From: Deltaproteobacteria bacterium
Lineage (GTDB): Bacteria > Desulfobacterota > Binatia > HRBIN30 > JACQVA1
Reading direction: 5' to 3'
Assembly (NCBI GenBank): GCA_016178705.1
Contig: JACOST010000031.1
Span: 124,001-188,000 of the forward strand
Length of the DNA stretch: 64,000 nucleotides
Shown: positions 1-64,000 of the stretch, one piece after another
How the letters are laid out: each line of letters opens with the position of its first letter
How positions within the stretch are numbered: position 1 is the stretch's first letter
Notes under the pieces: generated by a model
What the model was told of the DNA's origin: nothing
What the model saw: the letters and a program-made list of their open reading frames with translations, nothing else
Database searches by the model: none
Position numbers and translations under genes: made by a program

Positions 1-2
1 AT

Positions 3-599
3 CTCTGGCAGCGCGGATATCAGCGCGTCGCGGGGGTGGATGAAGTGGGCGTCGGGCCCCTCGCCGGTCCGGTGGTGGCGGCGGCGGTCGTCTTCCCGGC
101 TACCGCCCGCATTTGCGGCGTTGATGATTCGAAGATCGTTCGCCGGGCGGCGCGCGAACAACTGGTGGAAGCGATCTACGCACAAGCGACCGCGGTGGGA
201 ATCGGCGTCGTGAGCGTCAAAGACATCGATCGGCTCAACATCTATCACGCCGCGCTCGAGGCCATGCGGCTTGCGATTCTTGCCCTTAGCGTGGAACCCG
301 ATTACCTGCTGGTCGACGCCCGACGCGTTCCGGGAATCGACGTGCCGCAGTTGCCGTTGGTGAAGGGTGATGCGCGCAGCTTCTCCATCGCCGCCGCGTC
401 GATCGTGGCGAAGGTGGCGCGCGATCGCATGATGGTGGAACTCGACGCGAGCTATCCTCACTACGGATTCGCGGTCAACATGGGATACGGCACCAAGGCC
501 CACCTTGAGGCCATTGAGCGCTGCGGCCCGTGCCCCGTGCATCGGCGCTCCTTTGCTCCGGTGCGGCAGCCACGCCTTCCGAGACTTTTTGTGAGCTGA
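3..599 (+). CDS. rnhB: Ribonuclease HII, 5' end outside window
   Basis: RNase HII cuts the RNA strand of RNA-DNA hybrids and removes single ribonucleotides from DNA. The frame is already open at the first bases of the window, so the true start lies upstream and only about 199 codons are seen. The family's first metal-binding motif is clear (DEVGVGPLAGP, first Asp/Glu near base 40), followed by a central LLVDA segment and the KGDARSFSIAAASIVAKVARD block that supplies the later acidic and Lys/Arg residues. The C-terminal GYGTKAHLEAI motif is also typical. It is probably nearly complete, since the family is usually about 190-220 residues. The next gene starts 50 bases downstream with its own promoter-like element. 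Confidence 0.93.
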   Translation, partial: LWQRGYQRVAGVDEVGVGPLAGPVVAAAVVFPATARICGVDDSKIVRRAAREQLVEAIYAQATAVGIGVVSVKDIDRLNIYHAALEAMRLAILALSVEPDYLLVDARRVPGIDVPQLPLVKGDARSFSIAAASIVAKVARDRMMVELDASYPHYGFAVNMGYGTKAHLEAIERCGPCPVHRRSFAPVRQPRLPRLFVS

Positions 600-635
600 T
601 TTGTCCCGTCGCCTTTCGCCGCGTGCCGGCGTAGG

Positions 636-650
636 TATAATCCCCCCAAA
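636..650 (+). promoter_or_regulatory. TATAAT -10 element just upstream of the E2 gene
   Basis: A perfect TATAAT hexamer at 636-641 lies only eight bases before the E2 start codon. No Shine-Dalgarno-like purine run sits between them (the spacer is C-rich). A transcript started about 7 nt after the -10 would begin at or next to the ATG, so a leaderless mRNA is likely. No convincing -35 is visible at 17 bp spacing. Confidence 0.5.
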
Positions 651-1792
651 TGGCTACCGACATCACCATGCCGAAGCTGACCGACACGATGGCCGAAGGC
701 ACCATCGTACGCTGGCTCAAGCACGTCGGTGATCGTGTCGCGGCCGGAGACATCTTAGCCGAGGTTGAAACTGACAAGGCCGACATGGAACTGGAGGCGG
801 AGCACTCCGGTGTTGTGACGGCGATCACCGTCAACGAAGGCGATACGGCTCCCGTCGGTGCAGTGATCGCGGTCCTGGGCGCGGAGAACGAGGGCGTCGC
901 CGCGAGAGACGGCGGAGTGAGTAAGTCGGCGCCCCCGGCAAAGCCAGCCGCGCCCGTACCCCCACCGACTCCGCTGGCTCGACGTGCCGCGCAGGAGCGT
1001 AGTGTTGCGGTCCAGGCCATCGCTGGCAGCGGAGGTCACGGGCGCGTCGTCCGGCGTGACGTTGAGCCGATGCCACAAGCGGCACCGACAGTCGTGCCAG
1101 CGGCGCCAGCGGGTCGAGTGGCGCTTTCGAAGATGCGCCTCACCATCGCGAAGCGCATGGCCGAGGCGAAACGCGACGTGCCGCACTTTTACCTCACCGG
1201 TGAAGTCGAGATGGATGCCGCCATCGCGCTGCGAGCGTCGTTGGAAAAGACCGGGAAGATGCGCGAGCCGGTCACCGTGACTCATCTGCTGATCAAAGCG
1301 GTCGCCCTCGCGCTGCAGCGTCATCCGCGGGTCAACGCGGCCTGGGACAACGATGGCCTGCGGTTCTCCGAGGCGGTCAACATTGGAATCGCTACTGCCG
1401 TCGACGATGGCTTGCTCGTGCCCGTGTTGAAAGGGTGCGAGCGACTGTCCTTGGAGACGATCGCGGCCGCCGCCCGCGCGCTCAGCGGGAAGGCCCGCGG
1501 CGGCCGCTTCTCAGCCGACGAAATGTTGGGTGGTACGTTCACGATCTCCAACCTCGGGATGTTCGACGTCGAAGAGTTTTCCGCCGTGATCAATCCGCCA
1601 CAGGCCGCGATCTTGGCAGTCGGCACTGTAAAGGAGCGCGCGATTGCGCGCGCTGGCGCGCTGGTTGTCGCCAGAACGATGCGCGTGACGCTCTCCTGCG
1701 ATCATCGGGTGCTCAACGGCGTTGAGGGCGCGCAGTTTTTGCAAGAGTTGAAGCGGCTACTCGAAAATCCGGTAGCGCTGGTGATGGAGTAG
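650..1792 (+). CDS. 2-oxo acid dehydrogenase E2 acyltransferase
   Basis: This is the lipoyl-bearing core subunit of a 2-oxo acid dehydrogenase complex, most like pyruvate dehydrogenase E2. Domains in order are an N-terminal lipoyl domain (residues 1-80, lipoylated Lys43 in ETDKAD), an Ala/Pro-rich linker, a peripheral subunit-binding domain (about 110-145, ending GHGRVVRRDVE), and the CAT catalytic domain with the active-site DHRVLNG motif (His352). At 380 residues it is a one-lipoyl-domain E2, shorter than multi-lipoyl versions. No E1 or E3 gene is in the window. It is followed three bases later by lipB and then lipA, so the operon makes a lipoyl protein together with the enzymes that lipoylate it. 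The substrate (pyruvate or a branched-chain oxo acid) cannot be decided here. Confidence 0.93.
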   Translation: MATDITMPKLTDTMAEGTIVRWLKHVGDRVAAGDILAEVETDKADMELEAEHSGVVTAITVNEGDTAPVGAVIAVLGAENEGVAARDGGVSKSAPPAKPAAPVPPPTPLARRAAQERSVAVQAIAGSGGHGRVVRRDVEPMPQAAPTVVPAAPAGRVALSKMRLTIAKRMAEAKRDVPHFYLTGEVEMDAAIALRASLEKTGKMREPVTVTHLLIKAVALALQRHPRVNAAWDNDGLRFSEAVNIGIATAVDDGLLVPVLKGCERLSLETIAAAARALSGKARGGRFSADEMLGGTFTISNLGMFDVEEFSAVINPPQAAILAVGTVKERAIARAGALVVARTMRVTLSCDHRVLNGVEGAQFLQELKRLLENPVALVME

Positions 1793-1795
1793 CGG

Positions 1796-2443
1796 ATGAC
1801 GCTGACCGTGCGGCAACTAGGTCGGATCGACTACGCCGAGGCACTTGCGCTGCAGGAAGAACTCGTCAGCGAGCGGATCGCCGATCGCGTCCCGGATCAG
1901 TTGTTACTGCTCGAACACAATCCCGTCTACACCCTCGGACGCGGCGCCGATGCCGCGGACCTGCGCGGTGCGGAGGTGCAGTTCGGTGTGCCGGCGTTCC
2001 GCGTCAGTCGTGGCGGTGGCGTTACGTTTCACGGAGCGGGACAGTTGGTGGCGTATCCGATCATCAAATTGACGGGAGTCCGACGCGATGTACGATGGTA
2101 CCTGCAGCGCCTCGAGGACGTGGTCATTCGAAGTTGCGCGGCGCTGGGCGTAGTCGCCCATCGCCACTCAAGCGGTACGGGCGTATGGGTTGGCGACGCG
2201 AAGGTTGCGTCGATCGGTGTCGGCCTGCGGCGCTGGGTCACGCTTCACGGACTTGCTGTGAATGTCTCGACCGATCTTTCGTATTTCCGCGCGATTGTAC
2301 CCTGTCGTTTGCCTGGCCTACGCGTCACCTCGTTAGCGGAGCTCCTACCGAGTGCCCCCACGGTTGAGCAGGTTGCCACGGTTGTAGCCCGCGAGTTCAG
2401 TGACCTGTTCGTGGCGAGCGCGATGGAAGAGGTGGCGGCGTGA
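1796..2443 (+). CDS. lipB: Octanoyl-[acyl-carrier-protein]:protein octanoyltransferase LipB
   Basis: LipB moves the octanoyl group from acyl-ACP to lipoyl domains such as the E2 encoded just upstream. The 215-residue protein shows the SRGGGVTFHGAGQ substrate-binding motif (about 71-83), the DAKVASIGVG segment with the catalytic Lys (Lys136), the HGLAVNV strand, and the VPC motif with the catalytic Cys (Cys170). The start ATG is three bases after the E2 stop, and the stop overlaps the lipA start by four bases, implying translational coupling. Length and motif spacing are normal for the family. Confidence 0.96.
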   Translation: MTLTVRQLGRIDYAEALALQEELVSERIADRVPDQLLLLEHNPVYTLGRGADAADLRGAEVQFGVPAFRVSRGGGVTFHGAGQLVAYPIIKLTGVRRDVRWYLQRLEDVVIRSCAALGVVAHRHSSGTGVWVGDAKVASIGVGLRRWVTLHGLAVNVSTDLSYFRAIVPCRLPGLRVTSLAELLPSAPTVEQVATVVAREFSDLFVASAMEEVAA

Positions 2444-3312
2444 GTGTAACCGAGGCATCCGTGGTGCGGCGACGGCATCCCGATTGGATCAAAGTGCGCG
2501 CGCCTGGCGGCGAGGTGTTTCACGATACCAAGCGGACCGTGCGCGAACTGCGGCTGCACACCGTCTGCGAAGAGGCGCACTGTCCGAACATCGGCGAGTG
2601 CTGGAGCCATCGCACGGCGACCTTCATGCTCATGGGCGACGTTTGCACGCGTAACTGCGGCTTCTGCGCGGTGACGCACGGCCGCCCGACGACGCTCGAC
2701 CCCGATGAGCCGATGCGCGTCGCTGAAGGGGTCGCGCGGCTCGGTTTGCGGCACGTGGTGGTAACCTCCGTCGATCGCGATGATCTGGTGGACGGCGGCG
2801 CAGGGCACTTCGCGGCCACGGTTGGCGCCATCAAGGATCTGGTACCGAGCTGTAAGGTGGAAGTCTTGGTCCCCGACTTCCAGGGGGATCTGGCGGCGGT
2901 CGAGACAGTGGTCGACTCACCGATCGACGTGTTCAACCACAACACCGAGACAGTGCCGCGGCTCTACAAGCGCGCACGCGCTGGCGCGCGGTACGAGCGC
3001 ACGTTGGGCGTATTGCGCCAAGCGCGTGACCGGCGTGCCGATCTGATCACGAAGACAGGACTGATGCTCGGTTTGGGTGAAGAGGGTGCCGAACTGCGGC
3101 GTGTCTTTGCCGACCTGCAAGCGGTCGACTGCAACATTCTTACCCTCGGCCAGTATCTACGCCCGACCGCGAGTCACTTGCCGGTCGAACGATATCTGCC
3201 GCCCGATGAATTCGTCGCGCTGCGCGCTGAAGCGCTCCAATTCGGCTTCCGGCACGTCGAATCTGGGCCGCTGGTGCGCAGCTCCTATCACGCCTGGGAA
3301 CACGTCTTGTAG
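2440..3312 (+). CDS. lipA: Lipoyl synthase LipA
   Basis: LipA is a radical-SAM enzyme that inserts two sulfurs into protein-bound octanoyl groups, completing lipoate. The auxiliary cluster cysteines are C43, C48 and C54 (CEEAHCPNIGEC). The radical-SAM cluster cysteines are C69, C73 and C76 (CTRNCGFC). The C-terminal RSSYHA motif carries the serine (Ser282) that ligates the auxiliary cluster. I chose the GTG start at 2440, whose four-base overlap with lipB suggests coupling. The 290-residue length is typical. With lipB and the E2 gene this forms a complete endogenous lipoylation set. Confidence 0.97.
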   Translation: MSVTEASVVRRRHPDWIKVRAPGGEVFHDTKRTVRELRLHTVCEEAHCPNIGECWSHRTATFMLMGDVCTRNCGFCAVTHGRPTTLDPDEPMRVAEGVARLGLRHVVVTSVDRDDLVDGGAGHFAATVGAIKDLVPSCKVEVLVPDFQGDLAAVETVVDSPIDVFNHNTETVPRLYKRARAGARYERTLGVLRQARDRRADLITKTGLMLGLGEEGAELRRVFADLQAVDCNILTLGQYLRPTASHLPVERYLPPDEFVALRAEALQFGFRHVESGPLVRSSYHAWEHVL

Positions 3313-3394
3313 CGCCGACTGGGTGGACACTGCGGGGGTTTTCTGCAATGGTCGCGGGCGGTTTGGCAGAGTTGCAGGCGCGAGGGGGCGGTGA

Positions 3395-4000
3395 ATGATC
3401 AAATTGTATGACCATCCGGATTGTCCGTTTGCTCAGAAGGTCCGGGTGGTGCTGGCCGAGAAGGAATTGGAATTTGAGCGGGTGTTCGTCGATCTGCGAG
3501 CGGGCGAGCAGCGCACCCCCGAGTTTCTCAAGCTGAACCCCTACGGCAAGGTACCGGTGCTCGTCGATGAGGAGTTGGTCGTCTACGATTCGACGATCAT
3601 CAACGAATATTTGGAGGACGAGTATCCCCACCCGCCGCTGATGCCGTCGGATTCCGCCGGTCGGGGGCGCGTGCGCACTCTCGAAGACTATTGCGACAAT
3701 TCCTTTCTGCCAGTGGCGACACTGGTGTTGACCGAATTGGCCAAGGGCGAGGGCGAGCGCGACAACGAGAAGCTGAAGCGGTACCAAGCCGAATTGGCGC
3801 GCGCGCTCATCCGCTTGGAAGGCGCGCTCGATGGCAAGGAGTTTCTAGCGGGAGAGTTTTCACTCGCCGATGTCGCCTTCGCGCCGCGGGTATTGATCCT
3901 GCCCCAGCTGGGGGTCGAGCTCGATCCGCGCTTGCGTCAGGTGCCGGCGTGGATTGAGCGCCTGCGCCAACGCCCCAGCGTACAAGTACTGGAAGCGTAG
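3395..4000 (+). CDS. Glutathione S-transferase family protein
   Basis: A 201-residue two-domain GST. The N-terminal thioredoxin-like domain (1-78) carries the CPFA motif with Cys10, a position used by omega/SspA-like GSTs. It is followed by the cis-Pro region (GKVPVLVDEE) and the DSTIINEYLED glutathione-binding loop. The C-terminal helical domain has the conserved FLAGEFSLADVAFAP motif near residue 150. A Cys rather than Tyr/Ser at the active site suggests a thiol-transfer or reductase role rather than classical conjugation. The start ATG follows a GA-rich stretch (GCGAGGGGGCGGTGA). The natural substrate cannot be inferred. Confidence 0.9.
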   Translation: MIKLYDHPDCPFAQKVRVVLAEKELEFERVFVDLRAGEQRTPEFLKLNPYGKVPVLVDEELVVYDSTIINEYLEDEYPHPPLMPSDSAGRGRVRTLEDYCDNSFLPVATLVLTELAKGEGERDNEKLKRYQAELARALIRLEGALDGKEFLAGEFSLADVAFAPRVLILPQLGVELDPRLRQVPAWIERLRQRPSVQVLEA

Positions 4001-4056
4001 CCGGCGCGTAGCGGCAGCTGGCAAGCTCGCAGAACAGCGATTGAGGAGGGGGAACG

Positions 4057-4806
4057 ATGGAATATCTGGATGGACTGTTCCGTTGGCTCCATGTGCTAGC
4101 CGGGATCGTTTGGATTGGGCACCTCTACTTCTTCAACTTCGTGAACGGCCCGTTCGCGGCCACCATGGACGCGGAGACCAAGAAGAAGGTCGTACCTGAG
4201 TTGATGCCGCGCGCCCTCTATTGGTTCCGCTGGGGCGCGGTGTGGACGTGGGGGACCGGCGTACTGCTGCTGTTGCTGGTCTACTACCACTCGAATCTCG
4301 TGTTCAAGGACATGCAGTCCAACTGGGGTCTGCCGGCGTTCATCATGATCGCGGTGACATTCCTCGGCGTGTTTGCCTACGACATCCTCTACAAGGGTCC
4401 ACTCAAGGACTTGCAGAAGGGCTTCATTGGAGGCGTGATCCTCGCGACTGTGGTCGTGTGCCTGATGGCATGGTTCGCCGGGTTCAGCTACCGGGGCTAC
4501 GCGATTCATCTCGGCGCGATGTTCGGCACCATCATGGCCTTCAACGTCTGGTTCCGCATCTGGCCGTCGCAACAGAAGATCATCACGGCGGTCAAAAATG
4601 GGGAGGCGCCAGACGCGGCGCTGGTCGCGTTGGCGGGCTTACGCTCCCGCCACAATACCTACATGTCGGTGCCGCTGGTGTTCATGATGGTGAGTCAGCA
4701 CGTCCCTTCGGCTGCGAGTCCGCTGATCGTGGCGGCGATCGTTCCGATCGGTTTTGGCCTCGTTTATCACCTCTACGACCGCGCACCCAAAGTGAAAGGT
4801 TTCTAG
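4057..4806 (+). CDS. Urate oxidase N-terminal-domain (PuuD-like) membrane protein
   Basis: A 249-residue integral membrane protein with about seven hydrophobic segments. The opening segment (FRWLHVLAGIVWIGHLYFFNF) matches the membrane domain found at the N-terminus of PuuD-type urate oxidases. Here the C-terminal cytochrome c part of true PuuD is absent, as in many proteins of this domain family whose function is unsettled. Conserved His residues in the first segment could bind heme. A strong Shine-Dalgarno (GAGGAGGGGG) precedes the ATG. It converges with the cupredoxin gene, separated by 13 bases. Confidence 0.75.
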   Translation: MEYLDGLFRWLHVLAGIVWIGHLYFFNFVNGPFAATMDAETKKKVVPELMPRALYWFRWGAVWTWGTGVLLLLLVYYHSNLVFKDMQSNWGLPAFIMIAVTFLGVFAYDILYKGPLKDLQKGFIGGVILATVVVCLMAWFAGFSYRGYAIHLGAMFGTIMAFNVWFRIWPSQQKIITAVKNGEAPDAALVALAGLRSRHNTYMSVPLVFMMVSQHVPSAASPLIVAAIVPIGFGLVYHLYDRAPKVKGF

Positions 4807-4819
4807 TCGCCCCACGTCT

Positions 4820-5569
4820 TCATTTGTTCGGAAAGCTGAAGCTGATTTCCTTGGCCTCTTTCGGGGCGAGGGAGACTCTCGCGCTGCTGGTCCCGAGGCG
4901 TTCGTGCCAGGCGGCGATCTCGTAGTCGCCAGGGGGTAGGTTGCGCAATTCGAATTTCCCGTCGGCGCCGGTCACCGCGAAGTACGGGTGATCGAACACA
5001 CCGAGATAGGCTTTCATCCACGGATGGATGTCGCACTTGAGTTCGATGACGGCCTCGGGTTTGTCGATGGTTACATTGCGCGCCGCGCCCCGTACCGGCA
5101 GCATGAAGTTCCATCCGCTCGCAATTTGGGGAACCCCGTGAACGTTGTGAACCAAGGGATCGCCGTTCATGAAGCGAATCGGTTGCCCACTTTGAGCACC
5201 GGCGACGCGCGGCACGAACACGCAACCCTTCTGGTCGATGACCACCGGTGCTTCCGGAACCGCGAAACTGCGGACACCGAGTCCGTTCGTTACATAGACC
5301 AACACGTTCGCGAGGCTGCCGTCTTTCACGACTACATCGTCGGGGTAGATAGGTCCGTCGTGCTGCGCGGCGCACTCGGCGAAGCTGCCGAGTTTCAGTG
5401 CAGCAGGTTGTGGCGCGGCGCCTTCGAATTGCACACGTCCGCCGACCGAACCGACTGTCGACAAATCGAGCGGAGTTACCGGGCGCTTTGCGGGAGCCGA
5501 CTGGTTGTCCGAACAGCCGGCACTGAGGATGACGAACAATAGTGCCAGCGCAAATTGCTTGAGCATCAC
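4820..5569 (-). CDS. Secreted cupredoxin / carboxypeptidase-regulatory-domain lipoprotein
   Basis: A 249-residue exported lipoprotein. It opens with a signal peptide and lipobox (LSAGC, Cys19). The central part resembles plastocyanin-like cupredoxins: a histidine in the DPLVHNVHG segment and a CDIHPWM motif supply candidate Cys, His and Met copper ligands in the classic type 1 C-x2-H-x2-M spacing. The C-terminal 60 residues form a carboxypeptidase-regulatory/beta-sandwich fold (GKFELRNLPPGDYEIAAWH). Proteins of this build are often annotated as methylamine-utilisation or copper-binding proteins. An electron-transfer or copper-holding role outside the membrane is inferred; no redox partner gene is adjacent. 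Confidence 0.78.
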   Translation of the reverse strand: MMLKQFALALLFVILSAGCSDNQSAPAKRPVTPLDLSTVGSVGGRVQFEGAAPQPAALKLGSFAECAAQHDGPIYPDDVVVKDGSLANVLVYVTNGLGVRSFAVPEAPVVIDQKGCVFVPRVAGAQSGQPIRFMNGDPLVHNVHGVPQIASGWNFMLPVRGAARNVTIDKPEAVIELKCDIHPWMKAYLGVFDHPYFAVTGADGKFELRNLPPGDYEIAAWHERLGTSSARVSLAPKEAKEISFSFPNK

Positions 5570-5650
5570 GATCTCCTTGGCGCAGCCTCACGCTGCGATG
5601 AATCGGTGTACGGGGTCGCGGTTGTTGAGGCAAGTCAGGGTCTGGCCACC

Positions 5651-5679
5651 TTGACTCGTCGATGCCGCTAAGACATAAC
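5651..5679 (+). promoter_or_regulatory. Sigma-70-type promoter of the rubrerythrin operon
   Basis: TTGACT at 5651-5656 and CATAAC at 5674-5679 are separated by exactly 17 bases, a good sigma-70 match at the -35 and a fair one at the -10. The predicted transcription start falls at about 5686, just before the palindromic operator at 5690-5702. Confidence 0.55.
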
Positions 5680-5689
5680 GCCGACAACT

Positions 5690-5702
5690 AGGAATAATTC
5701 CT
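5690..5702 (+). promoter_or_regulatory. Palindromic operator, probably Fur/PerR-type
   Basis: AGGAATAATTCCT is a perfect 6-1-6 inverted repeat placed a few bases after the predicted transcription start and three bases before the AAGGAGG ribosome-binding site of the rubrerythrin gene. The AT-rich dyad with a central A resembles half-sites bound by Fur-family repressors, and such a regulator is the third gene of this operon. Autoregulation by that protein is inferred. Confidence 0.5.
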
Positions 5703-5718
5703 GATAAGGAGGATCACG

Positions 5719-6144
5719 ATGGCCAAGGCTCTGAAGGGAACCAAGACGCACGAAAATTTGAAGGGCGCGTTTGCGGGCGAATCGCAAGCGAATCGCCGCT
5801 ATCTGTACTTCGCACGGCGCGCGGATATCGAGGGTTACCCCGACGTTGGGGGATTGTTCCGCGATACGTCGGAAGCCGAAACTGGCCACGCGTTCGGCCA
5901 CCTCGACTTCCTCAAGGAGGTCGGAGACCCCTGCACCGGCGTGCCGATCGGTGACACCGAAAAGAATCTCAAGTCGGCGGTCGAAGGCGAGACCTACGAG
6001 TACACCGAGATGTATCCCGGGTTCGCGAAGACTGCGCGAGGCGAAGGCTTCGACGAGATCGCCGAGTGGTTCGAAACTCTGGCGCGTGCCGAGAAGTCGC
6101 ACGCCGGCCGCTTCCAGAAGGGATTGGACAGCCTGTCCCTGTAA
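5719..6144 (+). CDS. Rubrerythrin (ferritin-like diiron domain only)
   Basis: A 141-residue four-helix ferritin-like protein. The family reduces hydrogen peroxide in the cytoplasm with a diiron site. Glu/His ligand motifs are visible in GESQANRRY (about residue 21), SEAETGHA (about 51-58), [12 protein letters not shown] (about 90) and [11 protein letters not shown] (about 123-133). The C-terminal rubredoxin domain of classical rubrerythrin is missing, so an external electron donor is needed. A strong AAGGAGG Shine-Dalgarno and a palindromic operator lie directly upstream. It heads an operon with a DUF3501 gene and a Fur-family gene, a context that points to peroxide or iron stress. Confidence 0.93.
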
Positions 6145-6194
6145 GCATTTTGGCGGCGGCGGGAGAATGTCCGCCGCCGCCCAGTGTTCTCGCC

Positions 6195-6785
6195 ATGGAA
6201 CCGATCCGTCTCGACCAAGTCATCGGCCTCGATCGATACGAACGCGAACGCGACGAGTTTCGTCGCCGCATTATCGCGTTGAAGAAGCATCGCCGCGTGA
6301 GCGTGGGCGAGGACATTACGTTCGTCTTCGAGAATCGGGATACGGTCTTTTTCCAGATTCAAGAGATGCTGCGCGCCGAACGCATCACCGATCTCGACAA
6401 GGTGCGCGAGGAACTGGACTGCTACAATGAACTCATCCCGCACCCCGGTGAACTGAGCAGCACGATGTTGATCGAGATCACTGAGCAGGAGCACATTCGC
6501 GAGCGATTGGTGCGCCTTCACGGCATCGAAGAGGCCGTGCGGTTCGAGATCGGCGACGTCGGCGTCAAGGGTGAGTTCGAGGCCGGCCGTAGCAAAGAAG
6601 ACAAATTGAGCGCGGTGCAGTACGTGCGCTTCGCGTTCGACGCGGCTGCGCGCCAACGGTTTGTGAGTGGCCGCGATTCCGTTCGATTGGTTGTGGATCA
6701 TCCCCACTATCAAGCGGCGACACTCCTTGATGACGTCGTGCGCCGCGCGTTAGCGGACGATTTCGCCGACGGCCGCACAGCATGA
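6195..6785 (+). CDS. DUF3501 family protein
   Basis: A 196-residue cytoplasmic protein matching the DUF3501 family, whose molecular function is unknown. It is Arg/Glu-rich and begins [19 protein letters not shown]. The open frame extends further upstream, but the ATG at 6195 gives the family's usual N-terminus and avoids overlap with rubrerythrin. It sits 50 bases after rubrerythrin and overlaps the following Fur-type gene by four bases (ATGA). DUF3501 genes often accompany rubrerythrin, so a role in the same peroxide/iron response is inferred from context alone. Confidence 0.8.
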
Positions 6786-7204
6786 AGGCCGCGCACCCCG
6801 AGACTCCGCGAAGCTCCAGCGCACGGCGCACGCGCCAGCTCGACGCAACCTATGACGTGGTACAGGCGGCACACGACCATCCGGCGGCCGAGCAAGTGCA
6901 CGAGCGTGTGCGCCGGCGGCTACGCCGTGTCAGTCTCGGGACGGTCTACCGGAATCTTCAAAAACTGGCGGCCGAGGGTCGCATCCGTATCGTCGAACTC
7001 GGGCCGCGCCGTACCCGCTTTGATGGACGACTCGACGAGCACGAACACTTCATGTGCGACGCCTGCGGGTCGATCAGTGATCTGCCGACGAACGCCGGGA
7101 ATCTGGCGGGCGCGGCACACCTCCGCAGAGCCGGATTTGGTATCGACCGCCACACGCTTACCTTCTTTGGGCTCTGTCCCGCGTGCCGACGAGCTCACGA
7201 GTGA
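6782..7204 (+). CDS. Fur/PerR-family transcriptional regulator
   Basis: A 140-residue metal-dependent repressor. The N-terminal winged helix includes the recognition segment VSLGTVYRNLQKLAAEGRI (about residues 50-70). The dimerisation domain has the EHEHFMCDACGSISDL metal-binding region (about 90-105) and a C-terminal CPACR motif, giving the two CxxC pairs of a structural zinc site. The TVYRNLQKL helix and operon with rubrerythrin favour a PerR-like peroxide sensor over an iron-responsive Fur, but this is inference. It overlaps the DUF3501 gene by four bases and probably represses the operon through the dyad at 5690. Confidence 0.9.
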   Translation: MKAAHPETPRSSSARRTRQLDATYDVVQAAHDHPAAEQVHERVRRRLRRVSLGTVYRNLQKLAAEGRIRIVELGPRRTRFDGRLDEHEHFMCDACGSISDLPTNAGNLAGAAHLRRAGFGIDRHTLTFFGLCPACRRAHE

Positions 7205-7247
7205 CCGTCTTTTCGTGGCCAATCGAACCTGTTAAGGTCTGCCGTGC

Positions 7248-7898
7248 ATGGACTTGCCGCGGCTGATTCCAATCTTTCCGCTGCCCAATGTCGTGCTGTT
7301 TCCCGGCGTGCCACTACCGTTGCACATCTTCGAGCCGCGCTATCGGGAGATGGTCCGTGATGCCCGCGTGAGCGATCAGGTGATCGGCATGACATTGCTT
7401 CGTGGCGACTGGCAAAAGGACTACCACGGCACTCCACCGATCTTCTTGACGGGTTGCGCTGGTCGAATGGTCAGCGCCGAAGCGCTCCCCGACGGTCGCT
7501 TCAACATTCTGTTGCACGGGATCCGCGAGTTCAGCATTGTGCGGGAGACTGGCGATAAAATGTATCGCCAGGCCGAGATCGTGTGGCGTCCGTCGGTGTT
7601 GGGGGCGACCATCGGCAGCGAGCGCCGCCGCTACCTGTCGACGCTTCTCGATCGCTTCCTGATGAGCCAACCGGAGACTCCGGCTCGCAAGCTGTTGCGG
7701 GATCCCTCGCTCTCGGACGAATTGCTGGTCAACTTCTTCTGCTACGCGCTCGAGCTAGCGCCCCTGGAGAAGCAGGGGCTGCTGGAAATGACGTCTCTCG
7801 ATGCGCGCGCTGGCGCGCTGGGCGAGGTGCTCGAATTTCGCCTCGAAGAGTTGCGCCTCGCCGGCCGCGCTCCGCTCGGGAATGATCGTTGCCACTGA
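7248..7898 (+). CDS. Lon N-terminal (substrate-binding) domain protein
   Basis: A 216-residue stand-alone version of the Lon protease N-terminal domain (PUA-like LON_substr_bdg). The opening IPIFPLPNVVLFPGVPLPLH and FEPRYREMV are the signature of the family. There is no ATPase or peptidase domain, so it is not a protease. Such proteins are common in bacteria and their role is unclear. A helical C-terminal part (SLSDELLVNFFCYALEL) follows, as in full Lon. The next gene's open frame overlaps its end, and I place that gene's start 49 bases downstream. Confidence 0.88.
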   Translation: MDLPRLIPIFPLPNVVLFPGVPLPLHIFEPRYREMVRDARVSDQVIGMTLLRGDWQKDYHGTPPIFLTGCAGRMVSAEALPDGRFNILLHGIREFSIVRETGDKMYRQAEIVWRPSVLGATIGSERRRYLSTLLDRFLMSQPETPARKLLRDPSLSDELLVNFFCYALELAPLEKQGLLEMTSLDARAGALGEVLEFRLEELRLAGRAPLGNDRCH

Positions 7899-7947
7899 GC
7901 GGCCGCGGCTACATCACATTGACATTGCGGCTGTCGCTGAATACGAG

Positions 7948-8547
7948 ATGTCCGAATACTCTATGGAACAAGCAAGAGACTTAACTCTGCTCGAACGCTG
8001 GTACGTTCGGGAACTCCTCCGCGGACTGGTGGTGACCGGCTATCGCTTCTGGCGCAACCTGTCGTTGCACGCGATGCACGCGGTTGGTCTTGCGAAAAAT
8101 CGCAAGGCGGCGATCACCGTGCAATATCCCGAGCAACACAAGCGCTACCCGGACAACTACCGCGGCAGTCACCGGCTTACGCTCAAGACCGACGGTTCGG
8201 TGCGCTGCACCGCCTGCTTCCTGTGCGCGACCGCGTGCCCGGCCAATTGCATCTACATCGAAGCCGGCCAACATCCTGACCCGACCGTGGAAAAGTTTCC
8301 CCTGCGCTACGAGATCGACACGCTGCGCTGCATCTACTGTGGCATGTGCGTCGAAGCCTGCCCGTGCGACGCGATTCGGATGGACACCTACGTTCATCCG
8401 AAGATCTGGGGCTACAATCGTGCCGACTTCATCGAACCGAAAGAGGTGCTGATGGGTCGCTCGAAGAGGCTCGCTGAAGGTGGCCGCGACGCTCTGCTGG
8501 AGGATCTCCTCGCCGGCTACCGAGACGCCGAGAAGGCCGCGTACTAG
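7948..8547 (+). CDS. NuoI-like 2x[4Fe-4S] ferredoxin subunit, orphan
   Basis: A protein of about 199 residues with the NuoI/complex I 23-kDa pattern: an amphipathic N-terminal segment (LRGLVVTGYRFWRNL), then two 4Fe-4S motifs, CTACFLCATACP and CIYCGMCVEACP, each ending in the Cys-Pro that crosses to the other cluster. In complex I this subunit passes electrons between N6a and N6b clusters. No other nuo gene is nearby, so it may be a dispersed complex I subunit or serve another oxidoreductase. The start is uncertain: the frame is open from 7801, with ATG options at 7882, 7948 and 7963, none with a strong Shine-Dalgarno. I chose 7948 because residues before it look unconserved. Confidence 0.82.
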   Translation: MSEYSMEQARDLTLLERWYVRELLRGLVVTGYRFWRNLSLHAMHAVGLAKNRKAAITVQYPEQHKRYPDNYRGSHRLTLKTDGSVRCTACFLCATACPANCIYIEAGQHPDPTVEKFPLRYEIDTLRCIYCGMCVEACPCDAIRMDTYVHPKIWGYNRADFIEPKEVLMGRSKRLAEGGRDALLEDLLAGYRDAEKAAY

Positions 8548-8638
8548 ATTGCGTCGACGGACCCTTGACGGATAGACGCGACGGTGGCGGGGCGCTATAT
8601 TTGCCGCCGGAAACCGATCACGCGCTGAGGGATAAGCC

Positions 8639-9850
8639 ATGGCGAAAACGTTTAAGGAATTAATGGAAGAAGCCCGGCAGGCCGTGCCTGAGTGGGGGAT
8701 CGACGAGGTGCGGTCGCGCCTATCGAATGGCGGCGGGTACACGTTGATCGACGTGCGCGAGCGCGAGGAGTATCGCGAGGGGCATCTGCACGGTGCCGTC
8801 TCGCTGCCGCGTGGCTTCCTCGAAATCCGCGCCGAAGAGGCCGTGCCGGACAAGGATGCACCGATCATCGCCTACTGCGCCGGTGGGACACGGTCGTTAC
8901 TGGCGGCCAAACAGCTACGCGAGATGGGCTACGCGAAAGTGATCTCGATGACCGGCGGCTACTCCGCGTGGAAGGGCGCCGGCTACCCCTGGGAACAGGA
9001 CTTCCAGTTCAGCAAGGAACAGCTCAATCGCTACAGCCGCCACTTCATCCTGCCTGAGGTCGGTGAAAAGGGGCAGGCCAAACTGCTGGAATCGAAGGTG
9101 CTACTCATCGGCGCGGGCGGACTGGGATCACCCTCCGCGTTCTATCTCGCCGCCGCCGGTGTCGGCACGCTTGGCATCGTCGACAACGACGTGGTGGACA
9201 TGAGTAACCTCCAGCGCCAGATTCTCCACACCAACGACCGCGTCGGCGTGTCGAAGGTGGAGTCGGCGCGCCTCACGCTCAACGCGCTGAACCCCGACGT
9301 GAAGGTGATCGGATACCAGGATCGGCTTTCGTCGGAGAACATCCTCGAAATCATCAAAGACTACGACGTGATCGTCGATGGCTGCGACAACTTCCCGACT
9401 CGCTACCTGGTCAACGACGCGTGCGTGATGACCGGAAAGCCCAACGTGCATGGCAGCATCTTTCAGTTCGAAGGCCAGGCCTCGGTGTTCTATCCGCATC
9501 GTGGACCGTGCTACCGCTGCTTGTTCCCAGAGCCACCGCCGCCGGGCGCCGCGCCGAGTTGCCAAGAGGCCGGCGTCTTAGGTGTACTTCCGGGGTTGGT
9601 CGGTACCGTGCAAGCGCTTGAGACCATCAAACTGCTCCTCGGCATCGGCAAGCCGCTCATCGGGCGGATGATTTACTTCGATACGCTCAGCATGGAACTG
9701 CGTATCCACAAGCTGCGCAAGGACAAGAACTGTCCCGTCTGCGGTCCCAACCCGACGGTGACGAAGCTGATCGACTACGAGGAGTTCTGCGGCCTTCGCG
9801 GTGGCCACGCAGCAGACGCGCCACCCGCCGGCGCGCACGCGAGCGCGTAG
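8639..9850 (+). CDS. Rhodanese-MoeB/ThiF fusion (MoeZ-like sulfurtransferase/adenylyltransferase)
   Basis: A 403-residue fusion. Residues 1-118 are a rhodanese domain with active-site YCAGGTRS, which carries the persulfide. Residues 125-385 are an E1-like ThiF/MoeB adenylyltransferase with the ATP-binding GAGGLGSP motif, the DNDVVDMSNLQRQ segment, CDNFPTR, and zinc-binding CYRC / CPVC pairs. Such enzymes adenylate and sulfurate the C-terminal Gly-Gly of ThiS/MoaD/CysO-type proteins. The order here, rhodanese first, is the reverse of mycobacterial MoeZ. A MoaD/ThiS-like gene lies 3.3 kb downstream (13150) and is a plausible partner. A hairpin follows the stop. Confidence 0.92.
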   Translation: MAKTFKELMEEARQAVPEWGIDEVRSRLSNGGGYTLIDVREREEYREGHLHGAVSLPRGFLEIRAEEAVPDKDAPIIAYCAGGTRSLLAAKQLREMGYAKVISMTGGYSAWKGAGYPWEQDFQFSKEQLNRYSRHFILPEVGEKGQAKLLESKVLLIGAGGLGSPSAFYLAAAGVGTLGIVDNDVVDMSNLQRQILHTNDRVGVSKVESARLTLNALNPDVKVIGYQDRLSSENILEIIKDYDVIVDGCDNFPTRYLVNDACVMTGKPNVHGSIFQFEGQASVFYPHRGPCYRCLFPEPPPPGAAPSCQEAGVLGVLPGLVGTVQALETIKLLLGIGKPLIGRMIYFDTLSMELRIHKLRKDKNCPVCGPNPTVTKLIDYEEFCGLRGGHAADAPPAGAHASA

Positions 9851-9856
9851 GTGATT

Positions 9857-9886
9857 CGAGGGCCGGTCCATAGGGATCGGCCCTCG
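9857..9886 (+). terminator. Hairpin between the MoeZ-like gene and purF
   Basis: A perfect 9-bp inverted repeat (CGAGGGCCG ... CGGCCCTCG) with a 12-nt loop starts six bases after the MoeZ-like stop. It is followed by only a short T-containing stretch (TCGTTT). It may be a terminator or a 5' structure for purF, whose ribosome-binding site follows directly. Confidence 0.5.
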
Positions 9887-9904
9887 TCGTTTGAGGGAGA
9901 CAAC

Positions 9905-11269
9905 ATGACTACGGGCTTGCGCCACGAGTGCGGTGTCTTCGGCGTCTTCGGCCTGCCCGCGGCCGCGCGGCTCACGTATCTCGGCCTGCATGCGCTTCAG
10001 CATCGCGGTCAGGAGTCGTCCGGCATGGTGGTAGGTGACGGTGCGCGCTGGCAGCGTCACGTCGGCATGGGCCTCGTGGATCAGGTCTACGACGAGACCA
10101 TCGTCAGCGGACTCTCTGGCGACGTCGCGATCGGCCACAACCGCTACTCCACCAGCGGCACCTCGACCCTCGACAACGCGCAGCCGCTCGCGAATGGTGA
10201 GGGGTCAGAGCTGGTCGCCGTCTGTCACAACGGCAATCTGCTCAATCCTGAAGAGCTGGCGCCGGCGTTGCCGCACGGCACATCCGACACGCGCGTGTTT
10301 GCACAAGCGCTCCGCGCGATCGATCGACGGGACTGGACGAGCGCGGTGGTCGAGGTTCTTGGCCGCGCCGTCGGCGCGTTCTCGCTGCTGATGGTTCACG
10401 GGCGAGCGTTGTATGCTGTGCGCGATCGATACGGGTTTCGACCGCTGGTGTTGGGCACGCTAGGCGACGGTTGGGTCGTCGGCTCGGAGTCGTGTGCCTT
10501 CGACTTAGTCGGGGCACAGGTGCGCCGCGAGATCGCGCCGGGCGAACTCGTATGCATCACCGATGCGGGGATCGAGAGTCGCCACATCGGTCATGCCGAG
10601 GCGAGTCCGTGCGTCTTCGAATGGATCTACTTCTCGCGACCCGACAGCGTCGTCTTCGGCCGCAGCGTAGGCGAAGTGCGAGTGGCTCTCGGGCGGGAAT
10701 TGGCGCGCGAGGCGCCAGCAGACGCGGACTGCGTCGTTGCCGTGCCGGACTCCGGGAATTTCGCGGCCCAGGGCTTTGCAGAGGAAGCCGGCCTGCCGTT
10801 GGTGCATGGACTGATTCGCAATCACTACGTCGGCCGTACCTTCATCGAACCCGAACAAGAGACGCGCGCCCTGCGCGCACGCCTGAAGTACAACATCTAC
10901 GGCCCGGCCATTCGCGGTCAGCGGGTCGTACTCGTCGATGATTCGCTGGTGCGCGGTACCACGACGCGCGCCCTCGCGGCGCTGTTGCGTGACGCGGGAG
11001 CACGCGCCGTCCACATGCGAATCAGCGCGCCGCCGCTGCGCCACGAGTGCTTCTTCGGCGTCGACATTCCCGACGAGCGGCTCCTTATTGCCGTCGGCCG
11101 TGACGAGCAGGAGATCGCGCGTGTCCTCGGTGTTGACTCAGTCGGCTATCTGTCGCTGCCCGGGGTGATGCGGGCGGCCCAGCCGGATGGCCGCGTCTGC
11201 CACGGCTGTTTCTCCGGGCAGTATCCGCTCCACGTTGGTGCCGGAAACTCCCTTGGAGTCCCACAGTGA
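9905..11269 (+). CDS. purF: Amidophosphoribosyltransferase PurF
   Basis: PurF makes 5-phosphoribosylamine from PRPP and glutamine, the first committed step of purine synthesis. The ATG at 9905 follows a TTTGAGGGAGA ribosome-binding site. It gives a short propeptide (MTTGLRHE) that must be removed to expose the catalytic Cys9 of CGVFGVFG. The glutaminase (Ntn) domain includes GIGHNRYST-like IGHNRYSTSG. The C-terminal phosphoribosyltransferase domain has the PRPP loop VVLVDDSLVRGTTT. A CFFGVD segment and C-terminal CxGC cysteines suggest the Bacillus-type Fe-S form. The length of 454 residues is normal. Confidence 0.96.
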   Translation: MTTGLRHECGVFGVFGLPAAARLTYLGLHALQHRGQESSGMVVGDGARWQRHVGMGLVDQVYDETIVSGLSGDVAIGHNRYSTSGTSTLDNAQPLANGEGSELVAVCHNGNLLNPEELAPALPHGTSDTRVFAQALRAIDRRDWTSAVVEVLGRAVGAFSLLMVHGRALYAVRDRYGFRPLVLGTLGDGWVVGSESCAFDLVGAQVRREIAPGELVCITDAGIESRHIGHAEASPCVFEWIYFSRPDSVVFGRSVGEVRVALGRELAREAPADADCVVAVPDSGNFAAQGFAEEAGLPLVHGLIRNHYVGRTFIEPEQETRALRARLKYNIYGPAIRGQRVVLVDDSLVRGTTTRALAALLRDAGARAVHMRISAPPLRHECFFGVDIPDERLLIAVGRDEQEIARVLGVDSVGYLSLPGVMRAAQPDGRVCHGCFSGQYPLHVGAGNSLGVPQ

Positions 11270-11351
11270 TTCTGGTAATGCGTTCTTCAATGCGTGGCGT
11301 CGCACGGCCGACAGCGAGACCGTCGGTCGAGATGGGGAGAAGGGGGAGGGC

Positions 11352-11840
11352 ATGAAGCAGATCATCGTCCACCAAGAGAAGTGTACTGCGTGTCGCGAGT
11401 GTGAGGTGGCCTGCTCGTTCGCCCATGAAGGTGCATTCGTTCCCGCCTTGTCGCGCATCCGCGTGAATGACTTCTACGAGGAGCAGTTCTACCTGCCGAT
11501 GACGTGTGTCCACTGCGCCGATGCGCCGTGCGCCACCGTCTGTCCAACGGTTGCGATCCAAAAGGAACCCGACGGCCAGATCTTGATTCATGAAGACCGT
11601 TGCATCGGCTGCAAGATGTGTCTGCTGGCGTGCCCGTTTGGCGTGATGAGCTTTCATCCCGAGGTCGGCGTCGCGCAGAATTGCGACCTCTGCCGCAACG
11701 TTCCCGAAGGCCCCCAGTGCGTGCAGTTCTGCGTTCCACAAGCGCTCGAGTATGCCGAGATCGAGACCACGGCCACCGCGAAACAAAAGATCTACGCTGC
11801 CACGATTCAACAATCCCTCACCACGCCGGCGTCCCACTGA
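11352..11840 (+). CDS. Four-cluster 4Fe-4S ferredoxin-like subunit (AorA/CooF/HycB type)
   Basis: A 162-residue electron-transfer protein of the DMSO-reductase-B/HycB type. It has four cysteine groups: CTACRECEVAC, CVHCADAPCATVCP, CIGCKMCLLACPFGV and CDLC...CVQFCVP. The start follows a GGGGAGAAGGGGGAGGGC Shine-Dalgarno. It is followed 29 bases later by an FAD oxidoreductase gene and then a MoaD-like gene. This order resembles the accessory subunits of tungsten aldehyde:ferredoxin oxidoreductase (AorA, AorC, AorD), but the large catalytic subunit is not present. A CooF-like role with another partner is also possible. Confidence 0.85.
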   Translation: MKQIIVHQEKCTACRECEVACSFAHEGAFVPALSRIRVNDFYEEQFYLPMTCVHCADAPCATVCPTVAIQKEPDGQILIHEDRCIGCKMCLLACPFGVMSFHPEVGVAQNCDLCRNVPEGPQCVQFCVPQALEYAEIETTATAKQKIYAATIQQSLTTPASH

Positions 11841-11869
11841 GGGCGCGCGTCGGTCGAGTCGTCGCATCC

Positions 11870-13150
11870 ATGGAATGTCAGTACGTTCTGATTGGCAACA
11901 GCGCCGCCACGCTGGCGGCGATCGATTCCATTCGAAAGTTCGATCGAGTCGGTAAAATCGTGTTGCTCAACCGCGAACACGGTACCGCGTACTCGCGCGT
12001 CGCGCTGCCGTACTTCGTTGCGGGGGAGATGGCGCTCGATGAGTTACTGATCCGCCAACGCCCGGACTACGAGCGCGCCGGTGTCGAGTTGATGGAGGAC
12101 GCGACGGTCACCAGCATCGATGCCAGCGCCAAGCAGATCGTCCTCGCCGATGGGCGGCGAGTTCGCTACGGTAAGGCGCTGATTGCGACCGGGTCGGAGT
12201 GCAGCGTACCGCCGATCCATAGCCTCGACACGGTTCCGCATCACTATCTGTGGACCCTCGACGATGCGAAGCGCATGAAAGCCGCGGCCGAGAAGGCGCA
12301 GACGGCCGTTGTCATCGGCGGGGGTTTCATCGGCATGTTGGCGGCCGAAGCGCTTCGCAAACTCAACATCCGCCTGACCATCGTCGAGATGGCGCCGCAA
12401 TTGTTGCCGCAACTGCTCGACAGCGAAGGCGGCAAGCGCTTCGGGCAAGCCGTGAAAGACGAGGGGGTAACGGTCCGGATCGGCTCGCTCGTCGAAGCCG
12501 TCGCGCCGACGGCGGACAAGATCGAAGTGTCGCTCAAGGGCGGCGAGTCCATTGCCGCCGATATGATCGCGGTTGCCGCGGGCGTGAGGCCCAACATTGG
12601 CGCGCTCACGGGTGGTCCGTGTGCGCTGAACACGGGCGTCGTGGTCGACGAGTTCTTGCAGACCGATTGCACGGATATCTACGCGGCCGGCGATGTTGCC
12701 GAAGTGAACGACTTCCTCTCGGATGCGAAGACGATTCACGCGATCTGGCCGACCGCCGTGGACCAGGGCCGCGTCGCGGGCAGCAATATGGCGGGCAAGC
12801 GGCTCGCGTACCCCGGCAGCCTCGGGATGAATGTCGTCGAGTTGTTCAACGTCACGCTCGCTGAACTCGGCCGCTTTCGCGAAGGCCCGACGGACGACGT
12901 CAAGCTGCTGGGCGGCAGTGAGGGGCTGTACCGTAAGCTGGTTGTGGACAAGGACGGAACGCTGGTCGGTGCGATGTATTTGGGCGACGAGAATGGTGTG
13001 GCCGAGATGGGCGTGATTCACGGGATGATCAAACGGCGCGCGCAGTGGCGCGAGTTCGCCGACTATCAGCTGCCGCGCTTCACGTACGCGACCACGATCC
13101 ATGGGCGTAACCGTGTGGTGCCCCGCGCCGCGCACGGATCGCCGAGGTGA
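11870..13150 (+). CDS. FAD/NAD(P)-dependent pyridine nucleotide-disulfide-type oxidoreductase
   Basis: A 426-residue flavoprotein. The N-terminal FAD Rossmann segment is slightly degenerate (LIGNSAATLAAIDSI, GNSAA replacing GxGxxG). The central NAD(P)H site is canonical (VVIGGGFIGMLAAEAL, about 155). The YAAGDVAEV motif (about 275) closes the FAD site. The fold matches rubredoxin reductase, NirB N-terminus and AorC-type subunits. The open frame extends back to 11600, but the ATG at 11870 starts at the conserved MECQYVLIGNS. It probably passes electrons between NAD(P)H and the ferredoxin encoded upstream. Its stop shares a base with the MoaD-like start. Confidence 0.87.
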   Translation: MECQYVLIGNSAATLAAIDSIRKFDRVGKIVLLNREHGTAYSRVALPYFVAGEMALDELLIRQRPDYERAGVELMEDATVTSIDASAKQIVLADGRRVRYGKALIATGSECSVPPIHSLDTVPHHYLWTLDDAKRMKAAAEKAQTAVVIGGGFIGMLAAEALRKLNIRLTIVEMAPQLLPQLLDSEGGKRFGQAVKDEGVTVRIGSLVEAVAPTADKIEVSLKGGESIAADMIAVAAGVRPNIGALTGGPCALNTGVVVDEFLQTDCTDIYAAGDVAEVNDFLSDAKTIHAIWPTAVDQGRVAGSNMAGKRLAYPGSLGMNVVELFNVTLAELGRFREGPTDDVKLLGGSEGLYRKLVVDKDGTLVGAMYLGDENGVAEMGVIHGMIKRRAQWREFADYQLPRFTYATTIHGRNRVVPRAAHGSPR

Positions 13151-13512
13151 TGATGCGAGTGCGAGTGAAATTGCACGCGGCGTTGCGCAAGCATCTGAAG
13201 GCCGATCAGTGGGACGGCTTCGATGTCGAGTTGCGTGAAGGGGCCACTGTCGGCGACGTGATCGCCCAGCTCGGCATTCCGCCCAAACACGCCGGAATGC
13301 TGGTATCGGGTGACGAGTATCTGGAAGTGACTTCGGTGCTACAGGACGGGCAGGAGTTGAATGTGTTTCCACCGATGGCTGGTGGAACGTCCGATGGGAT
13401 ACGGGCACGCGGAGCGCTGACACAACGCTTGGGCGGAGGAGGGGTGGATCATGGCAGTACAGACGAACGAATTGCGAGATGTCGGCGCGAAAGATGGCGC
13501 ACGAACAGGTGA
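13150..13512 (+). CDS. MoaD/ThiS-family ubiquitin-like protein with C-terminal extension
   Basis: The first 79 residues form a beta-grasp MoaD/ThiS domain (MRVRVKLHAALRKHL, DGQELNVFPPMAGG). Members normally end exactly at Gly-Gly, which is adenylated and thiocarboxylated. Here the frame continues about 40 residues past PPMAGG with low-complexity, unconserved sequence, and its last 62 bases overlap the start of the transketolase gene. The tail may be removed, may be a frameshift product, or may prevent thiocarboxylation. The start ATG at 13150 overlaps the flavoprotein stop (TGATG). Likely a sulfur carrier for pterin cofactor synthesis, with the MoeZ-like protein as activator. Confidence 0.75.
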   Translation: MMRVRVKLHAALRKHLKADQWDGFDVELREGATVGDVIAQLGIPPKHAGMLVSGDEYLEVTSVLQDGQELNVFPPMAGGTSDGIRARGALTQRLGGGGVDHGSTDERIARCRRERWRTNR

Positions 13513-15385
13513 GTCGATGAGTATTTCGGCCACCACATTGGAAGCTCTACGCGCGCGCGCAGCGCACCTGCGGGTCCACTCGATGCGCGCGACCTCCGAA
13601 GCCGGTTCGGGGCACCCGACCTCATGTCTGTCGGCCGCCGACATCGTCGCCGCACTGTTCTTCTCCGTAATGCGCTACGACCCAAGCAATCCGCGGGATC
13701 CGAACGGCGACCGCTTCGTTCTTTCGAAGGGTCACGCCGCACCGCTGCTCTATGCGGCATGGGCCGAAGCGGGTCTGTTTCCGATCGATCGGCTGCTCAC
13801 GCTACGGCGCTACGACAGCGAATTGGAAGGACACCCGACGCCGCGCTTCGCCGGCACAGTCGGCGCCACGGGCTCGCTCGGGCAAGGCCTATCGATCGGC
13901 GTCGGCGTCGCGCTCAGCGGGAAGTATCTCGACCAGCGTCCGTACCGCGTCTTCGTCTTGATGGGCGATGGCGAAACCGCCGAAGGTTCAGTATGGGAGG
14001 CGGCCGCATTCGCCGCGTACCACAAGGTCGACAACCTGGTTGCGATCATCGACGTGAACGCCATCGGCCAGAGTCAACGCACGATGTACGAATGGGACGT
14101 CGAATCCTACCGCAAACGCTTTGAGGCGTTCGGCTGGCACGCGGTCAGCATCGACGGGCACGACATGGGCGCCATCGTCGACGCGCTGCACGCCGCCGAG
14201 GTTGTGAAAGGTCGGCCGGTCGCCATCATCGCGCGCACGCTCAAAGGCAAGGGCGTCTCGTTCCTCGAGAACAAGGATGGCTGGCATGGCAAGCCGCTCA
14301 AGAAGGGCGAAGAGCTCGATCGCGCGATTGCCGAAGTCCGGCAGAGCAACGGCGTCGACCCTGGCGTGGCGGACATCCGCCGCCCCGAGCGCGCGAGCGC
14401 GGCCGCCGCGCCTGCCCGCAGGACCGCGATGGCCGCACCGACCTACAAGCTCGGGGACGAAGTCGCCACGCGCGAAGCTTACGGCACCGCGCTGGCCAAG
14501 CTCGGCGATGTCGATCCCCGCATCGTTGTGCTCGATGGTGATACGAAGAACTCTACCTTCGCCGAGCGGTTTCTCAAGGCGCACCCGGATCACTACTTCG
14601 AGGGATTTATCGCTGAACAGAACATCATCGGGGCGGGCGTCGGTTTCTCGGCGTGCGGTAAGATTCCGTTTGTATCGAGCTTTGCCTGCTTTCTCACCCG
14701 CGGCTTTGATCACATCCGCATGGCCGCCATCTCGCAAGCCAATCTGAAACTGGGCGGCTCGCATTGCGGCGTGTCGATTGGCGAAGATGGTCCATCGCAG
14801 ATGGGCCTCGAGGACATCGCGATGATGCGCGCGGTGCCGGACTCGACCGTATTGTACCCGTCGGACGCCGTCAGTGCGGAACGCCTGGTCGGCACGGCTG
14901 CTGCGATCGATGGTATCGTGTACTTGCGCCTCTCGCGTCCGAAGACGCCCGTGCTGTACGAAAGCTCCGAACAGTTTCCTATCGGCGGCTCGAAGGTGTT
15001 GAAGGCCAGCGATGCGGACCAGGCTACGGTCGTGGCTGCGGGTGTGACGCTATTCGAGGCGCTCAAGGCGTACGAGCGTCTGCTCGCTGAAGGCGTCCGC
15101 ATCCGCGTGATCGATGCGTATTCGGTGAAGCCGATCGATCGCCAGGGACTGCTGCGGGCGGCGCGCGCGACCAACAATACCTTGATTACGGTTGAAGACC
15201 ATTACTGGGACGGCGGACTTGGCGACGCCGTTCTAAGCGCGCTGGCTACCGAAGGGGTCCGCGTTCACAAGCTCGCGGTTGCGGTGGTCTCGCGCTCTGG
15301 CCGGCCAGCCGAGCTGATGGCCGCGCATGGCATCGACGCCGATGCGATCGTTGCCGTCGTCGGCGAAGTGATCGCCGCCGCCTGA
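13451..15385 (+). CDS. tkt: Transketolase, full-length
   Basis: A 644-residue thiamine-diphosphate enzyme that moves two-carbon units in the pentose phosphate pathway. The N-terminal ThDP domain has GSGHPTSCLS, SKGHAAPLLYA and the GDGETAEGSVWEAA...NA ThDP/Mg motif (about 175-205). The pyrimidine-binding domain includes FEGFIAEQNIIGAGVGFS with the catalytic Glu. A C-terminal transketolase domain ends the protein. A GGAGGAGGGG Shine-Dalgarno supports the start at 13451, though a second ATG at 13517 is nearer the conserved region. An Ala/Arg linker near 310-330 joins halves that are separate genes in some lineages. Confidence 0.93.
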   Translation: MAVQTNELRDVGAKDGARTGESMSISATTLEALRARAAHLRVHSMRATSEAGSGHPTSCLSAADIVAALFFSVMRYDPSNPRDPNGDRFVLSKGHAAPLLYAAWAEAGLFPIDRLLTLRRYDSELEGHPTPRFAGTVGATGSLGQGLSIGVGVALSGKYLDQRPYRVFVLMGDGETAEGSVWEAAAFAAYHKVDNLVAIIDVNAIGQSQRTMYEWDVESYRKRFEAFGWHAVSIDGHDMGAIVDALHAAEVVKGRPVAIIARTLKGKGVSFLENKDGWHGKPLKKGEELDRAIAEVRQSNGVDPGVADIRRPERASAAAAPARRTAMAAPTYKLGDEVATREAYGTALAKLGDVDPRIVVLDGDTKNSTFAERFLKAHPDHYFEGFIAEQNIIGAGVGFSACGKIPFVSSFACFLTRGFDHIRMAAISQANLKLGGSHCGVSIGEDGPSQMGLEDIAMMRAVPDSTVLYPSDAVSAERLVGTAAAIDGIVYLRLSRPKTPVLYESSEQFPIGGSKVLKASDADQATVVAAGVTLFEALKAYERLLAEGVRIRVIDAYSVKPIDRQGLLRAARATNNTLITVEDHYWDGGLGDAVLSALATEGVRVHKLAVAVVSRSGRPAELMAAHGIDADAIVAVVGEVIAAA

Positions 15386-15387
15386 GC

Positions 15388-15939
15388 CTACGCCATCGCC
15401 TTGCGAAACACCGCAGCGTGCGTCGTTGCGCCGCGCACCAATGCCTTCTGTTCGAAACGGGTGACGATCGCGTGCGGTCGTGGTGCCTCGTCGGGCTGGA
15501 GTCGCTCGCCCAACAAACCGACGATCTCCTGGAAGTAGCGCTCAACATCGGTGGCGACGTACACGCGTCCGCCGGGCGCGAGGCTGCGTCCGAGTGCTGC
15601 GACGAAGGACGGCGTGAACAAGCGGCGCTTGTAGTGTTTCCGCTTCCACCACGGATCGGGAAAGTAGATGTGATAGGCCGCGACCGAGTTGTCGGGAACG
15701 AGCTGCTCGACGACGCATCCTGCGTCCGCATGGAGTACGCGCACGTTCACCAGGGCGCGCTGCCCACTGTCACGCGTCAGCCTGGCGGCTCGGGTAGCGG
15801 AGTGTTCGATGGCGAGGAAGTTGTGCGCAGGCACTGCGGTGGCGGCAGCGAACAGAAATGCGCCGCGGCCGGCGCCGATCTCGATCTCGACGGGCGCCGA
15901 GCATCCGAAGATCACCGTCCAGAACTGGTCAGGCTTCAC
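15388..15939 (-). CDS. trmB: tRNA (guanine-N7-)-methyltransferase TrmB
   Basis: TrmB methylates G46 of tRNAs using S-adenosylmethionine. The SAM-binding EIGAGRGAFLF motif is near residue 20. The family signature (IYFPDPWWKRKHYKRRL) is near residue 90-106, and a VATDVERYFQEI helix follows. I chose a GTG start at 15939, which overlaps the SDR stop by 11 bases; the open frame extends upstream into the SDR gene but that part is its antiframe. At 183 residues it is shorter than the usual 210-240 because the N-terminus is abbreviated. It converges with transketolase, two bases apart. Confidence 0.9.
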   Translation of the reverse strand: MKPDQFWTVIFGCSAPVEIEIGAGRGAFLFAAATAVPAHNFLAIEHSATRAARLTRDSGQRALVNVRVLHADAGCVVEQLVPDNSVAAYHIYFPDPWWKRKHYKRRLFTPSFVAALGRSLAPGGRVYVATDVERYFQEIVGLLGERLQPDEAPRPHAIVTRFEQKALVRGATTHAAVFRKAMA

Positions 15940-16669
15940 GGCGATACAGGAGGCGGCCGCCGTCGACCGGGAGCACCACGCCGGTGATGTAGTCGGATCG
16001 CGCGAGGAACAGCACCGCGTCGGCGATGTCCTGCGCCGTGCCCGCGCGCCGCAACAGGGTGCGGTCGATCTCGCGCTGCCGCAGCGCCGGATCGAAGCCA
16101 TCCGGAAACAACACCGGGCCGGGCGCAATCGCATTCACGCGCACCTGCGGCGCCAGCTCCCGGGCGAGATCACGGACCAACGCAACGACGCAGCTCTTGG
16201 CGATGGAGTAGGGGATATAGTCCACCCAGGGGCGGATGGCGGCGACATCGGCGAATGCGACGATGGCACCGCGGCGCTCGCGCAAATGTGGCGCCGCTCG
16301 CTGCGCGCAGTAAAAAAGTGTGTCGAGGTTGCTCCGCATCATATCGTCCCAGTCGTCGCTGGTTACATCAGCCATGGGCGTGCGCCGGAATACTCCCGCG
16401 TTGGCAACCAGCAGATCAAGACGACCGAACGTCGCGATAGCGAAGTCGATCAACGCGTGGGCGCGGTCACGCTCTCGAACGTCGGCACGAAACGCTTCCG
16501 CGCGTACGCCCAAGGCTTGCGCTTCACGGACGGTATCGGCCGCTGCTTCCGGGGACTGATGGTGGTTGACGACGACGTGACACCCCGAGCGGGCGAGAGC
16601 AACCACCGTCGCCCGCCCTAGGCGTCGGGCGCCACCAGTTACGACGGCGATCGCGTCACGTAGTTCCAT
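15929..16669 (-). CDS. Pteridine-reductase-like short-chain dehydrogenase
   Basis: A 246-residue SDR with the TGGARRLG cofactor motif (residues 11-18), NAG (ANAGVF), and the catalytic YSIAK. Two features set it apart from FabG-type enzymes: the glycine motif fits the TGxxxRxG pattern of pteridine reductases, and the usual catalytic serine is replaced by Asp (AFADVAA). PTR1 and FolM also carry an Asp there. It may therefore reduce dihydropteridines or dihydrofolate rather than a ketone. I chose ATG 16669 (MELRDAIAVV); a longer frame reaches 16717. It precedes trmB on the same strand with overlap. Confidence 0.85.
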   Translation of the reverse strand: MELRDAIAVVTGGARRLGRATVVALARSGCHVVVNHHQSPEAAADTVREAQALGVRAEAFRADVRERDRAHALIDFAIATFGRLDLLVANAGVFRRTPMADVTSDDWDDMMRSNLDTLFYCAQRAAPHLRERRGAIVAFADVAAIRPWVDYIPYSIAKSCVVALVRDLARELAPQVRVNAIAPGPVLFPDGFDPALRQREIDRTLLRRAGTAQDIADAVLFLARSDYITGVVLPVDGGRLLYRREA

Positions 16670-16723
16670 GTGGGGTTGTCGCGTAAACAACGCGGGGCGA
16701 CACCGGACGCCGACCAAAGCCGG

Positions 16724-17329
16724 TCACTCGTCGGGTGAGCCGGAATCTTCTGCTGGCGGAGCTTCCGCGGCGTCCAGCGGCGCTGGCTCCGTGTCATCAA
16801 CGACCGCGTTGTCGCTCGGCGGATCGCCGGTGGCTTCATCCGCTGGCGCATCACCGAGGTCCGCCTCACCGGCATCGGCTTGGGCCACGCTCGACCCTTC
16901 GAGTTGTGGCGAATCCTGCTGCACGGGCTCAATCGCGAGCAACTGTTCGCGCAGCGAGCGGAGATCGTGCAGGGGCTCGGCGATGCGTTCGCCGAGCTCG
17001 GCATCGCGGTCCATCTTCACCGCGCCGACGGTGGCGTCATCGACGCTGATGGTCGCGAACGTGCCCCCACTGCCGCTGACCGGGCCGGCGCTGATATCGG
17101 AAACCGATCCGCTCAGCATGCTGCCGACGCTGGCATCGCGTACGGAGCCGGAGTGCATGGAGCCCGCGCTCGCTTCGTGAAGCGACAGGGTGTGGTTATG
17201 AACGCTCGTACTCACGTCGGAGAGGGCGCCGCTGCCTTGACCGATGGGGTCGCTGCCCCCGTCCATCACTTGCGCCGCCGCGATACGAGCGGCCAAGCTG
17301 AGTACGAGCGTGAAAGCCAATCGTTGCAT
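16724..17329 (-). CDS. Secreted low-complexity repeat protein
   Basis: A 201-residue protein with a probable signal peptide (MQRLAFTLVLSLAARIAAA). I recognise no family. Residues 40-90 contain a degenerate repeat of about 12 residues, seen as SAGSMHSGSVRDA, SVGSMLSGSVSDI and SAGPVSGSGG, which may form a beta-rich or flexible stalk. The C-terminal half is strongly acidic (Asp/Glu/Ala/Pro). It starts six bases after the malic enzyme stop on the same strand, so it is probably co-transcribed. Export to the periplasm or surface is inferred. Confidence 0.6.
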   Translation of the reverse strand: MQRLAFTLVLSLAARIAAAQVMDGGSDPIGQGSGALSDVSTSVHNHTLSLHEASAGSMHSGSVRDASVGSMLSGSVSDISAGPVSGSGGTFATISVDDATVGAVKMDRDAELGERIAEPLHDLRSLREQLLAIEPVQQDSPQLEGSSVAQADAGEADLGDAPADEATGDPPSDNAVVDDTEPAPLDAAEAPPAEDSGSPDE

Positions 17330-17335
17330 ACGAGA

Positions 17336-18508
17336 CTAACGCCGGCAGACGCCGGTGCGGCGCGCGGCATCCGCGACCGCCGTGCCGACCTGATAGGCGA
17401 CCTTCTTGTCGAGCGGATCGGGCAACACGCGCTCGGGCGTGGGTTCGATGACGTAACTCGCGAGCGCGTGCGCGGCCGCCAGCTTCATGTCCTCATTGAC
17501 CGCCGTCGCGCACGCGTCGAGGGCGCCGCGAAAGACGCCGGGGAAGGCGAGAACGTTGTTAATCTGGTTTGGGAAGTCGCTGCGGCCAGTGCCGACGACC
17601 ACGGCGCCGCCGGCGCGAGCGGCATCGGGCAGGATCTCCGGCGTCGGGTTGGCCATCGCGAAGATGATGGGATGCGGGTGCATCGTGCGCACCATCTCGG
17701 GCGTGACTATATTCGCTTGCGACAAGCCAATGAAGACGTGCGCTCCGCGCAATGCGTCGCTGAGACCACCGGCGAGACCGCGGCGATTGGTGTGCGCGGC
17801 CATCTCGCGCTTGTGCGGGTTGAGATCCGTGCGGCCCGCGTGCACGATGCCTTTCGAGTCGCACAGGATGATGTCGCCGGGCTCCTGGCCGCAGTGCTGG
17901 ATCAAGCGCGCACAAGCGATCGCCGAGGCGCCACTGCCGCTGAAGACGATGGTGCAGTCACTCAACTTGCGATTGGTGACCTTCAACGCGTTGAGCAGCG
18001 CGGCGAGCACGACGATCGCGGTGCCGTGCTGATCGTCATGGAACACGGGAATGCCGAGATCCTGCAGCCGCGCTTCGACATCGAAGCAGCGCGGTGCCGA
18101 GATGTCCTCCAAGTTGATGCCACCGAATACCGGCGCAATCGCGCGTACGACGCGCACGATTTCGTCGACGTCCTGCGTGTCGAGGCAAATCGGGAAGGCG
18201 TCGACGTTGGCGAACTCTTTGAACAGCACCGCTTTGCCTTCCATCACCGGCAACGCGGCCGCAGCGCCGAGGTTGCCGATGCCGAGAATGGCCGAGCCGT
18301 CGGAGACCACGGCGACGGTGTTGCGCTTGATCGTGAGGTCGAAGACCTTTGCCGGATCCTTGGCGATCTCAAGGCAGACCTGCGCCACGCCGGGGGTGTA
18401 CGCCAGGCTCAAGTCCTTACGCGTCTTGAGCTCAACCTTGCTCTTCACCTCCAACTTGCCGTGGATCTGGGCGTGCAGCGCCACCGACTCGCGAGCGAGA
18501 TCTTCCAT
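17336..18508 (-). CDS. NAD(P)-dependent malic enzyme
   Basis: A 390-residue malate dehydrogenase (oxaloacetate-decarboxylating), converting malate to pyruvate and CO2. The N-terminal malic domain has LAYTPGVAQVCLEI and SDGSAILGIGNLGAAAALPVMEGK (about 75-98) with the catalytic Lys. The NAD(P)-binding domain has FSGSGASAIACARL (about 190). ATG 18508 gives the usual MEDLARES start; the frame is open to 18787 but that extension crosses a REP-like repeat and is unlikely coding. The length matches short bacterial malic enzymes without the phosphotransacetylase domain of MaeB. Confidence 0.93.
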   Translation of the reverse strand: MEDLARESVALHAQIHGKLEVKSKVELKTRKDLSLAYTPGVAQVCLEIAKDPAKVFDLTIKRNTVAVVSDGSAILGIGNLGAAAALPVMEGKAVLFKEFANVDAFPICLDTQDVDEIVRVVRAIAPVFGGINLEDISAPRCFDVEARLQDLGIPVFHDDQHGTAIVVLAALLNALKVTNRKLSDCTIVFSGSGASAIACARLIQHCGQEPGDIILCDSKGIVHAGRTDLNPHKREMAAHTNRRGLAGGLSDALRGAHVFIGLSQANIVTPEMVRTMHPHPIIFAMANPTPEILPDAARAGGAVVVGTGRSDFPNQINNVLAFPGVFRGALDACATAVNEDMKLAAAHALASYVIEPTPERVLPDPLDKKVAYQVGTAVADAARRTGVCRR

Positions 18509-18712
18509 AGGGGCGTGTACTGTGGCCGGTTGCCAGCGAAGTTGCAAGCTGGTGCGGCTCGGCCAATGAAGGGCCACGGCAAAGTCGTCCGCGGAGGGCT
18601 TTGCGGGCTGACTTCCTCTGAGAGACAGCCCGTGGCTCCGGTCCCGGGCCGTCATGCCCGCAATCGTCCAGCGGGCGCCTTGATCCAGATCTGTGACATC
18701 GGTCGGCGAATC

Positions 18713-18786
18713 TGGGAGGGCGAGTCTTCTGGCGAGCCGCCGGCGCGGCGATGGTGCGGCGGCTCGGCGGGAGCCTCGCCCTCCCA
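18713..18786. repeat. REP-like imperfect inverted repeat
   Basis: Arms TGGGAGGGCGAG...GAGCCGCCG and CGGCGGCTC...CTCGCCCTCCCA face each other around a short central spacer. The stem is GC-rich with a small internal mismatch block, like repetitive extragenic palindromes mobilised by RAYT transposases. It lies upstream of malic enzyme and just before the integrase remnant. Confidence 0.7.
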
Positions 18787-18855
18787 AGACCTCATTCTCA
18801 ATGACGTTAAGAAGGGCACAGGGAACCTTGGCAAACCGCGCAACTGGATCCGGGG

Positions 18856-19008
18856 TGGCTTGACGATGTCGTGCGCGCGAAACGGTCGCAGCGCTTGCCG
18901 GTCGTGCTCACGCGGTCGGAGGTTGAGGTGTTGCTGGCAGCGCTTGACGGGGTTTCTTGGATCATGGCAATGATCCTCTATGGATCGGGGCTCCGGTTGA
19001 TGGAGTGC
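18856..19008 (+). pseudogene. Integron-type tyrosine integrase, internal fragment
   Basis: About 51 codons starting WLDDVVRAKRSQRLP match the end of the core-binding domain and start of the catalytic domain of IntI-like tyrosine recombinases. The LPVVLTRSEVEVLLAALDG segment and ILYGSGLRLMEC (box I with the catalytic Arg) are characteristic. Homology stops after MEC: the expected LRLRVKDxDF continuation and boxes for the other catalytic residues (His-x-x-Arg, Tyr) are absent, and no N-terminal domain is found upstream. It is a dead fragment. Its orientation is the same as the cassette-like genes downstream, as in so-called reverse integrons, but the truncation makes the original layout unsure. 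Confidence 0.75.
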
Positions 19009-19023
19009 CGATGGATTGTGCGC

Positions 19024-19047
19024 AACGCCAGCAGGTCGGCGTTAGCC
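19024..19047 (+). other. attI-like core site (GGCGTTAGCC)
   Basis: GGCGTTAGCC at 19038-19047 is identical to the right core of the attC at 20391-20400 and is preceded by AACGCC at 19024-19029, forming a small AAC/GTT inverted pair. Its place just after the integrase fragment suits an attI or a decayed recombination end. Evidence is limited to the shared decamer and position. Confidence 0.35.
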
Positions 19048-19232
19048 AGCAGCCTAGGTCGCATAGCAGGCTTCACCGGCCGCGCGAGGAAGCGAGTTCC
19101 AACATGCCAACGTTCCGGAACATTCGCAGCGACGAATCCACCGATCGTGCTCGGCGATACGAAGTGACGCTCGCTTGGGTTGCCGAGGGTTTTCGGACGC
19201 CGAATTCATGTTCGGCATAGATCATCAATCTC

Positions 19233-19889
19233 ATGAATCGGCTGGTTACCGCGTGCTCGCTCATTCTTTTGCTGGTCATCTTCCTGCTGGCCTGGAAGCT
19301 GAAGGAGGCAATGAACGAGATCCGAACGGCAAATGCGTCGGTGAGTTCACTCCGATCGGTCAACGCGGAGCTGTCGACGGCAAAGCAGGCCCTTGAAGCC
19401 GAACTACTGCGCCTCAAGTCGCCGCCTGAGCGAGTGCTCGAAGGAGAAGTGTTCATCGTCACCAGAGGCCGAGAGAACTACAAGCTCGGGTTGGTAGAGA
19501 TCGGCGTACTCGAAATGGATTCTCTCCATGAGCTCTTGACGGCAAAGCGGGCTGTGGCGTCGTCTGAGGTCGCGCGTCTTGAACCGTTCCTTCAACGTGC
19601 GAAAGCAGACAGGGATGCAAAGGATAGCGCAGAACGCGCAGCCTTCGAGGCGTCGCTCAAGGCAATCGCATCGGGGAATTTCGAGGCGGCTTCGGCGGCC
19701 CACGACAAGGCCCGGAAGGTGGCATCGGCTGCGGGCAATCACTATTCCAAGCTCACCGCAGAGAGGAAATACTACTTCTCGGGTACGGCAAACGTCCCAG
19801 CTCTTGAGAGCGAGACCGAGTATCGCCCCTGTGAGTCTGTCTTTGCTGACGCAACAAAACAGAAGAATACTTTTGGCTCGTCAAGCTGA
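19233..19889 (+). CDS. Membrane-anchored coiled-coil protein, probably frameshifted at its end
   Basis: No family recognised. The 218-residue product starts with a single hydrophobic helix (residues 4-22, SLILLLVIFLLAW), followed by a coiled-coil-like stretch (25-62) and an Ala/Lys/Glu-rich helical region (about 105-170). The last part (SGTANVPALESETEYRPC) reads like a beta domain that breaks off in NTFGSSS. Reading the neighbouring frame from about 19868 gives YFWLVKLTVDEKSSK, a more protein-like continuation, so a one-base frameshift is likely. It lies between the attI-like and attC-like sites and is probably cassette-borne. Codon usage looks less GC-biased than flanking genes. Confidence 0.5.
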   Translation: MNRLVTACSLILLLVIFLLAWKLKEAMNEIRTANASVSSLRSVNAELSTAKQALEAELLRLKSPPERVLEGEVFIVTRGRENYKLGLVEIGVLEMDSLHELLTAKRAVASSEVARLEPFLQRAKADRDAKDSAERAAFEASLKAIASGNFEAASAAHDKARKVASAAGNHYSKLTAERKYYFSGTANVPALESETEYRPCESVFADATKQKNTFGSSS

Positions 19890-19891
19890 CG

Positions 19892-20080
19892 GTGGACGAG
19901 AAGAGCAGCAAGCAGACTCTTACCCTGTCGAACGACGACCGTGGAGGGAAGGGAAGTCATCGGAACTTTGTCCACCCAAGAGTTGCCAAACCTGTGGTCA
20001 TGTCCGGCAATCTGGGAGATGATGCCAAGCGCTACCAAGTTCGGGCGGTGCAGCTCGCGATAGAGGAGTCCAACAAATGA
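19892..20080 (+). pseudogene. HicA-like mRNA interferase remnant, N-terminus replaced
   Basis: The last 45 codons match HicA-type toxins: KGSHRNFVHPRVAKPV carries the family's GSHR catalytic-His motif, and GNLGDDAKRYQVRAVQLAIEE matches the C-terminal helix. The expected first helix (ending DGW plus about five residues before GSH) is absent. Instead, the frame upstream reads through into the C-terminal sequence of the preceding gene (WLVKLTVDEKSSKQTLTLSN). I infer a deletion that fused two cassette genes. The stop overlaps the hicB start by four bases, the normal hicA-hicB coupling. Confidence 0.55.
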
Positions 20081-20316
20081 AAGAGAGCGCTCGCTACGTC
20101 AAGATTGTTGAGTGGTCGGAAGAGGACCACTGCTACGTGGGTAGTTCACCGGGCTTGGTCTACGGAGGATGCCACGGCGCCAACGAACGAGACGTGTTCG
20201 ACGAGCTGTGCAAGATCGTGGAGGACGCGATCACCCTCTACAAGACGGACGGCAAACCGCTCCCTCCGCCGACCGCCGGGCGTGACTTCGCGAACAAGAT
20301 GCAACACGTCGCATAA
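20077..20316 (+). CDS. hicB: HicB-family antitoxin-like protein
   Basis: A 79-residue protein with the HicB partial RNase H-like fold: a YVKIVEWSEEDHCYVGSSPGLV strand pair, then CHGANERDVFDELCKIVEDAI helix, and a KPLPPPTAGRDF tail. There is no obvious C-terminal DNA-binding domain, as in short HicB proteins. Its start overlaps the hicA remnant stop (ATGA). Its stop codon TAA lies inside the left end of the attC site, typical of an integron cassette. With hicA damaged, it may be an orphan antitoxin kept by chance. Confidence 0.75.
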   Translation: MKESARYVKIVEWSEEDHCYVGSSPGLVYGGCHGANERDVFDELCKIVEDAITLYKTDGKPLPPPTAGRDFANKMQHVA

Positions 20317-20400
20317 CCCGGCGATGGACCCGACCGGCTTGAACTGGGCTGCTCGCCGCGGAGTGTCCTGCGCCGCCGGGTCATCGCCAAGGCGTTAGCC
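20311..20400 (+). other. attC-like integron recombination site
   Basis: The site begins GCATAAC (20311-20317, matching RYYYAAC) and ends GTTAGCC (20394-20400, close to GTTRRRY). Inside, GGCGATGGACCCG (20320-20332) pairs with CGGGTCATCGCC (20377-20388) leaving exactly one unpaired G, the extrahelical-base hallmark of attC hairpins. About 44 bases of variable terminal structure lie between the arms. The hicB stop codon is embedded in the left core. The stop codon of the convergent thiolase is formed by the TTA of the right core. Confidence 0.7.
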
Positions 20401-21621
20401 GACGACGAACGCGACGCTGGTGGTACCGCTCCCGCCGATGTTCAAGGTAGCGATCTTCTTGGCGCCTTCGACCTGGTAGTCGCCGCACTGACCGGTGATC
20501 TGCCGGTACGCGTCGAGCACCTGGCGCGTGCCGGTGGCGCCGACCGGATGACCACAGCCGATCAGGCCACCGCTCGGATTGATCGGCAACTTGCCGCCCA
20601 TCTCGATGGTGCCGTCTTCAATCGCCTTCCACGACTCGCCCGGCTTGGTCAGACCGAAATGATCGATGGCCATGTACTCCGAGGTCGTGAAGCAGTCGTG
20701 CGTCTCGATCGCATCGACGTCCCAGCACTGCGCGACGCCCGCGCGCTTGAAGGCGTCGAGAATCGTCTGACGAGTATGCGGCAGGACGTACGGATTGTTC
20801 TTGCTCTCGGCGACTTTCGCGGTGAATTCGATCGGAGCGGTGTGATGACCCCACCCCAGCAGGCGCGGAATGGAGCCCAGCGCAATGCCTCGACGCTTGG
20901 CGTACACCGTCGCGTACTGCTCGGAGGCGAGGAATAAACTCACCGCGCCGTCGGTGACCTGTGAGCAGTCGGACACCTTGATGCGGCCGCCAATGATGCT
21001 GTTGAACTTGTCCTGCGAGCGCGCGTGGTCTTCGGTCATGTACCAGTTGCGCGTCTGCGCCAGCGGGTTGCGCTTGGCGTTGGAGTAGTTCACCGCCGAG
21101 ATGTGGGCGAGGTGCTCGTCCTTCAACCCGAAGCGCTTGTCGTACTCGTCGCCAAGCTTGCCGAAGAGTTTCGGAAACGGAAACTCGATGCCCTTGGCTT
21201 CGCGTTCGTACCACGCAGCGGTACCGAGGAAGTCGCCACCCTTGGCGGGGTCAACGGTCTTCATCTGCTCGACGCCGACAACCATGGCGAGATCGTAGCG
21301 CCCCGCTTCGATCTCCGCCGAGGCAGCGAGAATCGCGATACTGCCCGACGCGCATGCGGCTTCGTGGCGCGCCGTGGGCAGACCGGAGAACTCCGGATCG
21401 ATGTCGACGAGGAAGGCGCCAAGGTGCCCCTGCATCGCGTAGAGTTCGGCGGCGAAGTTGCCAACGTGGCCGACTTCGACCTCATTCGCCTCGATGGCCG
21501 TGTCTTCCAGACCACCGAGTACCGCCTCGCGCATTAGGGCGACGATGTGCTTGCTCTCCTTGTTCCAATTGCGGGCGAAGTCGGTCTGATATCCGCCGAG
21601 CACATAGATGGGCGTTGCCAT
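20395..21621 (-). CDS. Thiolase / acetyl-CoA acyltransferase family protein
   Basis: A 408-residue thiolase-fold enzyme. The nucleophile Cys lies in EAACASGSIAILAA (about residue 90) and the C-terminal GGLIGCGHPVGATG motif has the second catalytic Cys/His pair (about 350). It resembles the group of acetyl-CoA acetyltransferases used in fatty-acid or steroid breakdown. The ATG at 21621 follows GGAGGATGCG; the frame is open to 21720 but without support. Its stop codon lies in the right core of the attC site, so the 3' end abuts the integron remnant. A 3-hydroxyacyl-CoA dehydrogenase gene 0.8 kb away (same strand) would act one step earlier in beta-oxidation. Confidence 0.9.
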   Translation of the reverse strand: MATPIYVLGGYQTDFARNWNKESKHIVALMREAVLGGLEDTAIEANEVEVGHVGNFAAELYAMQGHLGAFLVDIDPEFSGLPTARHEAACASGSIAILAASAEIEAGRYDLAMVVGVEQMKTVDPAKGGDFLGTAAWYEREAKGIEFPFPKLFGKLGDEYDKRFGLKDEHLAHISAVNYSNAKRNPLAQTRNWYMTEDHARSQDKFNSIIGGRIKVSDCSQVTDGAVSLFLASEQYATVYAKRRGIALGSIPRLLGWGHHTAPIEFTAKVAESKNNPYVLPHTRQTILDAFKRAGVAQCWDVDAIETHDCFTTSEYMAIDHFGLTKPGESWKAIEDGTIEMGGKLPINPSGGLIGCGHPVGATGTRQVLDAYRQITGQCGDYQVEGAKKIATLNIGGSGTTSVAFVVG

Positions 21622-21785
21622 CGCATCCTCCGTTGGTGGGCGATTCAACCCGCCCGACGATTGGCAACCTACCATCGTGGTTCCGCCTCGCGCAAGATGG
21701 GTGCGCGACGGCGGGTGCACGCCGTGGTCGCCTCGCAGTGCCGGGCTCCGTGCCCGCAGCGATCCCTTGCAATCCGCCGGATCAT

Positions 21786-21805
21786 ACCATATATGGCAAC
21801 CATAT
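21786..21805 (+). promoter_or_regulatory. Candidate operator of the vapBC-like pair
   Basis: Two ACCATAT copies (21786-21792 and 21799-21805) lie 13 bases apart, the second overlapping the antitoxin start codon. RHH antitoxins bind such short tandem or inverted sites to repress their own operon. The AT-rich block stands out from the GC-rich surroundings. Confidence 0.4.
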
Positions 21806-22037
21806 GAATGAGACGCAAAAGACCACGATCTATCTCGATAGCGCGGACTATCAGCGACTCAAGGCGATGGCGCGGCGGCAGGGGCGCAAGCCCGCCGAGC
21901 TCGTGCGCGAAGCCGTCGCCGCGTATGCCCGGCGGGGCACTCGCGTGCCGCGCAGCCTCGGTGCCGGCCGCAGCGGCAAAGGCAATCTCAGCGAGCGCGC
22001 CGAGGTTCTGCTGAAGGGAATGGGCCGCGCCCGATGA
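21804..22037 (+). CDS. Ribbon-helix-helix antitoxin (CopG/VapB type)
   Basis: A 77-residue DNA-binding antitoxin. Residues 5-45 form the RHH fold: the KTTIYLDSADYQRLKAMA strand and helix, then the RKPAELVREAVAAYA helix. The C-terminal tail would bind the toxin. The frame is open far upstream, but ATG 21804 is the natural start, just after a repeated ACCATAT operator. It overlaps the PIN toxin gene by four bases (ATGA), the typical arrangement for translational coupling of a type II toxin-antitoxin pair. Confidence 0.88.
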   Translation: MNETQKTTIYLDSADYQRLKAMARRQGRKPAELVREAVAAYARRGTRVPRSLGAGRSGKGNLSERAEVLLKGMGRAR

Positions 22038-22447
22038 TCGTGGCCGATACGGGTGCGATCATTGCGTTGCTGGATGGCGATGACCATCACCATGAGGTGA
22101 TGCGTGCGCTATTCGAGGAACAACCCGCTCGTTGGCTGCTGCCTTGGGCGATCCTACCCGAGGTCGACTACCTCGCCCATACGCACTTGGGCCAACGCGT
22201 CGCGGAGGCGTTTCTCGCAGACGTCGCGGGTGGTTCGTTCGTGATGGAGTGGGGAAACGACGCCGACATCGATCGCGCCTACGAGCTGAATAAGCGATAT
22301 CGCGCGCTCCAGTTGGGACTCGTTGATGGGATCGTGATGGCGATCGCAGAGCGACGACATGCAGAGGCAATCGCGACGCTCGATCTGCGCCACTTCAGTG
22401 CAGTGTCGCTACGCGGCAAATTAAAGCTGCTTCCGCGCGATCTCTAA
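22034..22447 (+). CDS. PIN-domain toxin (VapC type)
   Basis: A 137-residue PIN-domain ribonuclease. The acidic metal-binding residues are visible: Asp5 in VADTGAI, a Glu in LPEVDYL (about 43), Asp near LQLGLVDGIVMA (about 99) and Asp in ATLDLRHF (about 117). VapC toxins cut tRNA or rRNA when freed from the antitoxin. The upstream RHH gene overlaps by four bases. The pair sits between two acyl-CoA metabolism genes on the opposite strand. Confidence 0.9.
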   Translation: MIVADTGAIIALLDGDDHHHEVMRALFEEQPARWLLPWAILPEVDYLAHTHLGQRVAEAFLADVAGGSFVMEWGNDADIDRAYELNKRYRALQLGLVDGIVMAIAERRHAEAIATLDLRHFSAVSLRGKLKLLPRDL

Positions 22448-22454
22448 TCCGCGT

Positions 22455-23762
22455 CTACGCCGCGAAGAATCGACCGACGTTGATGTTCGGCTCGCGGAAC
22501 AAGCGTGCGCCGGCCTTCGCTTGCGTGAGGACGGTTGGGACGCTGAGGCCACAGCGCTCTATCGCTTTGATCGTCTCCTTCACGCCGATGACATCGGCGA
22601 GTACGGTGGGCGGCGCCCAGTTGAAACCGAATCCCATGATGCGGTCGACGTCGCGCGGCTGGTCGACGACCTCGGTGGCCCCGACGCGGTTGAGCGCATA
22701 GCTCACGTAGCCAAAGACGACCTTGCGGGCGATGTCGGCCTCAGCGCCCTCGGCTGTGAGGAAATGCTTGAACGCGTCGACGTAACAGCCGATGCGGTGA
22801 AGCTCGCGCATCTTCTCGACGAACGCGAGCGGCTTCACTTTGACGTCGGTGGGATCCTTGTAGCCGCCACTGCTCGGGTCGAGCACCAGATTGATGGTCT
22901 TGCCACCCTCTTTGGTGCGGCGGTAGAAGCCGCCGCGCTCCGGCGTCTTGTTGCCGAGATGTCCTTCGTCGATCAACTCGGCCATGTAGGTGGGCAGCGC
23001 GAACGCGTCGTGCCCTTCGTCGTTGGTCAGCGCATGGACGTTGTCGACGATCGCCTTGTGGACGTCCCAACCGACCAAGTCGACAGTCGCGAGCGGTGGC
23101 ATCGCTCGACCGGTGTATGGACCAATCAGGTAATCCACGAAAGCAACGCCGTGCTTGGCGGCGAGCTGCGCGACTTCGTTCAGCACCTTGAAGCCAACGC
23201 GATTGCCGGCAAACGCCGGCATGTCGCGGCAAACCGTGACGACGCGTCCGAAGCGCCTCTCCAACATCTCAACGACGGCAGGGACGAGCGCGGGATCAGT
23301 GCCGGTGTGTGGAATGACTTCGGTGCCGACGATCACGTTGGGTGGATTGAATAGATGGATGCCGAGGAAATGCTGCTTGAAGCTATCGCTGCGCGGCGCT
23401 GCCATCGCGGCGATCGAGAGACCGGAAGAAACCGTGGCGACAATCGAGTCCGGACGGCGATGCTTGTCGACCCGCTCGAAGAAGCCCTTCTTCAATTCGA
23501 TGTCCTCAGCAAGGGCTTCGAAGATCAGGTCGGCCTTGCTGACCGCTTCGTCGAAGTCCCCATCGTAAGTGCCGACCGACATGCGATCGGCGATGCGGAC
23601 CGACTTGGCCATGTTCTGCGCACCGATGAGCCCCTCGCGGGCGCGCTCGGTGGCGCGCGCGAGCAACACGACGTCGCACCCGCCAGCGGCAAAGGTTTCG
23701 GCGCTGCCCGCGCCCATAGTGCCGTTGGCACCGAGAATCACCACACGTTTGATGTCAATCAT
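22455..23762 (-). CDS. 3-hydroxyacyl-CoA dehydrogenase
   Basis: A 435-residue NAD-dependent enzyme of beta-oxidation. The N-terminal Rossmann domain begins VVILGANGTMGAGSAETFA (GxNGxMG instead of the usual GxGxMG). It has the EALAEDIELKKGFFERVD loop and the HLFNPPNVIVGTEV motif with the catalytic His (about residue 140). Two C-terminal 3HCDH domains follow, containing NRVGFKVLNE and YALNRVG. No crotonase domain is fused. It probably works with the thiolase gene 0.8 kb away. Confidence 0.92.
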   Translation of the reverse strand: MIDIKRVVILGANGTMGAGSAETFAAGGCDVVLLARATERAREGLIGAQNMAKSVRIADRMSVGTYDGDFDEAVSKADLIFEALAEDIELKKGFFERVDKHRRPDSIVATVSSGLSIAAMAAPRSDSFKQHFLGIHLFNPPNVIVGTEVIPHTGTDPALVPAVVEMLERRFGRVVTVCRDMPAFAGNRVGFKVLNEVAQLAAKHGVAFVDYLIGPYTGRAMPPLATVDLVGWDVHKAIVDNVHALTNDEGHDAFALPTYMAELIDEGHLGNKTPERGGFYRRTKEGGKTINLVLDPSSGGYKDPTDVKVKPLAFVEKMRELHRIGCYVDAFKHFLTAEGAEADIARKVVFGYVSYALNRVGATEVVDQPRDVDRIMGFGFNWAPPTVLADVIGVKETIKAIERCGLSVPTVLTQAKAGARLFREPNINVGRFFAA

Positions 23763-23950
23763 TGCTGCGTGTCAGTCCTTAAACTGAGGACGGGTGTCGG
23801 CTGAAAGCTCGATGCTCGTCAGCGCGCGAGCCGTTCTCCTGATTTGTGCCCCTTGCGGAACCCGGCGCAGTAAGTGGCACTATTTGGCGAACGGAGTCAA
23901 CTGACGGGCGGGTAGTGGGTCACTTAGAATTCCATCGACGCTTCGTGACC

Positions 23951-24040
23951 GTCATCCTGAGCATCGCCATCTGGCGCGAAGGATCTTCTTCGTAGCGACG
24001 GAAGATTCTTCGCCGCGAAAGTGCGATGGCTCAGAACGAC
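23951..24040. repeat. REP-like inverted repeat (GTCATCCTGAGC type)
   Basis: GTCATCCTGAGC...GAAGGATCTTCTTCG on the left is mirrored by AAGATTCTTCGCCG...GCTCAGAACGAC on the right, a stem of about 40 bases with mismatches around a short loop. This GTCATCCTGAG/GAAGGATCT pattern is a common dispersed repeat in bacterial genomes. It occupies most of the 327-base gap between two minus-strand genes. The rest of the gap (23763-23950 and 24041-24089) shows nothing I recognise. Confidence 0.6.
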
Positions 24041-24089
24041 ACCGTGCGACTGCAGGGAACAAATCAAACTGACCACTACCGACGGGCGC

Positions 24090-24530
24090 TCAATCGGCGC
24101 GCATGACCGTCCACGTGCTCGTCACCGTGGCGACTAGTTCGCCCCTCGCGTCGCGGATCTGTGTTTCCAGAAAGGCGAGGCGCCGGCCCTTCTGCACGAC
24201 GCGCCCTTCAGCGCGGAGTAGCCCTGGCTTGGCGGCGCGCAAAAAGGAAATCTTCAACTCGGCGGTGGTGGCCAGTTCGCCGTCATCGAGCACCGAGCCG
24301 ATGGCGGACGACATCGCTGCATCGGCGACGATCGACAGACAGCCGCCGCGCACCAAACCGAACGGATTGATCAGCCGCGACTCCGTCACGTCCCATTCCC
24401 ATCGACTCACGCCGGGCGCACACTCGATAGCGCGCAGAGCGGGTTCGCCGCTGAGCTGGCGCGTGACTTCAGCGACGTCGTTGTCGCGAATGGCGCGATT
24501 GAGCGCGGTGAGCGGAGCGAGGTCGGCCAT
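24090..24530 (-). CDS. PaaI-type hotdog-fold thioesterase
   Basis: A 146-residue hotdog-fold protein. The pattern NPFGLVRGGCLSIVADAAMSSAIGSV (about 55-80, with the acidic catalytic residue of helix 1) and ELKISFLRAAKPGLLRAEGRVVQKGRRLAFLE match acyl-CoA thioesterases of the PaaI/YdiI group. The usual HGG is replaced by VRGG, so the typical catalytic His-Gly is altered. It lies close to acyl-CoA genes and is six bases from the next gene on the same strand. Confidence 0.82.
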   Translation of the reverse strand: MADLAPLTALNRAIRDNDVAEVTRQLSGEPALRAIECAPGVSRWEWDVTESRLINPFGLVRGGCLSIVADAAMSSAIGSVLDDGELATTAELKISFLRAAKPGLLRAEGRVVQKGRRLAFLETQIRDARGELVATVTSTWTVMRAD

Positions 24531-24536
24531 GCCGTC

Positions 24537-25532
24537 TCATTGCGCGGCGGGGTTGGACCTGTCAACCGGCACGGCAGCGCGCCGCACTGGATAGAATAGA
24601 TCGAGCAGCGGTTCGGCGCGCAGCGCCAGCCGTAGGAGGCGGCGGTTGCGCTGCGCTCGTCGCAGGGCGCCGTCGGGAAGTGCGGAGGACGCCCTGTCCC
24701 AGTCCATGCGCCGCAATGGATCGAGCAGGTTGTGCCACACACAACCTTCGAGCGAGAAGATGTAGACGTCGCCAGCACCGGCCGCGGCCAACAAGTCGGC
24801 TTCGAGGCGGTCCCAACTCAACAGGCGACCGGATTGCGAATCGTCGTGCGCGTTGACACCGCCGCCGGTGACTCCGAGCGCGATCGCGGGTGCTTCGGAG
24901 AAATAGGCGCGTGCGCCCGCAGCCCCGAGATAACTTGCGTACAGCATGTGCACTTCGATGTCGGCGGGAATATCTACGAGTCCAAAGGTACGGCGCAGCA
25001 ACGTCGACCCGACGCGCCGCTCATCGAGCAAGTGGGGCAGGTGGTAGGTCTCGACCGAGCGCCCATCGCGTCGGATCTGCTCGACCAGTTGCACATAGGC
25101 GCGCTCGGCGTCGGCGACTTGACTCGCAGTGCGACGCCGTCTCAGCAGCGTGAGCGCCCCACGCAAACCGCGCCGCATCATCAGTTCGGCATCGCTGCGC
25201 GGAAACTCGATGTCGAGCCCGATGCGATGCAGACGCAGTCCTTCGCGCGCGGCCCAGGCGATCGTGTCTTCGTAGCGGCGACGCGCGACTGCGGGATTGT
25301 CGGCGTTGAGCCAGTAGCCGTCGGCAACATCAAGCAGCAGCCACGCGGTCACCGGCACCTGGCGTGCTTCGAGCGCTCGCACAATCGCGGCGCGTTCGCT
25401 GGCAAGGTCCAACAGACCCATCGACAGTGCGTGTCCACCCTGGGCGAGAAAGTTCGCCGCGCGGCCATCGCGAAACAATTCGGCCAAGCGATCGGATGTC
25501 AGCTCGGTGAAGAAGGTAAGGTGCGGCGTCAT
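24537..25532 (-). CDS. Conserved hypothetical protein, possible TIM-barrel
   Basis: I do not recognise a family with confidence. The 331-residue protein has no signal peptide or membrane segment. Alternating strand and helix segments (VPVTAWLLLDVADGYWL, LRLHRIGLDIEFP, DIEVHMLYASYLG, AIALGVTGGGVNA, GDVYIFSLEGCVW) are spaced like a TIM barrel, with a conserved-looking GLDIEFPRSD and NAHDD. Those acidic clusters suggest an enzyme but no reaction can be assigned. It ends six bases before the thioesterase gene start on the same strand, suggesting co-transcription. Confidence 0.55.
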   Translation of the reverse strand: MTPHLTFFTELTSDRLAELFRDGRAANFLAQGGHALSMGLLDLASERAAIVRALEARQVPVTAWLLLDVADGYWLNADNPAVARRRYEDTIAWAAREGLRLHRIGLDIEFPRSDAELMMRRGLRGALTLLRRRRTASQVADAERAYVQLVEQIRRDGRSVETYHLPHLLDERRVGSTLLRRTFGLVDIPADIEVHMLYASYLGAAGARAYFSEAPAIALGVTGGGVNAHDDSQSGRLLSWDRLEADLLAAAGAGDVYIFSLEGCVWHNLLDPLRRMDWDRASSALPDGALRRAQRNRRLLRLALRAEPLLDLFYPVRRAAVPVDRSNPAAQ

Positions 25533-25652
25533 GGCGGATACGTGTAGCGAGGATAGCGCAGGCCTGCCAGCCCCGGCCTTGTGTCGCGCACGGCGATGAG
25601 GGTATGCGAAGACTTGTCACGGTGACAGGTGTCTCGGGACAAGGAGCGCACG

Positions 25653-26891
25653 ATGGCGGATGAATGGCCGACGATGGATGGGCTGTACTACAGCAGCGAC
25701 AACCCCGAAGCGGTGGCTGATCGTGTGCACTTGATCACTGGCTTTGGAAACTCGACCTGTATCGAGACCGACGATGGGCTGGTGATCGTCGACGCCTGCG
25801 TGCGGGCGATGGGGCGCAAACTGCTGACGGAGATTCGCAGCATCAGCGACCAGCCGATCCGCTACGTGATCTACACTCACGGCCATTTCGATCACGCGTT
25901 CGGCGTGTGGGCGCTGCTCGACGAAGCGAAGCAACGCGGCTGGCCGCGGCCGATCATTGTCGCGCACGAGAAGGTGCCGCAGCGGTTCGATCGCTATCGC
26001 GAGCTCGCCGGCCAACACGACCACATCAATCGTATTCAGTTTGCGTTGCCATCGAAAACGAAGGTGTCGGAGGAGGGAACATTCTTCTATCCCGACGTGA
26101 CCTATGCGGAGCGCATGTTGCTGCGTGTCGGCGAGCTGACCCTCGAACTGCGCCACGGCATGGGCGAGACCGACGACGCCACCTGGGTGTGGATTCCCGA
26201 GCGCCGGGCAGTGTGCACCGGCGATCTGTTCATCTGGTCGTGTCCGAACATCGGCAATCCGTTCAAGGTGCAACGCTACGAGATCGAATGGGCCGCGGCG
26301 CTCGAAGCCATCGCGGCGGTCAATCCAGAAGGCCTCGCGCCCGGCCACGGTCCCGCGATCACTGGCGCGGCGCGCGTGCGCGAAGCCTGTCTCGAAACGG
26401 CGCGGGCGCTGCGTTGGCTGCACGACGAAGTCGTGCGCCGGCTGAACGAAGGACAGTGGGCGGAGCAAATCGTCGCCGAGGTCAACGCGCTGCCGCCGGA
26501 TCTCGCATCGAAGGCGTATCTCCGGCCGATCTACGGCTGCCCGACGTTCATCGTGCACGGCATTCTGCGCCGCTACGGCGGCTGGTTCGACGGCAACGCC
26601 GCCAACTTGTTTCCCTCACGCACCGCAGCGATTGCGCGCGAGGTGCTCAATCTCGCCGACGGCGGCCGTCTGCTCGAACGTGCCCGCGCTTTGCGTGCAA
26701 CCGATGTACAACTCGCGTTGCATCTCGTCGATCTAGTTATCGACGGCGGCGATCACGCTCGGCGGAGCGACGCGCTGCAACTCAAGAGCGAGTTGCTCAA
26801 CGCCCGCGCTGACGTCGAACCGAGCTTCATCGCGCGCAACATCTTCCGCAACGGCGCCGCGCGAGCGGCGGACGAGGCGCAACGTTCATAA
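25653..26891 (+). CDS. Metallo-beta-lactamase-fold hydrolase, alkyl-sulfatase-like
   Basis: A 412-residue cytoplasmic hydrolase. The MBL fold carries THGHFDH (about 80-86), a downstream metal His in LRHGMGETDD, GDLFIW (metal Asp) and APGHGP. The C-terminal half (from about 230) resembles the alkyl-sulfatase dimerisation domain, with an all-helical end (QLALHLVDLVIDGGDHARRSDALQL is in that style). The SCP2 domain of full SdsA1-type sulfatases is missing. I chose ATG 25653 with its CAAGGAG Shine-Dalgarno over the earlier GTG. The true substrate is unknown. The stop shares a base with the next gene's start. Confidence 0.82.
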   Translation: MADEWPTMDGLYYSSDNPEAVADRVHLITGFGNSTCIETDDGLVIVDACVRAMGRKLLTEIRSISDQPIRYVIYTHGHFDHAFGVWALLDEAKQRGWPRPIIVAHEKVPQRFDRYRELAGQHDHINRIQFALPSKTKVSEEGTFFYPDVTYAERMLLRVGELTLELRHGMGETDDATWVWIPERRAVCTGDLFIWSCPNIGNPFKVQRYEIEWAAALEAIAAVNPEGLAPGHGPAITGAARVREACLETARALRWLHDEVVRRLNEGQWAEQIVAEVNALPPDLASKAYLRPIYGCPTFIVHGILRRYGGWFDGNAANLFPSRTAAIAREVLNLADGGRLLERARALRATDVQLALHLVDLVIDGGDHARRSDALQLKSELLNARADVEPSFIARNIFRNGAARAADEAQRS

Positions 26892-28147
26892 TGAATGCAC
26901 CATTCGCCCACAGACATCATCCGTTTCCCCGAGTAGCCCGCGAAGCGGGCGTATCGAGGGGCTCTCTCGTTGCGCTGCTGATCGCCGCGTTCGTCAGCGC
27001 ATCCGGCTGCACGTTCATCGCCTACCCCGGTTCCACCATTCGCGGCTGCGCCCGCGATGGCGGTGATCGTCAATTCGTCGCAGAACCCGAGGCCGTATCG
27101 ATTGTCGCGCTCGGTGACTTCGGCAGTGCGGACGAAGGACGAGGCGCTGCGGTCGGCGCCGCGCTGAAGGCGTTCCTCGGCGCGCAATCGCTCACTCCGG
27201 CTGCCGCGGTGTTGCTCGGCGATAATTTCTACAATGCCGGGCTGATTGGCGGAACGCGTTGCCCATGGTGGGGAAGCGCGGGCGATCCGGCGGCCATCAC
27301 GCAGCAGCTCGATGCCGTCATCGCGCCGTTCGAGTTCCTGCGGCAGCAGACCACCACGTATGTCGTGCCGGGCAATCACGATCACGGATGTCCGCGACTC
27401 AAGTCGCTGGAGAACGAGGCGGACATCGACCAATGGTTGCCGCCCGCGCGCGCGTGGGGCGACCGCTGGCAGTTCCGTTCCGGATTGCCAACGGAGGCAA
27501 TCGTCGGTGACCTGGTGCAGATCGTCTTCATCGATAGTGAACAGATGATCGAGGATGGCGATGTTCTGAACGCGTCGCTCGATCGCCTGCGCGAGTTGCT
27601 AGCGCACGGGTCGTATCGTTGGCGGCTCGTTGCGGGGCACCATCCGCTCTACACCAACGGCCCGCACGATGGCGCGGGGTGGACCGGCGCCATGTTGAAG
27701 GCGCTGTACTATCCCCTCCACCTGCTCGTCTTCCCGCCGTTCGTGTACGGCAACGAAGGCGCGTACGAGTGGAGGTATCGTCGCTATCGTGATCGCCTGG
27801 AGCAGCTCTTCGCCGAGCGTCGCATCGACGTATTCCTCGCCGGGCACGAACACGCGCTGGAACTACTCGCAGCCAATGGGGCAGGGCAGCCGCTGACGGT
27901 GGTATCCGGGTCCGCCGCGAAGTGTTCACCGCTCATGCGGCGATCGAATACGATCTTCTCGGCATCACAGAATGGCTTTGCGCTGTTGACCGCGACGCGA
28001 CAGCGACTTGAGGTCGAGTTCGTCGGCACGACGGCGTGCGACGATGGCAAGGTGTGTCCGCAGCCGGCGCAGTTGGGAGCGTGGCATCGCCTGTTTGGCT
28101 ATGGCTTGCCGCCGGCGGCCAGCCCGATCTCGGCGCCAAGCAATTGA
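26891..28147 (+). CDS. Metallophosphoesterase lipoprotein (purple acid phosphatase-like)
   Basis: A 418-residue calcineurin-like phosphoesterase. The N-terminal region has a hydrophobic stretch with the lipobox SASGC near residue 40, so it is a probable outer-membrane or periplasmic lipoprotein; an ATG downstream might give a shorter signal peptide. Metal-binding motifs are in order: VALGDFG, LLGDNFY, VPGNHDH, VAGHHPLY and LAGHEH. The arrangement resembles tartrate-resistant acid phosphatases. It follows the MBL hydrolase with a TAATG overlap and converges on the next gene, overlapping it by 49 bases. Confidence 0.85.
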   Translation: MNAPFAHRHHPFPRVAREAGVSRGSLVALLIAAFVSASGCTFIAYPGSTIRGCARDGGDRQFVAEPEAVSIVALGDFGSADEGRGAAVGAALKAFLGAQSLTPAAAVLLGDNFYNAGLIGGTRCPWWGSAGDPAAITQQLDAVIAPFEFLRQQTTTYVVPGNHDHGCPRLKSLENEADIDQWLPPARAWGDRWQFRSGLPTEAIVGDLVQIVFIDSEQMIEDGDVLNASLDRLRELLAHGSYRWRLVAGHHPLYTNGPHDGAGWTGAMLKALYYPLHLLVFPPFVYGNEGAYEWRYRRYRDRLEQLFAERRIDVFLAGHEHALELLAANGAGQPLTVVSGSAAKCSPLMRRSNTIFSASQNGFALLTATRQRLEVEFVGTTACDDGKVCPQPAQLGAWHRLFGYGLPPAASPISAPSN

Positions 28148-29004
28148 AGGATGCCCGGACGCGCCAGCGCCGGGAGAATCACTTCGACGCAACGGTCGGC
28201 GAGCCACGCGCTGTGCGCTTCGATCTGCAGGAGTTCTCCGACTCGTTTGTGCCTGATGGATTCGTAGAGATCGTCCCACGTGGCGAGTGCGACTTCTCGC
28301 AGCAACGCGCCGACGTTTGGATTGCCGAGAGCCTTGTGGACGAACGCCTCGGTCTTGCGCCGCTGGGTGGGCATAGCGGTCGCCGCGAAGTGGCGCAACG
28401 GTTCGTTGAGCAGTTGTCGGATGATCGTGCGGGCGAAGTCGAGCACGAGGCGTTGATTCTGTTTGTTGACGGCAAAGGCCGTCGCTTGCTTCTGCAGCAT
28501 CGGCATGAAGAGCCGGATGAAGCCCTTGATCTGTTCTTCGAGTACGCGAGCGGTGAGGGCACCGAACAGCGGATTCGCCTTTTCGTAGAAGTTGACAATC
28601 GCGCTGTAGATGACGTCGGTAAGCAGGCGGCGGACGAACTCCTGCTGCATCATCTTGGCGATCAGGTCCTCCGCGCTCGGCGGCAACTCGGCAAGCTCAC
28701 TAAGCAGTTGGTCGATGTCGGCGACCATTTCGGCATCGAGCAAGTCGAGCAGTGACTCATTCTGTCGTGCGAGGCGCCGACCGGCGCGGCGCGTGTTCTC
28801 GATCAGCAGATCCGCAACGAACTCACGATTGACCATCCGGGTGTCCCAGTCCGCGATGATCGCGCGCACTAATTTGCCGTCGAGTACGTCTTCGATACGT
28901 TCGCCGGCCAGCGATCGCAGTTCGTCCGCAACGGCAGTCGTCAGCGTTCGCTTGAAAGCTTTGCTGCGAATCCGCTTGGGCCAGTAGCCGCCGGTACCGG
29001 TCAT
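28099..29004 (-). CDS. Conserved hypothetical all-helical protein
   Basis: No family recognised. The 301-residue product is predicted nearly all-alpha with many charged residues and repeated motifs such as LLDLLDAEMVADIDQLLSEL and FVRRLLTDVIYSAIVNFYEKANP. It has no signal peptide or clear membrane helix, although the moderately hydrophobic YSAIVNFYEKANPLFGALTA region could contact membranes. Its 3' end overlaps the metallophosphoesterase 3' end by 49 bases. Upstream lies the 9-nt-unit inverted repeat. It has good codon structure, so I believe it is real. Confidence 0.6.
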   Translation of the reverse strand: MTGTGGYWPKRIRSKAFKRTLTTAVADELRSLAGERIEDVLDGKLVRAIIADWDTRMVNREFVADLLIENTRRAGRRLARQNESLLDLLDAEMVADIDQLLSELAELPPSAEDLIAKMMQQEFVRRLLTDVIYSAIVNFYEKANPLFGALTARVLEEQIKGFIRLFMPMLQKQATAFAVNKQNQRLVLDFARTIIRQLLNEPLRHFAATAMPTQRRKTEAFVHKALGNPNVGALLREVALATWDDLYESIRHKRVGELLQIEAHSAWLADRCVEVILPALARPGILQLLGAEIGLAAGGKP

Positions 29005-29018
29005 GTTTGGAGATGCTT

Positions 29019-29119
29019 TACCGCGGATTACGCGGATTGCACGGATTCTCGGAGGAGAAGAGAGTAACTGGGTTGAGCTCTTGGCATCCGAATCCGTGTA
29101 ATCCGCGTAGTCAGCGGTA
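29019..29119. repeat. Inverted repeat of 9-nt GCGGATTAC-like units (left copy)
   Basis: TACCGCGGATTACGCGGATT (from 29019) continues with GCACGGATTC, three tandem 9-nt units of the type nCGGATTnC. The complement GAATCCGTGTAATCCGCG (from 29090) faces it across about 40 bases. The element separates a hypothetical gene from the cyclase/ATPase gene and has a relative on that gene's other side. Confidence 0.7.
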
Positions 29120-29124
29120 GAGCT

Positions 29125-32100
29125 TCATAGTCTTTCATTGAGCCGATCGAAGCGCACGAGCTCGCGCGCCATGCCGAGCTGCTCGGCCTCGGCGCGGCCG
29201 GCGGCGATGAGCTCGCGGGCGCGGGCGGCGTCGCCAGGACGAGATGGATCGTTGCGGTCGAGGAGCATCGCGGCCCAGGCGCGGCGCGTGCGGACGACGT
29301 AGGGGCGCGCGCCGAAACGCTCGTTCATCTCGAGCGCGTCTGTGAAGTGGCGCTCGGCATCGTCCCAGCGGCCGAGGCAGGCGGCGAGCATGCCGCAGAA
29401 CTGTCCGTAGGATCCTTGGCTGTTCAGGTTGACGGCGAACGCCTCCGCCTGTTTGGCGATGGGACGCATCCGCTCGTAGACCACCGCCGCGGCGGACGAG
29501 TCCTGGAGATCGCTGACTACCTGGCTTAGAGCCACCGCGATAGCCGACCATTGCTGGTCGGGCGGATAGTCGAATCCGCCGGCACGGAGAGCGTCCACCT
29601 GGGCACGCGCCTCTTCCATCTGATCGGTCTCGCAGTAGGCCCGCGCCAAAACCGCTCGCCACGCCGGCATGTGCGGCTGGGCGTCGGAATTTCCGCGCAG
29701 GATGTCGACGAGCTCGGCGAGGCGGCCCTGGTTACTACGCAGGAGGTAGACCTGAGCGCCGAACGCGTTCGCCGCATCGGCCACGCCGGCGGCCATGCCC
29801 AGCTCGAAGGCCGCGAATACTTCTGCCTCGGCGTCGGGCGCGCCGCGCATCACGGCGAGCATCGCCCGTCCCTGCCTGGCCTGCTGCATATAGAAAGGTT
29901 GCCGCAGCTCGCCAGCAAGCCGCTCCGACTCGACGAAGGACTGCTCGGCGCCGACGATGTCTCCCGACTCGAGCAGGGCGCCACCGCGATGGTACGCGGC
30001 CTGCCAGGCGAGCTCGCTGCTCCCGACCCGCGCGGCGAGCGCCGCCAGCTCGGCCGTGAGGTCCAGTCGCTCGGCAAGCGTGAACGGGTCGTAGATGGCA
30101 TGGAGCCGGAGACTGAGCACCTGCCCGAGGCCGGGCAAGTCGCCGAGCCGCCGCGCGATTGCGACCGCCTCGCGCGAGAGCGCGTGGCGCCGCTCGCGTT
30201 GGCCGGTGTAGGAGAGCTCCGCCGCCAGCTGGCCCAACACCCGCGCGCGCAGGGGGCTGTCCGCTTCGCCGAGCGCGGCACTCGCCTCCTCGTAGAGGGT
30301 CTGCAAGCCTTCGTCGAAGACAGCGGTGTTGGCCACCGTCCCGCCCAGGCGCGCGTGCCCGAGGACCGCGAGCGCGAGGCGCTCGCCGTCGCCGAGCGCG
30401 CGCGCCACGTCGACGGCCTTGGCGACCGTCTCGCGATAGCTCGGGTTCCCGGCCCGCCGCTGCACGTCGCCGAGGGCGAGCAGGAGGTCGCAGCGCAGCT
30501 CTTCACCGGCTCGGTCGTGCGGCACGAGCACCGACAGCGCGCGCTCGTAGTGCGCCGCGGCCTCTTCGAAGGCGAGGTTCGCTAGCGCCCGATCGCCCGC
30601 TTGCCGCGCATAGCCGATCGCCTTGGCCATGTCCGCGACCTGCGTCGCCGCCAACCAGTGGTGCGCTAGTTCGTCGATGCGCGTTTCCGGCGTCGATCCC
30701 GTCAGCTCTTCGAGTCCCTCGCCCACCTTGCGGTGCAAGCGCGCGCGCCGAGCCGCGCTCAACTCTTCGTAGAGCGTGGTGCGAATCAGCGCGTGGCTGA
30801 AGCTGAATTGATCGGCGCTCCCCGGCACCTCGGCCACCAGCGCCGCACGCGTCGCCTCGTCGAGTGCGTCGAGAACGGCATCTTCGGGTTGCTCGGCGAT
30901 GCGCGTCAGCAAGGCGAGATCGAAGTGGCGGCCGATCACCGCCGCCAGGCTCAGCACCTTGTTCGTCGCTTCCGACAGTCGACTGAGGCGCCGGCCGATC
31001 ACTTCCTTCACGCCCTCGGGAATGCCGAGCCCGGCGACGCTTCCTTTGTACGTCCAGCGCTCGCCCTCCTGGAAGATCGCGCCGGACTCGCTCATGTTGC
31101 GCAGGATCTCGCCGATGAAGAACGGGCTGCCCTCGGCCTCCTCATGAATGGCGTGCGCCAGCAGCAGCCCCGCTTGCGTCAGCCCGTGTCCGGCCGCGGC
31201 GGTCATCAGCGCCACTACCGCCCGCTCGTCGAGACCGTGCAGGGCGATACGCTCCACACCGGCCTCGCGCCGCAGATCGGCGAGCACGGCGGTCAGCGGA
31301 TGCGCCCGCGTCAGATCGCTGTCGCGGTAGGTGACGACGATCAGCAGGCGCAGCGGCATGGCCGAGCGCAGCACGTGCTTGAGCAGTACCAGCTCGGGTG
31401 TCCTCGACCATTGCAGATCGTCGAGGATGAGCACGATCGGCGCGTCTTGCGAGGCGGCAGAGAGCAATCCGGTCACCGCTTCGAAGAGCAGGTAGCGTTC
31501 AGTCTCCGCCTCAGCGACCTGCGGCGGCGGTAGATCGGCGACGCGTTTGCCGAGCTCTGGGATGAGTCGCGTCAGCTCGCCCTTGTGCTCGCGCACGTAG
31601 GCGGACAGCACCGCTTCCGGTGCATGTGCGACGTAGTGCCGCAACGCCTCGACGAAAGGTTGATACGGCGGGTTGGTGTCCTCGTCGCAGGTGCCGAGCA
31701 GCACCGTGGCGCCGTCGGCGTGCGCGGCGAGCGCGGCTTCGCTGGCGAGACGCGTCTTGCCGATGCCAGGCTCGCCGGCGAGAAGGACGATCTGACGCTG
31801 GCCGCTCTTCGCGACCTGGTAGGCACCTGCAATCACGGCGAGCTCTGCCTCGCGACCGACCATGGCGACTGTCTGCGCCATCGCCAGACGCGGCGGCAGC
31901 GGCAGCCCCACCGCTTCCAGCGGTTCCCACTTCACCTCATATGCAGCGACCGGCTCGGGCAGTCCCTTGAGCGTCAGCTCGCCGATCGAGGTGAACGAGT
32001 GACCGTGTCCGCGCGCCATCAAGCGCACAACTTCGGAGACGAGGATCTGGCCCGCACTTGCCGCGGCGCACAAGCGTGACGCCTCTACCACCGGTGCGCC

Positions 32101-32409
32101 GAACAGATCGTTATTGTCCCGCGTCGCTTCACCGGAGGACAGGCCGATGCGGATCTGCACCGCGCCGTTGGTGGCCTGCTGCATGCCGACGGCGCCGGCG
32201 ACCGCGTCGGCGGCGCTGGCGAACGCCAGCATCAAGCCATCGCCGGTGGTCTTCACCTCCGTGCCGCCGTGCTTCGCCACCGCCGCGCGCAAGGCGGTGA
32301 AGTGCTCGTGGCGCAGCGCCTCGTAGGCGTCGTGCCCGAGCCGGCTCGCCAGCTCGGTGGAGCCGACGAGGTCGGTGAAGACGACGGTGACGGTTTCAGT
32401 GCGGGCCAT
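29125..32409 (-). CDS. Class III nucleotidyl cyclase-AAA ATPase-TPR regulator
   Basis: A 1094-residue multidomain signalling protein. Residues 1-175 form a class III adenylate/guanylate cyclase with metal Asp residues in VVFTDLVGST and TTGDGLMLAF. Residues 200-480 form a STAND-type ATPase (Walker A LLAGEPGIGKTRLA, Walker B VLILDDLQWS). The rest, about 600 residues, is TPR-like helical repeats, also seen in LuxR-type MalT regulators. There is no transmembrane segment and no helix-turn-helix domain. The protein may make cAMP in response to a ligand sensed by the repeats. Both flanks carry inverted repeats made of 9-nt units. A second Asp-type substrate motif decides ATP versus GTP, and I cannot tell which. 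Confidence 0.88.
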   Translation of the reverse strand: MARTETVTVVFTDLVGSTELASRLGHDAYEALRHEHFTALRAAVAKHGGTEVKTTGDGLMLAFASAADAVAGAVGMQQATNGAVQIRIGLSSGEATRDNNDLFGAPVVEASRLCAAASAGQILVSEVVRLMARGHGHSFTSIGELTLKGLPEPVAAYEVKWEPLEAVGLPLPPRLAMAQTVAMVGREAELAVIAGAYQVAKSGQRQIVLLAGEPGIGKTRLASEAALAAHADGATVLLGTCDEDTNPPYQPFVEALRHYVAHAPEAVLSAYVREHKGELTRLIPELGKRVADLPPPQVAEAETERYLLFEAVTGLLSAASQDAPIVLILDDLQWSRTPELVLLKHVLRSAMPLRLLIVVTYRDSDLTRAHPLTAVLADLRREAGVERIALHGLDERAVVALMTAAAGHGLTQAGLLLAHAIHEEAEGSPFFIGEILRNMSESGAIFQEGERWTYKGSVAGLGIPEGVKEVIGRRLSRLSEATNKVLSLAAVIGRHFDLALLTRIAEQPEDAVLDALDEATRAALVAEVPGSADQFSFSHALIRTTLYEELSAARRARLHRKVGEGLEELTGSTPETRIDELAHHWLAATQVADMAKAIGYARQAGDRALANLAFEEAAAHYERALSVLVPHDRAGEELRCDLLLALGDVQRRAGNPSYRETVAKAVDVARALGDGERLALAVLGHARLGGTVANTAVFDEGLQTLYEEASAALGEADSPLRARVLGQLAAELSYTGQRERRHALSREAVAIARRLGDLPGLGQVLSLRLHAIYDPFTLAERLDLTAELAALAARVGSSELAWQAAYHRGGALLESGDIVGAEQSFVESERLAGELRQPFYMQQARQGRAMLAVMRGAPDAEAEVFAAFELGMAAGVADAANAFGAQVYLLRSNQGRLAELVDILRGNSDAQPHMPAWRAVLARAYCETDQMEEARAQVDALRAGGFDYPPDQQWSAIAVALSQVVSDLQDSSAAAVVYERMRPIAKQAEAFAVNLNSQGSYGQFCGMLAACLGRWDDAERHFTDALEMNERFGARPYVVRTRRAWAAMLLDRNDPSRPGDAARARELIAAGRAEAEQLGMARELVRFDRLNERL

Positions 32410-32419
32410 GAGCGGAGTC

Positions 32420-32513
32420 TCTACAACGGATTAAACAGATTGAACAGATTTGCGGAAGACGAGATCGAGTGTTTGTTTGCCGAATCCGTTTAATCCGTTC
32501 AATCCGTTGTAAA
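32420..32513. repeat. Inverted repeat of 9-nt GGATTAAAC-like units (right copy)
   Basis: CTACAACGGATTAAACAGAT continues TGAACAGATTT on the left. The mirrored GAATCCGTTTAATCCGTTCA and ATCCGTTG lie on the right (to 32513). Units repeat about every 9 bases, the same build as the copy at 29019-29119 but AT-richer. It lies between the cyclase start and the acyl-CoA dehydrogenase gene. Confidence 0.7.
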
Positions 32514-32628
32514 CCTCCTCATCCCTTCCGCAGCCGAAACGCCAGTCGAGGAGCGACTTCCTTTCTGCGTGCGATCGGGTTACATCGGTGGCCGCATCGC
32601 GCCACTCTCGAAAGGAACGGAGGAACAC

Positions 32629-33828
32629 ATGGATTTCTCACTGAGCCCCAAAGTCGAAGATCTGCGCCATCGGCTCATCGCCTTCATGGACGAGCATGTG
32701 TACGCGGCCGAGAAGGTTGCGTCCGAGCAAGTGCATGCCTCCGGCGACCAACACCTCGAACCACCGATCATGAAGGAGTTGAAGAAGAAGGCGCGCGCGC
32801 AAGGACTGTGGAACTTGTTTCTGCCCGACAAAGAGTACGGCGCCGGGCTGAACAACCAGGAGTACGGCGTGCTCTGCGAGGTCATGGGGCGCAGCCAAAT
32901 CGCGTCGCGTATCTTCAACTGCAACGCGCCCGACACTGGCAACATGGAGATCCTCGCCGAGTTTGGTTCGTCGGAGCAGAAGAAACGCTGGCTGCAGCCG
33001 TTGCTCGATGGCGAGATCCGCAGTTGCTTCTCGATGACCGAGCCGGAGACCGCCGGTTCCGATCCGACGTTGCTGCGTACGCGCGCGGTGCGCGACGGCG
33101 ATCAGTACGTCATCAACGGGCACAAGTGGTTTACCTCGGGCGCCTACGGCGCGGCATTTGCCATAGCCATGGTAGTGACCGATCCCGATGCGCCGCCACA
33201 TCGGCGGGCTTCGCAGATCATCGTCCCGACCGATACGCCGGGGTTCAACTTGGTGCGGCCGGTTCCGGTGATGGGTCACACCGGTGGCGGCGGTCACGCG
33301 GAGGTGTTGTACGAGAACTGCCGCGTTCCGCTGACCAATGTGTTGGGCGGAGAGGGCATGGGCTTCGCCATCGCCCAGGCGCGGCTCGGTCCCGGCCGCA
33401 TCCATCACTGCATGCGTTGCATCGGCGCCGCCGAGCGCGCCTTCGAGCTGATGTGCAAGCGCGCCAACACGCGTTACACCCACGGCAGCTTGCTGGCGGA
33501 GAAGGGAATCATTCAGACCTGGATCGCCGACTCGCGTATCGAGATCGACTCGGCGCGCCTGATGGTGCTCAATGCCGCGTGGAAGATGGACACCATTGGC
33601 AAGAAGGAGGCTCGGCAAGAGATCGCCATGATCAAAGTCGTGGTGCCGAACATGATGCTGACCGTGCTCGACCGCGCCATTCAAGTCCACGGTGCGATGG
33701 GCGTCTCCGACGACACGCCGATCGCCCGCATGTGGCGCGACGGCCGCTCGATGCGCATCGCTGACGGACCGGATGAAGTGCACAAGATGACGATCGCCCG
33801 CCGCGAGTTGCGCAAATGGGCGTCGTGA
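32629..33828 (+). CDS. Acyl-CoA dehydrogenase
   Basis: A 399-residue FAD enzyme that desaturates acyl-CoA. The N-terminal helical domain (MDFSLSPKVEDLRHRL) is followed by the FAD-binding loop with SMTEPETAGSDPTLL (about 145-160) and INGHKWFTSGA. The helical C-terminus has QVHGAMGVSDDTPIARMWRDGRSMRIADGPDEVHK-type ending, where the RIADGPDEVHK stretch is typical of caiA/long-chain types. ATG 32629 is supported by an AACGGAGGAAC Shine-Dalgarno; the frame opens earlier at 32569. It is not in an operon with its neighbours. Substrate chain length cannot be judged. Confidence 0.92.
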   Translation: MDFSLSPKVEDLRHRLIAFMDEHVYAAEKVASEQVHASGDQHLEPPIMKELKKKARAQGLWNLFLPDKEYGAGLNNQEYGVLCEVMGRSQIASRIFNCNAPDTGNMEILAEFGSSEQKKRWLQPLLDGEIRSCFSMTEPETAGSDPTLLRTRAVRDGDQYVINGHKWFTSGAYGAAFAIAMVVTDPDAPPHRRASQIIVPTDTPGFNLVRPVPVMGHTGGGGHAEVLYENCRVPLTNVLGGEGMGFAIAQARLGPGRIHHCMRCIGAAERAFELMCKRANTRYTHGSLLAEKGIIQTWIADSRIEIDSARLMVLNAAWKMDTIGKKEARQEIAMIKVVVPNMMLTVLDRAIQVHGAMGVSDDTPIARMWRDGRSMRIADGPDEVHKMTIARRELRKWAS

Positions 33829-33856
33829 GGGTTGCGAGGGCTAGGGGCAACCATTA

Positions 33857-33874
33857 GCCGGTGATCAAACCGGC
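33857..33874 (+). terminator. GCCGGT/ACCGGC hairpin after the acyl-CoA dehydrogenase
   Basis: A perfect 6-bp stem (GCCGGT ... ACCGGC) with a 6-nt loop lies 28 bases after the dehydrogenase stop. No T-run follows, so termination is possible but not certain. The remaining gap to 34100 shows no gene. Confidence 0.35.
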
Positions 33875-34100
33875 AACCACTGGGTCCGGGCTGGTCGGTC
33901 ATGTTCTTGTGCATTTGGACGTAGACAAGAGCGATCGCGCCGCTCGATAGCTCCGACACGCTCGTTCCGAGTGCCGTAACGCGGCACTGCGCGTCACGCG
34001 ACTGCCGTGTTGCGCCCAGCCGTTCCACTGCCTGCGCCGAACCACTTGGTGGAGCTTGCGGCATGTCGCTTGCTCTTTCGTTGCGCACAGGAAGTGGAGC

Positions 34101-34544
34101 GTGACGGTGGTAGAGAAGCGGTCGGTCAAGATAATTCTCGCCGAAGATGACGATGGCCATGCGCGACTGATGGAGCGCAACCTGCGCCGCGGCGGCATCG
34201 CCAACGCCATCCAGCGCGCTCACGACGGTGCCGAGCTGCTGGAACTCTTGCGCGTGGCAAGCGGCGACGCGCCGGACATGATCTTCCTCGACGTCAACAT
34301 GCCGCGGCTCGACGGCTTCGAAGTGCTGGCGCAGCTCAAAGCCGATCCTCGGTGGCGGAATATTCCGGTGGTCATGGTGACCTCGACAGACAGCCAGCGC
34401 GAAATCAACCGCGCCTACGAGCTCGGTGCAAGCAGCTACGTGGTCAAACCGGTTGGGGTTGAGGCGTTCATCGACCGCGTGCGCCAACTGGGGCTGTTTC
34501 TCGAGGTAGTCGAGCTGCCCGACAAGCCCCGCGCCACGCACTAG
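34101..34544 (+). CDS. Single-domain response regulator (Rcp1-like)
   Basis: A 147-residue CheY-type receiver domain without an output domain. The phosphoacceptor Asp is in MIFLDVNMPRLDG (about 55), with the early acidic pair LAEDDDG (about 12), the conserved Thr/Ser in VMVTSTDS (about 85) and Lys in YVVKPVG (about 108). A GGAAGTGGAGC ribosome-binding site precedes the GTG start chosen here; the frame is open from 34056. The RxNLRRGG-like insert and overall length match Rcp1/CheY-like regulators that pair with phytochrome or other kinases. A kinase-like gene follows 18 bases later. Confidence 0.85.
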   Translation: MTVVEKRSVKIILAEDDDGHARLMERNLRRGGIANAIQRAHDGAELLELLRVASGDAPDMIFLDVNMPRLDGFEVLAQLKADPRWRNIPVVMVTSTDSQREINRAYELGASSYVVKPVGVEAFIDRVRQLGLFLEVVELPDKPRATH

Positions 34545-34562
34545 ACAAGGCCAGGCGACGCA

Positions 34563-35663
34563 ATGGCCGAAACCATCCTGTATCTCGGTGCTGACGACAT
34601 CGCTGCGGCCGCGTGTGCGCAGGCGCTGCCGGAAGCCAACACCGCGGTGCTGCGCGCGCGCCGGGCATCCGAAGCGCTGGCAATCTGTCGTTTGAGCCAA
34701 GTGTCGGTGGCGGTCTGTGATATCGAGGTTGGCGATAAGACCGCGCTCGACGTCGTGCAGCAACTGACTGACGCTGGCGTCAGTGTCGTCGCCTACACCG
34801 CCGATGCGCGGATGGCCAAAGCTGCACAACGAGGGGGAGCCTGGGGGGTCGTCCGCCGGCAGGGAGCGGATGCGGCAGACGAGATCGCGTTAGTGCTGCG
34901 ACGAGCAGTGGAGTACCACCGGCTGCAGCGTGAGCACGCCAGCGCTCGCCGAACGCTCGCCAACCTGACGCAGCGCTGCGAATTGCCGGCGGCACTGCTG
35001 TCGGATGACCTCGTGGCGGCCATCGGGCATGACATCACCAATCCCTTGTCGGCTCTGTTAGGGTACGCCGAGATTCTCAACGAGCCGGAGCTTCGCAAGG
35101 GCGACGGCGACGAGATCGCCCGGCGCGTCGGGTCGTTGGCGCAGACCACGCTGGATCTCGTGGCCGGCCTACTCGACGCTCTGCGCGCGCAATCTGGAAG
35201 CCTTGTACTGATGCGCGCACCAGTGGACTTCAATCTCCTGGTGAGTGCGGCGGTGAGTGCGGTCGAGCCACACGCGCGGCAAAGCGATCGCCGTCTGGTA
35301 TTCCGGCCCGCTGCGTTGCTGCCGACTGTTCTGGTGGACCGACCGCGGATGACTCGGTTGCTGGACAATCTTCTCGTCGCCGCGGTCGATGGGACACCGA
35401 CAGGAGGCTTGATCGACATCGCCACCGAGGCGGAGGGCTTGCGCGTTGCGCTGCGCGTGCGGGTCGAAGCGCCACGGCGGCAGGGCGCCCAGAAATCCGA
35501 AACGGCGCCGCAGCTACGCGGGGTGTTTCGACGTGGACGCACCGCGCTCGCGCGCGCTCTCGTCGAGGCTCAGGGCGGCGACTTGGTTGTGGACGACACC
35601 GGCGGCAGCCGGTTGTGCATGCGCTTGCCGCTCGCCGCCGGGCGTCTGGCGGCGGCGCAATAG
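34563..35663 (+). CDS. Receiver-like/HisKA/HATPase protein, degenerate histidine kinase
   Basis: A 366-residue cytoplasmic protein. Residues 1-115 form a receiver-like Rossmann domain whose phosphoacceptor position falls in AVCDIEVGDK (Asp53 is possible). The HisKA helix contains AIGHDITNPLSALLGYAE (His about 158), a good H-box. The HATPase part is poorly preserved: a weak N-box (LLDNLLVAAVDG) and no clear DxGxG G-box, so catalysis is doubtful. It may relay phosphate as a phosphotransfer or anti-kinase partner for the single-domain regulator next to it. The C-terminus ends near QGGDLVVDDTGGSRLCMRLP. Confidence 0.65.
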   Translation: MAETILYLGADDIAAAACAQALPEANTAVLRARRASEALAICRLSQVSVAVCDIEVGDKTALDVVQQLTDAGVSVVAYTADARMAKAAQRGGAWGVVRRQGADAADEIALVLRRAVEYHRLQREHASARRTLANLTQRCELPAALLSDDLVAAIGHDITNPLSALLGYAEILNEPELRKGDGDEIARRVGSLAQTTLDLVAGLLDALRAQSGSLVLMRAPVDFNLLVSAAVSAVEPHARQSDRRLVFRPAALLPTVLVDRPRMTRLLDNLLVAAVDGTPTGGLIDIATEAEGLRVALRVRVEAPRRQGAQKSETAPQLRGVFRRGRTALARALVEAQGGDLVVDDTGGSRLCMRLPLAAGRLAAAQ

Positions 35664-35789
35664 CACTGGTGGCCCCCTGGGCAACTCTACTCCGCGCTAC
35701 ACTTCGCTTTCCTCGCTCCCTTGGTCCTTTTGACCGACGTTGCCATCGACGCCGCGGCTGCGGTATCGTCCGCGCGCGCGGAGGTCGGC

Positions 35790-36983
35790 ATGGCAGCACT
35801 CACCCGTTTGCGAATTCTGGATCTGACCCAGTTCGAAGCCGGCACGGCCTGCACCGAGTTGCTGGGATTTCTCGGCGCGCAGGTAGTGAAGATCGAGCCG
35901 CCGCGCGGCGAGCCGGGGCGCCACGCGTTTGGAGTCAAGCCGGGCAAGGACTCGCTCTATTTCGTCGTCCTCAATGCCAACAAGCGCAGTGTTACCCTCA
36001 ACCTGCAATCGGAAGAAGGCCGCGCGTTGTTTCTACGCCTCGTGCCGCAATTCGATGTGCTCGTCGAGAACTTCGCCTACGGTGTGATGGAGCGGTTAGG
36101 ACTCGGCTACGCAACGCTGAGCCAACTTCACCCGGGTCTGATCTACGCGACCATCAAAGGGTTCGGAACCTACGGCCCGTATCACGAGTACAAGTGCTTC
36201 GACACCATTGCGCAGGCCGCCGGCGGGGCGCTGAGTGTGACGGGATTTCCCGACTCGCCGCCGTGCTCGCCCGGACCCACGCTCGGTGACACCGGCACCG
36301 GCGTGCATGCCGCGGTCGGGATTCTCGCCGCCTACATTCAACGGCAGCAGACCGGCCGGGGCCAGCGGGTCGAAGTCGCGATGCAGGATGCGGTAGTGAA
36401 TTTCATGCGCGTGCGAATGCTCGGCCAGTACATTGCGAACATGGCCGTGCCGCGCTTGGGCAACACGGTGGCGCAGATGGTGCCGATCGATCTGTACCCA
36501 TGCGATCCCGGTGGCGCGAACGACTTTGTCTACATCTTCCTCACCACGTTGGAGATGTGGAATGCCCTGCTGCGCACCATCGACCGTAGCGATCTCATCG
36601 GCGACCCGCGTTACACCGAGCTGGCGGCGCGCAATCAGCACCGTGATGAAGTGTTCGCGATGATCTCCGAGTGGACGCGCGCGCGCTCGAAGTGGGATGC
36701 GATGCACGCGCTGGCTGGCAGCGGCGTGCCGTGCAGCGCGGTCTTCGACACCAACGACGTAGTGAATGATCCGCATTTGCAGGAGCGCGGCATGATCGTC
36801 GACGTGGACCATCCTCAGCATGGGACGGTGCGCATGCCGGGCTGTCCGGTGCAGCTGTCCGAGTCGCCGCGCGAGATTCGTCCCGCACCGCTGTTGGGAG
36901 ATGCGACCGCAGAAGTCCTGCACGACCTGCTCGGCATGTCCGCGGGCGATGTTCAGCAGCTTCGGTCGCGTCAGGTGGTGTGA
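35790..36983 (+). CDS. CaiB/BaiF-type (family III) CoA-transferase
   Basis: A 397-residue CoA-transferase that moves CoA between carboxylic acids through an Asp-linked intermediate. MAALTRLRILDLTQFEAGTA is the standard opening, GAQVVKIEPPRGEPGR follows, then LNLQSEEGRALF and the DTGTGVHAAVGILAA region containing the probable catalytic Asp (about 175). The GGAGGTCGGC Shine-Dalgarno supports ATG 35790; the frame is open to 35721. The stop overlaps the folP-like start (TGATG). Its substrate is unknown. Confidence 0.9.
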   Translation: MAALTRLRILDLTQFEAGTACTELLGFLGAQVVKIEPPRGEPGRHAFGVKPGKDSLYFVVLNANKRSVTLNLQSEEGRALFLRLVPQFDVLVENFAYGVMERLGLGYATLSQLHPGLIYATIKGFGTYGPYHEYKCFDTIAQAAGGALSVTGFPDSPPCSPGPTLGDTGTGVHAAVGILAAYIQRQQTGRGQRVEVAMQDAVVNFMRVRMLGQYIANMAVPRLGNTVAQMVPIDLYPCDPGGANDFVYIFLTTLEMWNALLRTIDRSDLIGDPRYTELAARNQHRDEVFAMISEWTRARSKWDAMHALAGSGVPCSAVFDTNDVVNDPHLQERGMIVDVDHPQHGTVRMPGCPVQLSESPREIRPAPLLGDATAEVLHDLLGMSAGDVQQLRSRQVV

Positions 36984-37813
36984 TGGGCGTCGCCACCCTA
37001 GCTGGCGTTCCGGTCGGTGACGGGCAGCCTGTACGCCTGGTCGGCGTCATCAACGTCAGCCCAGAGTCGTTCTACGGTGGTTCGGTCGTAACCGATGCGA
37101 GAGCGCTCATCGAGAAGGCTCGCGTGATGGTGAGCGAAGGCGCGGACATTCTTGACGTCGGCGCCATGTCGACGGCGCCATATCTGCGAACGCAGATCAG
37201 CGAAGCCGAGGAAGTCGCGCGCATGACAGCTGCGATGCGCGCGCTGGCGAGTGCCGTTGATGTTCCATTGTCGGCCGACACGCAGCGCGCCACAGTTGCG
37301 GCGGCGGCGTTCGATGCCGGGGCAACGATTCTCAACGACGTGAGTGGACTCAGCGCGGATGCCGAGATGACCAGCGTTGCACGACGCGCGCAGGGACTGA
37401 TTCTGATGGCGCCCGGCAATCGCGCCACGCGACAGCCTCCGTTGCAAATGATCCAGCATCAGTTTCGTGAGATCCTCGCCCGTGCCGAGCGCGCCGGGAT
37501 TCCGATCGAGCAGATCGTGCTCGATCCAGGAATCGGATTTCACCGCGGCAGTGCGTTGTCGTGGGACGACATCGACCGCGAGATCATCAACGGGCTGAAT
37601 CAACTGCGGGTGTTCGGGCGGCCGCTGTTGGTCGGCATTTCGCGCAAGTCGATTATCGGCAAGTGGACCGACAAATCCGTCGCTGCCGATCGGCTGTTCG
37701 GTTCGCTCAGTGCGACCGCGATCGCGGTATACAACGGCGCGGCGTTGATCCGGACGCACGACGTCGCGGCGACCCGTGACGCCGTGCGCGTGGCGGAACG
37801 CCTGCGGAGTTGA
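36983..37813 (+). CDS. folP: Dihydropteroate synthase-like protein, atypical motifs
   Basis: A 276-residue TIM-barrel protein of the DHPS family, which joins pterin pyrophosphate to p-aminobenzoate in folate synthesis. Recognisable motifs: VGVINVSPESFYGG (family NVTPDSFSDGG), LSADTQRATVA (SVDT), ILNDVSGL, LDPGIGFHRG, GISRKSIIG and IRTHDV. Deviations are notable: DVGAMSTAPY replaces the usual DIGGESTRPG, and the LMHMxG loop has no His (LILMAPGNR). The pattern suggests the methanopterin-type or archaeal-like branch; synthesis of another pterin is an alternative. It shares a base with the CoA-transferase stop. Confidence 0.85.
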   Translation: MGVATLAGVPVGDGQPVRLVGVINVSPESFYGGSVVTDARALIEKARVMVSEGADILDVGAMSTAPYLRTQISEAEEVARMTAAMRALASAVDVPLSADTQRATVAAAAFDAGATILNDVSGLSADAEMTSVARRAQGLILMAPGNRATRQPPLQMIQHQFREILARAERAGIPIEQIVLDPGIGFHRGSALSWDDIDREIINGLNQLRVFGRPLLVGISRKSIIGKWTDKSVAADRLFGSLSATAIAVYNGAALIRTHDVAATRDAVRVAERLRS

Positions 37814-37934
37814 GTCGGAAGAAGTCTCGGCCTCCCGCAACCACTTCCGAAACCTGAAGAGGCTGACGCAGAGCAGCAGAGACGGAGGCCTCGAAGCGTC
37901 ATTCAAAGAGTGGGATGGTAGGCGCTTGGATGCC

Positions 37935-39341
37935 ATGACACATCAAACACTCGTTAGCCGCGCGCGCGCCGGGCTGCGCGCGGAACTCCGTCCGTTGCTG
38001 CAACTGGCGGGTCCGGTGGTCGCCGCGGAAGTCGGCTGGATGACGATGGGCCTCGTCGACAGCATGATGGTCGGACGGGTTAGCCCGGAAGCGCTCGGCG
38101 CGGTCGGCCTGGGCGGCTCGATCTTCTTCACCGTGGCGTTGTTCGGCATGGGGTTGTTGTTCGGGATGGACTACACCGTCGCGCACGCGTTCGCTGCTGG
38201 GGAGCACGACGACGCGCATCGTTGGTTGGTGCAAGGCGCGTATCTGGCGCTGCTCACGGCGATACCCGGCATCGCGCTCTTGTGGTGGAGCATGCCGTAC
38301 CTCGCAGCCCTTGGGGTGCGCCCAGAGGTGCTGCGACATGCGGTCCCGTACTCGCGGGCGCTGAGCTGGAGTCTGTTGCCGCTCCTGTTGCTCACGGCAT
38401 CGCGGCGGTACCTGCAAGCGACCAACGTGGTCATGCCGATCATGGTGACGGTGGTGAGTGCCAACCTAATCAACGTTGGCGCGAACTGGGTGTTGGTGTT
38501 CGGGCACTTGGGGTCTCCCGCGCTCGGTGCTGAAGGGTCGGGATGGGCAACATGCTTGGCGCGGGTCTACATGGCGACGTGTCTGATCGGTTACATGTGG
38601 TGGCGCGAGCGTGGCAGGCACGGCGGGTTGTTGAGCGTCCCGCGTGGACTGGATCGTCGGCGCTTCATGCGACTGCTTACGCTCGGCCTGCCGGCGGCGG
38701 TGCAAATGGCGCTCGAGTGCGGCGTGTTTGCGGCGGTGACGACGCTGGCCGCGCGGCTCGATGCGTCGGCGCTGGCGGGGTCTCGGATCGCGCTCAACGC
38801 AGCGAGCTTCACTTTCATGGTCCCGCTCGGGATCTCTGCGGCGGCTGCGGTGCGGGTTGGCCAAGCGCTTGGCCGTCGCCAAGCGGACGCGGCGGCGCAC
38901 GCTGGTTCGACGGCACTGCTAGTCGGCGGGTTGTTCATGATTAGTGCTGGGGTCGTGTTTCTCGCGATTCCCGCGGCGATCGTCCGTGTGTTCACCGCCG
39001 ATCCAACGGTGATTGCGATCGGCGCCACGCTGGTCATCATTGCCGCGGTGTTTCAGTTGTTCGATGGCATACAAGTCGTGGCCACCGGCGCCCTGCGCGG
39101 TACCGGCGACACGCGCACGGCGTTGCTGAGCAACCTGATTGGCCACTGGTTGCTGGGACTGCCGTTGGGGTACCTGCTGTGCTTCAAACTCGACTGGGGC
39201 GTGATCGGTTTGTGGATCGGACTGTGCGTTGGACTCGTGGCGGTGGCAACAGTGCTGCTCGTTGTGTGGACGCTGCGCGTGCGAGAACTCGCCGGCGACT
39301 TTCGCGCATCGGTACGCGCCGAGAAGGCACAAGCGGCGTGA
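37935..39341 (+). CDS. MATE-family multidrug/toxin exporter
   Basis: A 468-residue membrane protein with about twelve transmembrane helices, matching the NorM/DinF-type MATE family: LAGPVVAAEVGWMTMGLVDSMMVG (helix 1, with the family's typical MVGR), GLGGSIFFTVALFGMGL, and the C-terminal GIQVVATGALRGTGDTRTA. These transporters extrude organic cations using Na+ or H+ gradients. ATG 37935 was chosen; the frame opens earlier at 37776. The gene follows folP by 121 bases and may be transcribed separately. Substrate unknown. Confidence 0.9.
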   Translation: MTHQTLVSRARAGLRAELRPLLQLAGPVVAAEVGWMTMGLVDSMMVGRVSPEALGAVGLGGSIFFTVALFGMGLLFGMDYTVAHAFAAGEHDDAHRWLVQGAYLALLTAIPGIALLWWSMPYLAALGVRPEVLRHAVPYSRALSWSLLPLLLLTASRRYLQATNVVMPIMVTVVSANLINVGANWVLVFGHLGSPALGAEGSGWATCLARVYMATCLIGYMWWRERGRHGGLLSVPRGLDRRRFMRLLTLGLPAAVQMALECGVFAAVTTLAARLDASALAGSRIALNAASFTFMVPLGISAAAAVRVGQALGRRQADAAAHAGSTALLVGGLFMISAGVVFLAIPAAIVRVFTADPTVIAIGATLVIIAAVFQLFDGIQVVATGALRGTGDTRTALLSNLIGHWLLGLPLGYLLCFKLDWGVIGLWIGLCVGLVAVATVLLVVWTLRVRELAGDFRASVRAEKAQAA

Positions 39342-39411
39342 GCGCTGGATCGCGCTGGGAGAGCCGGCACTTGCGCAATCGTGCAGCGCGAAGCATAAGG
39401 CGGAGGTCGCC

Positions 39412-40641
39412 ATGACGCCGCCAGACTCAACGCTGCCACATCTTTTGCCGGCGCGGCACCTCGCGCATGTGCGCTACGAGATCCGCGGCCCGCTCTCGCG
39501 GCGGGCGCAGGAGCTCGAGCGCAAGGGCTACGAGGTGCTCAAGCTGAACATCGGCAACCCGGCGGCGTTCGGCTTCCGCCCACCGGAGACGTTGCGCCTC
39601 GCACTACTCGAGAACCTCGCGCAAGCCGAGGGGTACTGCCATCAGAAGGGCATCTTCCCGGCGCGCGAAGCGGTGGTGATGGACACGCAGACGCGGGGCA
39701 TTCCCGGCGTCAGCGCCGAAGACGTGTTCATGGGCAACGGCGTCTCGGAGTTGATCCTCATGACCATGGAGGCGCTGCTCGAACCGGGCGACGAGGTGTT
39801 GCTGCCGGCGCCGGACTATCCGCTGTGGACCGCGGCCGTGGTGATCGCCGGTGGGACACCGATCTACTATCAGTGCCGTCCCGAGGCGAACTTCATTCCC
39901 GACCCGGAGGAGGTCGCGCGGCTGGTGGGTCCGCGCTGCAAGGCGCTGGTCATCGTCAATCCGAATAACCCCACCGGCGCAGTGTATCCGCGCGATGTCG
40001 TCGCGGGGCTCGTTCGTGTCGCCGAGGCGCGGAAGATTGCGATCTTCTCCGATGAGATTTACGACCGCGTGCTCTACGGCGACGCCAAACACGTTCCGGT
40101 GGCGACGCTCTGCGAGCACACGCTGTGTGCCACCTTCGGTGGTCTCTCCAAGGTGTACCGCGCGTGCGGATTCCGCACCGGCTGGGTGTTCTTCAGCGGC
40201 CGGCGCGAGCACGCCGCGGAGTATCTGAGCTGCCTCGAAATGCTGGCGTCGCTGCGGCTGTGCGCCAGCGTACCGGGGCAGTGGGCGGTGCAGACCGCGC
40301 TCGGCGGCGTGCAGAGTATCTACGACCTGACGGCTCCGACGGGACGATTGGGTCGCCAGCGCCAAGCCGTCATCGACGGGGTCGCGCGTTCACGCTACCT
40401 CACTCTGACAGCGCCCAGCGGTGCACTCTACGCTTTCATCCGTGCCAAGAAGGATGTCCTGCCGAACTTCGACGACAATGCCTTCGCAATGGCGTTGCTC
40501 GATGAGAAGCATGTGCTGGTCGTACCGGGCTCGTCGTTCAACGTCGACTACAGCGATCACTTCCGCATTACGATCCTGCCCGACGAGGAGACCATTCAGA
40601 CGGTCTTCCAGCGCATCGAGGCGTTGCTGGCGGAGATGTAG
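39412..40641 (+). CDS. Class I/II PLP aminotransferase, AlaA-like
   Basis: A 409-residue fold-type I aminotransferase. Conserved parts include LKLNIGNPAAFGF (about 43), NGVSELILMTMEALLEPGDEVLLPAPDYPLW-type PLP-binding region, IVNPNNPTGAVY (about 185), and the PLP-lysine segment FGGLSKVYRACGFRTGW (Lys about 247). RIHT-like substrate Arg is in FRITILPDE. The closest pattern is AlaA/YfbQ alanine aminotransferase. An GGCGGAGGTCGCC ribosome-binding site precedes the ATG; the frame is open to 39229. It converges on a membrane protein gene. Confidence 0.9.
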   Translation: MTPPDSTLPHLLPARHLAHVRYEIRGPLSRRAQELERKGYEVLKLNIGNPAAFGFRPPETLRLALLENLAQAEGYCHQKGIFPAREAVVMDTQTRGIPGVSAEDVFMGNGVSELILMTMEALLEPGDEVLLPAPDYPLWTAAVVIAGGTPIYYQCRPEANFIPDPEEVARLVGPRCKALVIVNPNNPTGAVYPRDVVAGLVRVAEARKIAIFSDEIYDRVLYGDAKHVPVATLCEHTLCATFGGLSKVYRACGFRTGWVFFSGRREHAAEYLSCLEMLASLRLCASVPGQWAVQTALGGVQSIYDLTAPTGRLGRQRQAVIDGVARSRYLTLTAPSGALYAFIRAKKDVLPNFDDNAFAMALLDEKHVLVVPGSSFNVDYSDHFRITILPDEETIQTVFQRIEALLAEM

Positions 40642-40668
40642 GGTCGATCGGCGCGAGAAGATCGCTAA

Positions 40669-41358
40669 CTACAGCGCGCGGCGTTTCCACAGATGGACGC
40701 CGAGAGCAATCATCCACAACAGCAGCAGAACACTAGAGGGCATGTTGATGTCCATCGCCAGCTCCGAAAAGCCGGTGTAGGCCATCACCACGCCGGCGAC
40801 CGCGGTCGGTGGTCCACCGACAAGCGCCAGTGCGCCCGACCATTTAGGGAAACGCGGATCAATCAACAGCGCGACGCCATAGATCGTCGCGGTCAGACCC
40901 AGGAGCAAGCTGGCGATACTCGCCAGTCCGATCTCGATTTGCCTGACCGCAAGTGCGGCATGGAAGAGAGCCACCTTCTCTGATTCCGGTGCTGCCGCCC
41001 ACGCGTCGACCATAGACTTCAGCGCGACACCGTCAACAGCTTGCAGTGCGCCGGCGAGGGCCAGACTCGCAACCGCAGCAGCCATGCCGCAGATAGCGGC
41101 TGTGTCGGCGGGACCGCCTGCCAAGCAGCGGGACAGGAGGACCATCGCCATCACCATCAGCGCAACGCCAAACAGTTGCATCAGATGACTCGCCACCCAA
41201 TGATGATCGGCGGCGTACTCGGTGAAGGCGGCCAATGGCACATTTGGATCTGCGCCCATCGGATGAAGATAGGTGCCAACAAAGAGGAGGAGTGCGCCAC
41301 CTATCGCGGCAACTGCGGCAATTCGATTACTCGATTGATCGTTCACTATTGCCCTCAT
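40669..41358 (-). CDS. DUF4386-like six-helix membrane protein
   Basis: A 229-residue integral membrane protein with about six helices (such as AAVAAIGGALLLFVGTYLHP and LLGLTATIYGVALLI). It has small loops and an N-terminal cytoplasmic tail. Function unknown. Its frame extends to 41451, but ATG 41358 gives MRAIVNDQSSNRIAAV and overlaps lspA by 32 bases. It is the last gene of the minus-strand run containing lspA and the phosphodiesterase. Confidence 0.65.
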   Translation of the reverse strand: MRAIVNDQSSNRIAAVAAIGGALLLFVGTYLHPMGADPNVPLAAFTEYAADHHWVASHLMQLFGVALMVMAMVLLSRCLAGGPADTAAICGMAAAVASLALAGALQAVDGVALKSMVDAWAAAPESEKVALFHAALAVRQIEIGLASIASLLLGLTATIYGVALLIDPRFPKWSGALALVGGPPTAVAGVVMAYTGFSELAMDINMPSSVLLLLWMIALGVHLWKRRAL

Positions 41359-41872
41359 GAACTCCGTCAGGTCCAGGCCCGGTTGGGTGGACTCGCCAAG
41401 CCGACAGAGCGAGGAAGACACCGCCCGCGACAATCGCCACGTCGGCAACATTGAAGACGCCGGTGTGCAGTGGCCCGAGACCGACGATCATGAAGTCGGT
41501 GACCCGACCCTCAAACAGAATCCGATCGAGGAAGTTGCTGAGGCCGCCGGCCCAGATGCCCCACGCGCAGAGAAGCACCGAGAAGCGCAGCCCGGCGGGA
41601 CGAACGAGGTAGACCGCGGCGAGGGCGAGAACGGCGGCGACGTCGAGAAAGAACACGGTAGCCCGTAGCGCAGGGGGAAGGGACGAACCGAGGCTCAGAA
41701 AGCCCCCTTCGTTCTCGGCGAGGGCAATGCGCACAAAACCTCCGAGAAAGGAGCGTGGCGGCAGACCAGCGAGATGCGAGCGGGCGAGGTGTTTCGTGGC
41801 CTGGTCGCATCCGATGGTCGACACGACGGTTCCGAGAATGAGGAGAGCGCGAAGAAGGCGAGAGAACGTCAT
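41327..41872 (-). CDS. lspA: Lipoprotein signal peptidase II LspA
   Basis: A 181-residue aspartyl peptidase of the inner membrane that cleaves lipoprotein signal peptides. Four transmembrane helices are visible. The catalytic Asp pair is in SNFLDRILFEGRVTDF (about 115) and FNVADVAI (about 138), both family-typical. The usual ENxGAAFGL motif is ENEGGFLSLG, an acceptable variant. Many lipoproteins in this window (cupredoxin, metallophosphoesterase, LptE) are expected substrates. Its C-terminal tail is longer than in E. coli and overlaps the next gene. Confidence 0.9.
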   Translation of the reverse strand: MTFSRLLRALLILGTVVSTIGCDQATKHLARSHLAGLPPRSFLGGFVRIALAENEGGFLSLGSSLPPALRATVFFLDVAAVLALAAVYLVRPAGLRFSVLLCAWGIWAGGLSNFLDRILFEGRVTDFMIVGLGPLHTGVFNVADVAIVAGGVFLALSAWRVHPTGPGPDGVHEGNSERSIE

Positions 41873-41888
41873 AGAAGGCGGTCAATTC

Positions 41889-41917
41889 GTGCGCTAGCGT
41901 TATGCGTCTTAGCGCAC
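41889..41917 (-). terminator. Hairpin at the end of the phosphodiesterase gene
   Basis: GTGCGCTA ... TAGCGCAC, an 8-bp stem with a 13-nt loop, overlaps the phosphodiesterase stop codon. It lacks a following T-run. It could attenuate transcription into lspA. Confidence 0.35.
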
Positions 41918-43777
41918 ATAGCCGAGCGCGCGCAGCTTCTCCATCGTTTCGCTCGTCAGCTCGTCGTTGCGGGAGGGGATGCGCGCGGGCGGCGTGTACG
42001 CGCCGTAGCTGGCGAGAGGCGTGCGTGGCACGGCCGCCAGCACGTCGGGTTGCAGCGCCTCTTCGATGACGCGCCCCGGCATTTCGTCCGATGCCGGAAG
42101 GCCGAGCAGAGCTAGCAGCGTGGGCGTGATGTCGAGAAGCGACGGCGTCTGCGACAGCTCGACGCCGCGCCGCACGCCGGCGCCGTAGAGCAGCAAAATC
42201 CCGTCGGGTCCACTCTCATGTCCAAAGCTCCTGCGGCGCCCGTAGTCCCAGCCGTGGTCGGAAACGATGACGAGGGTAGTGTTCGCATCCATACGCTGCA
42301 AGAATCCGGCGAGCAACCCATCGACGAACTCGTAGTAGTGGTCGATGACGGCGGGCTGGTGCCCGGCGTAGTGGCTCGAGTTGTCGATGCCGGGGAGATA
42401 GGCCGTGAGCAATGCGAAGCGTTCCTTATCGGCGAGGTAGAAACTGCTGGCAGCGCTGAAGGCATCGACCGCGCGCGTGGTGTCGAGATACTTCAGGGTT
42501 GCAGCCCGTGTCAGCGCGAGGCGGTCCGCCGCGTTCAAGTCGGCGAAGAACGGTGTGGCCAGGATTTCGTCGTTCGATCGTTGCGTCGGCATTGGCGCCA
42601 CCGCCGCGAGTTCGGCCATCAGGCCCTCTGGATACGTGACGCCTTGGATTGCCGGATTGACGTGGTCGAAAATCAACGCGATGCGGGCAGCGCGCCACGG
42701 GTTGTTGTCGGAGACGAGATATCCATTGACCGACTCACTCGGCCAGGTTGCCCACCAATTGATGACGGCGACGCGCTCGCCCTGATCCGAGAGGATGTTC
42801 CACAGCGCCTTGGCGCGCCGATGGCATGAGGTCACCGGGAACAAGGCGAGTACGCCGGCGTCGTGCAGCCCCCGCATGAGTGCGCGCATGCCGCCCAGCA
42901 GCGGCAGGAAGCGGGCGACGTGCAGGCGTTGCACGCCGCACGGGAGGCCGGGTAGTGGCGTCTCGTTGAAGTCGTACACACCGTGCTGCGAAGCCGTCGT
43001 GCCGGTGATGATCGTGCTCCACAGGATCGGTGAGTTTGTCGGGCGCATCGTATGCAGCGGCGCCGTGACGCCATCGCGCATCAGGGTCGCGAACGTCGGC
43101 AGCCGGCCGCGGGCAACGAGCGGGCGAATCCGCCGCCAATCCGCCCCGTCGAGACCGAGCAGCATCAGGCGCGCCGCCGATGCGCTGCGTCTCGGCAGTG
43201 CGACTCGGTCCGGTCGCATTGGTGGCCGATCGAGAGAGAGGAGAACGAGCACAAGGGTGACCGCAATCGCGAACAACGCAAGCACAGACGACCAACAACG
43301 CCGAACTCGCAAGCGCTTCGTGGCGCGCGACGCCACTGCCGCGGCGGCTGCGAAGCCGGCCATCGCTGTGGTCGCAGTCGCGCTCGCAGGATATCGTCGC
43401 AGATGCGGTTTCCGCGCCAGCATACCGCCCACGGTGACGACCAGCAGCGCTGCTAACGCCGCGATCAGATGAGCGGTGAACCAAGGAGCGATCGGGGGCG
43501 ACGCGTCGGCCGGATTGAGGGTACGTGACCGCCGTCTTCGTTGATTCAAGGCGCCGCCGCTGGCCACGATCCCGCCGAGTAGCAAACAGATGCCGGCGTA
43601 CGTGACGCTCACGAATAGCGCGAACCGCAGACTCGCCCCGGAACCGATCAAGGATTCATTGGTGATGACGGTGAGATAGGCAACAAACAAGCCGAACACC
43701 GCCCCCACACTCGCCCAGGCGCCGGCGGCGACGACGATGCGGCGGCCGATTGCGGCTGATTGCGTGTCGGTGGTCAT
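41909..43777 (-). CDS. Membrane alkaline-phosphatase-superfamily phosphodiesterase
   Basis: A 622-residue protein. About five or six hydrophobic segments occupy residues 10-190. From about 200 a type I phosphodiesterase/nucleotide pyrophosphatase domain begins: MLLGLDGADW (metal Asp), PTNSPILWSTIITGTTASQHG (nucleophile Thr/Ser), PGIDNSSHYAGH and VIVSDHGWDYG (metal Asp/His). Similar proteins sit in bacterial cell-envelope or glycolipid modification, with the active domain outside the membrane. The substrate is not known. Its C-terminal MEKLRALGYVR is typical of the family. Confidence 0.85.
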   Translation of the reverse strand: MTTDTQSAAIGRRIVVAAGAWASVGAVFGLFVAYLTVITNESLIGSGASLRFALFVSVTYAGICLLLGGIVASGGALNQRRRRSRTLNPADASPPIAPWFTAHLIAALAALLVVTVGGMLARKPHLRRYPASATATTAMAGFAAAAAVASRATKRLRVRRCWSSVLALFAIAVTLVLVLLSLDRPPMRPDRVALPRRSASAARLMLLGLDGADWRRIRPLVARGRLPTFATLMRDGVTAPLHTMRPTNSPILWSTIITGTTASQHGVYDFNETPLPGLPCGVQRLHVARFLPLLGGMRALMRGLHDAGVLALFPVTSCHRRAKALWNILSDQGERVAVINWWATWPSESVNGYLVSDNNPWRAARIALIFDHVNPAIQGVTYPEGLMAELAAVAPMPTQRSNDEILATPFFADLNAADRLALTRAATLKYLDTTRAVDAFSAASSFYLADKERFALLTAYLPGIDNSSHYAGHQPAVIDHYYEFVDGLLAGFLQRMDANTTLVIVSDHGWDYGRRRSFGHESGPDGILLLYGAGVRRGVELSQTPSLLDITPTLLALLGLPASDEMPGRVIEEALQPDVLAAVPRTPLASYGAYTPPARIPSRNDELTSETMEKLRALGYVR

Positions 43778-43888
43778 CGTCGGCTCGGCGGCGACTCATA
43801 CAAGAGCGCGGCGAGACCGACAAACCCCGAGCTTCATCGGCAAACACCAACGGTCCAGTCCCGAGGGACGCTTGTTATGAGTCCGCAG

Positions 43889-46237
43889 TCATGGTCGGGC
43901 CGCGGCATACTCTCTTGCACATCCCGGCCCTTCCGAGATCATTGAATCCTCCGTTGGATCCGCCGGGGCAGGGACAAGGCGCTCGATCGCCTCATACAAC
44001 TTCGCCGGCTGCAGGGGCTTGCTGACGTAGCCGTCCATGCCTGCGACTAGGCAGCGTTCCTCGTCGCCCTTCATCGCGTTCGCGGTCAATGCGATGATTG
44101 GAGTGTGCGTGCCGCTCACTCTTTCTCGTGCGCGAATGGCGGCGGTCGCTTCGAGGCCGTCGATCTCGGGCATCTGCACGTCCATCAGAATCAAGTCGAA
44201 GGCTTCCGCGGCGAAGGCGGCCAACGCCTCCTGCCCATTGCTAGCGACACGAACCGTATGGCCGCGTTTCTCCAAGAGGCGCTGAGCCAACTTTTGATTC
44301 ACGGCGTTGTCCTCGGCGAGGAGGACGCGCAACGTCCGCGTCGTAGCGTCCGGTGGCGGTAAGTGGTGCCCGGTCGGCGGCGCGAGCTGCGTCACGCTGC
44401 CGAGGGCTAGCAGCATCGCGTCGAGGAGCTCGGATTGGCGCAGCGGTTTGGTCAAGAAGGCGGCCACGCCCAACTCACGGCAGCGCGCCGCTTCACCCAT
44501 CAGATCGGCGGAGGACAGCATCATGATGGTGGCGCTGGCGAGTGCGGGCGTGTGCTTGATCCGCTCGGCGAGCTCGAAGCCGTCCATTTCGGGCATGTGC
44601 ACATCAACGAGGACGAGCGGGAAAGGTGCGCCGTTGGCCACCGCGTGCATCATGCAGCCGAGCGCGGCCGCTCCGCTGTCGACGGTGGTGGGGCGCATCT
44701 GCCAGTGAGTGAGCAGCTCGTTGAGGATTCGGCGGTTGGTCGTATTGTCATCGACCACCAGCACCAGCAGATCCTTGAGGCTCTCGATCGGGGCCGCCCG
44801 GCCCAGGAGTTTCGAAGAGACGCGGGCGCAAAGTGTGAAGTGGAAAGTACTGCCGCGCCCGACTCCGCTGTCCACCCAGATGCGCCCGCCCATCATTTCG
44901 ACGAGGCGGCGCGAAATGGTCAGGCCGAGCCCGGTGCCCCCGTACTTGCGAGTCGTGGAGCCGTCGGCCTGCTCGAAGGCGCGGAAGATGGCGTCTCGTT
45001 TCTCGGCGGCGATGCCGATGCCGGTATCGCGCACGCTGCAGTGGAGGCGGAGTTCGTCGTGCGCCAACGAGTCGAGCGCGACCGAGACTACCACTTCGCC
45101 CCGCTCGGTAAACTTGATGGCGTTGCCGACCAAGTTGGTCAGCACTTGGCGCAGCCGATGGGGATCAGCGACGATCGCGGTGGGAACAGCGGCGTGGACC
45201 TCGTAGGCCAACTCCAGACCCTTGAGGTGAGCGCGCACGGCCATTGCCCGCATGATGTCGCCGATGCCGTTCCGCAAGTCGAAGTCGATCGGGTCGAGGT
45301 CGATCTTTCCGGCTTCCATTTTGGAGAAGTCGAGCACGTCGTCGATCACCGCCATGAGCGCATCGCCGGAGGCGGCCACCATTTGCAGGTACTCCCGCTG
45401 TTCGGCGTTCAGTTCGGTCTGCAACGCCAGCTCGGTCATGCCGATGATGCCGTTCATCGGCGTGCGGATTTCGTGGCTCATGTTGGCGACAAACTCACTC
45501 TTGGCGCGGTTGGCCGCCTCGGCGACGTCCTTGGCCTGCAGCAGGTCGATGTGCGCTCGGCTGAGATCAGCGGTTCGTTCGAGCACCGTCGTTTCGATCC
45601 GTTCGTTCACGGCTTCGAGTTGGGCTCTCTGGCCAGCCATGTCTTGCATCTCTCTCGCGCTCTGGACACAGGCATACATGAGGAATGCATCTTCGAAGAT
45701 GACCCAGCCGGCATGCTCCAACCACCGCCACGAGCTGACGGTCAGAACGCCGTACGCCGATTGCGGCCAGTAGACACCGCGAAGAAAGTGATCCGCCGCC
45801 ACGACAACGGTGGCGGGCACGAGCACCCGCCAGTCGCGGTAGAAGGCAAGAAATGCCAGGGAGCCAAAGACATGGAAGTGGGTCTCGATCCGTCCGCCGC
45901 TGAGATGGATCAATAGCGATGACCACAGCATTTGACTGACCGCGATCACGTAGCGCGTGGCGGGTCGGCCCGGTCGCGCGATGGCGAGAACGATGGGCAG
46001 ACTGCTGATCGTGCCGCCGAGAAGCACTGCGGCCCAGATGTGTGGATGTGTCGAGCTCAGCGTTCCGGTCCAGGTCTTGGGCGAGATCCAATAGGCAGCG
46101 GCGATGCCGGCGAACCATTGCAACGCCATCAGGCCGGCGAACATGCGATCGGTGCGCTCGAAGATGCGCCGCCGGTGCTCATTGAAGAGGACTGTCGCAC
46201 GCGCGGCATGAATGTGCGTTCGCCCTACTGACGACAT
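43889..46237 (-). CDS. Membrane hybrid sensor histidine kinase with two receiver domains
   Basis: A 782-residue hybrid kinase. About five to six membrane helices occupy residues 25-200, followed by a coiled region. The HisKA domain has the H-box [18 protein letters not shown] (about 275-290). HATPase has the N-box [16 protein letters not shown]-box [10 protein letters not shown] and G-box [18 protein letters not shown]. Two receiver domains follow, with Asp residues in [12 protein letters not shown] (about 555) and [13 protein letters not shown] (about 705). There is no Hpt domain. ATG 46237 (MSSVGRTH) overlaps the RedB-like stop by 13 bases. The preceding gene is thus probably co-transcribed. 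Confidence 0.92.
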
Positions 46238-46920
46238 ACCAGTGCTCCGTCGTCGGTCGCGGCGATTCCCTCGATCAATGCGCAACCGAATACCGCGGTC
46301 TCGGTCCTGTCCGCCGCGCCAGTGGTGAGTAGCGACAGCACCGCAGTGCGCCCGCTATTATCCCCGGAATGTCCGCGCGCGGCAGTGATGCCTCCGCTAA
46401 ACAACAAGTGCCCGTCGGCAGCATAGAGAATGGTTTGGCCAGAGGTGGCGGCGTGGAAGCGAAGAGCTTCTCGCCCACCCTCGTCCGCCAGCGCCGTCAC
46501 GCCCGGGATACTTGCGGCACTGTCCCACAAGTCGCTGCGGTACCAATCACTGTCAAAGCCAGTTGGCTTCAGAAACAGCACGTACGCTGAGACCAACTCC
46601 GTCGTCTGTGCCATGAGTAGAGCCAGTTCGCCGATACTCGCGCGCGTACAGGGGCATCGCGGATGGGCCAACATGATCAAGGTGGCGCGACCGGGAACGC
46701 GCGCGATGCTGCTCGCGATCGGCCACAATGCCGGAGTGTCCGCCGCCCGGCCAGGAGCGTTTGCGTAATCGGTCAACATCCACAAACCCAACCCGACTCC
46801 GCAGACCCACACGACACCGAGGCCGACCAGCGAGCGATTCACCCGGCGCCTTCGCGGAAGTCGTCGACGCGCTGAGCAATTCGATAGGGCATGTGCTCGC
46901 CCCACTGTCGACCCGGTCAT
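46225..46920 (-). CDS. RedB-like thioredoxin-fold membrane protein
   Basis: A 231-residue protein with one N-terminal transmembrane helix (about residues 30-52, [19 protein letters not shown]). The rest matches proteins called RedB, with a thioredoxin-like segment [17 protein letters not shown] (CxC rather than CxxC) and a C-terminal [21 protein letters not shown]. Its redox chemistry is unclear. It overlaps the hybrid kinase start, so it may sense redox state for that kinase or be a client of it; that is inference. Confidence 0.72.
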
Positions 46921-47101
46921 TCGCCTGCCGGGTTAGAGCATGTGGCATGCCCGTGCGAAGGGGGGAGTCCGTAGGCGTGAGCGCAAGACTCGGCGCGGCG
47001 GCGGGGTGAGTCAGAAGTGGCGAATCTCGCAGAACGGCCATCGTGCGACGCTTGGGCGACGATCAACCGATTTCCGGCGGCTGGCCGCACGAGTGCTCAC
47101 T

Positions 47102-47698
47102 TCACTCGCCTCGCAGTGCAATCATCGCAGCCAGCGCGGCCTCCTTCTGGTCCTTGCCCCAAGGAGCGCCGACGGATCGTCCAACGGTCGCGATCGTCTT
47201 CACCAAGCTGCTCACGGAAATCGCCAGCGCGGCCCCAGCGTGCTCAACCAGGCGCTTCTCTGGAATGGTCACGAGCCTCAAGTTGCATGCCTCGGCAGCG
47301 CGAGCTAGCGCGTCGCGGAACAGCACCCCTTCGGCTTTGTGCATACGGAAGTGCACGGCGAGGATTTCGTCAACAGTCCAACTGGGCATGGGATTGGCGA
47401 CCAGGACAGCGCACGCGGCGATCTCGTGTCCGTCTTCACGGGTTCGGCTTACCGCGGCGCGCATCTCGCGGACCGCGCTCCGGTATGCCGCCGCGAGACC
47501 CCGCTTGACCAGATCTCGCGCATCGTTAGGGCGCAAGTGTTCGGCAGCGTGGTACGGCTGCTTCGCCCAGCGCGCATCGTTCGGCGCGACGAGTTCAATA
47601 GGGCGCCGATCGACGACGTGGAGATCGCCGCCGCGTGTGCCGAGAACAACGAGGGCCGCCCATCCCGAGTGGGCCTTCAAGCCGAGCGCGACCTTCAC
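47102..47698 (-). CDS. Hypothetical protein, third gene of a methyltransferase operon
   Basis: I do not recognise this 198-residue protein. The start is GTG at 47698, overlapping the methyltransferase stop by four bases; the frame extends further up but only through the methyltransferase. The sequence is VKVALGLKAHSGWAALVVLG then strand/helix alternation, with a central VDEILAVHFRMHKAEG helix, suggestive of a small alpha/beta fold (possibly RNase H-like or nucleotide-binding). No signal peptide. It belongs with the upstream methyltransferase and P-loop kinase. Confidence 0.55.
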   Translation of the reverse strand: MKVALGLKAHSGWAALVVLGTRGGDLHVVDRRPIELVAPNDARWAKQPYHAAEHLRPNDARDLVKRGLAAAYRSAVREMRAAVSRTREDGHEIAACAVLVANPMPSWTVDEILAVHFRMHKAEGVLFRDALARAAEACNLRLVTIPEKRLVEHAGAALAISVSSLVKTIATVGRSVGAPWGKDQKEAALAAMIALRGE

Positions 47699-48351
47699 GG
47701 CGAACCCTCGATAGTGACGGCGCGGTAGTAGGCAATGCTTCCGACGAGGGTATTCCGATGTGCCACTTCCTCGCAATCGACGAGACCCGCCTCAGCGATG
47801 AGCGATGGAATACGCCCGGCGACGTTGTCTTCGACGTGCGCCGCCTGATGGAAGAGATGACCGACAACTCGGGAGAGGAAACTCCGCGGCGGGGCGAAGT
47901 CGAGCAGGTGCAGTGAGCCGCCCACCTTGAGGACGCGGCGAATCTCGCCAAGCGTCGCTGACTTCTCGTCCCGCGTCAGGTGATGGAACATGAAGGATGA
48001 GAAGACGCGGTCGAACGACGCATCCGGGTAGGCCAGCCGGTCTGCGAAGCCTCGATCGAACTCGACTGACAATCCAGCCCGTTCCACCTTCCGCTTCGCG
48101 ATCGCGAGCGCTTTGTCGTCTGGGTCCAGCCCGACGACCGCAGCCTGTGGGTGCAGCCTCTTGATGAGGACCGTCAGCGAGCCGGTCCCGCATCCGACAT
48201 CGAGCACACGGAACCCGGGTGTGATGGCCGCCTGCTCAATCAACGGCCGCTTGAGAGCGTCCCCGCGCAGAATCCACAGAAGCGGATCATAGAGCCGAAG
48301 GAGCCAGTGTTGTCCCGCGGCTGGGATGTAGCTTCGCTCGGGTTGATCCAT
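47695..48351 (-). CDS. Class I SAM-dependent methyltransferase
   Basis: A 218-residue methyltransferase. The SAM motif I is VLDVGCGTGSLTVLI (about 50), motif II GLDPDDKALAIAKRK, and FSSFMFHHLTRDEK marks motif IV. It most resembles UbiE/ArsM-like small-molecule methyltransferases, but the acceptor is unknown. I chose ATG 48351 (MDQPERSY); longer starts to 48405 exist. It lies between a P-loop kinase gene and a hypothetical gene on the same strand. Confidence 0.85.
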   Translation of the reverse strand: MDQPERSYIPAAGQHWLLRLYDPLLWILRGDALKRPLIEQAAITPGFRVLDVGCGTGSLTVLIKRLHPQAAVVGLDPDDKALAIAKRKVERAGLSVEFDRGFADRLAYPDASFDRVFSSFMFHHLTRDEKSATLGEIRRVLKVGGSLHLLDFAPPRSFLSRVVGHLFHQAAHVEDNVAGRIPSLIAEAGLVDCEEVAHRNTLVGSIAYYRAVTIEGSP

Positions 48352-48401
48352 GCTCGTGCCTCCCATGAATCGCCAGGTGCTGCTGGTCCGCGACTCACTG
48401 C

Positions 48402-48917
48402 TCACAGGGAATCGAGAAATCGCTTTACATCCGCGCGCGAGAAGAGACGATAGGTGTCTACCCTCTGGTGGATTCGCTCAAGGAGTTCGAGCACGCGCGG
48501 GCGCGTGGTCTGCGGATACGACCACACCCATCGCAAGAAGGAGAAGTCGAGTCGTTCAGTACAGCCTTCCGGCAAGTCCGGGCGCAACGCGTTCCGATCC
48601 CGCACCAACCGCCGGAGAACTCGCCACAGGCACGTGGTGCGCGGCGGGTCGACGAAGATCACTGTGTCCGTCCGCCCGAAGCGGGCGTCTTCCTTGCCGC
48701 TCTGACCCACAAGGAAGTTACCGTCTAGTATCCACCGATCACGAGCGATCACCGCGTCGAAGTCGCGCAGCGATTCGTCCCTCGGTGCCTGGGTCCACTC
48801 TCGCCGCCAGAAAAGAGGGTCGAGGTGAACGACGGGAAGCCCCGTGCGCTGGGAGACGAGCGTTGCGAGAGTGCTCTTGCCCGTTCCGCCTGAACCGATG
48901 ATTGCTACGCGTCTCAC
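48402..48917 (-). CDS. P-loop NTPase of the adenylate-kinase/topology-modulation type
   Basis: A 171-residue protein with a Walker A (IIGSGGTGKSTLATLV, residues 6-21) and the RDRWILDGNF motif and LID-like RRLVRDRN segment of FlaR/topology-modulation kinases. It probably phosphorylates a small molecule or nucleotide with ATP. Function otherwise unknown. It begins the three-gene minus-strand run with the methyltransferase. Confidence 0.75.
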   Translation of the reverse strand: MRRVAIIGSGGTGKSTLATLVSQRTGLPVVHLDPLFWRREWTQAPRDESLRDFDAVIARDRWILDGNFLVGQSGKEDARFGRTDTVIFVDPPRTTCLWRVLRRLVRDRNALRPDLPEGCTERLDFSFLRWVWSYPQTTRPRVLELLERIHQRVDTYRLFSRADVKRFLDSL

Positions 48918-48929
48918 TACCGCATCCTA

Positions 48930-49775
48930 CTACCGTGCTTGGCGCATGACCTCTGCGTAGCGATCGAGCAGCGGTAGCACGGTGTCGCGATCGGCAGGTG
49001 GGAGGGCGAACGATACGCGGTGGATGCCCATGTCGGCGTATGAGCGAATCACATCGGCGTCGGACGGGACGCCGTAGAGCGTGATCGCGATCGACTTCGG
49101 ATCGCGGCCCGCGGCTTTGGCGAGCGCGTGCAGCGCGGCGATCTCCTTCTTCATGTCGCCAGCGCGCAGTCCGATGGGCATCCACCCGTCGCAATACTTC
49201 ACCACGCGTTTGAGCGCCTTCTCACCGTGGCCGCCGAGGTAGATCGGCGGATGCGGTTTCTGCGTCGGCTTCGGCCATGACCAGAGCGGATCGAAGTTGA
49301 TCAACTCGCCGTGGTACTCGGCGTTGTCGTTGGCCCAGATCGCCTTCATCGCTTCGATCGACTCACGCAACCGCTTCCAGCGCGTCTTGAAGTTGGTGCC
49401 GTGGTTTTCCATCTCCTCGGCGTTCCAGCCGCCGCCAATGCCGAACAGGAGCCGCCCATTCGACAGCGCATCGAGCGTCGCCACTTCCTTTGCCAAGACG
49501 ATCGGATCGCGTTCGATCACCAGACAGATGCCGGAGCCGACCTTGAGCTTCTTGGTCACCGCTGCCGCCATCGTCATCGCGACGAATAGGTCGTGCGTGT
49601 GCCAGTACTCCTTCGGCAGCTCGGGTCCGCCGGGCCACGGACTGCGCCGACTGGCCGGAATGTGGGTATGCTCCGGAAACCACAACGACTCGAAGCCGCG
49701 TTCTTCGGCAGCGCGCGCGAGATCGTCGGGACGGATTGCGTAGTCGGTGGCGAACATCAAGACGCCGAAGTCCAT
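48930..49775 (-). CDS. LLM-class F420-dependent oxidoreductase
   Basis: A 281-residue luciferase-like TIM-barrel protein. The pattern MDFGVLMFATDYAIRPDDLA, RGFESLWFPEHTHIP and FGIGGGWNAEEMENHG is typical of F420-dependent LLM oxidoreductases, including the HIP loop. An AAAGGAGCAGC site precedes ATG 49775. If the cofactor is F420, the organism must make or import it; the window holds no F420 synthesis gene. The substrate is unknown. Confidence 0.87.
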   Translation of the reverse strand: MDFGVLMFATDYAIRPDDLARAAEERGFESLWFPEHTHIPASRRSPWPGGPELPKEYWHTHDLFVAMTMAAAVTKKLKVGSGICLVIERDPIVLAKEVATLDALSNGRLLFGIGGGWNAEEMENHGTNFKTRWKRLRESIEAMKAIWANDNAEYHGELINFDPLWSWPKPTQKPHPPIYLGGHGEKALKRVVKYCDGWMPIGLRAGDMKKEIAALHALAKAAGRDPKSIAITLYGVPSDADVIRSYADMGIHRVSFALPPADRDTVLPLLDRYAEVMRQAR

Positions 49776-49922
49776 AAAGCTGCTCCTTTTCGCTGTTGTC
49801 GAAGGTTGATGCTTCTTACCCTGCAAGGGACTCGGAATTCAACGCACAGGCGCAGGGCACGACAGAGCGTGTTTGCGGCTGCGGTACCTTTTCGGTAAGC
49901 AGCACCACGCTTTGGTTTACCG

Positions 49923-50417
49923 ATGAAGTGCCCGTTCTGTCACGATCTGGAGAATCGCGTCATCGATTCGCGCTTGGCGAAGGACGGCGGCGTGATCCGC
50001 CGCCGCCGTGTCTGCGAGCATTGCCAGCGGCGCTTCACCACCTACGAGCGAGTCGAGGAGGTGTTTCCCGTTGTGGTCAAGCGTGACGGCAGCCGCGAGG
50101 AGTTCGATCGTCCCAAGATCATTACCGGCCTCAAACGCGCCTGCGAGAAGCGCCCGGTGAGCGTGGCCACCATCGACCAGATTGCCGATCGCATCGAGCG
50201 CAGCCTGCAGGAACGGGGCGACAAAGAGATTGCCAGCAGCGTGATCGGTGAAGCGGTGATGCGCGAGCTACACAAGCTGGACCAGGTGGCGTACGTGCGT
50301 TTCGCGTCGGTGTATCGATCGTTCAAGGACGCGGAAGAATTCATGCGCGAGTTGCAGCAGTTGATGAAAGAGCGTGTCGGCGCCGCGCGCCCGAAGCGCA
50401 AGGTGAAGAAGGCCTGA
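49923..50417 (+). CDS. nrdR: Transcriptional repressor NrdR
   Basis: A 164-residue nucleotide-sensing repressor of ribonucleotide reductase genes. The zinc ribbon cysteines are C3, C6, C31 and C34, followed by the DNA-binding RRRRV stretch. The ATP-cone (about 50-140) has [11 protein letters not shown] and [11 protein letters not shown]. Length and motifs are normal. It begins a run nrdR-ribD-ribBA-ribH-nusB-leuS, a common bacterial order. No NrdR box was found directly upstream. Confidence 0.97.
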
Positions 50418-50420
50418 GGC

Positions 50421-51527
50421 GTGGACGACGACACGCGCTTCATGCGGCTCGCGTTGCGCCTGGCCCGCCGCGGCCTGGGGCGGACCAGCCCGAATCCTTC
50501 TGTCGGCGCCCTCATCGTTCAGCACGGTCGCGTGGTTGGCCGCGGCTTCACCGCGCCGGCGGGCGGACCGCATGGCGAAGTGAACGCGCTGCGCGATGCC
50601 GGTCGGCGCGCTCGCGGTGCCACGTTGTATGTGACGTTGGAACCGTGTGCGCACTTCGGGCGGACACCGCCATGTATCGCGGCAATCCGCGCCGCCGGCA
50701 TCGCGCGCGTCGTCATCGGTACCCGCGATCCGAATCCGCAGGTAGCGGGCGGTGGCGCAACGAAGCTGCGTCGCGCTGGCCTGGCGGTGACCGTAGGTGT
50801 CGAGCAGCGTGCCTGTGACGAACAGATCGCAGCATTCCGCACGCATGTGACGGCAGGGCGACCGTTCGTGATCTTAAAGCTAGCGGCATCGCTCGACGGG
50901 CGCATCGCCACTGCCACCGGCGAATCGAAATGGATCACCAGCGCAACAGCACGCCGCCTTGTGCACCGGCTGCGCAATGAACACGACGCCGTCCTCGTTG
51001 GCGTGCAGACAATCGTGCGGGATGATCCGGCGTTGACCTGCCGCCTGCGCGGTGGCCGCGACCCGGTGCGGGTGGTCCTCGATCGCCGCTTGCGGATTCC
51101 CGAAACCGCGCAGGTGCTGACAAAGCGCGGCGCAGCAGCTACGGTCGTAGCGACGAGCGTGTCGGCAGGGGCCAAGCGTCGGCGGCTGGAAGCGCGCGGC
51201 GTGCAGTTGTTGACCGTGCCTGCCGGTGACGGCGGCGTCTCATTGCCGCGGGTCTTGGCGGCGTTGGGGCGGCGGGGTATGAGTTCGGTACTGATTGAAG
51301 GCGGCGCGGCGGTAGCCGCAACTGCATTGAAGGCAAAGCTCGTGGATCGCATGATGATCTTTCTCGCACCCAAACTCATCGGCGGTGATGGCCGGCCGAT
51401 GATCGACGCGCTCGGTGTGCGTGCGATGCGCCACGCGTTGGCGTTGAGCGATATCCGAGTGCAACGCGTCGGTGCGGACCTCCTCATCACGGCCATGCCC
51501 GTGTTTGCGAGCGAGAGGAAGCGATGA
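50421..51527 (+). CDS. ribD: Bifunctional riboflavin deaminase/reductase RibD
   Basis: RibD converts the first GTP-derived intermediate through deamination and reduction in riboflavin synthesis. The N-terminal deaminase has the zinc motif PHGEVNAL (HxE, about 51) with [11 protein letters not shown] (about 75-85). The C-terminal reductase (from about 150) contains [20 protein letters not shown] and the [13 protein letters not shown] substrate loop. The chosen start GTG is three bases after the nrdR stop. The 368-residue length is normal. Its stop overlaps ribBA by four bases. Confidence 0.95.
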
Positions 51528-52735
51528 CCCTGTCTTCCATCACCGAAGCCCTGGACGATGTGCGGCAGGGCAAGCCCGTCATCGTCGTGGAAGGTGAGGG
51601 CAGCGAAGCGGATCTCTGCGTCGCGGCTGAGCGCGTGACTCCCGAGAGTGTGAATTTCATGGCCACGCACGCCCGCGGCTTGGTGTGCCTGAGCCTGACC
51701 AGCGAGAGCATGCGCGAGTTGGGCATTCCGTTGATGGTGCCGGATGCGCCAGCGGGCAAGGTGCGGCCGTTCGGAGCCTCAATCGAAGCGCGCGAAGGAG
51801 TCACCACCGGCATTTCCGCCGGCGATCGCGCCACTACCATTCGCGTTACGGTACGCGACGGCGCCGGGCCGAATGATCTGGTCATGCCCGGGCACATCTT
51901 CCCGATTCAAATCCGCAGCGGCGGTGTCCTGGTGCGCGCCGGGCTCGCCGAAGCGTCGGCCGATATCGCTCGGCTTGCCGGCTTCAAGCCCGCCGCCGCG
52001 CTCTGCGCGATTCTGCGCGACGACGGCACGCTGGCTCAGCCGGAAGATCTGGCCGAGCTGGCCAAGCTGTTCGAGCTGAAGATCATTCGCATCGCCGATA
52101 TCGTCGCGCACCGCTTGCGCACCGAGTCGCTGGTGCATCGCGTAGCCGAAGCGCGCATCAGCGCCGGCGTCGGTGGCAAGTTCCGCGCCGTCGTGTTTCG
52201 CAGCGACGTCGATCCCGACGAGCACATCGTCTTGGTGAAGGGCGTGCTCCGCCCGCACGACAAGGTGCTAGTGCGGATTCACTCGCAGTGTTTGACCGGC
52301 GACGTATTTGGCTCGGAACGCTGCGACTGCGGCGACCAGCTTGCGAAGGCGCTGGCAATGATCGACGCCGCCGGTAAAGGCGTGCTGGTGTATATGGACC
52401 AGGAAGGGCGCGGCATCGGTCTGGGAAATAAGATCCGCGCCTACGCGTTGCAGGATGAAGGCCGCGACACGGTCGAAGCGAATCTCGAATTGGGTTTCAA
52501 GGAAGACGGGCGCGACTATGGGATCGCGGCGCAGATTCTGCGCGATCTCGGTGTCGACCGCGTGCGCTTGATCACCAACAATCCGAAGAAGCTGCATGGG
52601 CTCAAAGCCTATGGCATCGATGTCGTCGAACGCGTCCCGATCGAGATCCCGCCGCACGCCGGCAACATCCGCTACCTGCGCACCAAGCAGCAGAAGCTCG
52701 GGCATTTGTTGACCGGCTTCCAACTCCTCACGTGA
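51524..52735 (+). CDS. ribBA: RibBA: GTP cyclohydrolase II with degenerate DHBP synthase domain
   Basis: The C-terminal half (about 200-403) is an intact GTP cyclohydrolase II: zinc cysteines in [14 protein letters not shown] and the DQEGRGIGL active segment. The N-terminal DHBP synthase half keeps the fold ([21 protein letters not shown]) but key residues are changed. By ungapped comparison with E. coli RibB, the RENEGD motif is EGSEAD (Arg37 to Glu25, Glu38 to Gly26), His153 of GGHTEA is Leu141 in AGLAEA, and Glu174 of LCEL is Ala162 in LCAI. This half is therefore probably inactive, while the GTP cyclohydrolase half looks active. Start overlaps ribD. Confidence 0.9.
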
Positions 52736-52742
52736 GCGAGCG

Positions 52743-53210
52743 ATGCCGCGAGTTTATGAAACCAAATTGATCGGCCGCGGTCTCCGCTTCGGCATCGCGG
52801 TCGCGCGCTTCAACAGCGTGGTGACCGATCGCTTGCTCGACGGGGCGCTGGGGGCGTTGCGCGAGCATGGCACGCCCGACGACGACATCGAGGTGATTCA
52901 TGTGCCCGGCGCCTTCGAGTTGCCGTTCGCAGCGCATCTGCTGGCTAGCAGCAGCAAGGTTGATGGTGTCATCTGCTTGGGTGCGATCATCAAAGGCGAG
53001 ACCATGCACAACGAAGTCTTGGCGAGCGGCATCGTGGTCGCCCTGAGCCAGCTCGCGGTGCAGCAGGGCGTGCCGGTCGCCTTCGGTGTGCTGACCACCG
53101 ACACGGTGGAGCAAGCGCTGGCGCGCGCGCGATCGGACGGGGGCAACAAAGGCGCCGAAGCCGCGCTGTGTGCGCTGGAAATGGCCAACGTGAAGCGCGC
53201 GCTGGCTTGA
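52743..53210 (+). CDS. ribH: 6,7-dimethyl-8-ribityllumazine synthase
   Basis: RibH condenses the ribityl pyrimidine with DHBP into lumazine, the last-but-one riboflavin step. The 155-residue protein shows ARFNSVVTDRLLDGAL, HVPGAFELPFAAHLL (about 60), CLGAIIKGETMHNEV (about 85, with the catalytic His), GVLTTDTVEQALARA and NKGAEAALCALEM. It follows ribBA within eight bases. It needs DHBP, which the RibBA N-terminal half seems unable to make. Confidence 0.97.
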   Translation: MPRVYETKLIGRGLRFGIAVARFNSVVTDRLLDGALGALREHGTPDDDIEVIHVPGAFELPFAAHLLASSSKVDGVICLGAIIKGETMHNEVLASGIVVALSQLAVQQGVPVAFGVLTTDTVEQALARARSDGGNKGAEAALCALEMANVKRALA

Positions 53211-53231
53211 GCCGTTCGCAACGACATCGTT

Positions 53232-53684
53232 ATGGGCATGCGACGCAAAGGCCGGGAGCTGGCGCTCCAGGCACTCTACCAACAGGAGATCACCGGCGAA
53301 GTGTCGGAGAACTCTTTGCGCGGCTTCTGGCTGAGTTCCGATGCGACGGAACCGGTGAAGGCTTTCGCCCTCAGCCTGGTGGAAGGCGTCGTGGGTCGAC
53401 GCGCCGAGATCGATGCGTTGGTCGACAAGGCGGCCGCGAACTGGCGGCTCGATCGACTCTCGAAGGTGGATCTCAACGTGCTGCGCTTGGCGACCTATGA
53501 GTTGCTCGGAACACCGGAAGTCCCGCCCAGCGTGGTCATCAACGAAGCGATCGAGATCGTCCGCCGCTTCGGCTCGGAAGAGTCTGCCGTGTTCGTCAAC
53601 GGCGTGCTCGATCAAGTGGCCACTCAGTTGGGCGTGAAGCCGGTTGGCAAGACCGCCGAGGTGGTGGAGGTCGAGGAAGAGTGA
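53232..53684 (+). CDS. nusB: Transcription antitermination factor NusB
   Basis: A 150-residue all-helical protein of the NusB family that binds boxA RNA with S10. Conserved parts are RRKGRELALQALYQQEITG (residues 3-21), the RLSKVDLNVLRLATYELL helix and PPSVVINEAIEIVRRFGSEESAVFVNGVLD (split here into its conserved sections, near 95-125). An acidic tail follows. It sits 21 bases downstream of ribH and overlaps leuS by four bases. Confidence 0.96.
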   Translation: MGMRRKGRELALQALYQQEITGEVSENSLRGFWLSSDATEPVKAFALSLVEGVVGRRAEIDALVDKAAANWRLDRLSKVDLNVLRLATYELLGTPEVPPSVVINEAIEIVRRFGSEESAVFVNGVLDQVATQLGVKPVGKTAEVVEVEEE

Positions 53685-56110
53685 ACGATTCGGCAATGAA
53701 CGAGAAGTACGAACCGGCCGCCGTCGAGGCGAAGTGGCAAAAGGGGTGGGAGCAGCGTGGCACCAACCGCGTCGATCTGCGCACCGCACCGCGGCCGTTC
53801 TACACGTTGATGATGTTTCCCTACCCGTCGGCCGAGGGGCTGCACATCGGGAACGTATTCGCCTTCATTGGGGTGGATATCTTCGCTCGCTTTCGACGAT
53901 TGCAAGGCTTCGATGTCTTCGAACCCTTCGGCTTCGATGCATTTGGGATTCATACGGAGAACTATGCCCTGAAACTCGGTGCGCATCCGGCACAGCTCAC
54001 ACCACGATCAGTCGCCAACTTCCGGCGCCAAGTGCGCCGAGTTGGACTGATGCTGAACTGGGAGCACGAGGTCGATACCACTTCGCCCGAGTACTACCGC
54101 TGGACGCAGTGGATCTTCGTGCAACTCTACAAGCACGGGCTGGCGGTGCGGAAGAAGGCGCCGGTGAATTGGTGCCCGGCCTGTCAGACAGTGCTCGCGA
54201 ACGAGCAAGTGATCGACGGCTTTTGCGAACGGCATGGCGACACTCGGGTCGAGCAGCGGCTGCTCGAGCAGTGGTTCTTTGCGATCACCCAGTACGCGCA
54301 ACGGCTGCTCGACAACCTCGACTGGATCGATTGGTCAGATACCACCAAGATGGCGCAGCGCAATTGGATCGGACGCTCAGAGGGGGCCGAGATCGACTTC
54401 GCGCTTGCCGACGATCCGACGCGTCGACTGCGCGTGTTCACGACCCGGCCCGATACGCTCTTCGGCGCAACCTACATGGTGCTGGCGCCCGAGCACGCCT
54501 GGGTGGAGTCGTTGACGACGCCGCAGCAGCGCGCGGCGGTGATGGCGTACCGCGAGCGGACCGCGAAGCTGGACGTGGTCTCGCGCCGTGCGGTGAAGGA
54601 GAAGACAGGCGTCTTCACCGGCAGTGACGCGATCAATCCGGCGACGCAGCAACGCATCCCGATTTGGATCGCCGACTACGTGCTTGCCGAGTACGGCACC
54701 GGCGCCATCATGGCCGTGCCCGCGCACGACGAGCGCGACTTCGAGTTTGCGCAGGCGTTTGGTTTGCCCATTCAGCGCGTGATCGCGAACAACGGTGAGG
54801 GCGCCGACACTCCACTGGCCGCAGCCTACGATGGCCCCGGCCGCCTGGTGAACAGCGAGCGGTTCGACGGCATGGACGCCGAGCAGGGCAAGCGCGCGAT
54901 CACCGAGTGGCTGCACGCGCAAGGGCAGGGCACGGCGCGGATTCAGTATCGGCTGCACGACTGGTGCGTCTCGCGCCAACGCTACTGGGGCCCACCGATC
55001 CCGATGATTTACTGCGACGCGTGCGGCATCGTGCCGGTGCCGGAGAAAGACCTGCCGGTTCTGTTGCCCGCGGTCGAAGACTTCCGTCCCGATGCGAGTG
55101 GCGTCGCGCCGCTGGCGCGGGTCGAGACGTTCTACCGCGTCGCCTGCCCGCAATGTGGTCAACTGGCGCGGCGCGAGACCGATGTCTCCGATACCTTTCT
55201 CGACTCCGCGTGGTACTTCCTGCGCTACCCGTCGGCCCAGCGTGACGATGTGGCGTTCGACCCCGCGCTGACGAACAAGTGGTTACCGGTCGACATGTAC
55301 ATCGGTGGCAATGAGCACGCCGTGTTGCATCTGCTCTACTCGCGCTTCTTGACGATGGCGCTGCACGAGCTTGGGCTGCTGCCGTTCGAGGAGCCCTTCA
55401 AACAGTTCCGCGCCCACGGTCTGATCATCAAAGACGGCGCCAAGATGTCGAAGTCGCGTGGCAACGTCGTGACCCCGGATGCGTACATCGAGCAGTACGG
55501 CGCCGATGTGTTTCGGCTCTACATGATGTTTCTCGGACCCTATCAAGAGGGCGGCGATTTTCGCGACGAAGGCATCACCGGCGTGCGCCGCTTCCTCGAA
55601 GGTGTGTGGCGCGTGGTGCGCGAGCACGAGCCGGAGCGCGACGTGGCGGAGGTACTGTTGCGAGCGACCCACAAGACGATCCGCAAAGTCGGCGAGGATG
55701 TCGAAGCGCTGCGCTACAACACGGCGATCGCCGCGCTGATGACCTTGCTCAACGATGTGAAGCGTCACGGGCCGGCGAACCGCTGGGTGAGTGAGGCGCT
55801 GGTGCTGATGGTGGCCCCGTTTGCACCCCACATCGCCGAAGAGATGTGGGAAGCCATGGGACACGGCACGAGCGTCTTCAACGCCCGCTGGCCCGCATTC
55901 GACGACACGCTGACTCGCGATGCCGTGGTCGAACTGGCGGTGCAAGTGAACGGCAAGGTGCGCGGCCGCATTCAGGTCGCGTCTGACGACGCGGAGGATG
56001 TGGTGATCGCCGCCGCGCTCGCCGACAGCGGGGTGCACGCCGCCATCGCCGGCAAGCCCATCAAACGCCGCGTGGTCGTGCCCGGACGCTTGGTGAGTCT
56101 GGTGGTGTGA
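53681..56110 (+). CDS. leuS: Leucyl-tRNA synthetase, HIGN variant
   Basis: An 809-residue class I aminoacyl-tRNA synthetase. The first signature reads GLHIGN (about 52-57) instead of HxGH. A zinc motif (NWCPACQTVLANEQV) follows, the editing domain includes TRPDTLFGATYM and GTGAIMAVPAHDERD, and the KMSKS motif is AKMSKSRGN (about 590). HIGN occurs in a known subset of bacterial leucyl enzymes, so activity is expected. The start is GTG 53681, overlapping nusB by four bases; ATG 53696 is an alternative. Its stop overlaps lptE by four bases. Confidence 0.95.
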   Translation: MNDSAMNEKYEPAAVEAKWQKGWEQRGTNRVDLRTAPRPFYTLMMFPYPSAEGLHIGNVFAFIGVDIFARFRRLQGFDVFEPFGFDAFGIHTENYALKLGAHPAQLTPRSVANFRRQVRRVGLMLNWEHEVDTTSPEYYRWTQWIFVQLYKHGLAVRKKAPVNWCPACQTVLANEQVIDGFCERHGDTRVEQRLLEQWFFAITQYAQRLLDNLDWIDWSDTTKMAQRNWIGRSEGAEIDFALADDPTRRLRVFTTRPDTLFGATYMVLAPEHAWVESLTTPQQRAAVMAYRERTAKLDVVSRRAVKEKTGVFTGSDAINPATQQRIPIWIADYVLAEYGTGAIMAVPAHDERDFEFAQAFGLPIQRVIANNGEGADTPLAAAYDGPGRLVNSERFDGMDAEQGKRAITEWLHAQGQGTARIQYRLHDWCVSRQRYWGPPIPMIYCDACGIVPVPEKDLPVLLPAVEDFRPDASGVAPLARVETFYRVACPQCGQLARRETDVSDTFLDSAWYFLRYPSAQRDDVAFDPALTNKWLPVDMYIGGNEHAVLHLLYSRFLTMALHELGLLPFEEPFKQFRAHGLIIKDGAKMSKSRGNVVTPDAYIEQYGADVFRLYMMFLGPYQEGGDFRDEGITGVRRFLEGVWRVVREHEPERDVAEVLLRATHKTIRKVGEDVEALRYNTAIAALMTLLNDVKRHGPANRWVSEALVLMVAPFAPHIAEEMWEAMGHGTSVFNARWPAFDDTLTRDAVVELAVQVNGKVRGRIQVASDDAEDVVIAAALADSGVHAAIAGKPIKRRVVVPGRLVSLVV

Positions 56111-56688
56111 GCGTGCGGGTCGCGGCGGCGCTCTGCCTGTTGCTGGCTGGATGCGGCTATCACGTGGCCGGTACCACGAGTTCCTTGCCGGCGGATGTGC
56201 GCACGGTGAGCGTCGGCAAGATCGAGAACCGCTCCCGCGAATTTGCGCTCGACAAGCGGCTCGCCTTCGCCTTCGAAGAGGAAATTCTGCGGCGTGGTAT
56301 GGTTGGCGTGGTCAATGATCCCGCGGGCGGCGAGGCGGTGCTGACGGGAACGATCCGGCGCTTCGAGACATTTCCGGTGTCGTTCAATTCGAGCGATCAA
56401 GCCTTGCAGTATCAAGTGGTGCTGCTGCTCGACTTGACCTTGCGGCGGCATCGCGATGGGGAGGTGTTGTGGGAGGTGCGCGGCTTGCGTGAGATCGAAG
56501 AGTACAGCGCCTCGGCCAACGTGGAGATCACCAGCTCATCGCAGTTTCAGCGTGGCCAACTCAATGCCGCCGACCTGCCGGAGATCAGCAACATTCAATT
56601 CGCCGAGACCGAGAAACGCTTGGCGATCGACCGGCTGCTCACCGCGGCCGTGCGCGATGCGTACGATCAAATGATCGAGGGATTTTGA
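56107..56688 (+). CDS. lptE: LPS-assembly lipoprotein LptE-like
   Basis: A 193-residue outer-membrane lipoprotein. A signal peptide ends in the lipobox LLLAGCGYHV (Cys about 17), with the typical GYHxAG start of LptE. The body has the IENRSREFALDKRLAFAFEEEILRRG helix/strand pattern (residues 38-64) of the LptE/DUF799 fold. It would plug the LptD barrel for LPS delivery. GTG start with four-base overlap on leuS is the common leuS-lptE arrangement. It converges with rpsT. Confidence 0.9.
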   Translation: MSVRVAAALCLLLAGCGYHVAGTTSSLPADVRTVSVGKIENRSREFALDKRLAFAFEEEILRRGMVGVVNDPAGGEAVLTGTIRRFETFPVSFNSSDQALQYQVVLLLDLTLRRHRDGEVLWEVRGLREIEEYSASANVEITSSSQFQRGQLNAADLPEISNIQFAETEKRLAIDRLLTAAVRDAYDQMIEGF

Positions 56689-56719
56689 TGCCGTCGCTTG
56701 GGCCTGACGACGGCAACGA

Positions 56720-56989
56720 TCAGGACTTCAGCGCCGCGACTTGCTTGCTCAGGCGCGCGATGCGCCGGGAAGCGTTGTTGCGGTGCAGCACGCCCTTGGA
56801 GGCAGCTTTGGAGAGCACCTTGATCGCGAGGCGCAGCTGCTCCGCGGCCGGTGCCGGCTCTTTGCCCGCGATGACTTCGCGGGTCTCACGTACGATGTGA
56901 CGCACGCGCGTACGGATGGCGGTGTTGCGCTCTTCGCGCTTGACGCTTTGCCGGTGGCGCTTGATGGCCGATTTGTGACGTGTAGCCAA
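56720..56989 (-). CDS. rpsT: 30S ribosomal protein S20
   Basis: An 89-residue basic helical protein of the 30S subunit body. The start MATRHKSAIKRHRQS and the KVLSKAASKGVLHRNNASRR segment are diagnostic. It lies on the opposite strand between lptE and murJ, which is where rpsT often sits next to murJ in bacteria. Its start is 90 bases from murJ's start, so the two promoters are divergent. Confidence 0.97.
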   Translation of the reverse strand: MATRHKSAIKRHRQSVKREERNTAIRTRVRHIVRETREVIAGKEPAPAAEQLRLAIKVLSKAASKGVLHRNNASRRIARLSKQVAALKS

Positions 56990-57078
56990 GTCGTTTCTCC
57001 CTTTGCAAAAGTGGCGGTTTGTGTACCACGCCCCCCGCGCATGGGCAAGCCGCTCGCGGCGAACCCGCTGGTAGGATC

Positions 57079-58719
57079 ATGAGTGAAAATCGGCAGATTG
57101 CGCGCGCCGCCGGTTTGGTGAGCGCGTTGACGATGCTCAGTCGCATCGGCGGGCTGATTCGCGACGCGGTGATCGGCTACGTCTTTGGAACTGGGAACGC
57201 CGCCGACGCATTCTTCGTCGCCTTCCGTTTGCCCAATCTGATGCGTCGCCTGGTAGCTGAGGGAGCGGCGAATGTCGCCTTCATTCCGGTGTTCAGCGAC
57301 TACCTCGCGAACCGCGGCACGGCGGAAACCGCGCGCGCCGCGCGCGCAGTCGGGACGATGCTGGTACTTGTGCTGCTGCTGTTGGCGGTGTCCGGCATGG
57401 TGGTCGCGCCGATGCTCACGGCGGTCTTCGCGCCGGGGTTCGCGGCCGATCCGGCAAAGTTCGCATTGACGGTTGCGCTAAGCCGGTTGGTGTTTCCGTA
57501 TCTCGTCTTGGTGGGGATCGCCGCGTTGCTGGGCGCGTTGCTCAACACCTATCGCCACTTCGCCGCGCCGGCTGCCGCCTCCATCTTTCTCAATCTGGCA
57601 ATCATCGGTGCGGCGCTCGTGCTCGGTCCACACCTGCACATTCCGGTCTATTCGCTCGCTTGCGGTGTGTTGCTCGGCGGCGTGCTGCAAGTGCTCGCGC
57701 ACGTTGTGCCGCTGCGCCGCCGCGGCGTGAACGTGTGGCCGCGGTGGGATCCCGCGCATCCGGCGGTCCGGCGAGTACTGCGGCTGATGACGCCGTCGCT
57801 GTTCGGCACCGCAGTGTTGCAGATCAATCTCGTGGTCAACACCATCATGGCGTCGGTGCTGCCGAGCGGCAGCGTCTCCTATCTTTGGTACGCTAGCCGG
57901 GTGTTCGAGTTTCCGCTCGGGCTGTTCTCGGTGGCGCTGGGAACCGCCGCGTTGCCAAGCTTCGCCACCCAGGCGGCGCGCGGCGCGTATGGCGAACTGC
58001 GCGACAGCCTGAGTTTTGCGATCCGCTTGAGCACGCTCATCGCGGTGCCCGCGACGGCCGGGCTGTTGTGTCTGGCGACACCGATAACGGCGGTGCTGTT
58101 TGAGCGTGGGGCCTTCGGGCCGCGCGAGGTCACGCTCACGGCGCAAGCGCTGTGCGCGCTGACGGTGGGATTGTGGTCGGCCTCGGTTGTCCGGCTGCTG
58201 ACACCGGCCTTCTACGCGTTGCACGACTCACGCACGCCGGTGCTGATCGGTGCACTCGTCTTCTTCGTCAACCTGCTGGTGAGTCTGATGCTCATGGGTC
58301 CGGTTGCGGCGCGCGGCGACTCAGCGATTGCGGACCTGTTCGCGCGTCTGAGCGGAACACTCAACCTCGCAGATCTCCGGCACGCCGGCCTCGCGTTGGG
58401 AACGTCGATTGCGGCGACGGTGAACGTGGTGCTGCTGGTCACGGTGATGCGCCGGCGCATTGAGGGGCTGCGTCTCGCACCGCTACTCACGACGTTGGGG
58501 CGCAGCAGTCTAGCGGCCGTCGTGATGACCGTACCGGTGCGTTGGCTAGCGGCGCGTGTGGATTGGCTGACACCGGGTCAGCTCCTCTACAAGTGTGCGG
58601 CGTTAGCGGCAGCGATGGCACTCGGCATCGGCGTCTATGCGGTCGCTATGTTGCTCGTCGGCGGCGAAGACCGGCGGCGCGTGCTGAGCTGGCTGCGCGA
58701 GCGCTTGGGGCGATCGTAG
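57079..58719 (+). CDS. murJ: Lipid II flippase MurJ
   Basis: A 546-residue membrane protein of the MOP superfamily that flips lipid II. About 14 transmembrane helices are visible. Family motifs include SRIGGLIRDAVIGYVFGTGNAADAF (in parts, residues 20-40), FRLPNLMRRLVAEGAANVAFIPVF, and NTYRHFAAPA. ATG 57079 was chosen; the upstream frame extends to 57019 but the ATG gives the usual MSENRQIARAAGL start. No extra domain. Confidence 0.95.
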   Translation: MSENRQIARAAGLVSALTMLSRIGGLIRDAVIGYVFGTGNAADAFFVAFRLPNLMRRLVAEGAANVAFIPVFSDYLANRGTAETARAARAVGTMLVLVLLLLAVSGMVVAPMLTAVFAPGFAADPAKFALTVALSRLVFPYLVLVGIAALLGALLNTYRHFAAPAAASIFLNLAIIGAALVLGPHLHIPVYSLACGVLLGGVLQVLAHVVPLRRRGVNVWPRWDPAHPAVRRVLRLMTPSLFGTAVLQINLVVNTIMASVLPSGSVSYLWYASRVFEFPLGLFSVALGTAALPSFATQAARGAYGELRDSLSFAIRLSTLIAVPATAGLLCLATPITAVLFERGAFGPREVTLTAQALCALTVGLWSASVVRLLTPAFYALHDSRTPVLIGALVFFVNLLVSLMLMGPVAARGDSAIADLFARLSGTLNLADLRHAGLALGTSIAATVNVVLLVTVMRRRIEGLRLAPLLTTLGRSSLAAVVMTVPVRWLAARVDWLTPGQLLYKCAALAAAMALGIGVYAVAMLLVGGEDRRRVLSWLRERLGRS

Positions 58720-58765
58720 AGTCGCATTGCGCAGATCGCGGTCAGTCGGATCGCACTCTGAAGAC

Positions 58766-58908
58766 GCAGGCGCGCCGCCTGCGCTACCGGGATTCTCTTG
58801 AATTGCGAAATCCTCGGTGGGGTGGGCGTTCCGCCCGCCTCCTTCAGCCGGGCCTGTTTGACGCCGGCAAGCGTGGGCAAGCGGCGGAAATGCGGAGCAC
58901 CGCTCCGC
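58766..58908. repeat. Cluster of three GC-rich hairpins (REP-like)
   Basis: Three short palindromes follow one another: GCAGGCG/CGCCTGC (58766-58782), GGGCG/CGCCC (58824-58836) and GCGGAGC/GCTCCGC (58892-58908). They fill most of the gap between murJ and the Uma2 gene. Their build is like dispersed REP elements; the first could also stop murJ transcription. Confidence 0.55.
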
Positions 58909-58931
58909 TCTCAAGAGGGTTGAGTGCGCCT

Positions 58932-59540
58932 TCAGGCGGAGAGCTGCGTAAAGAAGTCGCCGACCTGCGGTGTGAGGCCAGGCAGACTGGGTATGGGCGG
59001 TAGCTGATCGCCGAGATGGAAGCGTGCCTCCCCACTCGCTGTGATGACGAGTACGGCACGCGGCTCCGGCAACACGACCCACACAGCCTCGATCCCTGCG
59101 TTGAGATACCAGAGTGCTTTTTCACGCAGGAGATCTTCGGCCTCGTCCGCGCCGGCGACTTCGATGGTGAGCACCGGAGGCACGCGGCGAAGGCCGCCGC
59201 GATAGTTGCCGAGATCGCTGCGGCGCCAGATAGCCGCGTCGGCGGCTCGGGTGGAGCCGAGCAAACGCATCCCCGCCTCGTTGGTACCGAGGACGAACTC
59301 GCGATGAGCACGAATCCAGGCACCCAAGGTGATGACGGTGTCTGTCACCACATCCTGCTGCACGTCTCCACACAGTGGCATGAAGAGTAGCTTCCCGTTC
59401 ACGTATTCCAGGCGCCCCGGGATCTTTGGCCAAGTCTCCGGGCGGTCGGCATCGAAGCCCGCAGGTGGGAACAACTCGACGGGGAACCGAACTGCGCGAG
59501 GAAGTGTGATCGACTCCTCGTATCGGTCGGCGAGAGTCAC
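58932..59540 (-). CDS. Uma2-family (DUF820) putative restriction endonuclease
   Basis: A 202-residue PD-(D/E)xK nuclease-fold protein of the Uma2 family. The region NEAGMRLLGSTRAADAAIW and VLTIEVAGADEAEDLLREKALWYLNAGIEAVWVV (active-site Asp, Glu and Lys, in parts about 120-155) is characteristic, with the EVAG acidic residue and a following Lys. These genes are abundant in cyanobacteria and uncultured taxa, often linked to mobile DNA, and their targets are unknown. No cognate methylase is near. Confidence 0.85.
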   Translation of the reverse strand: MTLADRYEESITLPRAVRFPVELFPPAGFDADRPETWPKIPGRLEYVNGKLLFMPLCGDVQQDVVTDTVITLGAWIRAHREFVLGTNEAGMRLLGSTRAADAAIWRRSDLGNYRGGLRRVPPVLTIEVAGADEAEDLLREKALWYLNAGIEAVWVVLPEPRAVLVITASGEARFHLGDQLPPIPSLPGLTPQVGDFFTQLSA

Positions 59541-60018
59541 GGACTCCTGCTTACCACACCCGCGCCCGCGCGCGCTACTGGGGCTTCAACACTGGGGCTT
59601 CAAGCGGTGCTAGGAGACCTCTTGAGGGCGGCGCGGGGCCCAGCAAAATAGAGTTGGTCGCACCACACTGAGCTACTACTTCCGAAGGTCGTCGCGCTGC
59701 GCGAAGAATTGTGCCCGCTACTTTCGACTTTGGAACTTTCAACTTTGGGCTGCGGGCAAGCCCCGCGAAGATTCACACTGAGATTGTTCTTGACCTGCGG
59801 TAAGGGATCATGTTAGCCGGCATGCGTTCGCGCTGATCTATCCGTTACGCTTGTCCGGTCCGTCGCCCGTTGCACTTGTGGGACGTTGCAGTTGTAGGAG
59901 GGGGTTCCGATGACTGGCTCGAACGTTTTCCGCAGGCGCGTCTCGTCGGTTGGTGAAGCATACGTCTATTCGACTGCGGAACGCCGGCCACGAGTCGCGA
60001 CTTCAGGGAGGTGATGCC
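59541..60018. other. Intergenic region of 478 bases before a secreted protein gene
   Basis: No gene is visible. ACTGGGGCTTCAA occurs twice (about 59577 and 59591), a short tandem duplication. A GC-rich region and a GGGAGGTGATGCC ribosome-binding site sit just before the secreted protein's ATG. A hairpin-rich stretch at 59920-60005 (GTCTCGTCGG ... CACGAGTC) may be a leader, but no known riboswitch class was matched. Confidence 0.4.
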
Positions 60019-60948
60019 ATGAAGAGAATGCATGTACTCTTAGGAATCGTGGCGTTGGCCACATGCGCGCTTCCAGTTGCTGCGGATGTGCCGAACCTGC
60101 TCAACTACCAGGGACGGCTCACCGATCCGGCTGGCGCTCCGAAGAACGGAACGTTCACGATGCAGTTCGCGGTTTACGATGCCGAGAGCGCCGGGAATCA
60201 GCTGCCAATCGGAAGCGCCTGGGCCGAGACGCAGACGGTCACGGTGACGAATGGGGTGTTCAATGTCTTGCTTGGGAGCGTAACCGCGTTGCCGGCAAAC
60301 GTGTTCACCGGCGGCCCGTCGGACGCGGCGGGGCCGCTACGATTTTTGCAGGTGACGGTGGATGGTGAGGCGCTATCACCGCGGCGGCGGATCGTTAGCG
60401 CCGCATACGCGATGTCTGGGGGGGCCAACGGCCTCATCTATCGGACGACGGCCGACCAGGCCGTCGTGAGCAGTACCGCGCTCACGACCTGTATGACCGG
60501 CACGGTTCCGGGCGGGACGCTCGGTAGCGACAAAATCATTCATGTCGTTGCAATCTTCGACCGCTTCGGACTGTCGAACAGCAAAAGGCTGACACTGGTT
60601 CTTAACTATGGGACGTCTTCGCTGGACATCGACATTGCCAACGCCAGCGGCGGGACGATCGGCGGCAGTGGCTCCGGAAGCCTTCGTGTGGAGGCTTTCA
60701 TTGTCGCCTCCGGCGCGACTAACGCCCAAGAGATGTCTATCAACGTCGTGGCCACGCCGAAGACGGCCGACCTCGTGAGCTTCGATACAAACATCGCTGC
60801 CAACCTGACGGCGACCGGAAACAGGGCGAACAGCGCGACCGAGAACAGCACGGTCGACAAGACACTCACGCTGACCGCGCAGCTGAACAACCAGAGCGTG
60901 AACGACTTGTTCACCTTCTCACACGGATTCGTCGAGCGGATAAACTGA
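60019..60948 (+). CDS. Secreted protein with phage-tail-fibre-like N-terminal domain
   Basis: A 309-residue protein with a Sec signal peptide (MHVLLGIVALATCALPVAA, cleaved about residue 25). The next 100 residues begin VPNLLNYQGRLTDPAGAPKN and end SPRRRIVSAAYAM, a beta-rich domain frequent in secreted or tail-fibre-like proteins of myxobacteria-like genomes. The C-terminal half is Ser/Thr/Ala/Gly-rich with beta-strand patterning (LTLVLNYGTSSLDIDIANA), possibly an adhesin. ATG 60019 follows a strong GGGAGGTGATGCC site. No anchor is visible. Confidence 0.65.
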   Translation: MKRMHVLLGIVALATCALPVAADVPNLLNYQGRLTDPAGAPKNGTFTMQFAVYDAESAGNQLPIGSAWAETQTVTVTNGVFNVLLGSVTALPANVFTGGPSDAAGPLRFLQVTVDGEALSPRRRIVSAAYAMSGGANGLIYRTTADQAVVSSTALTTCMTGTVPGGTLGSDKIIHVVAIFDRFGLSNSKRLTLVLNYGTSSLDIDIANASGGTIGGSGSGSLRVEAFIVASGATNAQEMSINVVATPKTADLVSFDTNIAANLTATGNRANSATENSTVDKTLTLTAQLNNQSVNDLFTFSHGFVERIN

Positions 60949-61269
60949 GTTGTGGTCAATCGACTCTCGGCCCGCCAGAGGAAGGGGTCCCTCTCGCCCA
61001 TGCGCATCCAGGGACAACGTGGTGGCGTGGAGCCCGGCATCCGGTCAGCCGCGTGTCGTGGGCGACCCTGCGCAACAGGGTTTCATAGGCGGGCCGTTAG
61101 ATGGGTTTGGTCCTCTTCGGTTCCGTGCGCGCTGGGTCGTAGTCAGGTTCCTTCCCTCCCGGAGAAGGGCGGCCAGGCTGGTGGGCGTCGATGATGGGAT
61201 TGGCTCGGAGTCAGTAATGCATCGTTTCGGCGCCGCACTTTCAGCTTGGCCCTTGAGGGGGGACGGACA
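60949..61269. other. Intergenic region of 321 bases before the large repeat protein gene
   Basis: No gene, tRNA or known riboswitch is seen. GGGCGACCCTGCGCAACAGG and nearby GC palindromes may form leader structure. The last part is CTTGAGGGGGGACGGACA, a purine-rich Shine-Dalgarno-like stretch immediately upstream of the next ATG. Confidence 0.4.
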
Positions 61270-64000
61270 ATGAAGAAGACGCTGGTTCGTGTCGCGCAGT
61301 TGGCCAGCTTCGTGTTGCTCGTCCCCGCCCCGCCCGCGTTGGCGCAGTCGTCGAGCGCGAGCTTCCGCATGACCAGCGAGGCGCTGAACACCGGCGGCGG
61401 CCGATCGAACTCGGCGAGCTTCTCACTCAGTGACTGCCTACCCCCGGCGCCGGAAGCGGGCGGGACGTCTTCGAGTTCGTCGTTTCAGATGCAGTCGGGT
61501 TGCGGATCGGCGTTGACGCAGGCCGTTTGCGGGAACGGTGTCGTCGAGTTTGGAGAGCAGTGCGACGACGGCAACACGCTGAACGGAGATGGATGCAGTG
61601 CGACATGTTCGACCGAAACGGGCTACTCCTGCGCCGGCTCGCCGAGTGTCTGCAACGCAATATGCGGCGACGGTTTCGTCACTGGTGTCGAGCAGTGCGA
61701 TGATGGCAACACCAACCCCGACGACGGCTGCAGCGCGACGTGTGCAGTGGAACCCGACCATACCTGCATCGGAAGCCCGAGCGTCTGCACCTGCGGTACC
61801 AATCCAGCCTGCATCGCGGGTCAACGTTGCGTGAGCGGGAGCTGCGTCTGCGACAACACCTCGTGCCCGAACGGCTGCTGCGCCGGAAGTACGTGCACAG
61901 TCCCGTCGCCAACGAGCTGCGGTGCTGGCGGAGCTTCTTGCCTCACCTGTGACACTGCGCTTGCGGACACCTGTACCAATGGCGCCTGCGCCTGCGGAGC
62001 CGGACCAGCCTGCGCGGCGGGCGAGCGATGCATGAACGGTGTGTGCATCCAAGGCGCCTGCGGCAACGGCATCCTCGATCCGACCTTTGGCAGCGGAGGG
62101 AAGGTGGTCACCGCACTCGGCAGCTTCGACGACGAGGCCAATGCTGTCGTACTTCAGCCAGACGGCAAACTCGTTGCGGCAGGGGACTGGGCGCCGGACC
62201 AGAACCAGTTCCACTTCCTCTTCACGATCGTTCGGTACAACGTCAACGGCAGTCTCGATACAACCTTCGACAGTGTGGAACACGACGGGATCGTAACGAC
62301 CTTTCTCGATGGAAGCGCGCAACCGCGTGCCCTTGTGTTGCAGCCCGACGGCAAGCTAGTCGCGGCGGGCGCAGAAGACGGCCCGGATAATCTCAAGAAC
62401 ATTGCGTTGGTGCGTTACGAGTCAACCGGGACCCTCGATACCAGCTTTGGCAACGGTGGAATCGTAAGGACCGATATCGGCGCGGCCCTTGGTGTCTCCA
62501 CCAGCGATGGAGCGAACGCACTGGTGCTCCAATCCGATGGAAAGCTCGTCGCGGCGGGCTTCACCAACCGTGGGGGGCCCGCGGATTTTGTTCTGGTGCG
62601 TTACAACCCGAACGGCAGTCTGGATACGAGCTTCGGAAACAATGGCATTGTGATCAGTTCAATCAGCGATGGCGACGACCGAGCGGACGCCCTGTTGCTC
62701 CAACCAGATGGCAAGCTTGTGGCAGCGGGGTACGGCGGCGACAATGCCAAGAAGTTTGCGCTCGCGCGCTATAACTCAGACGGGAGTCTCGACAGCAGTT
62801 TTGGTAGCGGAGGGAAGGTGATCACGCCGATAGGGACCGACGAGGACATCGCAACTGCCTTACTGCGCCAGCCCGACGGCAAACTCGTTGCGGCAGGAGG
62901 CTCTTTTTCTGGAGGTTACGACCGATTCGCACTTGTCCGCTACAACTCGGACGGCGGCCTCGATACGGCGTTCGGGGTCGGGGGAGAGGTCACAACGGCG
63001 ACCGCAAGCAGCCACAGCTCGATATCGGCCATAGTGGAACAATCCGACGGCAAGCTCGTCGGCGTGGGCCACATATCACCTGCTGCAGGTGCCGATTCCG
63101 CCCTCGTGCGGTACGACTCGAACGGAAATCTCGACAGCAGCTTTGGCTGCAACGGGATCGTAACGACCATGCTCAGCAGCGAGCCGGATGCATCGGATGA
63201 GTTCCGCAGCGTGCTGCTTCAGCCGGACGGCAGGCTCGTTGCGGCGGGGGCCGCTCGGACTGGGGCCTACTGGAACTACGCGCTGGCGCGCTACCTCATG
63301 AACGGTGCACCGACCTGCTGCGCTTGCGGCAATGGGATCCTCGACACCGGCGAGCAGTGTGATGATGGAAGCACGGCAAGCGATGACGGTTGCTCCGCCA
63401 CCTGCGTGACAGAAACCGGCTGGTCCTGCAGTGGCCAGCCGTCAGTGTGCACGCCGATCTGCGGAGACGGCCTCCTCCGCGGCAGCGAGGAGTGCGACGA
63501 CGGGAACACTACCAGCGGCGACTGTTGCTCGTCGACCTGTCAGATCGAAGCCCCCAACACAGTCGCCGCGTATGTGACGAACGGCCAGTCGGGCACTGTT
63601 TCTGTCATCAACACAATGACGAACAGCGTGGTAGCGACCGTCACCGTCGGATCAAACCCGGAGGGCGTTGCCGTCGGGCCAAACGCAGCCCTCGTGTATG
63701 TCGCGAATCAGGTCTCTGCTGGCATGTCCGTGATCAACACGAGCACAAATTTCTTGGCAGCGACGGTTGGGTTTGGAAACGGTTCGCACATGGTAGCAAT
63801 CACACCTGACGGCGCACGCGCCTACGTGACCACGACATCGAGCGGCGTTTTCGTTTTGGACACCGCCACGAACGGTGTGGTGGCAACGACACCGGTGTTC
63901 CCCATGTATGACATCGCGATCACGCCCGACGGCGCTTCGGCATATGTAACCGAAGGGACCTCGGGATTCTCGAACGTTCGCGTAGTCGACACGGCGTCGA
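61270..64000 (+). CDS. Large secreted protein: DUF4215 + delta-60 + YVTN repeats (3' end outside window)
   Basis: The frame is open from ATG 61270 to the last base, 910 codons, and has no stop in the window. A signal peptide ([19 protein letters not shown]..., cleaved after ALA) comes first. Two DUF4215 cysteine repeats follow ([15 protein letters not shown] and [15 protein letters not shown], from about 61529), then a Cys-rich segment. From about 62080 seven delta-60 repeats ([13 protein letters not shown]...RYNxxGxLDTSFG) run to 63310. Two more DUF4215 units start at 63325 ([15 protein letters not shown]). From about 63571 YVTN beta-propeller repeats ([25 protein letters not shown]) continue to the end. 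A cell-surface or secreted binding protein is inferred. Confidence 0.85.

Follow-up and report, generated by a model that had tools for sequence, protein, structure and literature searches.

The window, by which we mean the whole stretch of 64,000 nucleotides that was analysed, carries on its plus strand the gene order nrdR-ribD-RibXA-ribH-nusB-leuS, where the names are given by inspection of the translations. The gene that we call RibXA is a RibBA, in which a GTP cyclohydrolase II half is intact and is joined to a dead DHBP-synthase half. Table 1 gives the positions of its domains, of the loops and residues discussed below, and of its neighbours.

Table 1. Features of the RibXA locus, in positions of the window. 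Residues marked E. coli follow E. coli numbering.
Feature	Positions	Strand	Remarks
RibXA (a RibBA; DHBP-synthase half dead, GTP cyclohydrolase II half intact)	51524..52735	+	403 aa
Degenerate DHBP-synthase domain, residues 1-199	51524..52120	+	DHBPS fold kept in the AlphaFold2 (AF2) model
Loop 1 region (catalytic loop of own subunit)	51590..51616	+	Arg37-Glu38 missing by deletion; substitutions D33E, N39S, G41A; E40 and D42 retained
Lent loop 4, E. coli 102-110 (part of the other subunit's site)	51791..51817	+	REGVTTGIS; Thr107 (RibXA Thr95) and Ser110 kept
Lent loop 5, E. coli 131-137 (part of the other subunit's site)	51878..51898	+	PGH, His136 (RibXA His124) kept
Leu141-Ala142, at E. coli His153-Thr154	51944..51949	+	Metal and phosphate ligands lost; roles from literature extracts
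Ala162, at E. coli Glu174 (lost)	52007..52009	+	By gapped alignment
Intact GTP cyclohydrolase II half	52136..52720	+	Zinc Cys256, Cys267, Cys269; Arg296, Tyr290
nrdR-like	49923..50417	+	ORF, by inspection; tblastn match at 63 of 71 RibXA loci
ribD-like, upstream	50421..51527	+	ORF, by inspection; 4-base overlap with RibXA; tblastn match at 67 of 71 RibXA loci
ribH-like (lumazine synthase), downstream	52743..53210	+	ORF, by inspection; tblastn match at 59 of 71 RibXA loci
nusB-like	53232..53684	+	ORF, by inspection; tblastn match at 67 of 71 RibXA loci

A RibBA without a complete DHBP-synthase site

Compared with family profiles, as an earlier sequence-only reading of this DNA had proposed, RibXA contains both Pfam domains, PF00926 at residues 8-195 and PF00925 at residues 206-372, and just misses the cut-off of the ribB equivalog, by one bit (176.4 vs 177.45). 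It passes the cut-off of the ribA equivalog (251.8 vs 205.85), and scores 513.2 against the bifunctional RibBA family NF006803/PRK09311, under the cut-off of 569. The protein joins the DHBP-synthase and cyclohydrolase II folds as a bifunctional RibBA does, and lacks the complete DHBP-synthase site that such an enzyme requires, namely R37, E38, H/Q153, T154 and E174 in E. coli numbering. It has everything that characterizes a GTP cyclohydrolase II (TIGR00505): three zinc cysteines, a catalytic Arg and a catalytic Tyr, and a score above the curated cut-off. We take Cys256, Cys267 and Cys269 to be the zinc ligands, and Arg296 and Tyr290 the catalytic residues; in DHBP synthase, R150, H153 and T154 (E. 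coli numbering) are presumed to act within their own subunit.

The sequence-only reading had described the DHBP-synthase half as catalytically dead next to an intact GTP cyclohydrolase II half, and for the protein's own site this is correct, the catalytic set being lost. It had placed Glu25/Gly26 at Arg37/Glu38: the loss of the two residues stands, but in a gapped alignment this pair falls at Glu35/Asp36, while Arg37-Glu38 are deleted. The placing was off by this two-residue deletion because the comparison was ungapped, and the conclusion is unaffected. Leu141 and Ala162 do align with His153 and Glu174 when gaps are allowed, as had been claimed, and Ala142 is found at Thr154. The change at His153 would carry little weight by itself, as live enzymes often have Gln in that position. 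The gapped alignments give no sign that the essential residues are shifted but present, an outcome that the same reading had said would refute its claim.

The AF2 model of RibXA has a mean pLDDT of 89.4, its dead half being weakest at residues 71-80, in loop 2, and it superposes on solved structures of DHBP synthases at about 1.7 Å over about 195 columns.

Reciprocal losses in two paralogues of the class

If the half is dead, DHBP must come from another gene, as the sequence-only reading had argued when it called for a search for a separate ribB. In the same genome, of 6.1 Mb and 98% complete, PF00926 occurs at exactly two places and PF00925 likewise, always within a fused gene, and the second of these genes (contig C30, L001, P0002) supplies what was looked for: it carries the complete set of DHBP-synthase catalytic residues, with an intact RENEGD motif, and PGH, RTGQT and Glu174 present. 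In its cyclohydrolase half the three zinc cysteines are replaced by Tyr, Arg and Thr. Its scores are 237 for the ribB equivalog (cut-off 177.45) and 106.3 for the ribA equivalog (cut-off 205.85). Complete DHBP-synthase residues together with a cyclohydrolase half without zinc ligands are the marks of a RibBX, and the gene has both; it scores 459.5 against the RibBX family NF010626, under 513, and we therefore speak of a partner of RibBX kind rather than of a member of the strict family. Judged by their residues, the partner is RibBX-like and the two copies are mirror images of each other. The genome also has a riboflavin synthase gene, with two Lum_binding domains, and the pathway therefore looks complete if both copies work.

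The pairing extends to the whole class, which consists mostly of uncultured bacteria. In a survey of 395 genomes from the phylum, all 16 that belong to the window's class have two PF00926 copies, and most of the others have one. A first sample of 73 genomes of the class yielded per-genome sets of 71 RibXA and 68 RibBX, with one gene counted once. The outgroup was assembled from 110 RibBA loci (80 from one search and the 30 best-scoring from the phylum survey), from which four RibXA (L005, L006, L007 and L016) were removed, leaving 106. Scored on R37, E38, H/Q153, T154 and E174, the catalytic set is complete in none of the 71 RibXA, one contig-end fragment included, in 67 of the 68 RibBX, the other being a contig-end fragment, and in all 106 outgroup RibBA; it is also complete in none of 40 held-out RibXA. 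The zinc cysteines are distributed the other way round: they are present in 70 of the 71 RibXA, the exception being the fragment, and in none of the 68 RibBX, 67 of which are readable. No classified copy from the 73 genomes has both sites complete, and an annotation as "bifunctional RibBA" would be wrong for both genes in the class.

Exceptions to the pairing are few. RibXA is missing from two genomes, G395 and G423 (74% and 88% complete), and RibBX from five, G431, G411, G417, G432 and G445 (80-97% complete), where the dead copy alone was found. Three of these five, G431, G417 and G445, are 95-97% complete, and need either an assembly gap or another source of DHBP. Two genomes carry an extra stand-alone RibB. 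Among the held-out genomes, G452 has RibXA together with an intact bifunctional RibBA (L328), the only such copy seen in the class, which may stem from a contaminating contig or represent a true replacement.

The RibXA and RibBX genes are unlinked. None of ribD, ribH, nusB and nrdR was found at the 68 RibBX loci, within the flanking DNA examined, which for some loci spans only about 3.5 kb. A search for FMN riboswitches gave no Rfam match at gathering scores in the window or at five RibBX loci. In the trees, the RibBX of the class and those of proteobacteria form a clade with a support of 0.986 on the full protein and 0.785 on the A half, and form no clade on the B half; on transfer or duplication as the origin of RibBX the trees disagree.

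Selection on the four halves was estimated with Nei-Gojobori dN/dS, as medians over 98 within-family pairs. In RibXA, the ratio is 0.265 for the dead DHBP-synthase half and 0.152 for the live cyclohydrolase half; in RibBX, it is 0.126 for the live DHBP-synthase half and 0.227 for the dead cyclohydrolase half. Both dead halves are thus relaxed yet constrained, and by these estimates that of RibXA is under purifying selection, not decay. A sequencing error or a pseudogene as the origin of the RibXA defect is ruled out by this selection and by the presence of RibXA in 71 of 73 genomes.

Own and lent loops of the two-subunit site

The DHBP-synthase site is built at a dimer interface. In extracts from a molecular dynamics study of the V. 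cholerae enzyme (PMC5228156), one monomer surrounds it with loops 1, 2 and 3 and the other with loops 4 and 5, with loop 4 at 103'-111' and loop 5 at 132'-138', V. cholerae numbers being E. coli numbers plus one. These extracts propose loop 4 as a lid, and describe Thr108, which is Thr107 in E. coli, as strictly conserved and interacting with two residues of the opposite subunit, Glu39 and Glu41. They report that T108S loses activity in M. jannaschii, and also that in the simulations Mg still entered the T108S site, a point on which the authors call for experiments. The consulted part of a review (PMC10366380) gives the same two-subunit make-up in general terms.

With loops 1-5 delimited as in those extracts of PMC5228156, we scored the retention of each position conserved in at least 95% of the 106 live enzymes, R150 and T154 being counted under "other", outside the own loops. 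At the 12 positions of the own loops, retention is 0.32 in RibXA and 0.99 in RibBX; at the seven positions of the lent loops, it is 0.94 in RibXA and 0.76 in RibBX; at the 30 other positions, it is 0.82 and 0.98. Thr107, present in 98% of live enzymes, survives in 86% of the RibXA and in 16% of the RibBX, while R37, E38 and T154 are kept in 0%, 18% and 13% of RibXA.

The same division emerges from a scan of columns made without any choice of sites, from which two families, f6 and f114, were left out. RibXA is the more variable copy in most columns, RibBX in 44 of 194, and the list of these 44 columns is headed by 107, 105, 81, 133, 104, 76, 109, 106 and 132. The comparison of lent-loop columns with the others gives p=7.6e-8 for entropy and p=2.4e-8 for parsimony changes on the tree, values that are strong but not exact, because columns were treated as independent and are not fully so. 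Parsimony changes in RibXA and RibBX number 66 and 144 in the lent loops, 493 and 120 in the own loops, and 1585 and 763 elsewhere. Thr107 itself changes 16 times in RibBX and never in RibXA; positions 33, 37, 38, 40, 42, 150, 153, 154 and 174 change 10-20 times each in RibXA and never in RibBX. Across 60 main-family RibXA, the lent-loop residues 104, 107, 109 and 110 never change.

When the two copies of each genome are considered together, the loss of Thr107 appears mutually exclusive. Among the 106 genomes in which both genes were found, Thr107 is present in RibXA only in 75, in RibBX only in 26, in both in 5, and in neither in 0. The first set contributes 66 of these genomes (55, 9, 2 and 0, in the same order), and the held-out set 40 (20, 17, 3 and 0). 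The latter were picked from 72 further genomes for having both copies listed and for family spread, and the prediction was fixed beforehand: all 17 genomes of the reversed families f6 and f114 came out as predicted, the 23 others had Thr107 in RibXA only (20) or in both copies (3), and the prediction missed two of these three, G452 and G454. Over both sets, the 13 main families have Thr107 in 84 of 84 RibXA and in 5 of 82 second copies, the 82 including G452 and the single f111 genome, in which no RibXA was read. The commonest replacement in RibBX of these families is Ser (33 of 82), followed by Arg (17). Since Ser is a mild change, and since the simulations in the extracts of PMC5228156 admit Mg to the T108S site, some RibBX may keep part of their activity alone.

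In f6 and f114 the roles are exchanged: RibXA is without loop 4 and has lost His136 in 15 of 27 cases, whereas RibBX keeps both Thr107 and His136 in 26 of 26 and shows no surplus of changes in the lent loops. These two families form one clade, at the deepest split of both paralogue trees, for the full protein and for the A half; a tree of the B half by itself does not bring the RibBX of f6 and f114 together. The trees leave out sequences shorter than 300 aa, so that 70 RibXA and 67 RibBX remain. Since most trees unite the two reversed families, the swap counts as about one event, and the strength of the case for a divided site, which is read from residues, lies in the repeated substitution of Thr107 within RibBX. 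Loop 5 shows the division weakly, less than loop 4, because RibBX outside f5 keeps His136: in f5, RibBX has Tyr at this position in 10 of 16 genomes and RibXA has His in all 16, while in the other main families both copies keep it.

The cyclohydrolase half also has candidate columns for a lent element.

Sources of DHBP in the class and related systems

We consider it quite likely, given this pattern of residues, that most of the class obtains its DHBP from a RibXA-RibBX heterodimer, and that the split is reversed in f6 and f114. In 13 families, including that of the window's genome, the two proteins would pair through their DHBP-synthase halves, and perhaps also through their cyclohydrolase halves. 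RibXA, whose own DHBP-synthase site is incomplete, would make the GTP cyclohydrolase II product at its own site. RibBX, with its complete DHBP-synthase catalytic residues and its dead cyclohydrolase half, would give loops 1-3 and the metal and phosphate residues to the shared site, and RibXA would give loop 4, with Thr107, and probably loop 5, as a lid. Each pair would then have one working DHBP-synthase site, and both committed steps of riboflavin synthesis would be tied into one complex. In f6 and f114, a RibBX with its own loops 4-5 could act as a homodimer, and no heterodimer would be needed. The physical pairing, its activity, and the crippling of a RibBX homodimer by the loss of Thr107 are what we infer from the alignments. 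On balance, it also seems probable that a bifunctional homodimer was here resolved into an obligate heterodimer at two levels, that of the fused domains and that of the interface site, with the sister lineage reversed.

The sequence-only reading had offered, as another way out, that the dead half has a new role, for example in oligomerisation. This appears to be true, since the half is under selection and keeps the loops lent to the partner's site; "catalytically dead" fits RibXA's own site, and the domain probably still supplies part of that of its partner. Loops 4-5 of RibXA could also be kept for reasons of fold or of interface.

Several other explanations can be weighed against the shared site. 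The two genes might encode independent monofunctional enzymes, RibBX homodimers making DHBP and RibXA homodimers the cyclohydrolase product, with the dead half serving as a scaffold for folding or dimerising, as the DHBPS fold retained by this half in the AF2 model would allow. Arabidopsis RIBA2 and RIBA3, which have each one activity alone in vitro in the extracts of PMC3509567, speak for such an arrangement; so do the f6 and f114 families, where RibBX has all loops and RibXA has no loop 4, and the mildness of Ser, which is what main-family RibBX most often have at position 107. Yet it leaves unexplained why Thr107 changed 16 times in RibBX when nine catalytic positions did not change at all, why RibXA retains the lent loops, and why no genome with both genes has lost Thr107 twice, and we hold it to be unlikely.

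The dead half might instead sense a ligand, be it Ru5P, phosphate or a flavin, and regulate its own cyclohydrolase half or RibBX. The X domain of the Shewanella RibBX is reported to regulate the RibB half through a mechanism yet to be defined (Brutinel 2013, cited by PMC10012899), and the loops kept in RibXA, 4 and 5, are part of the substrate pocket; but the phosphate and metal residues R37, E38 and T154 that a sensor would be expected to use are mostly lost, and the pattern of losses in RibBX would have no explanation, which makes a sensor very improbable. Least credible, and barely so, is a neutral decay of the DHBP-synthase half on its way to loss. That may have been the fate of the proteobacterial RibA with a degenerate N-terminus, such as those of Palleronia, Rhizobium SL42 and Microvirga, whose N-terminal stretch is without catalytic and lent loops alike, and the dead half of RibXA does evolve faster than the live half of RibBX; however, its dN/dS is well below 1, the modelled fold is kept, and four lent residues are unchanged in all 60 main-family RibXA.

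The heterodimer may be compared with known systems, the nearest of which are in plants. According to the extracts of Hiltunen et al. 2012 (PMC3509567), RIBA3 of Arabidopsis, and with it the tracheophyte RIBA3 clade, resembles RibXA in combining a dead DHBP-synthase half with a live cyclohydrolase II, and Arabidopsis RIBA2 has the opposite defect, as RibBX has with respect to RibXA, a defect limited to Arabidopsis. In the same extracts plants keep a bifunctional RIBA1, whereas in the class no copy with both sites was seen in the first 73 genomes, and a single exception in the 40 held-out ones. The words dimer and heterodimer are absent from its main text, whereas the class has a lent loop divided between copies. 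RibXA and plant RIBA3 are assumed to have arisen in parallel.

The partner in turn resembles the proteobacterial RibBX (PRK14019/NF010626; Shewanella, Aeromonas; 6mnz of A. baumannii), which joins a live DHBP synthase to a cyclohydrolase II domain without zinc ligands. In Aeromonas and Shewanella the cyclohydrolase is a separate RibA, according to the consulted part of PMC10012899, and in the class it is RibXA; a separate RibA also lies beside the RibBX gene of Cupriavidus. As controls, we used 16 loci from a plasmid collection, among 120 matches listed (353 and 384 records matched), which include nine RibBX recognized by missing zinc ligands, three RibA with a degenerate N-terminus, and L274, a bifunctional RibBA by motif. 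Thr107 and His136 are kept in all nine proteobacterial RibBX, as in the A. baumannii RibBX of known structure (6mnz), whereas Thr107 is lost in most of the class. Full DHBP-synthase motifs are kept in controls L269, L271, L280 and L274, of which L274 alone was assigned a cyclohydrolase class. The RibA with a degenerate N-terminus (cf. PRK08815), annotated "GTP cyclohydrolase II" or "GTP cyclohydrolase II RibA", are like RibXA in having the zinc cysteines after a domain in DHBP-synthase position; unlike RibXA, all three have lost both catalytic and lent loops, and the descent of their N-terminus from DHBP synthase is putative. A dead cyclohydrolase half, or a dead N-terminal half, does not by itself cause the division, because these controls outside the class lack it.

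A parallel in the way of working is given by trypanosomatid deoxyhypusine synthase and AdoMetDC, where an impaired subunit is activated by a dead paralogue, the "prozyme" (PMC3663545; see also PMC5201418); in human DHS, the sites lie at the interface between monomers. Those pairs are unrelated eukaryotic enzymes, whereas RibXA and RibBX have each lost one of their two fused activities, as mirror images, with a heteromer suggested by the residue pattern.

In the literature searched, which included few subscription papers, we came across neither a split DHBP-synthase site nor, for Binatota, paralogues of RibBA; the one paper there that refers to both Binatota and riboflavin, PMC9999580, names riboflavin a single time, among the vitamin pathways that it lists as expressed. 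The dead DHBP-synthase half, as in RIBA3, and RibBX are each known separately. New, as far as we searched, are a bacterial RibXA with a well-kept dead half, its class-wide pairing with RibBX where bifunctional copies have all but disappeared, and the division of an interface site that the two suggest.

Halves that are pseudoenzymes are common, and what function remains in a dead half can rarely be read from sequence alone. In RibXA, the parts that a DHBP-synthase subunit lends to its neighbour survive in the dead half, the live partner is mostly without the key residue, and the sister lineage provides an internal control. The pair is a simple two-gene test case for the sharing of dimer-interface active sites between paralogues and, if the interpretation is true, the class would offer a natural series of an interface active site becoming split between them.

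Additional and intact copies within the class

Among the copies read in the class of the window, a single one, at locus L328 of genome G452, encodes an intact bifunctional RibBA: either it lies on a contaminant contig of the MAG, or it is a true replacement of RibBX, the paralogue whose cyclohydrolase half lacks the zinc cysteines. Two RibXA-like places are listed for genome G471, and two RibBX-like places for G514; each doubling reflects either a strain mixture or a duplication. In two genomes of family f113, G448 (locus L159) and G442 (L162), a third gene, coding for a stand-alone RibB of about 199 amino acids with a complete site, is present in addition to RibXA and RibBX.

Coordinates of the features discussed
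Feature	Location	Residues
Intact bifunctional RibBA (L328)	G452:C163:8750-10163	
YGIGAQIL helix region, and RibBX equivalents	window 52508-52558	329-345

Proteobacterial plasmid loci

On the Methylocystis iwaonis plasmid (L274), a gene whose annotation reads only ribA encodes a RibBA in which both motifs are present. It adjoins the FMN reductase gene msuE, with the alkanesulfonate monooxygenase gene ssuD close by, and may serve to provide flavin specifically for the use of sulfonates.

On plasmids of Palleronia (L275) and Rhizobium SL42 (L276), RibA has a degenerate N-terminal domain. Genes for a zinc-binding alcohol dehydrogenase and an FkbM methyltransferase are close to it in both, and one for 6-carboxytetrahydropterin synthase in one of them; these surroundings look like a specialised biosynthetic cluster with GTP as starting compound.

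A helix of the cyclohydrolase half

Conservation of the YGIGAQIL helix is higher in RibBX, where the cyclohydrolase half is dead, than in RibXA, where it is live: glycine occupies position 335 in 99% of RibBX, versus 51% of RibXA. In RibBX, this helix is perhaps a pairing surface.
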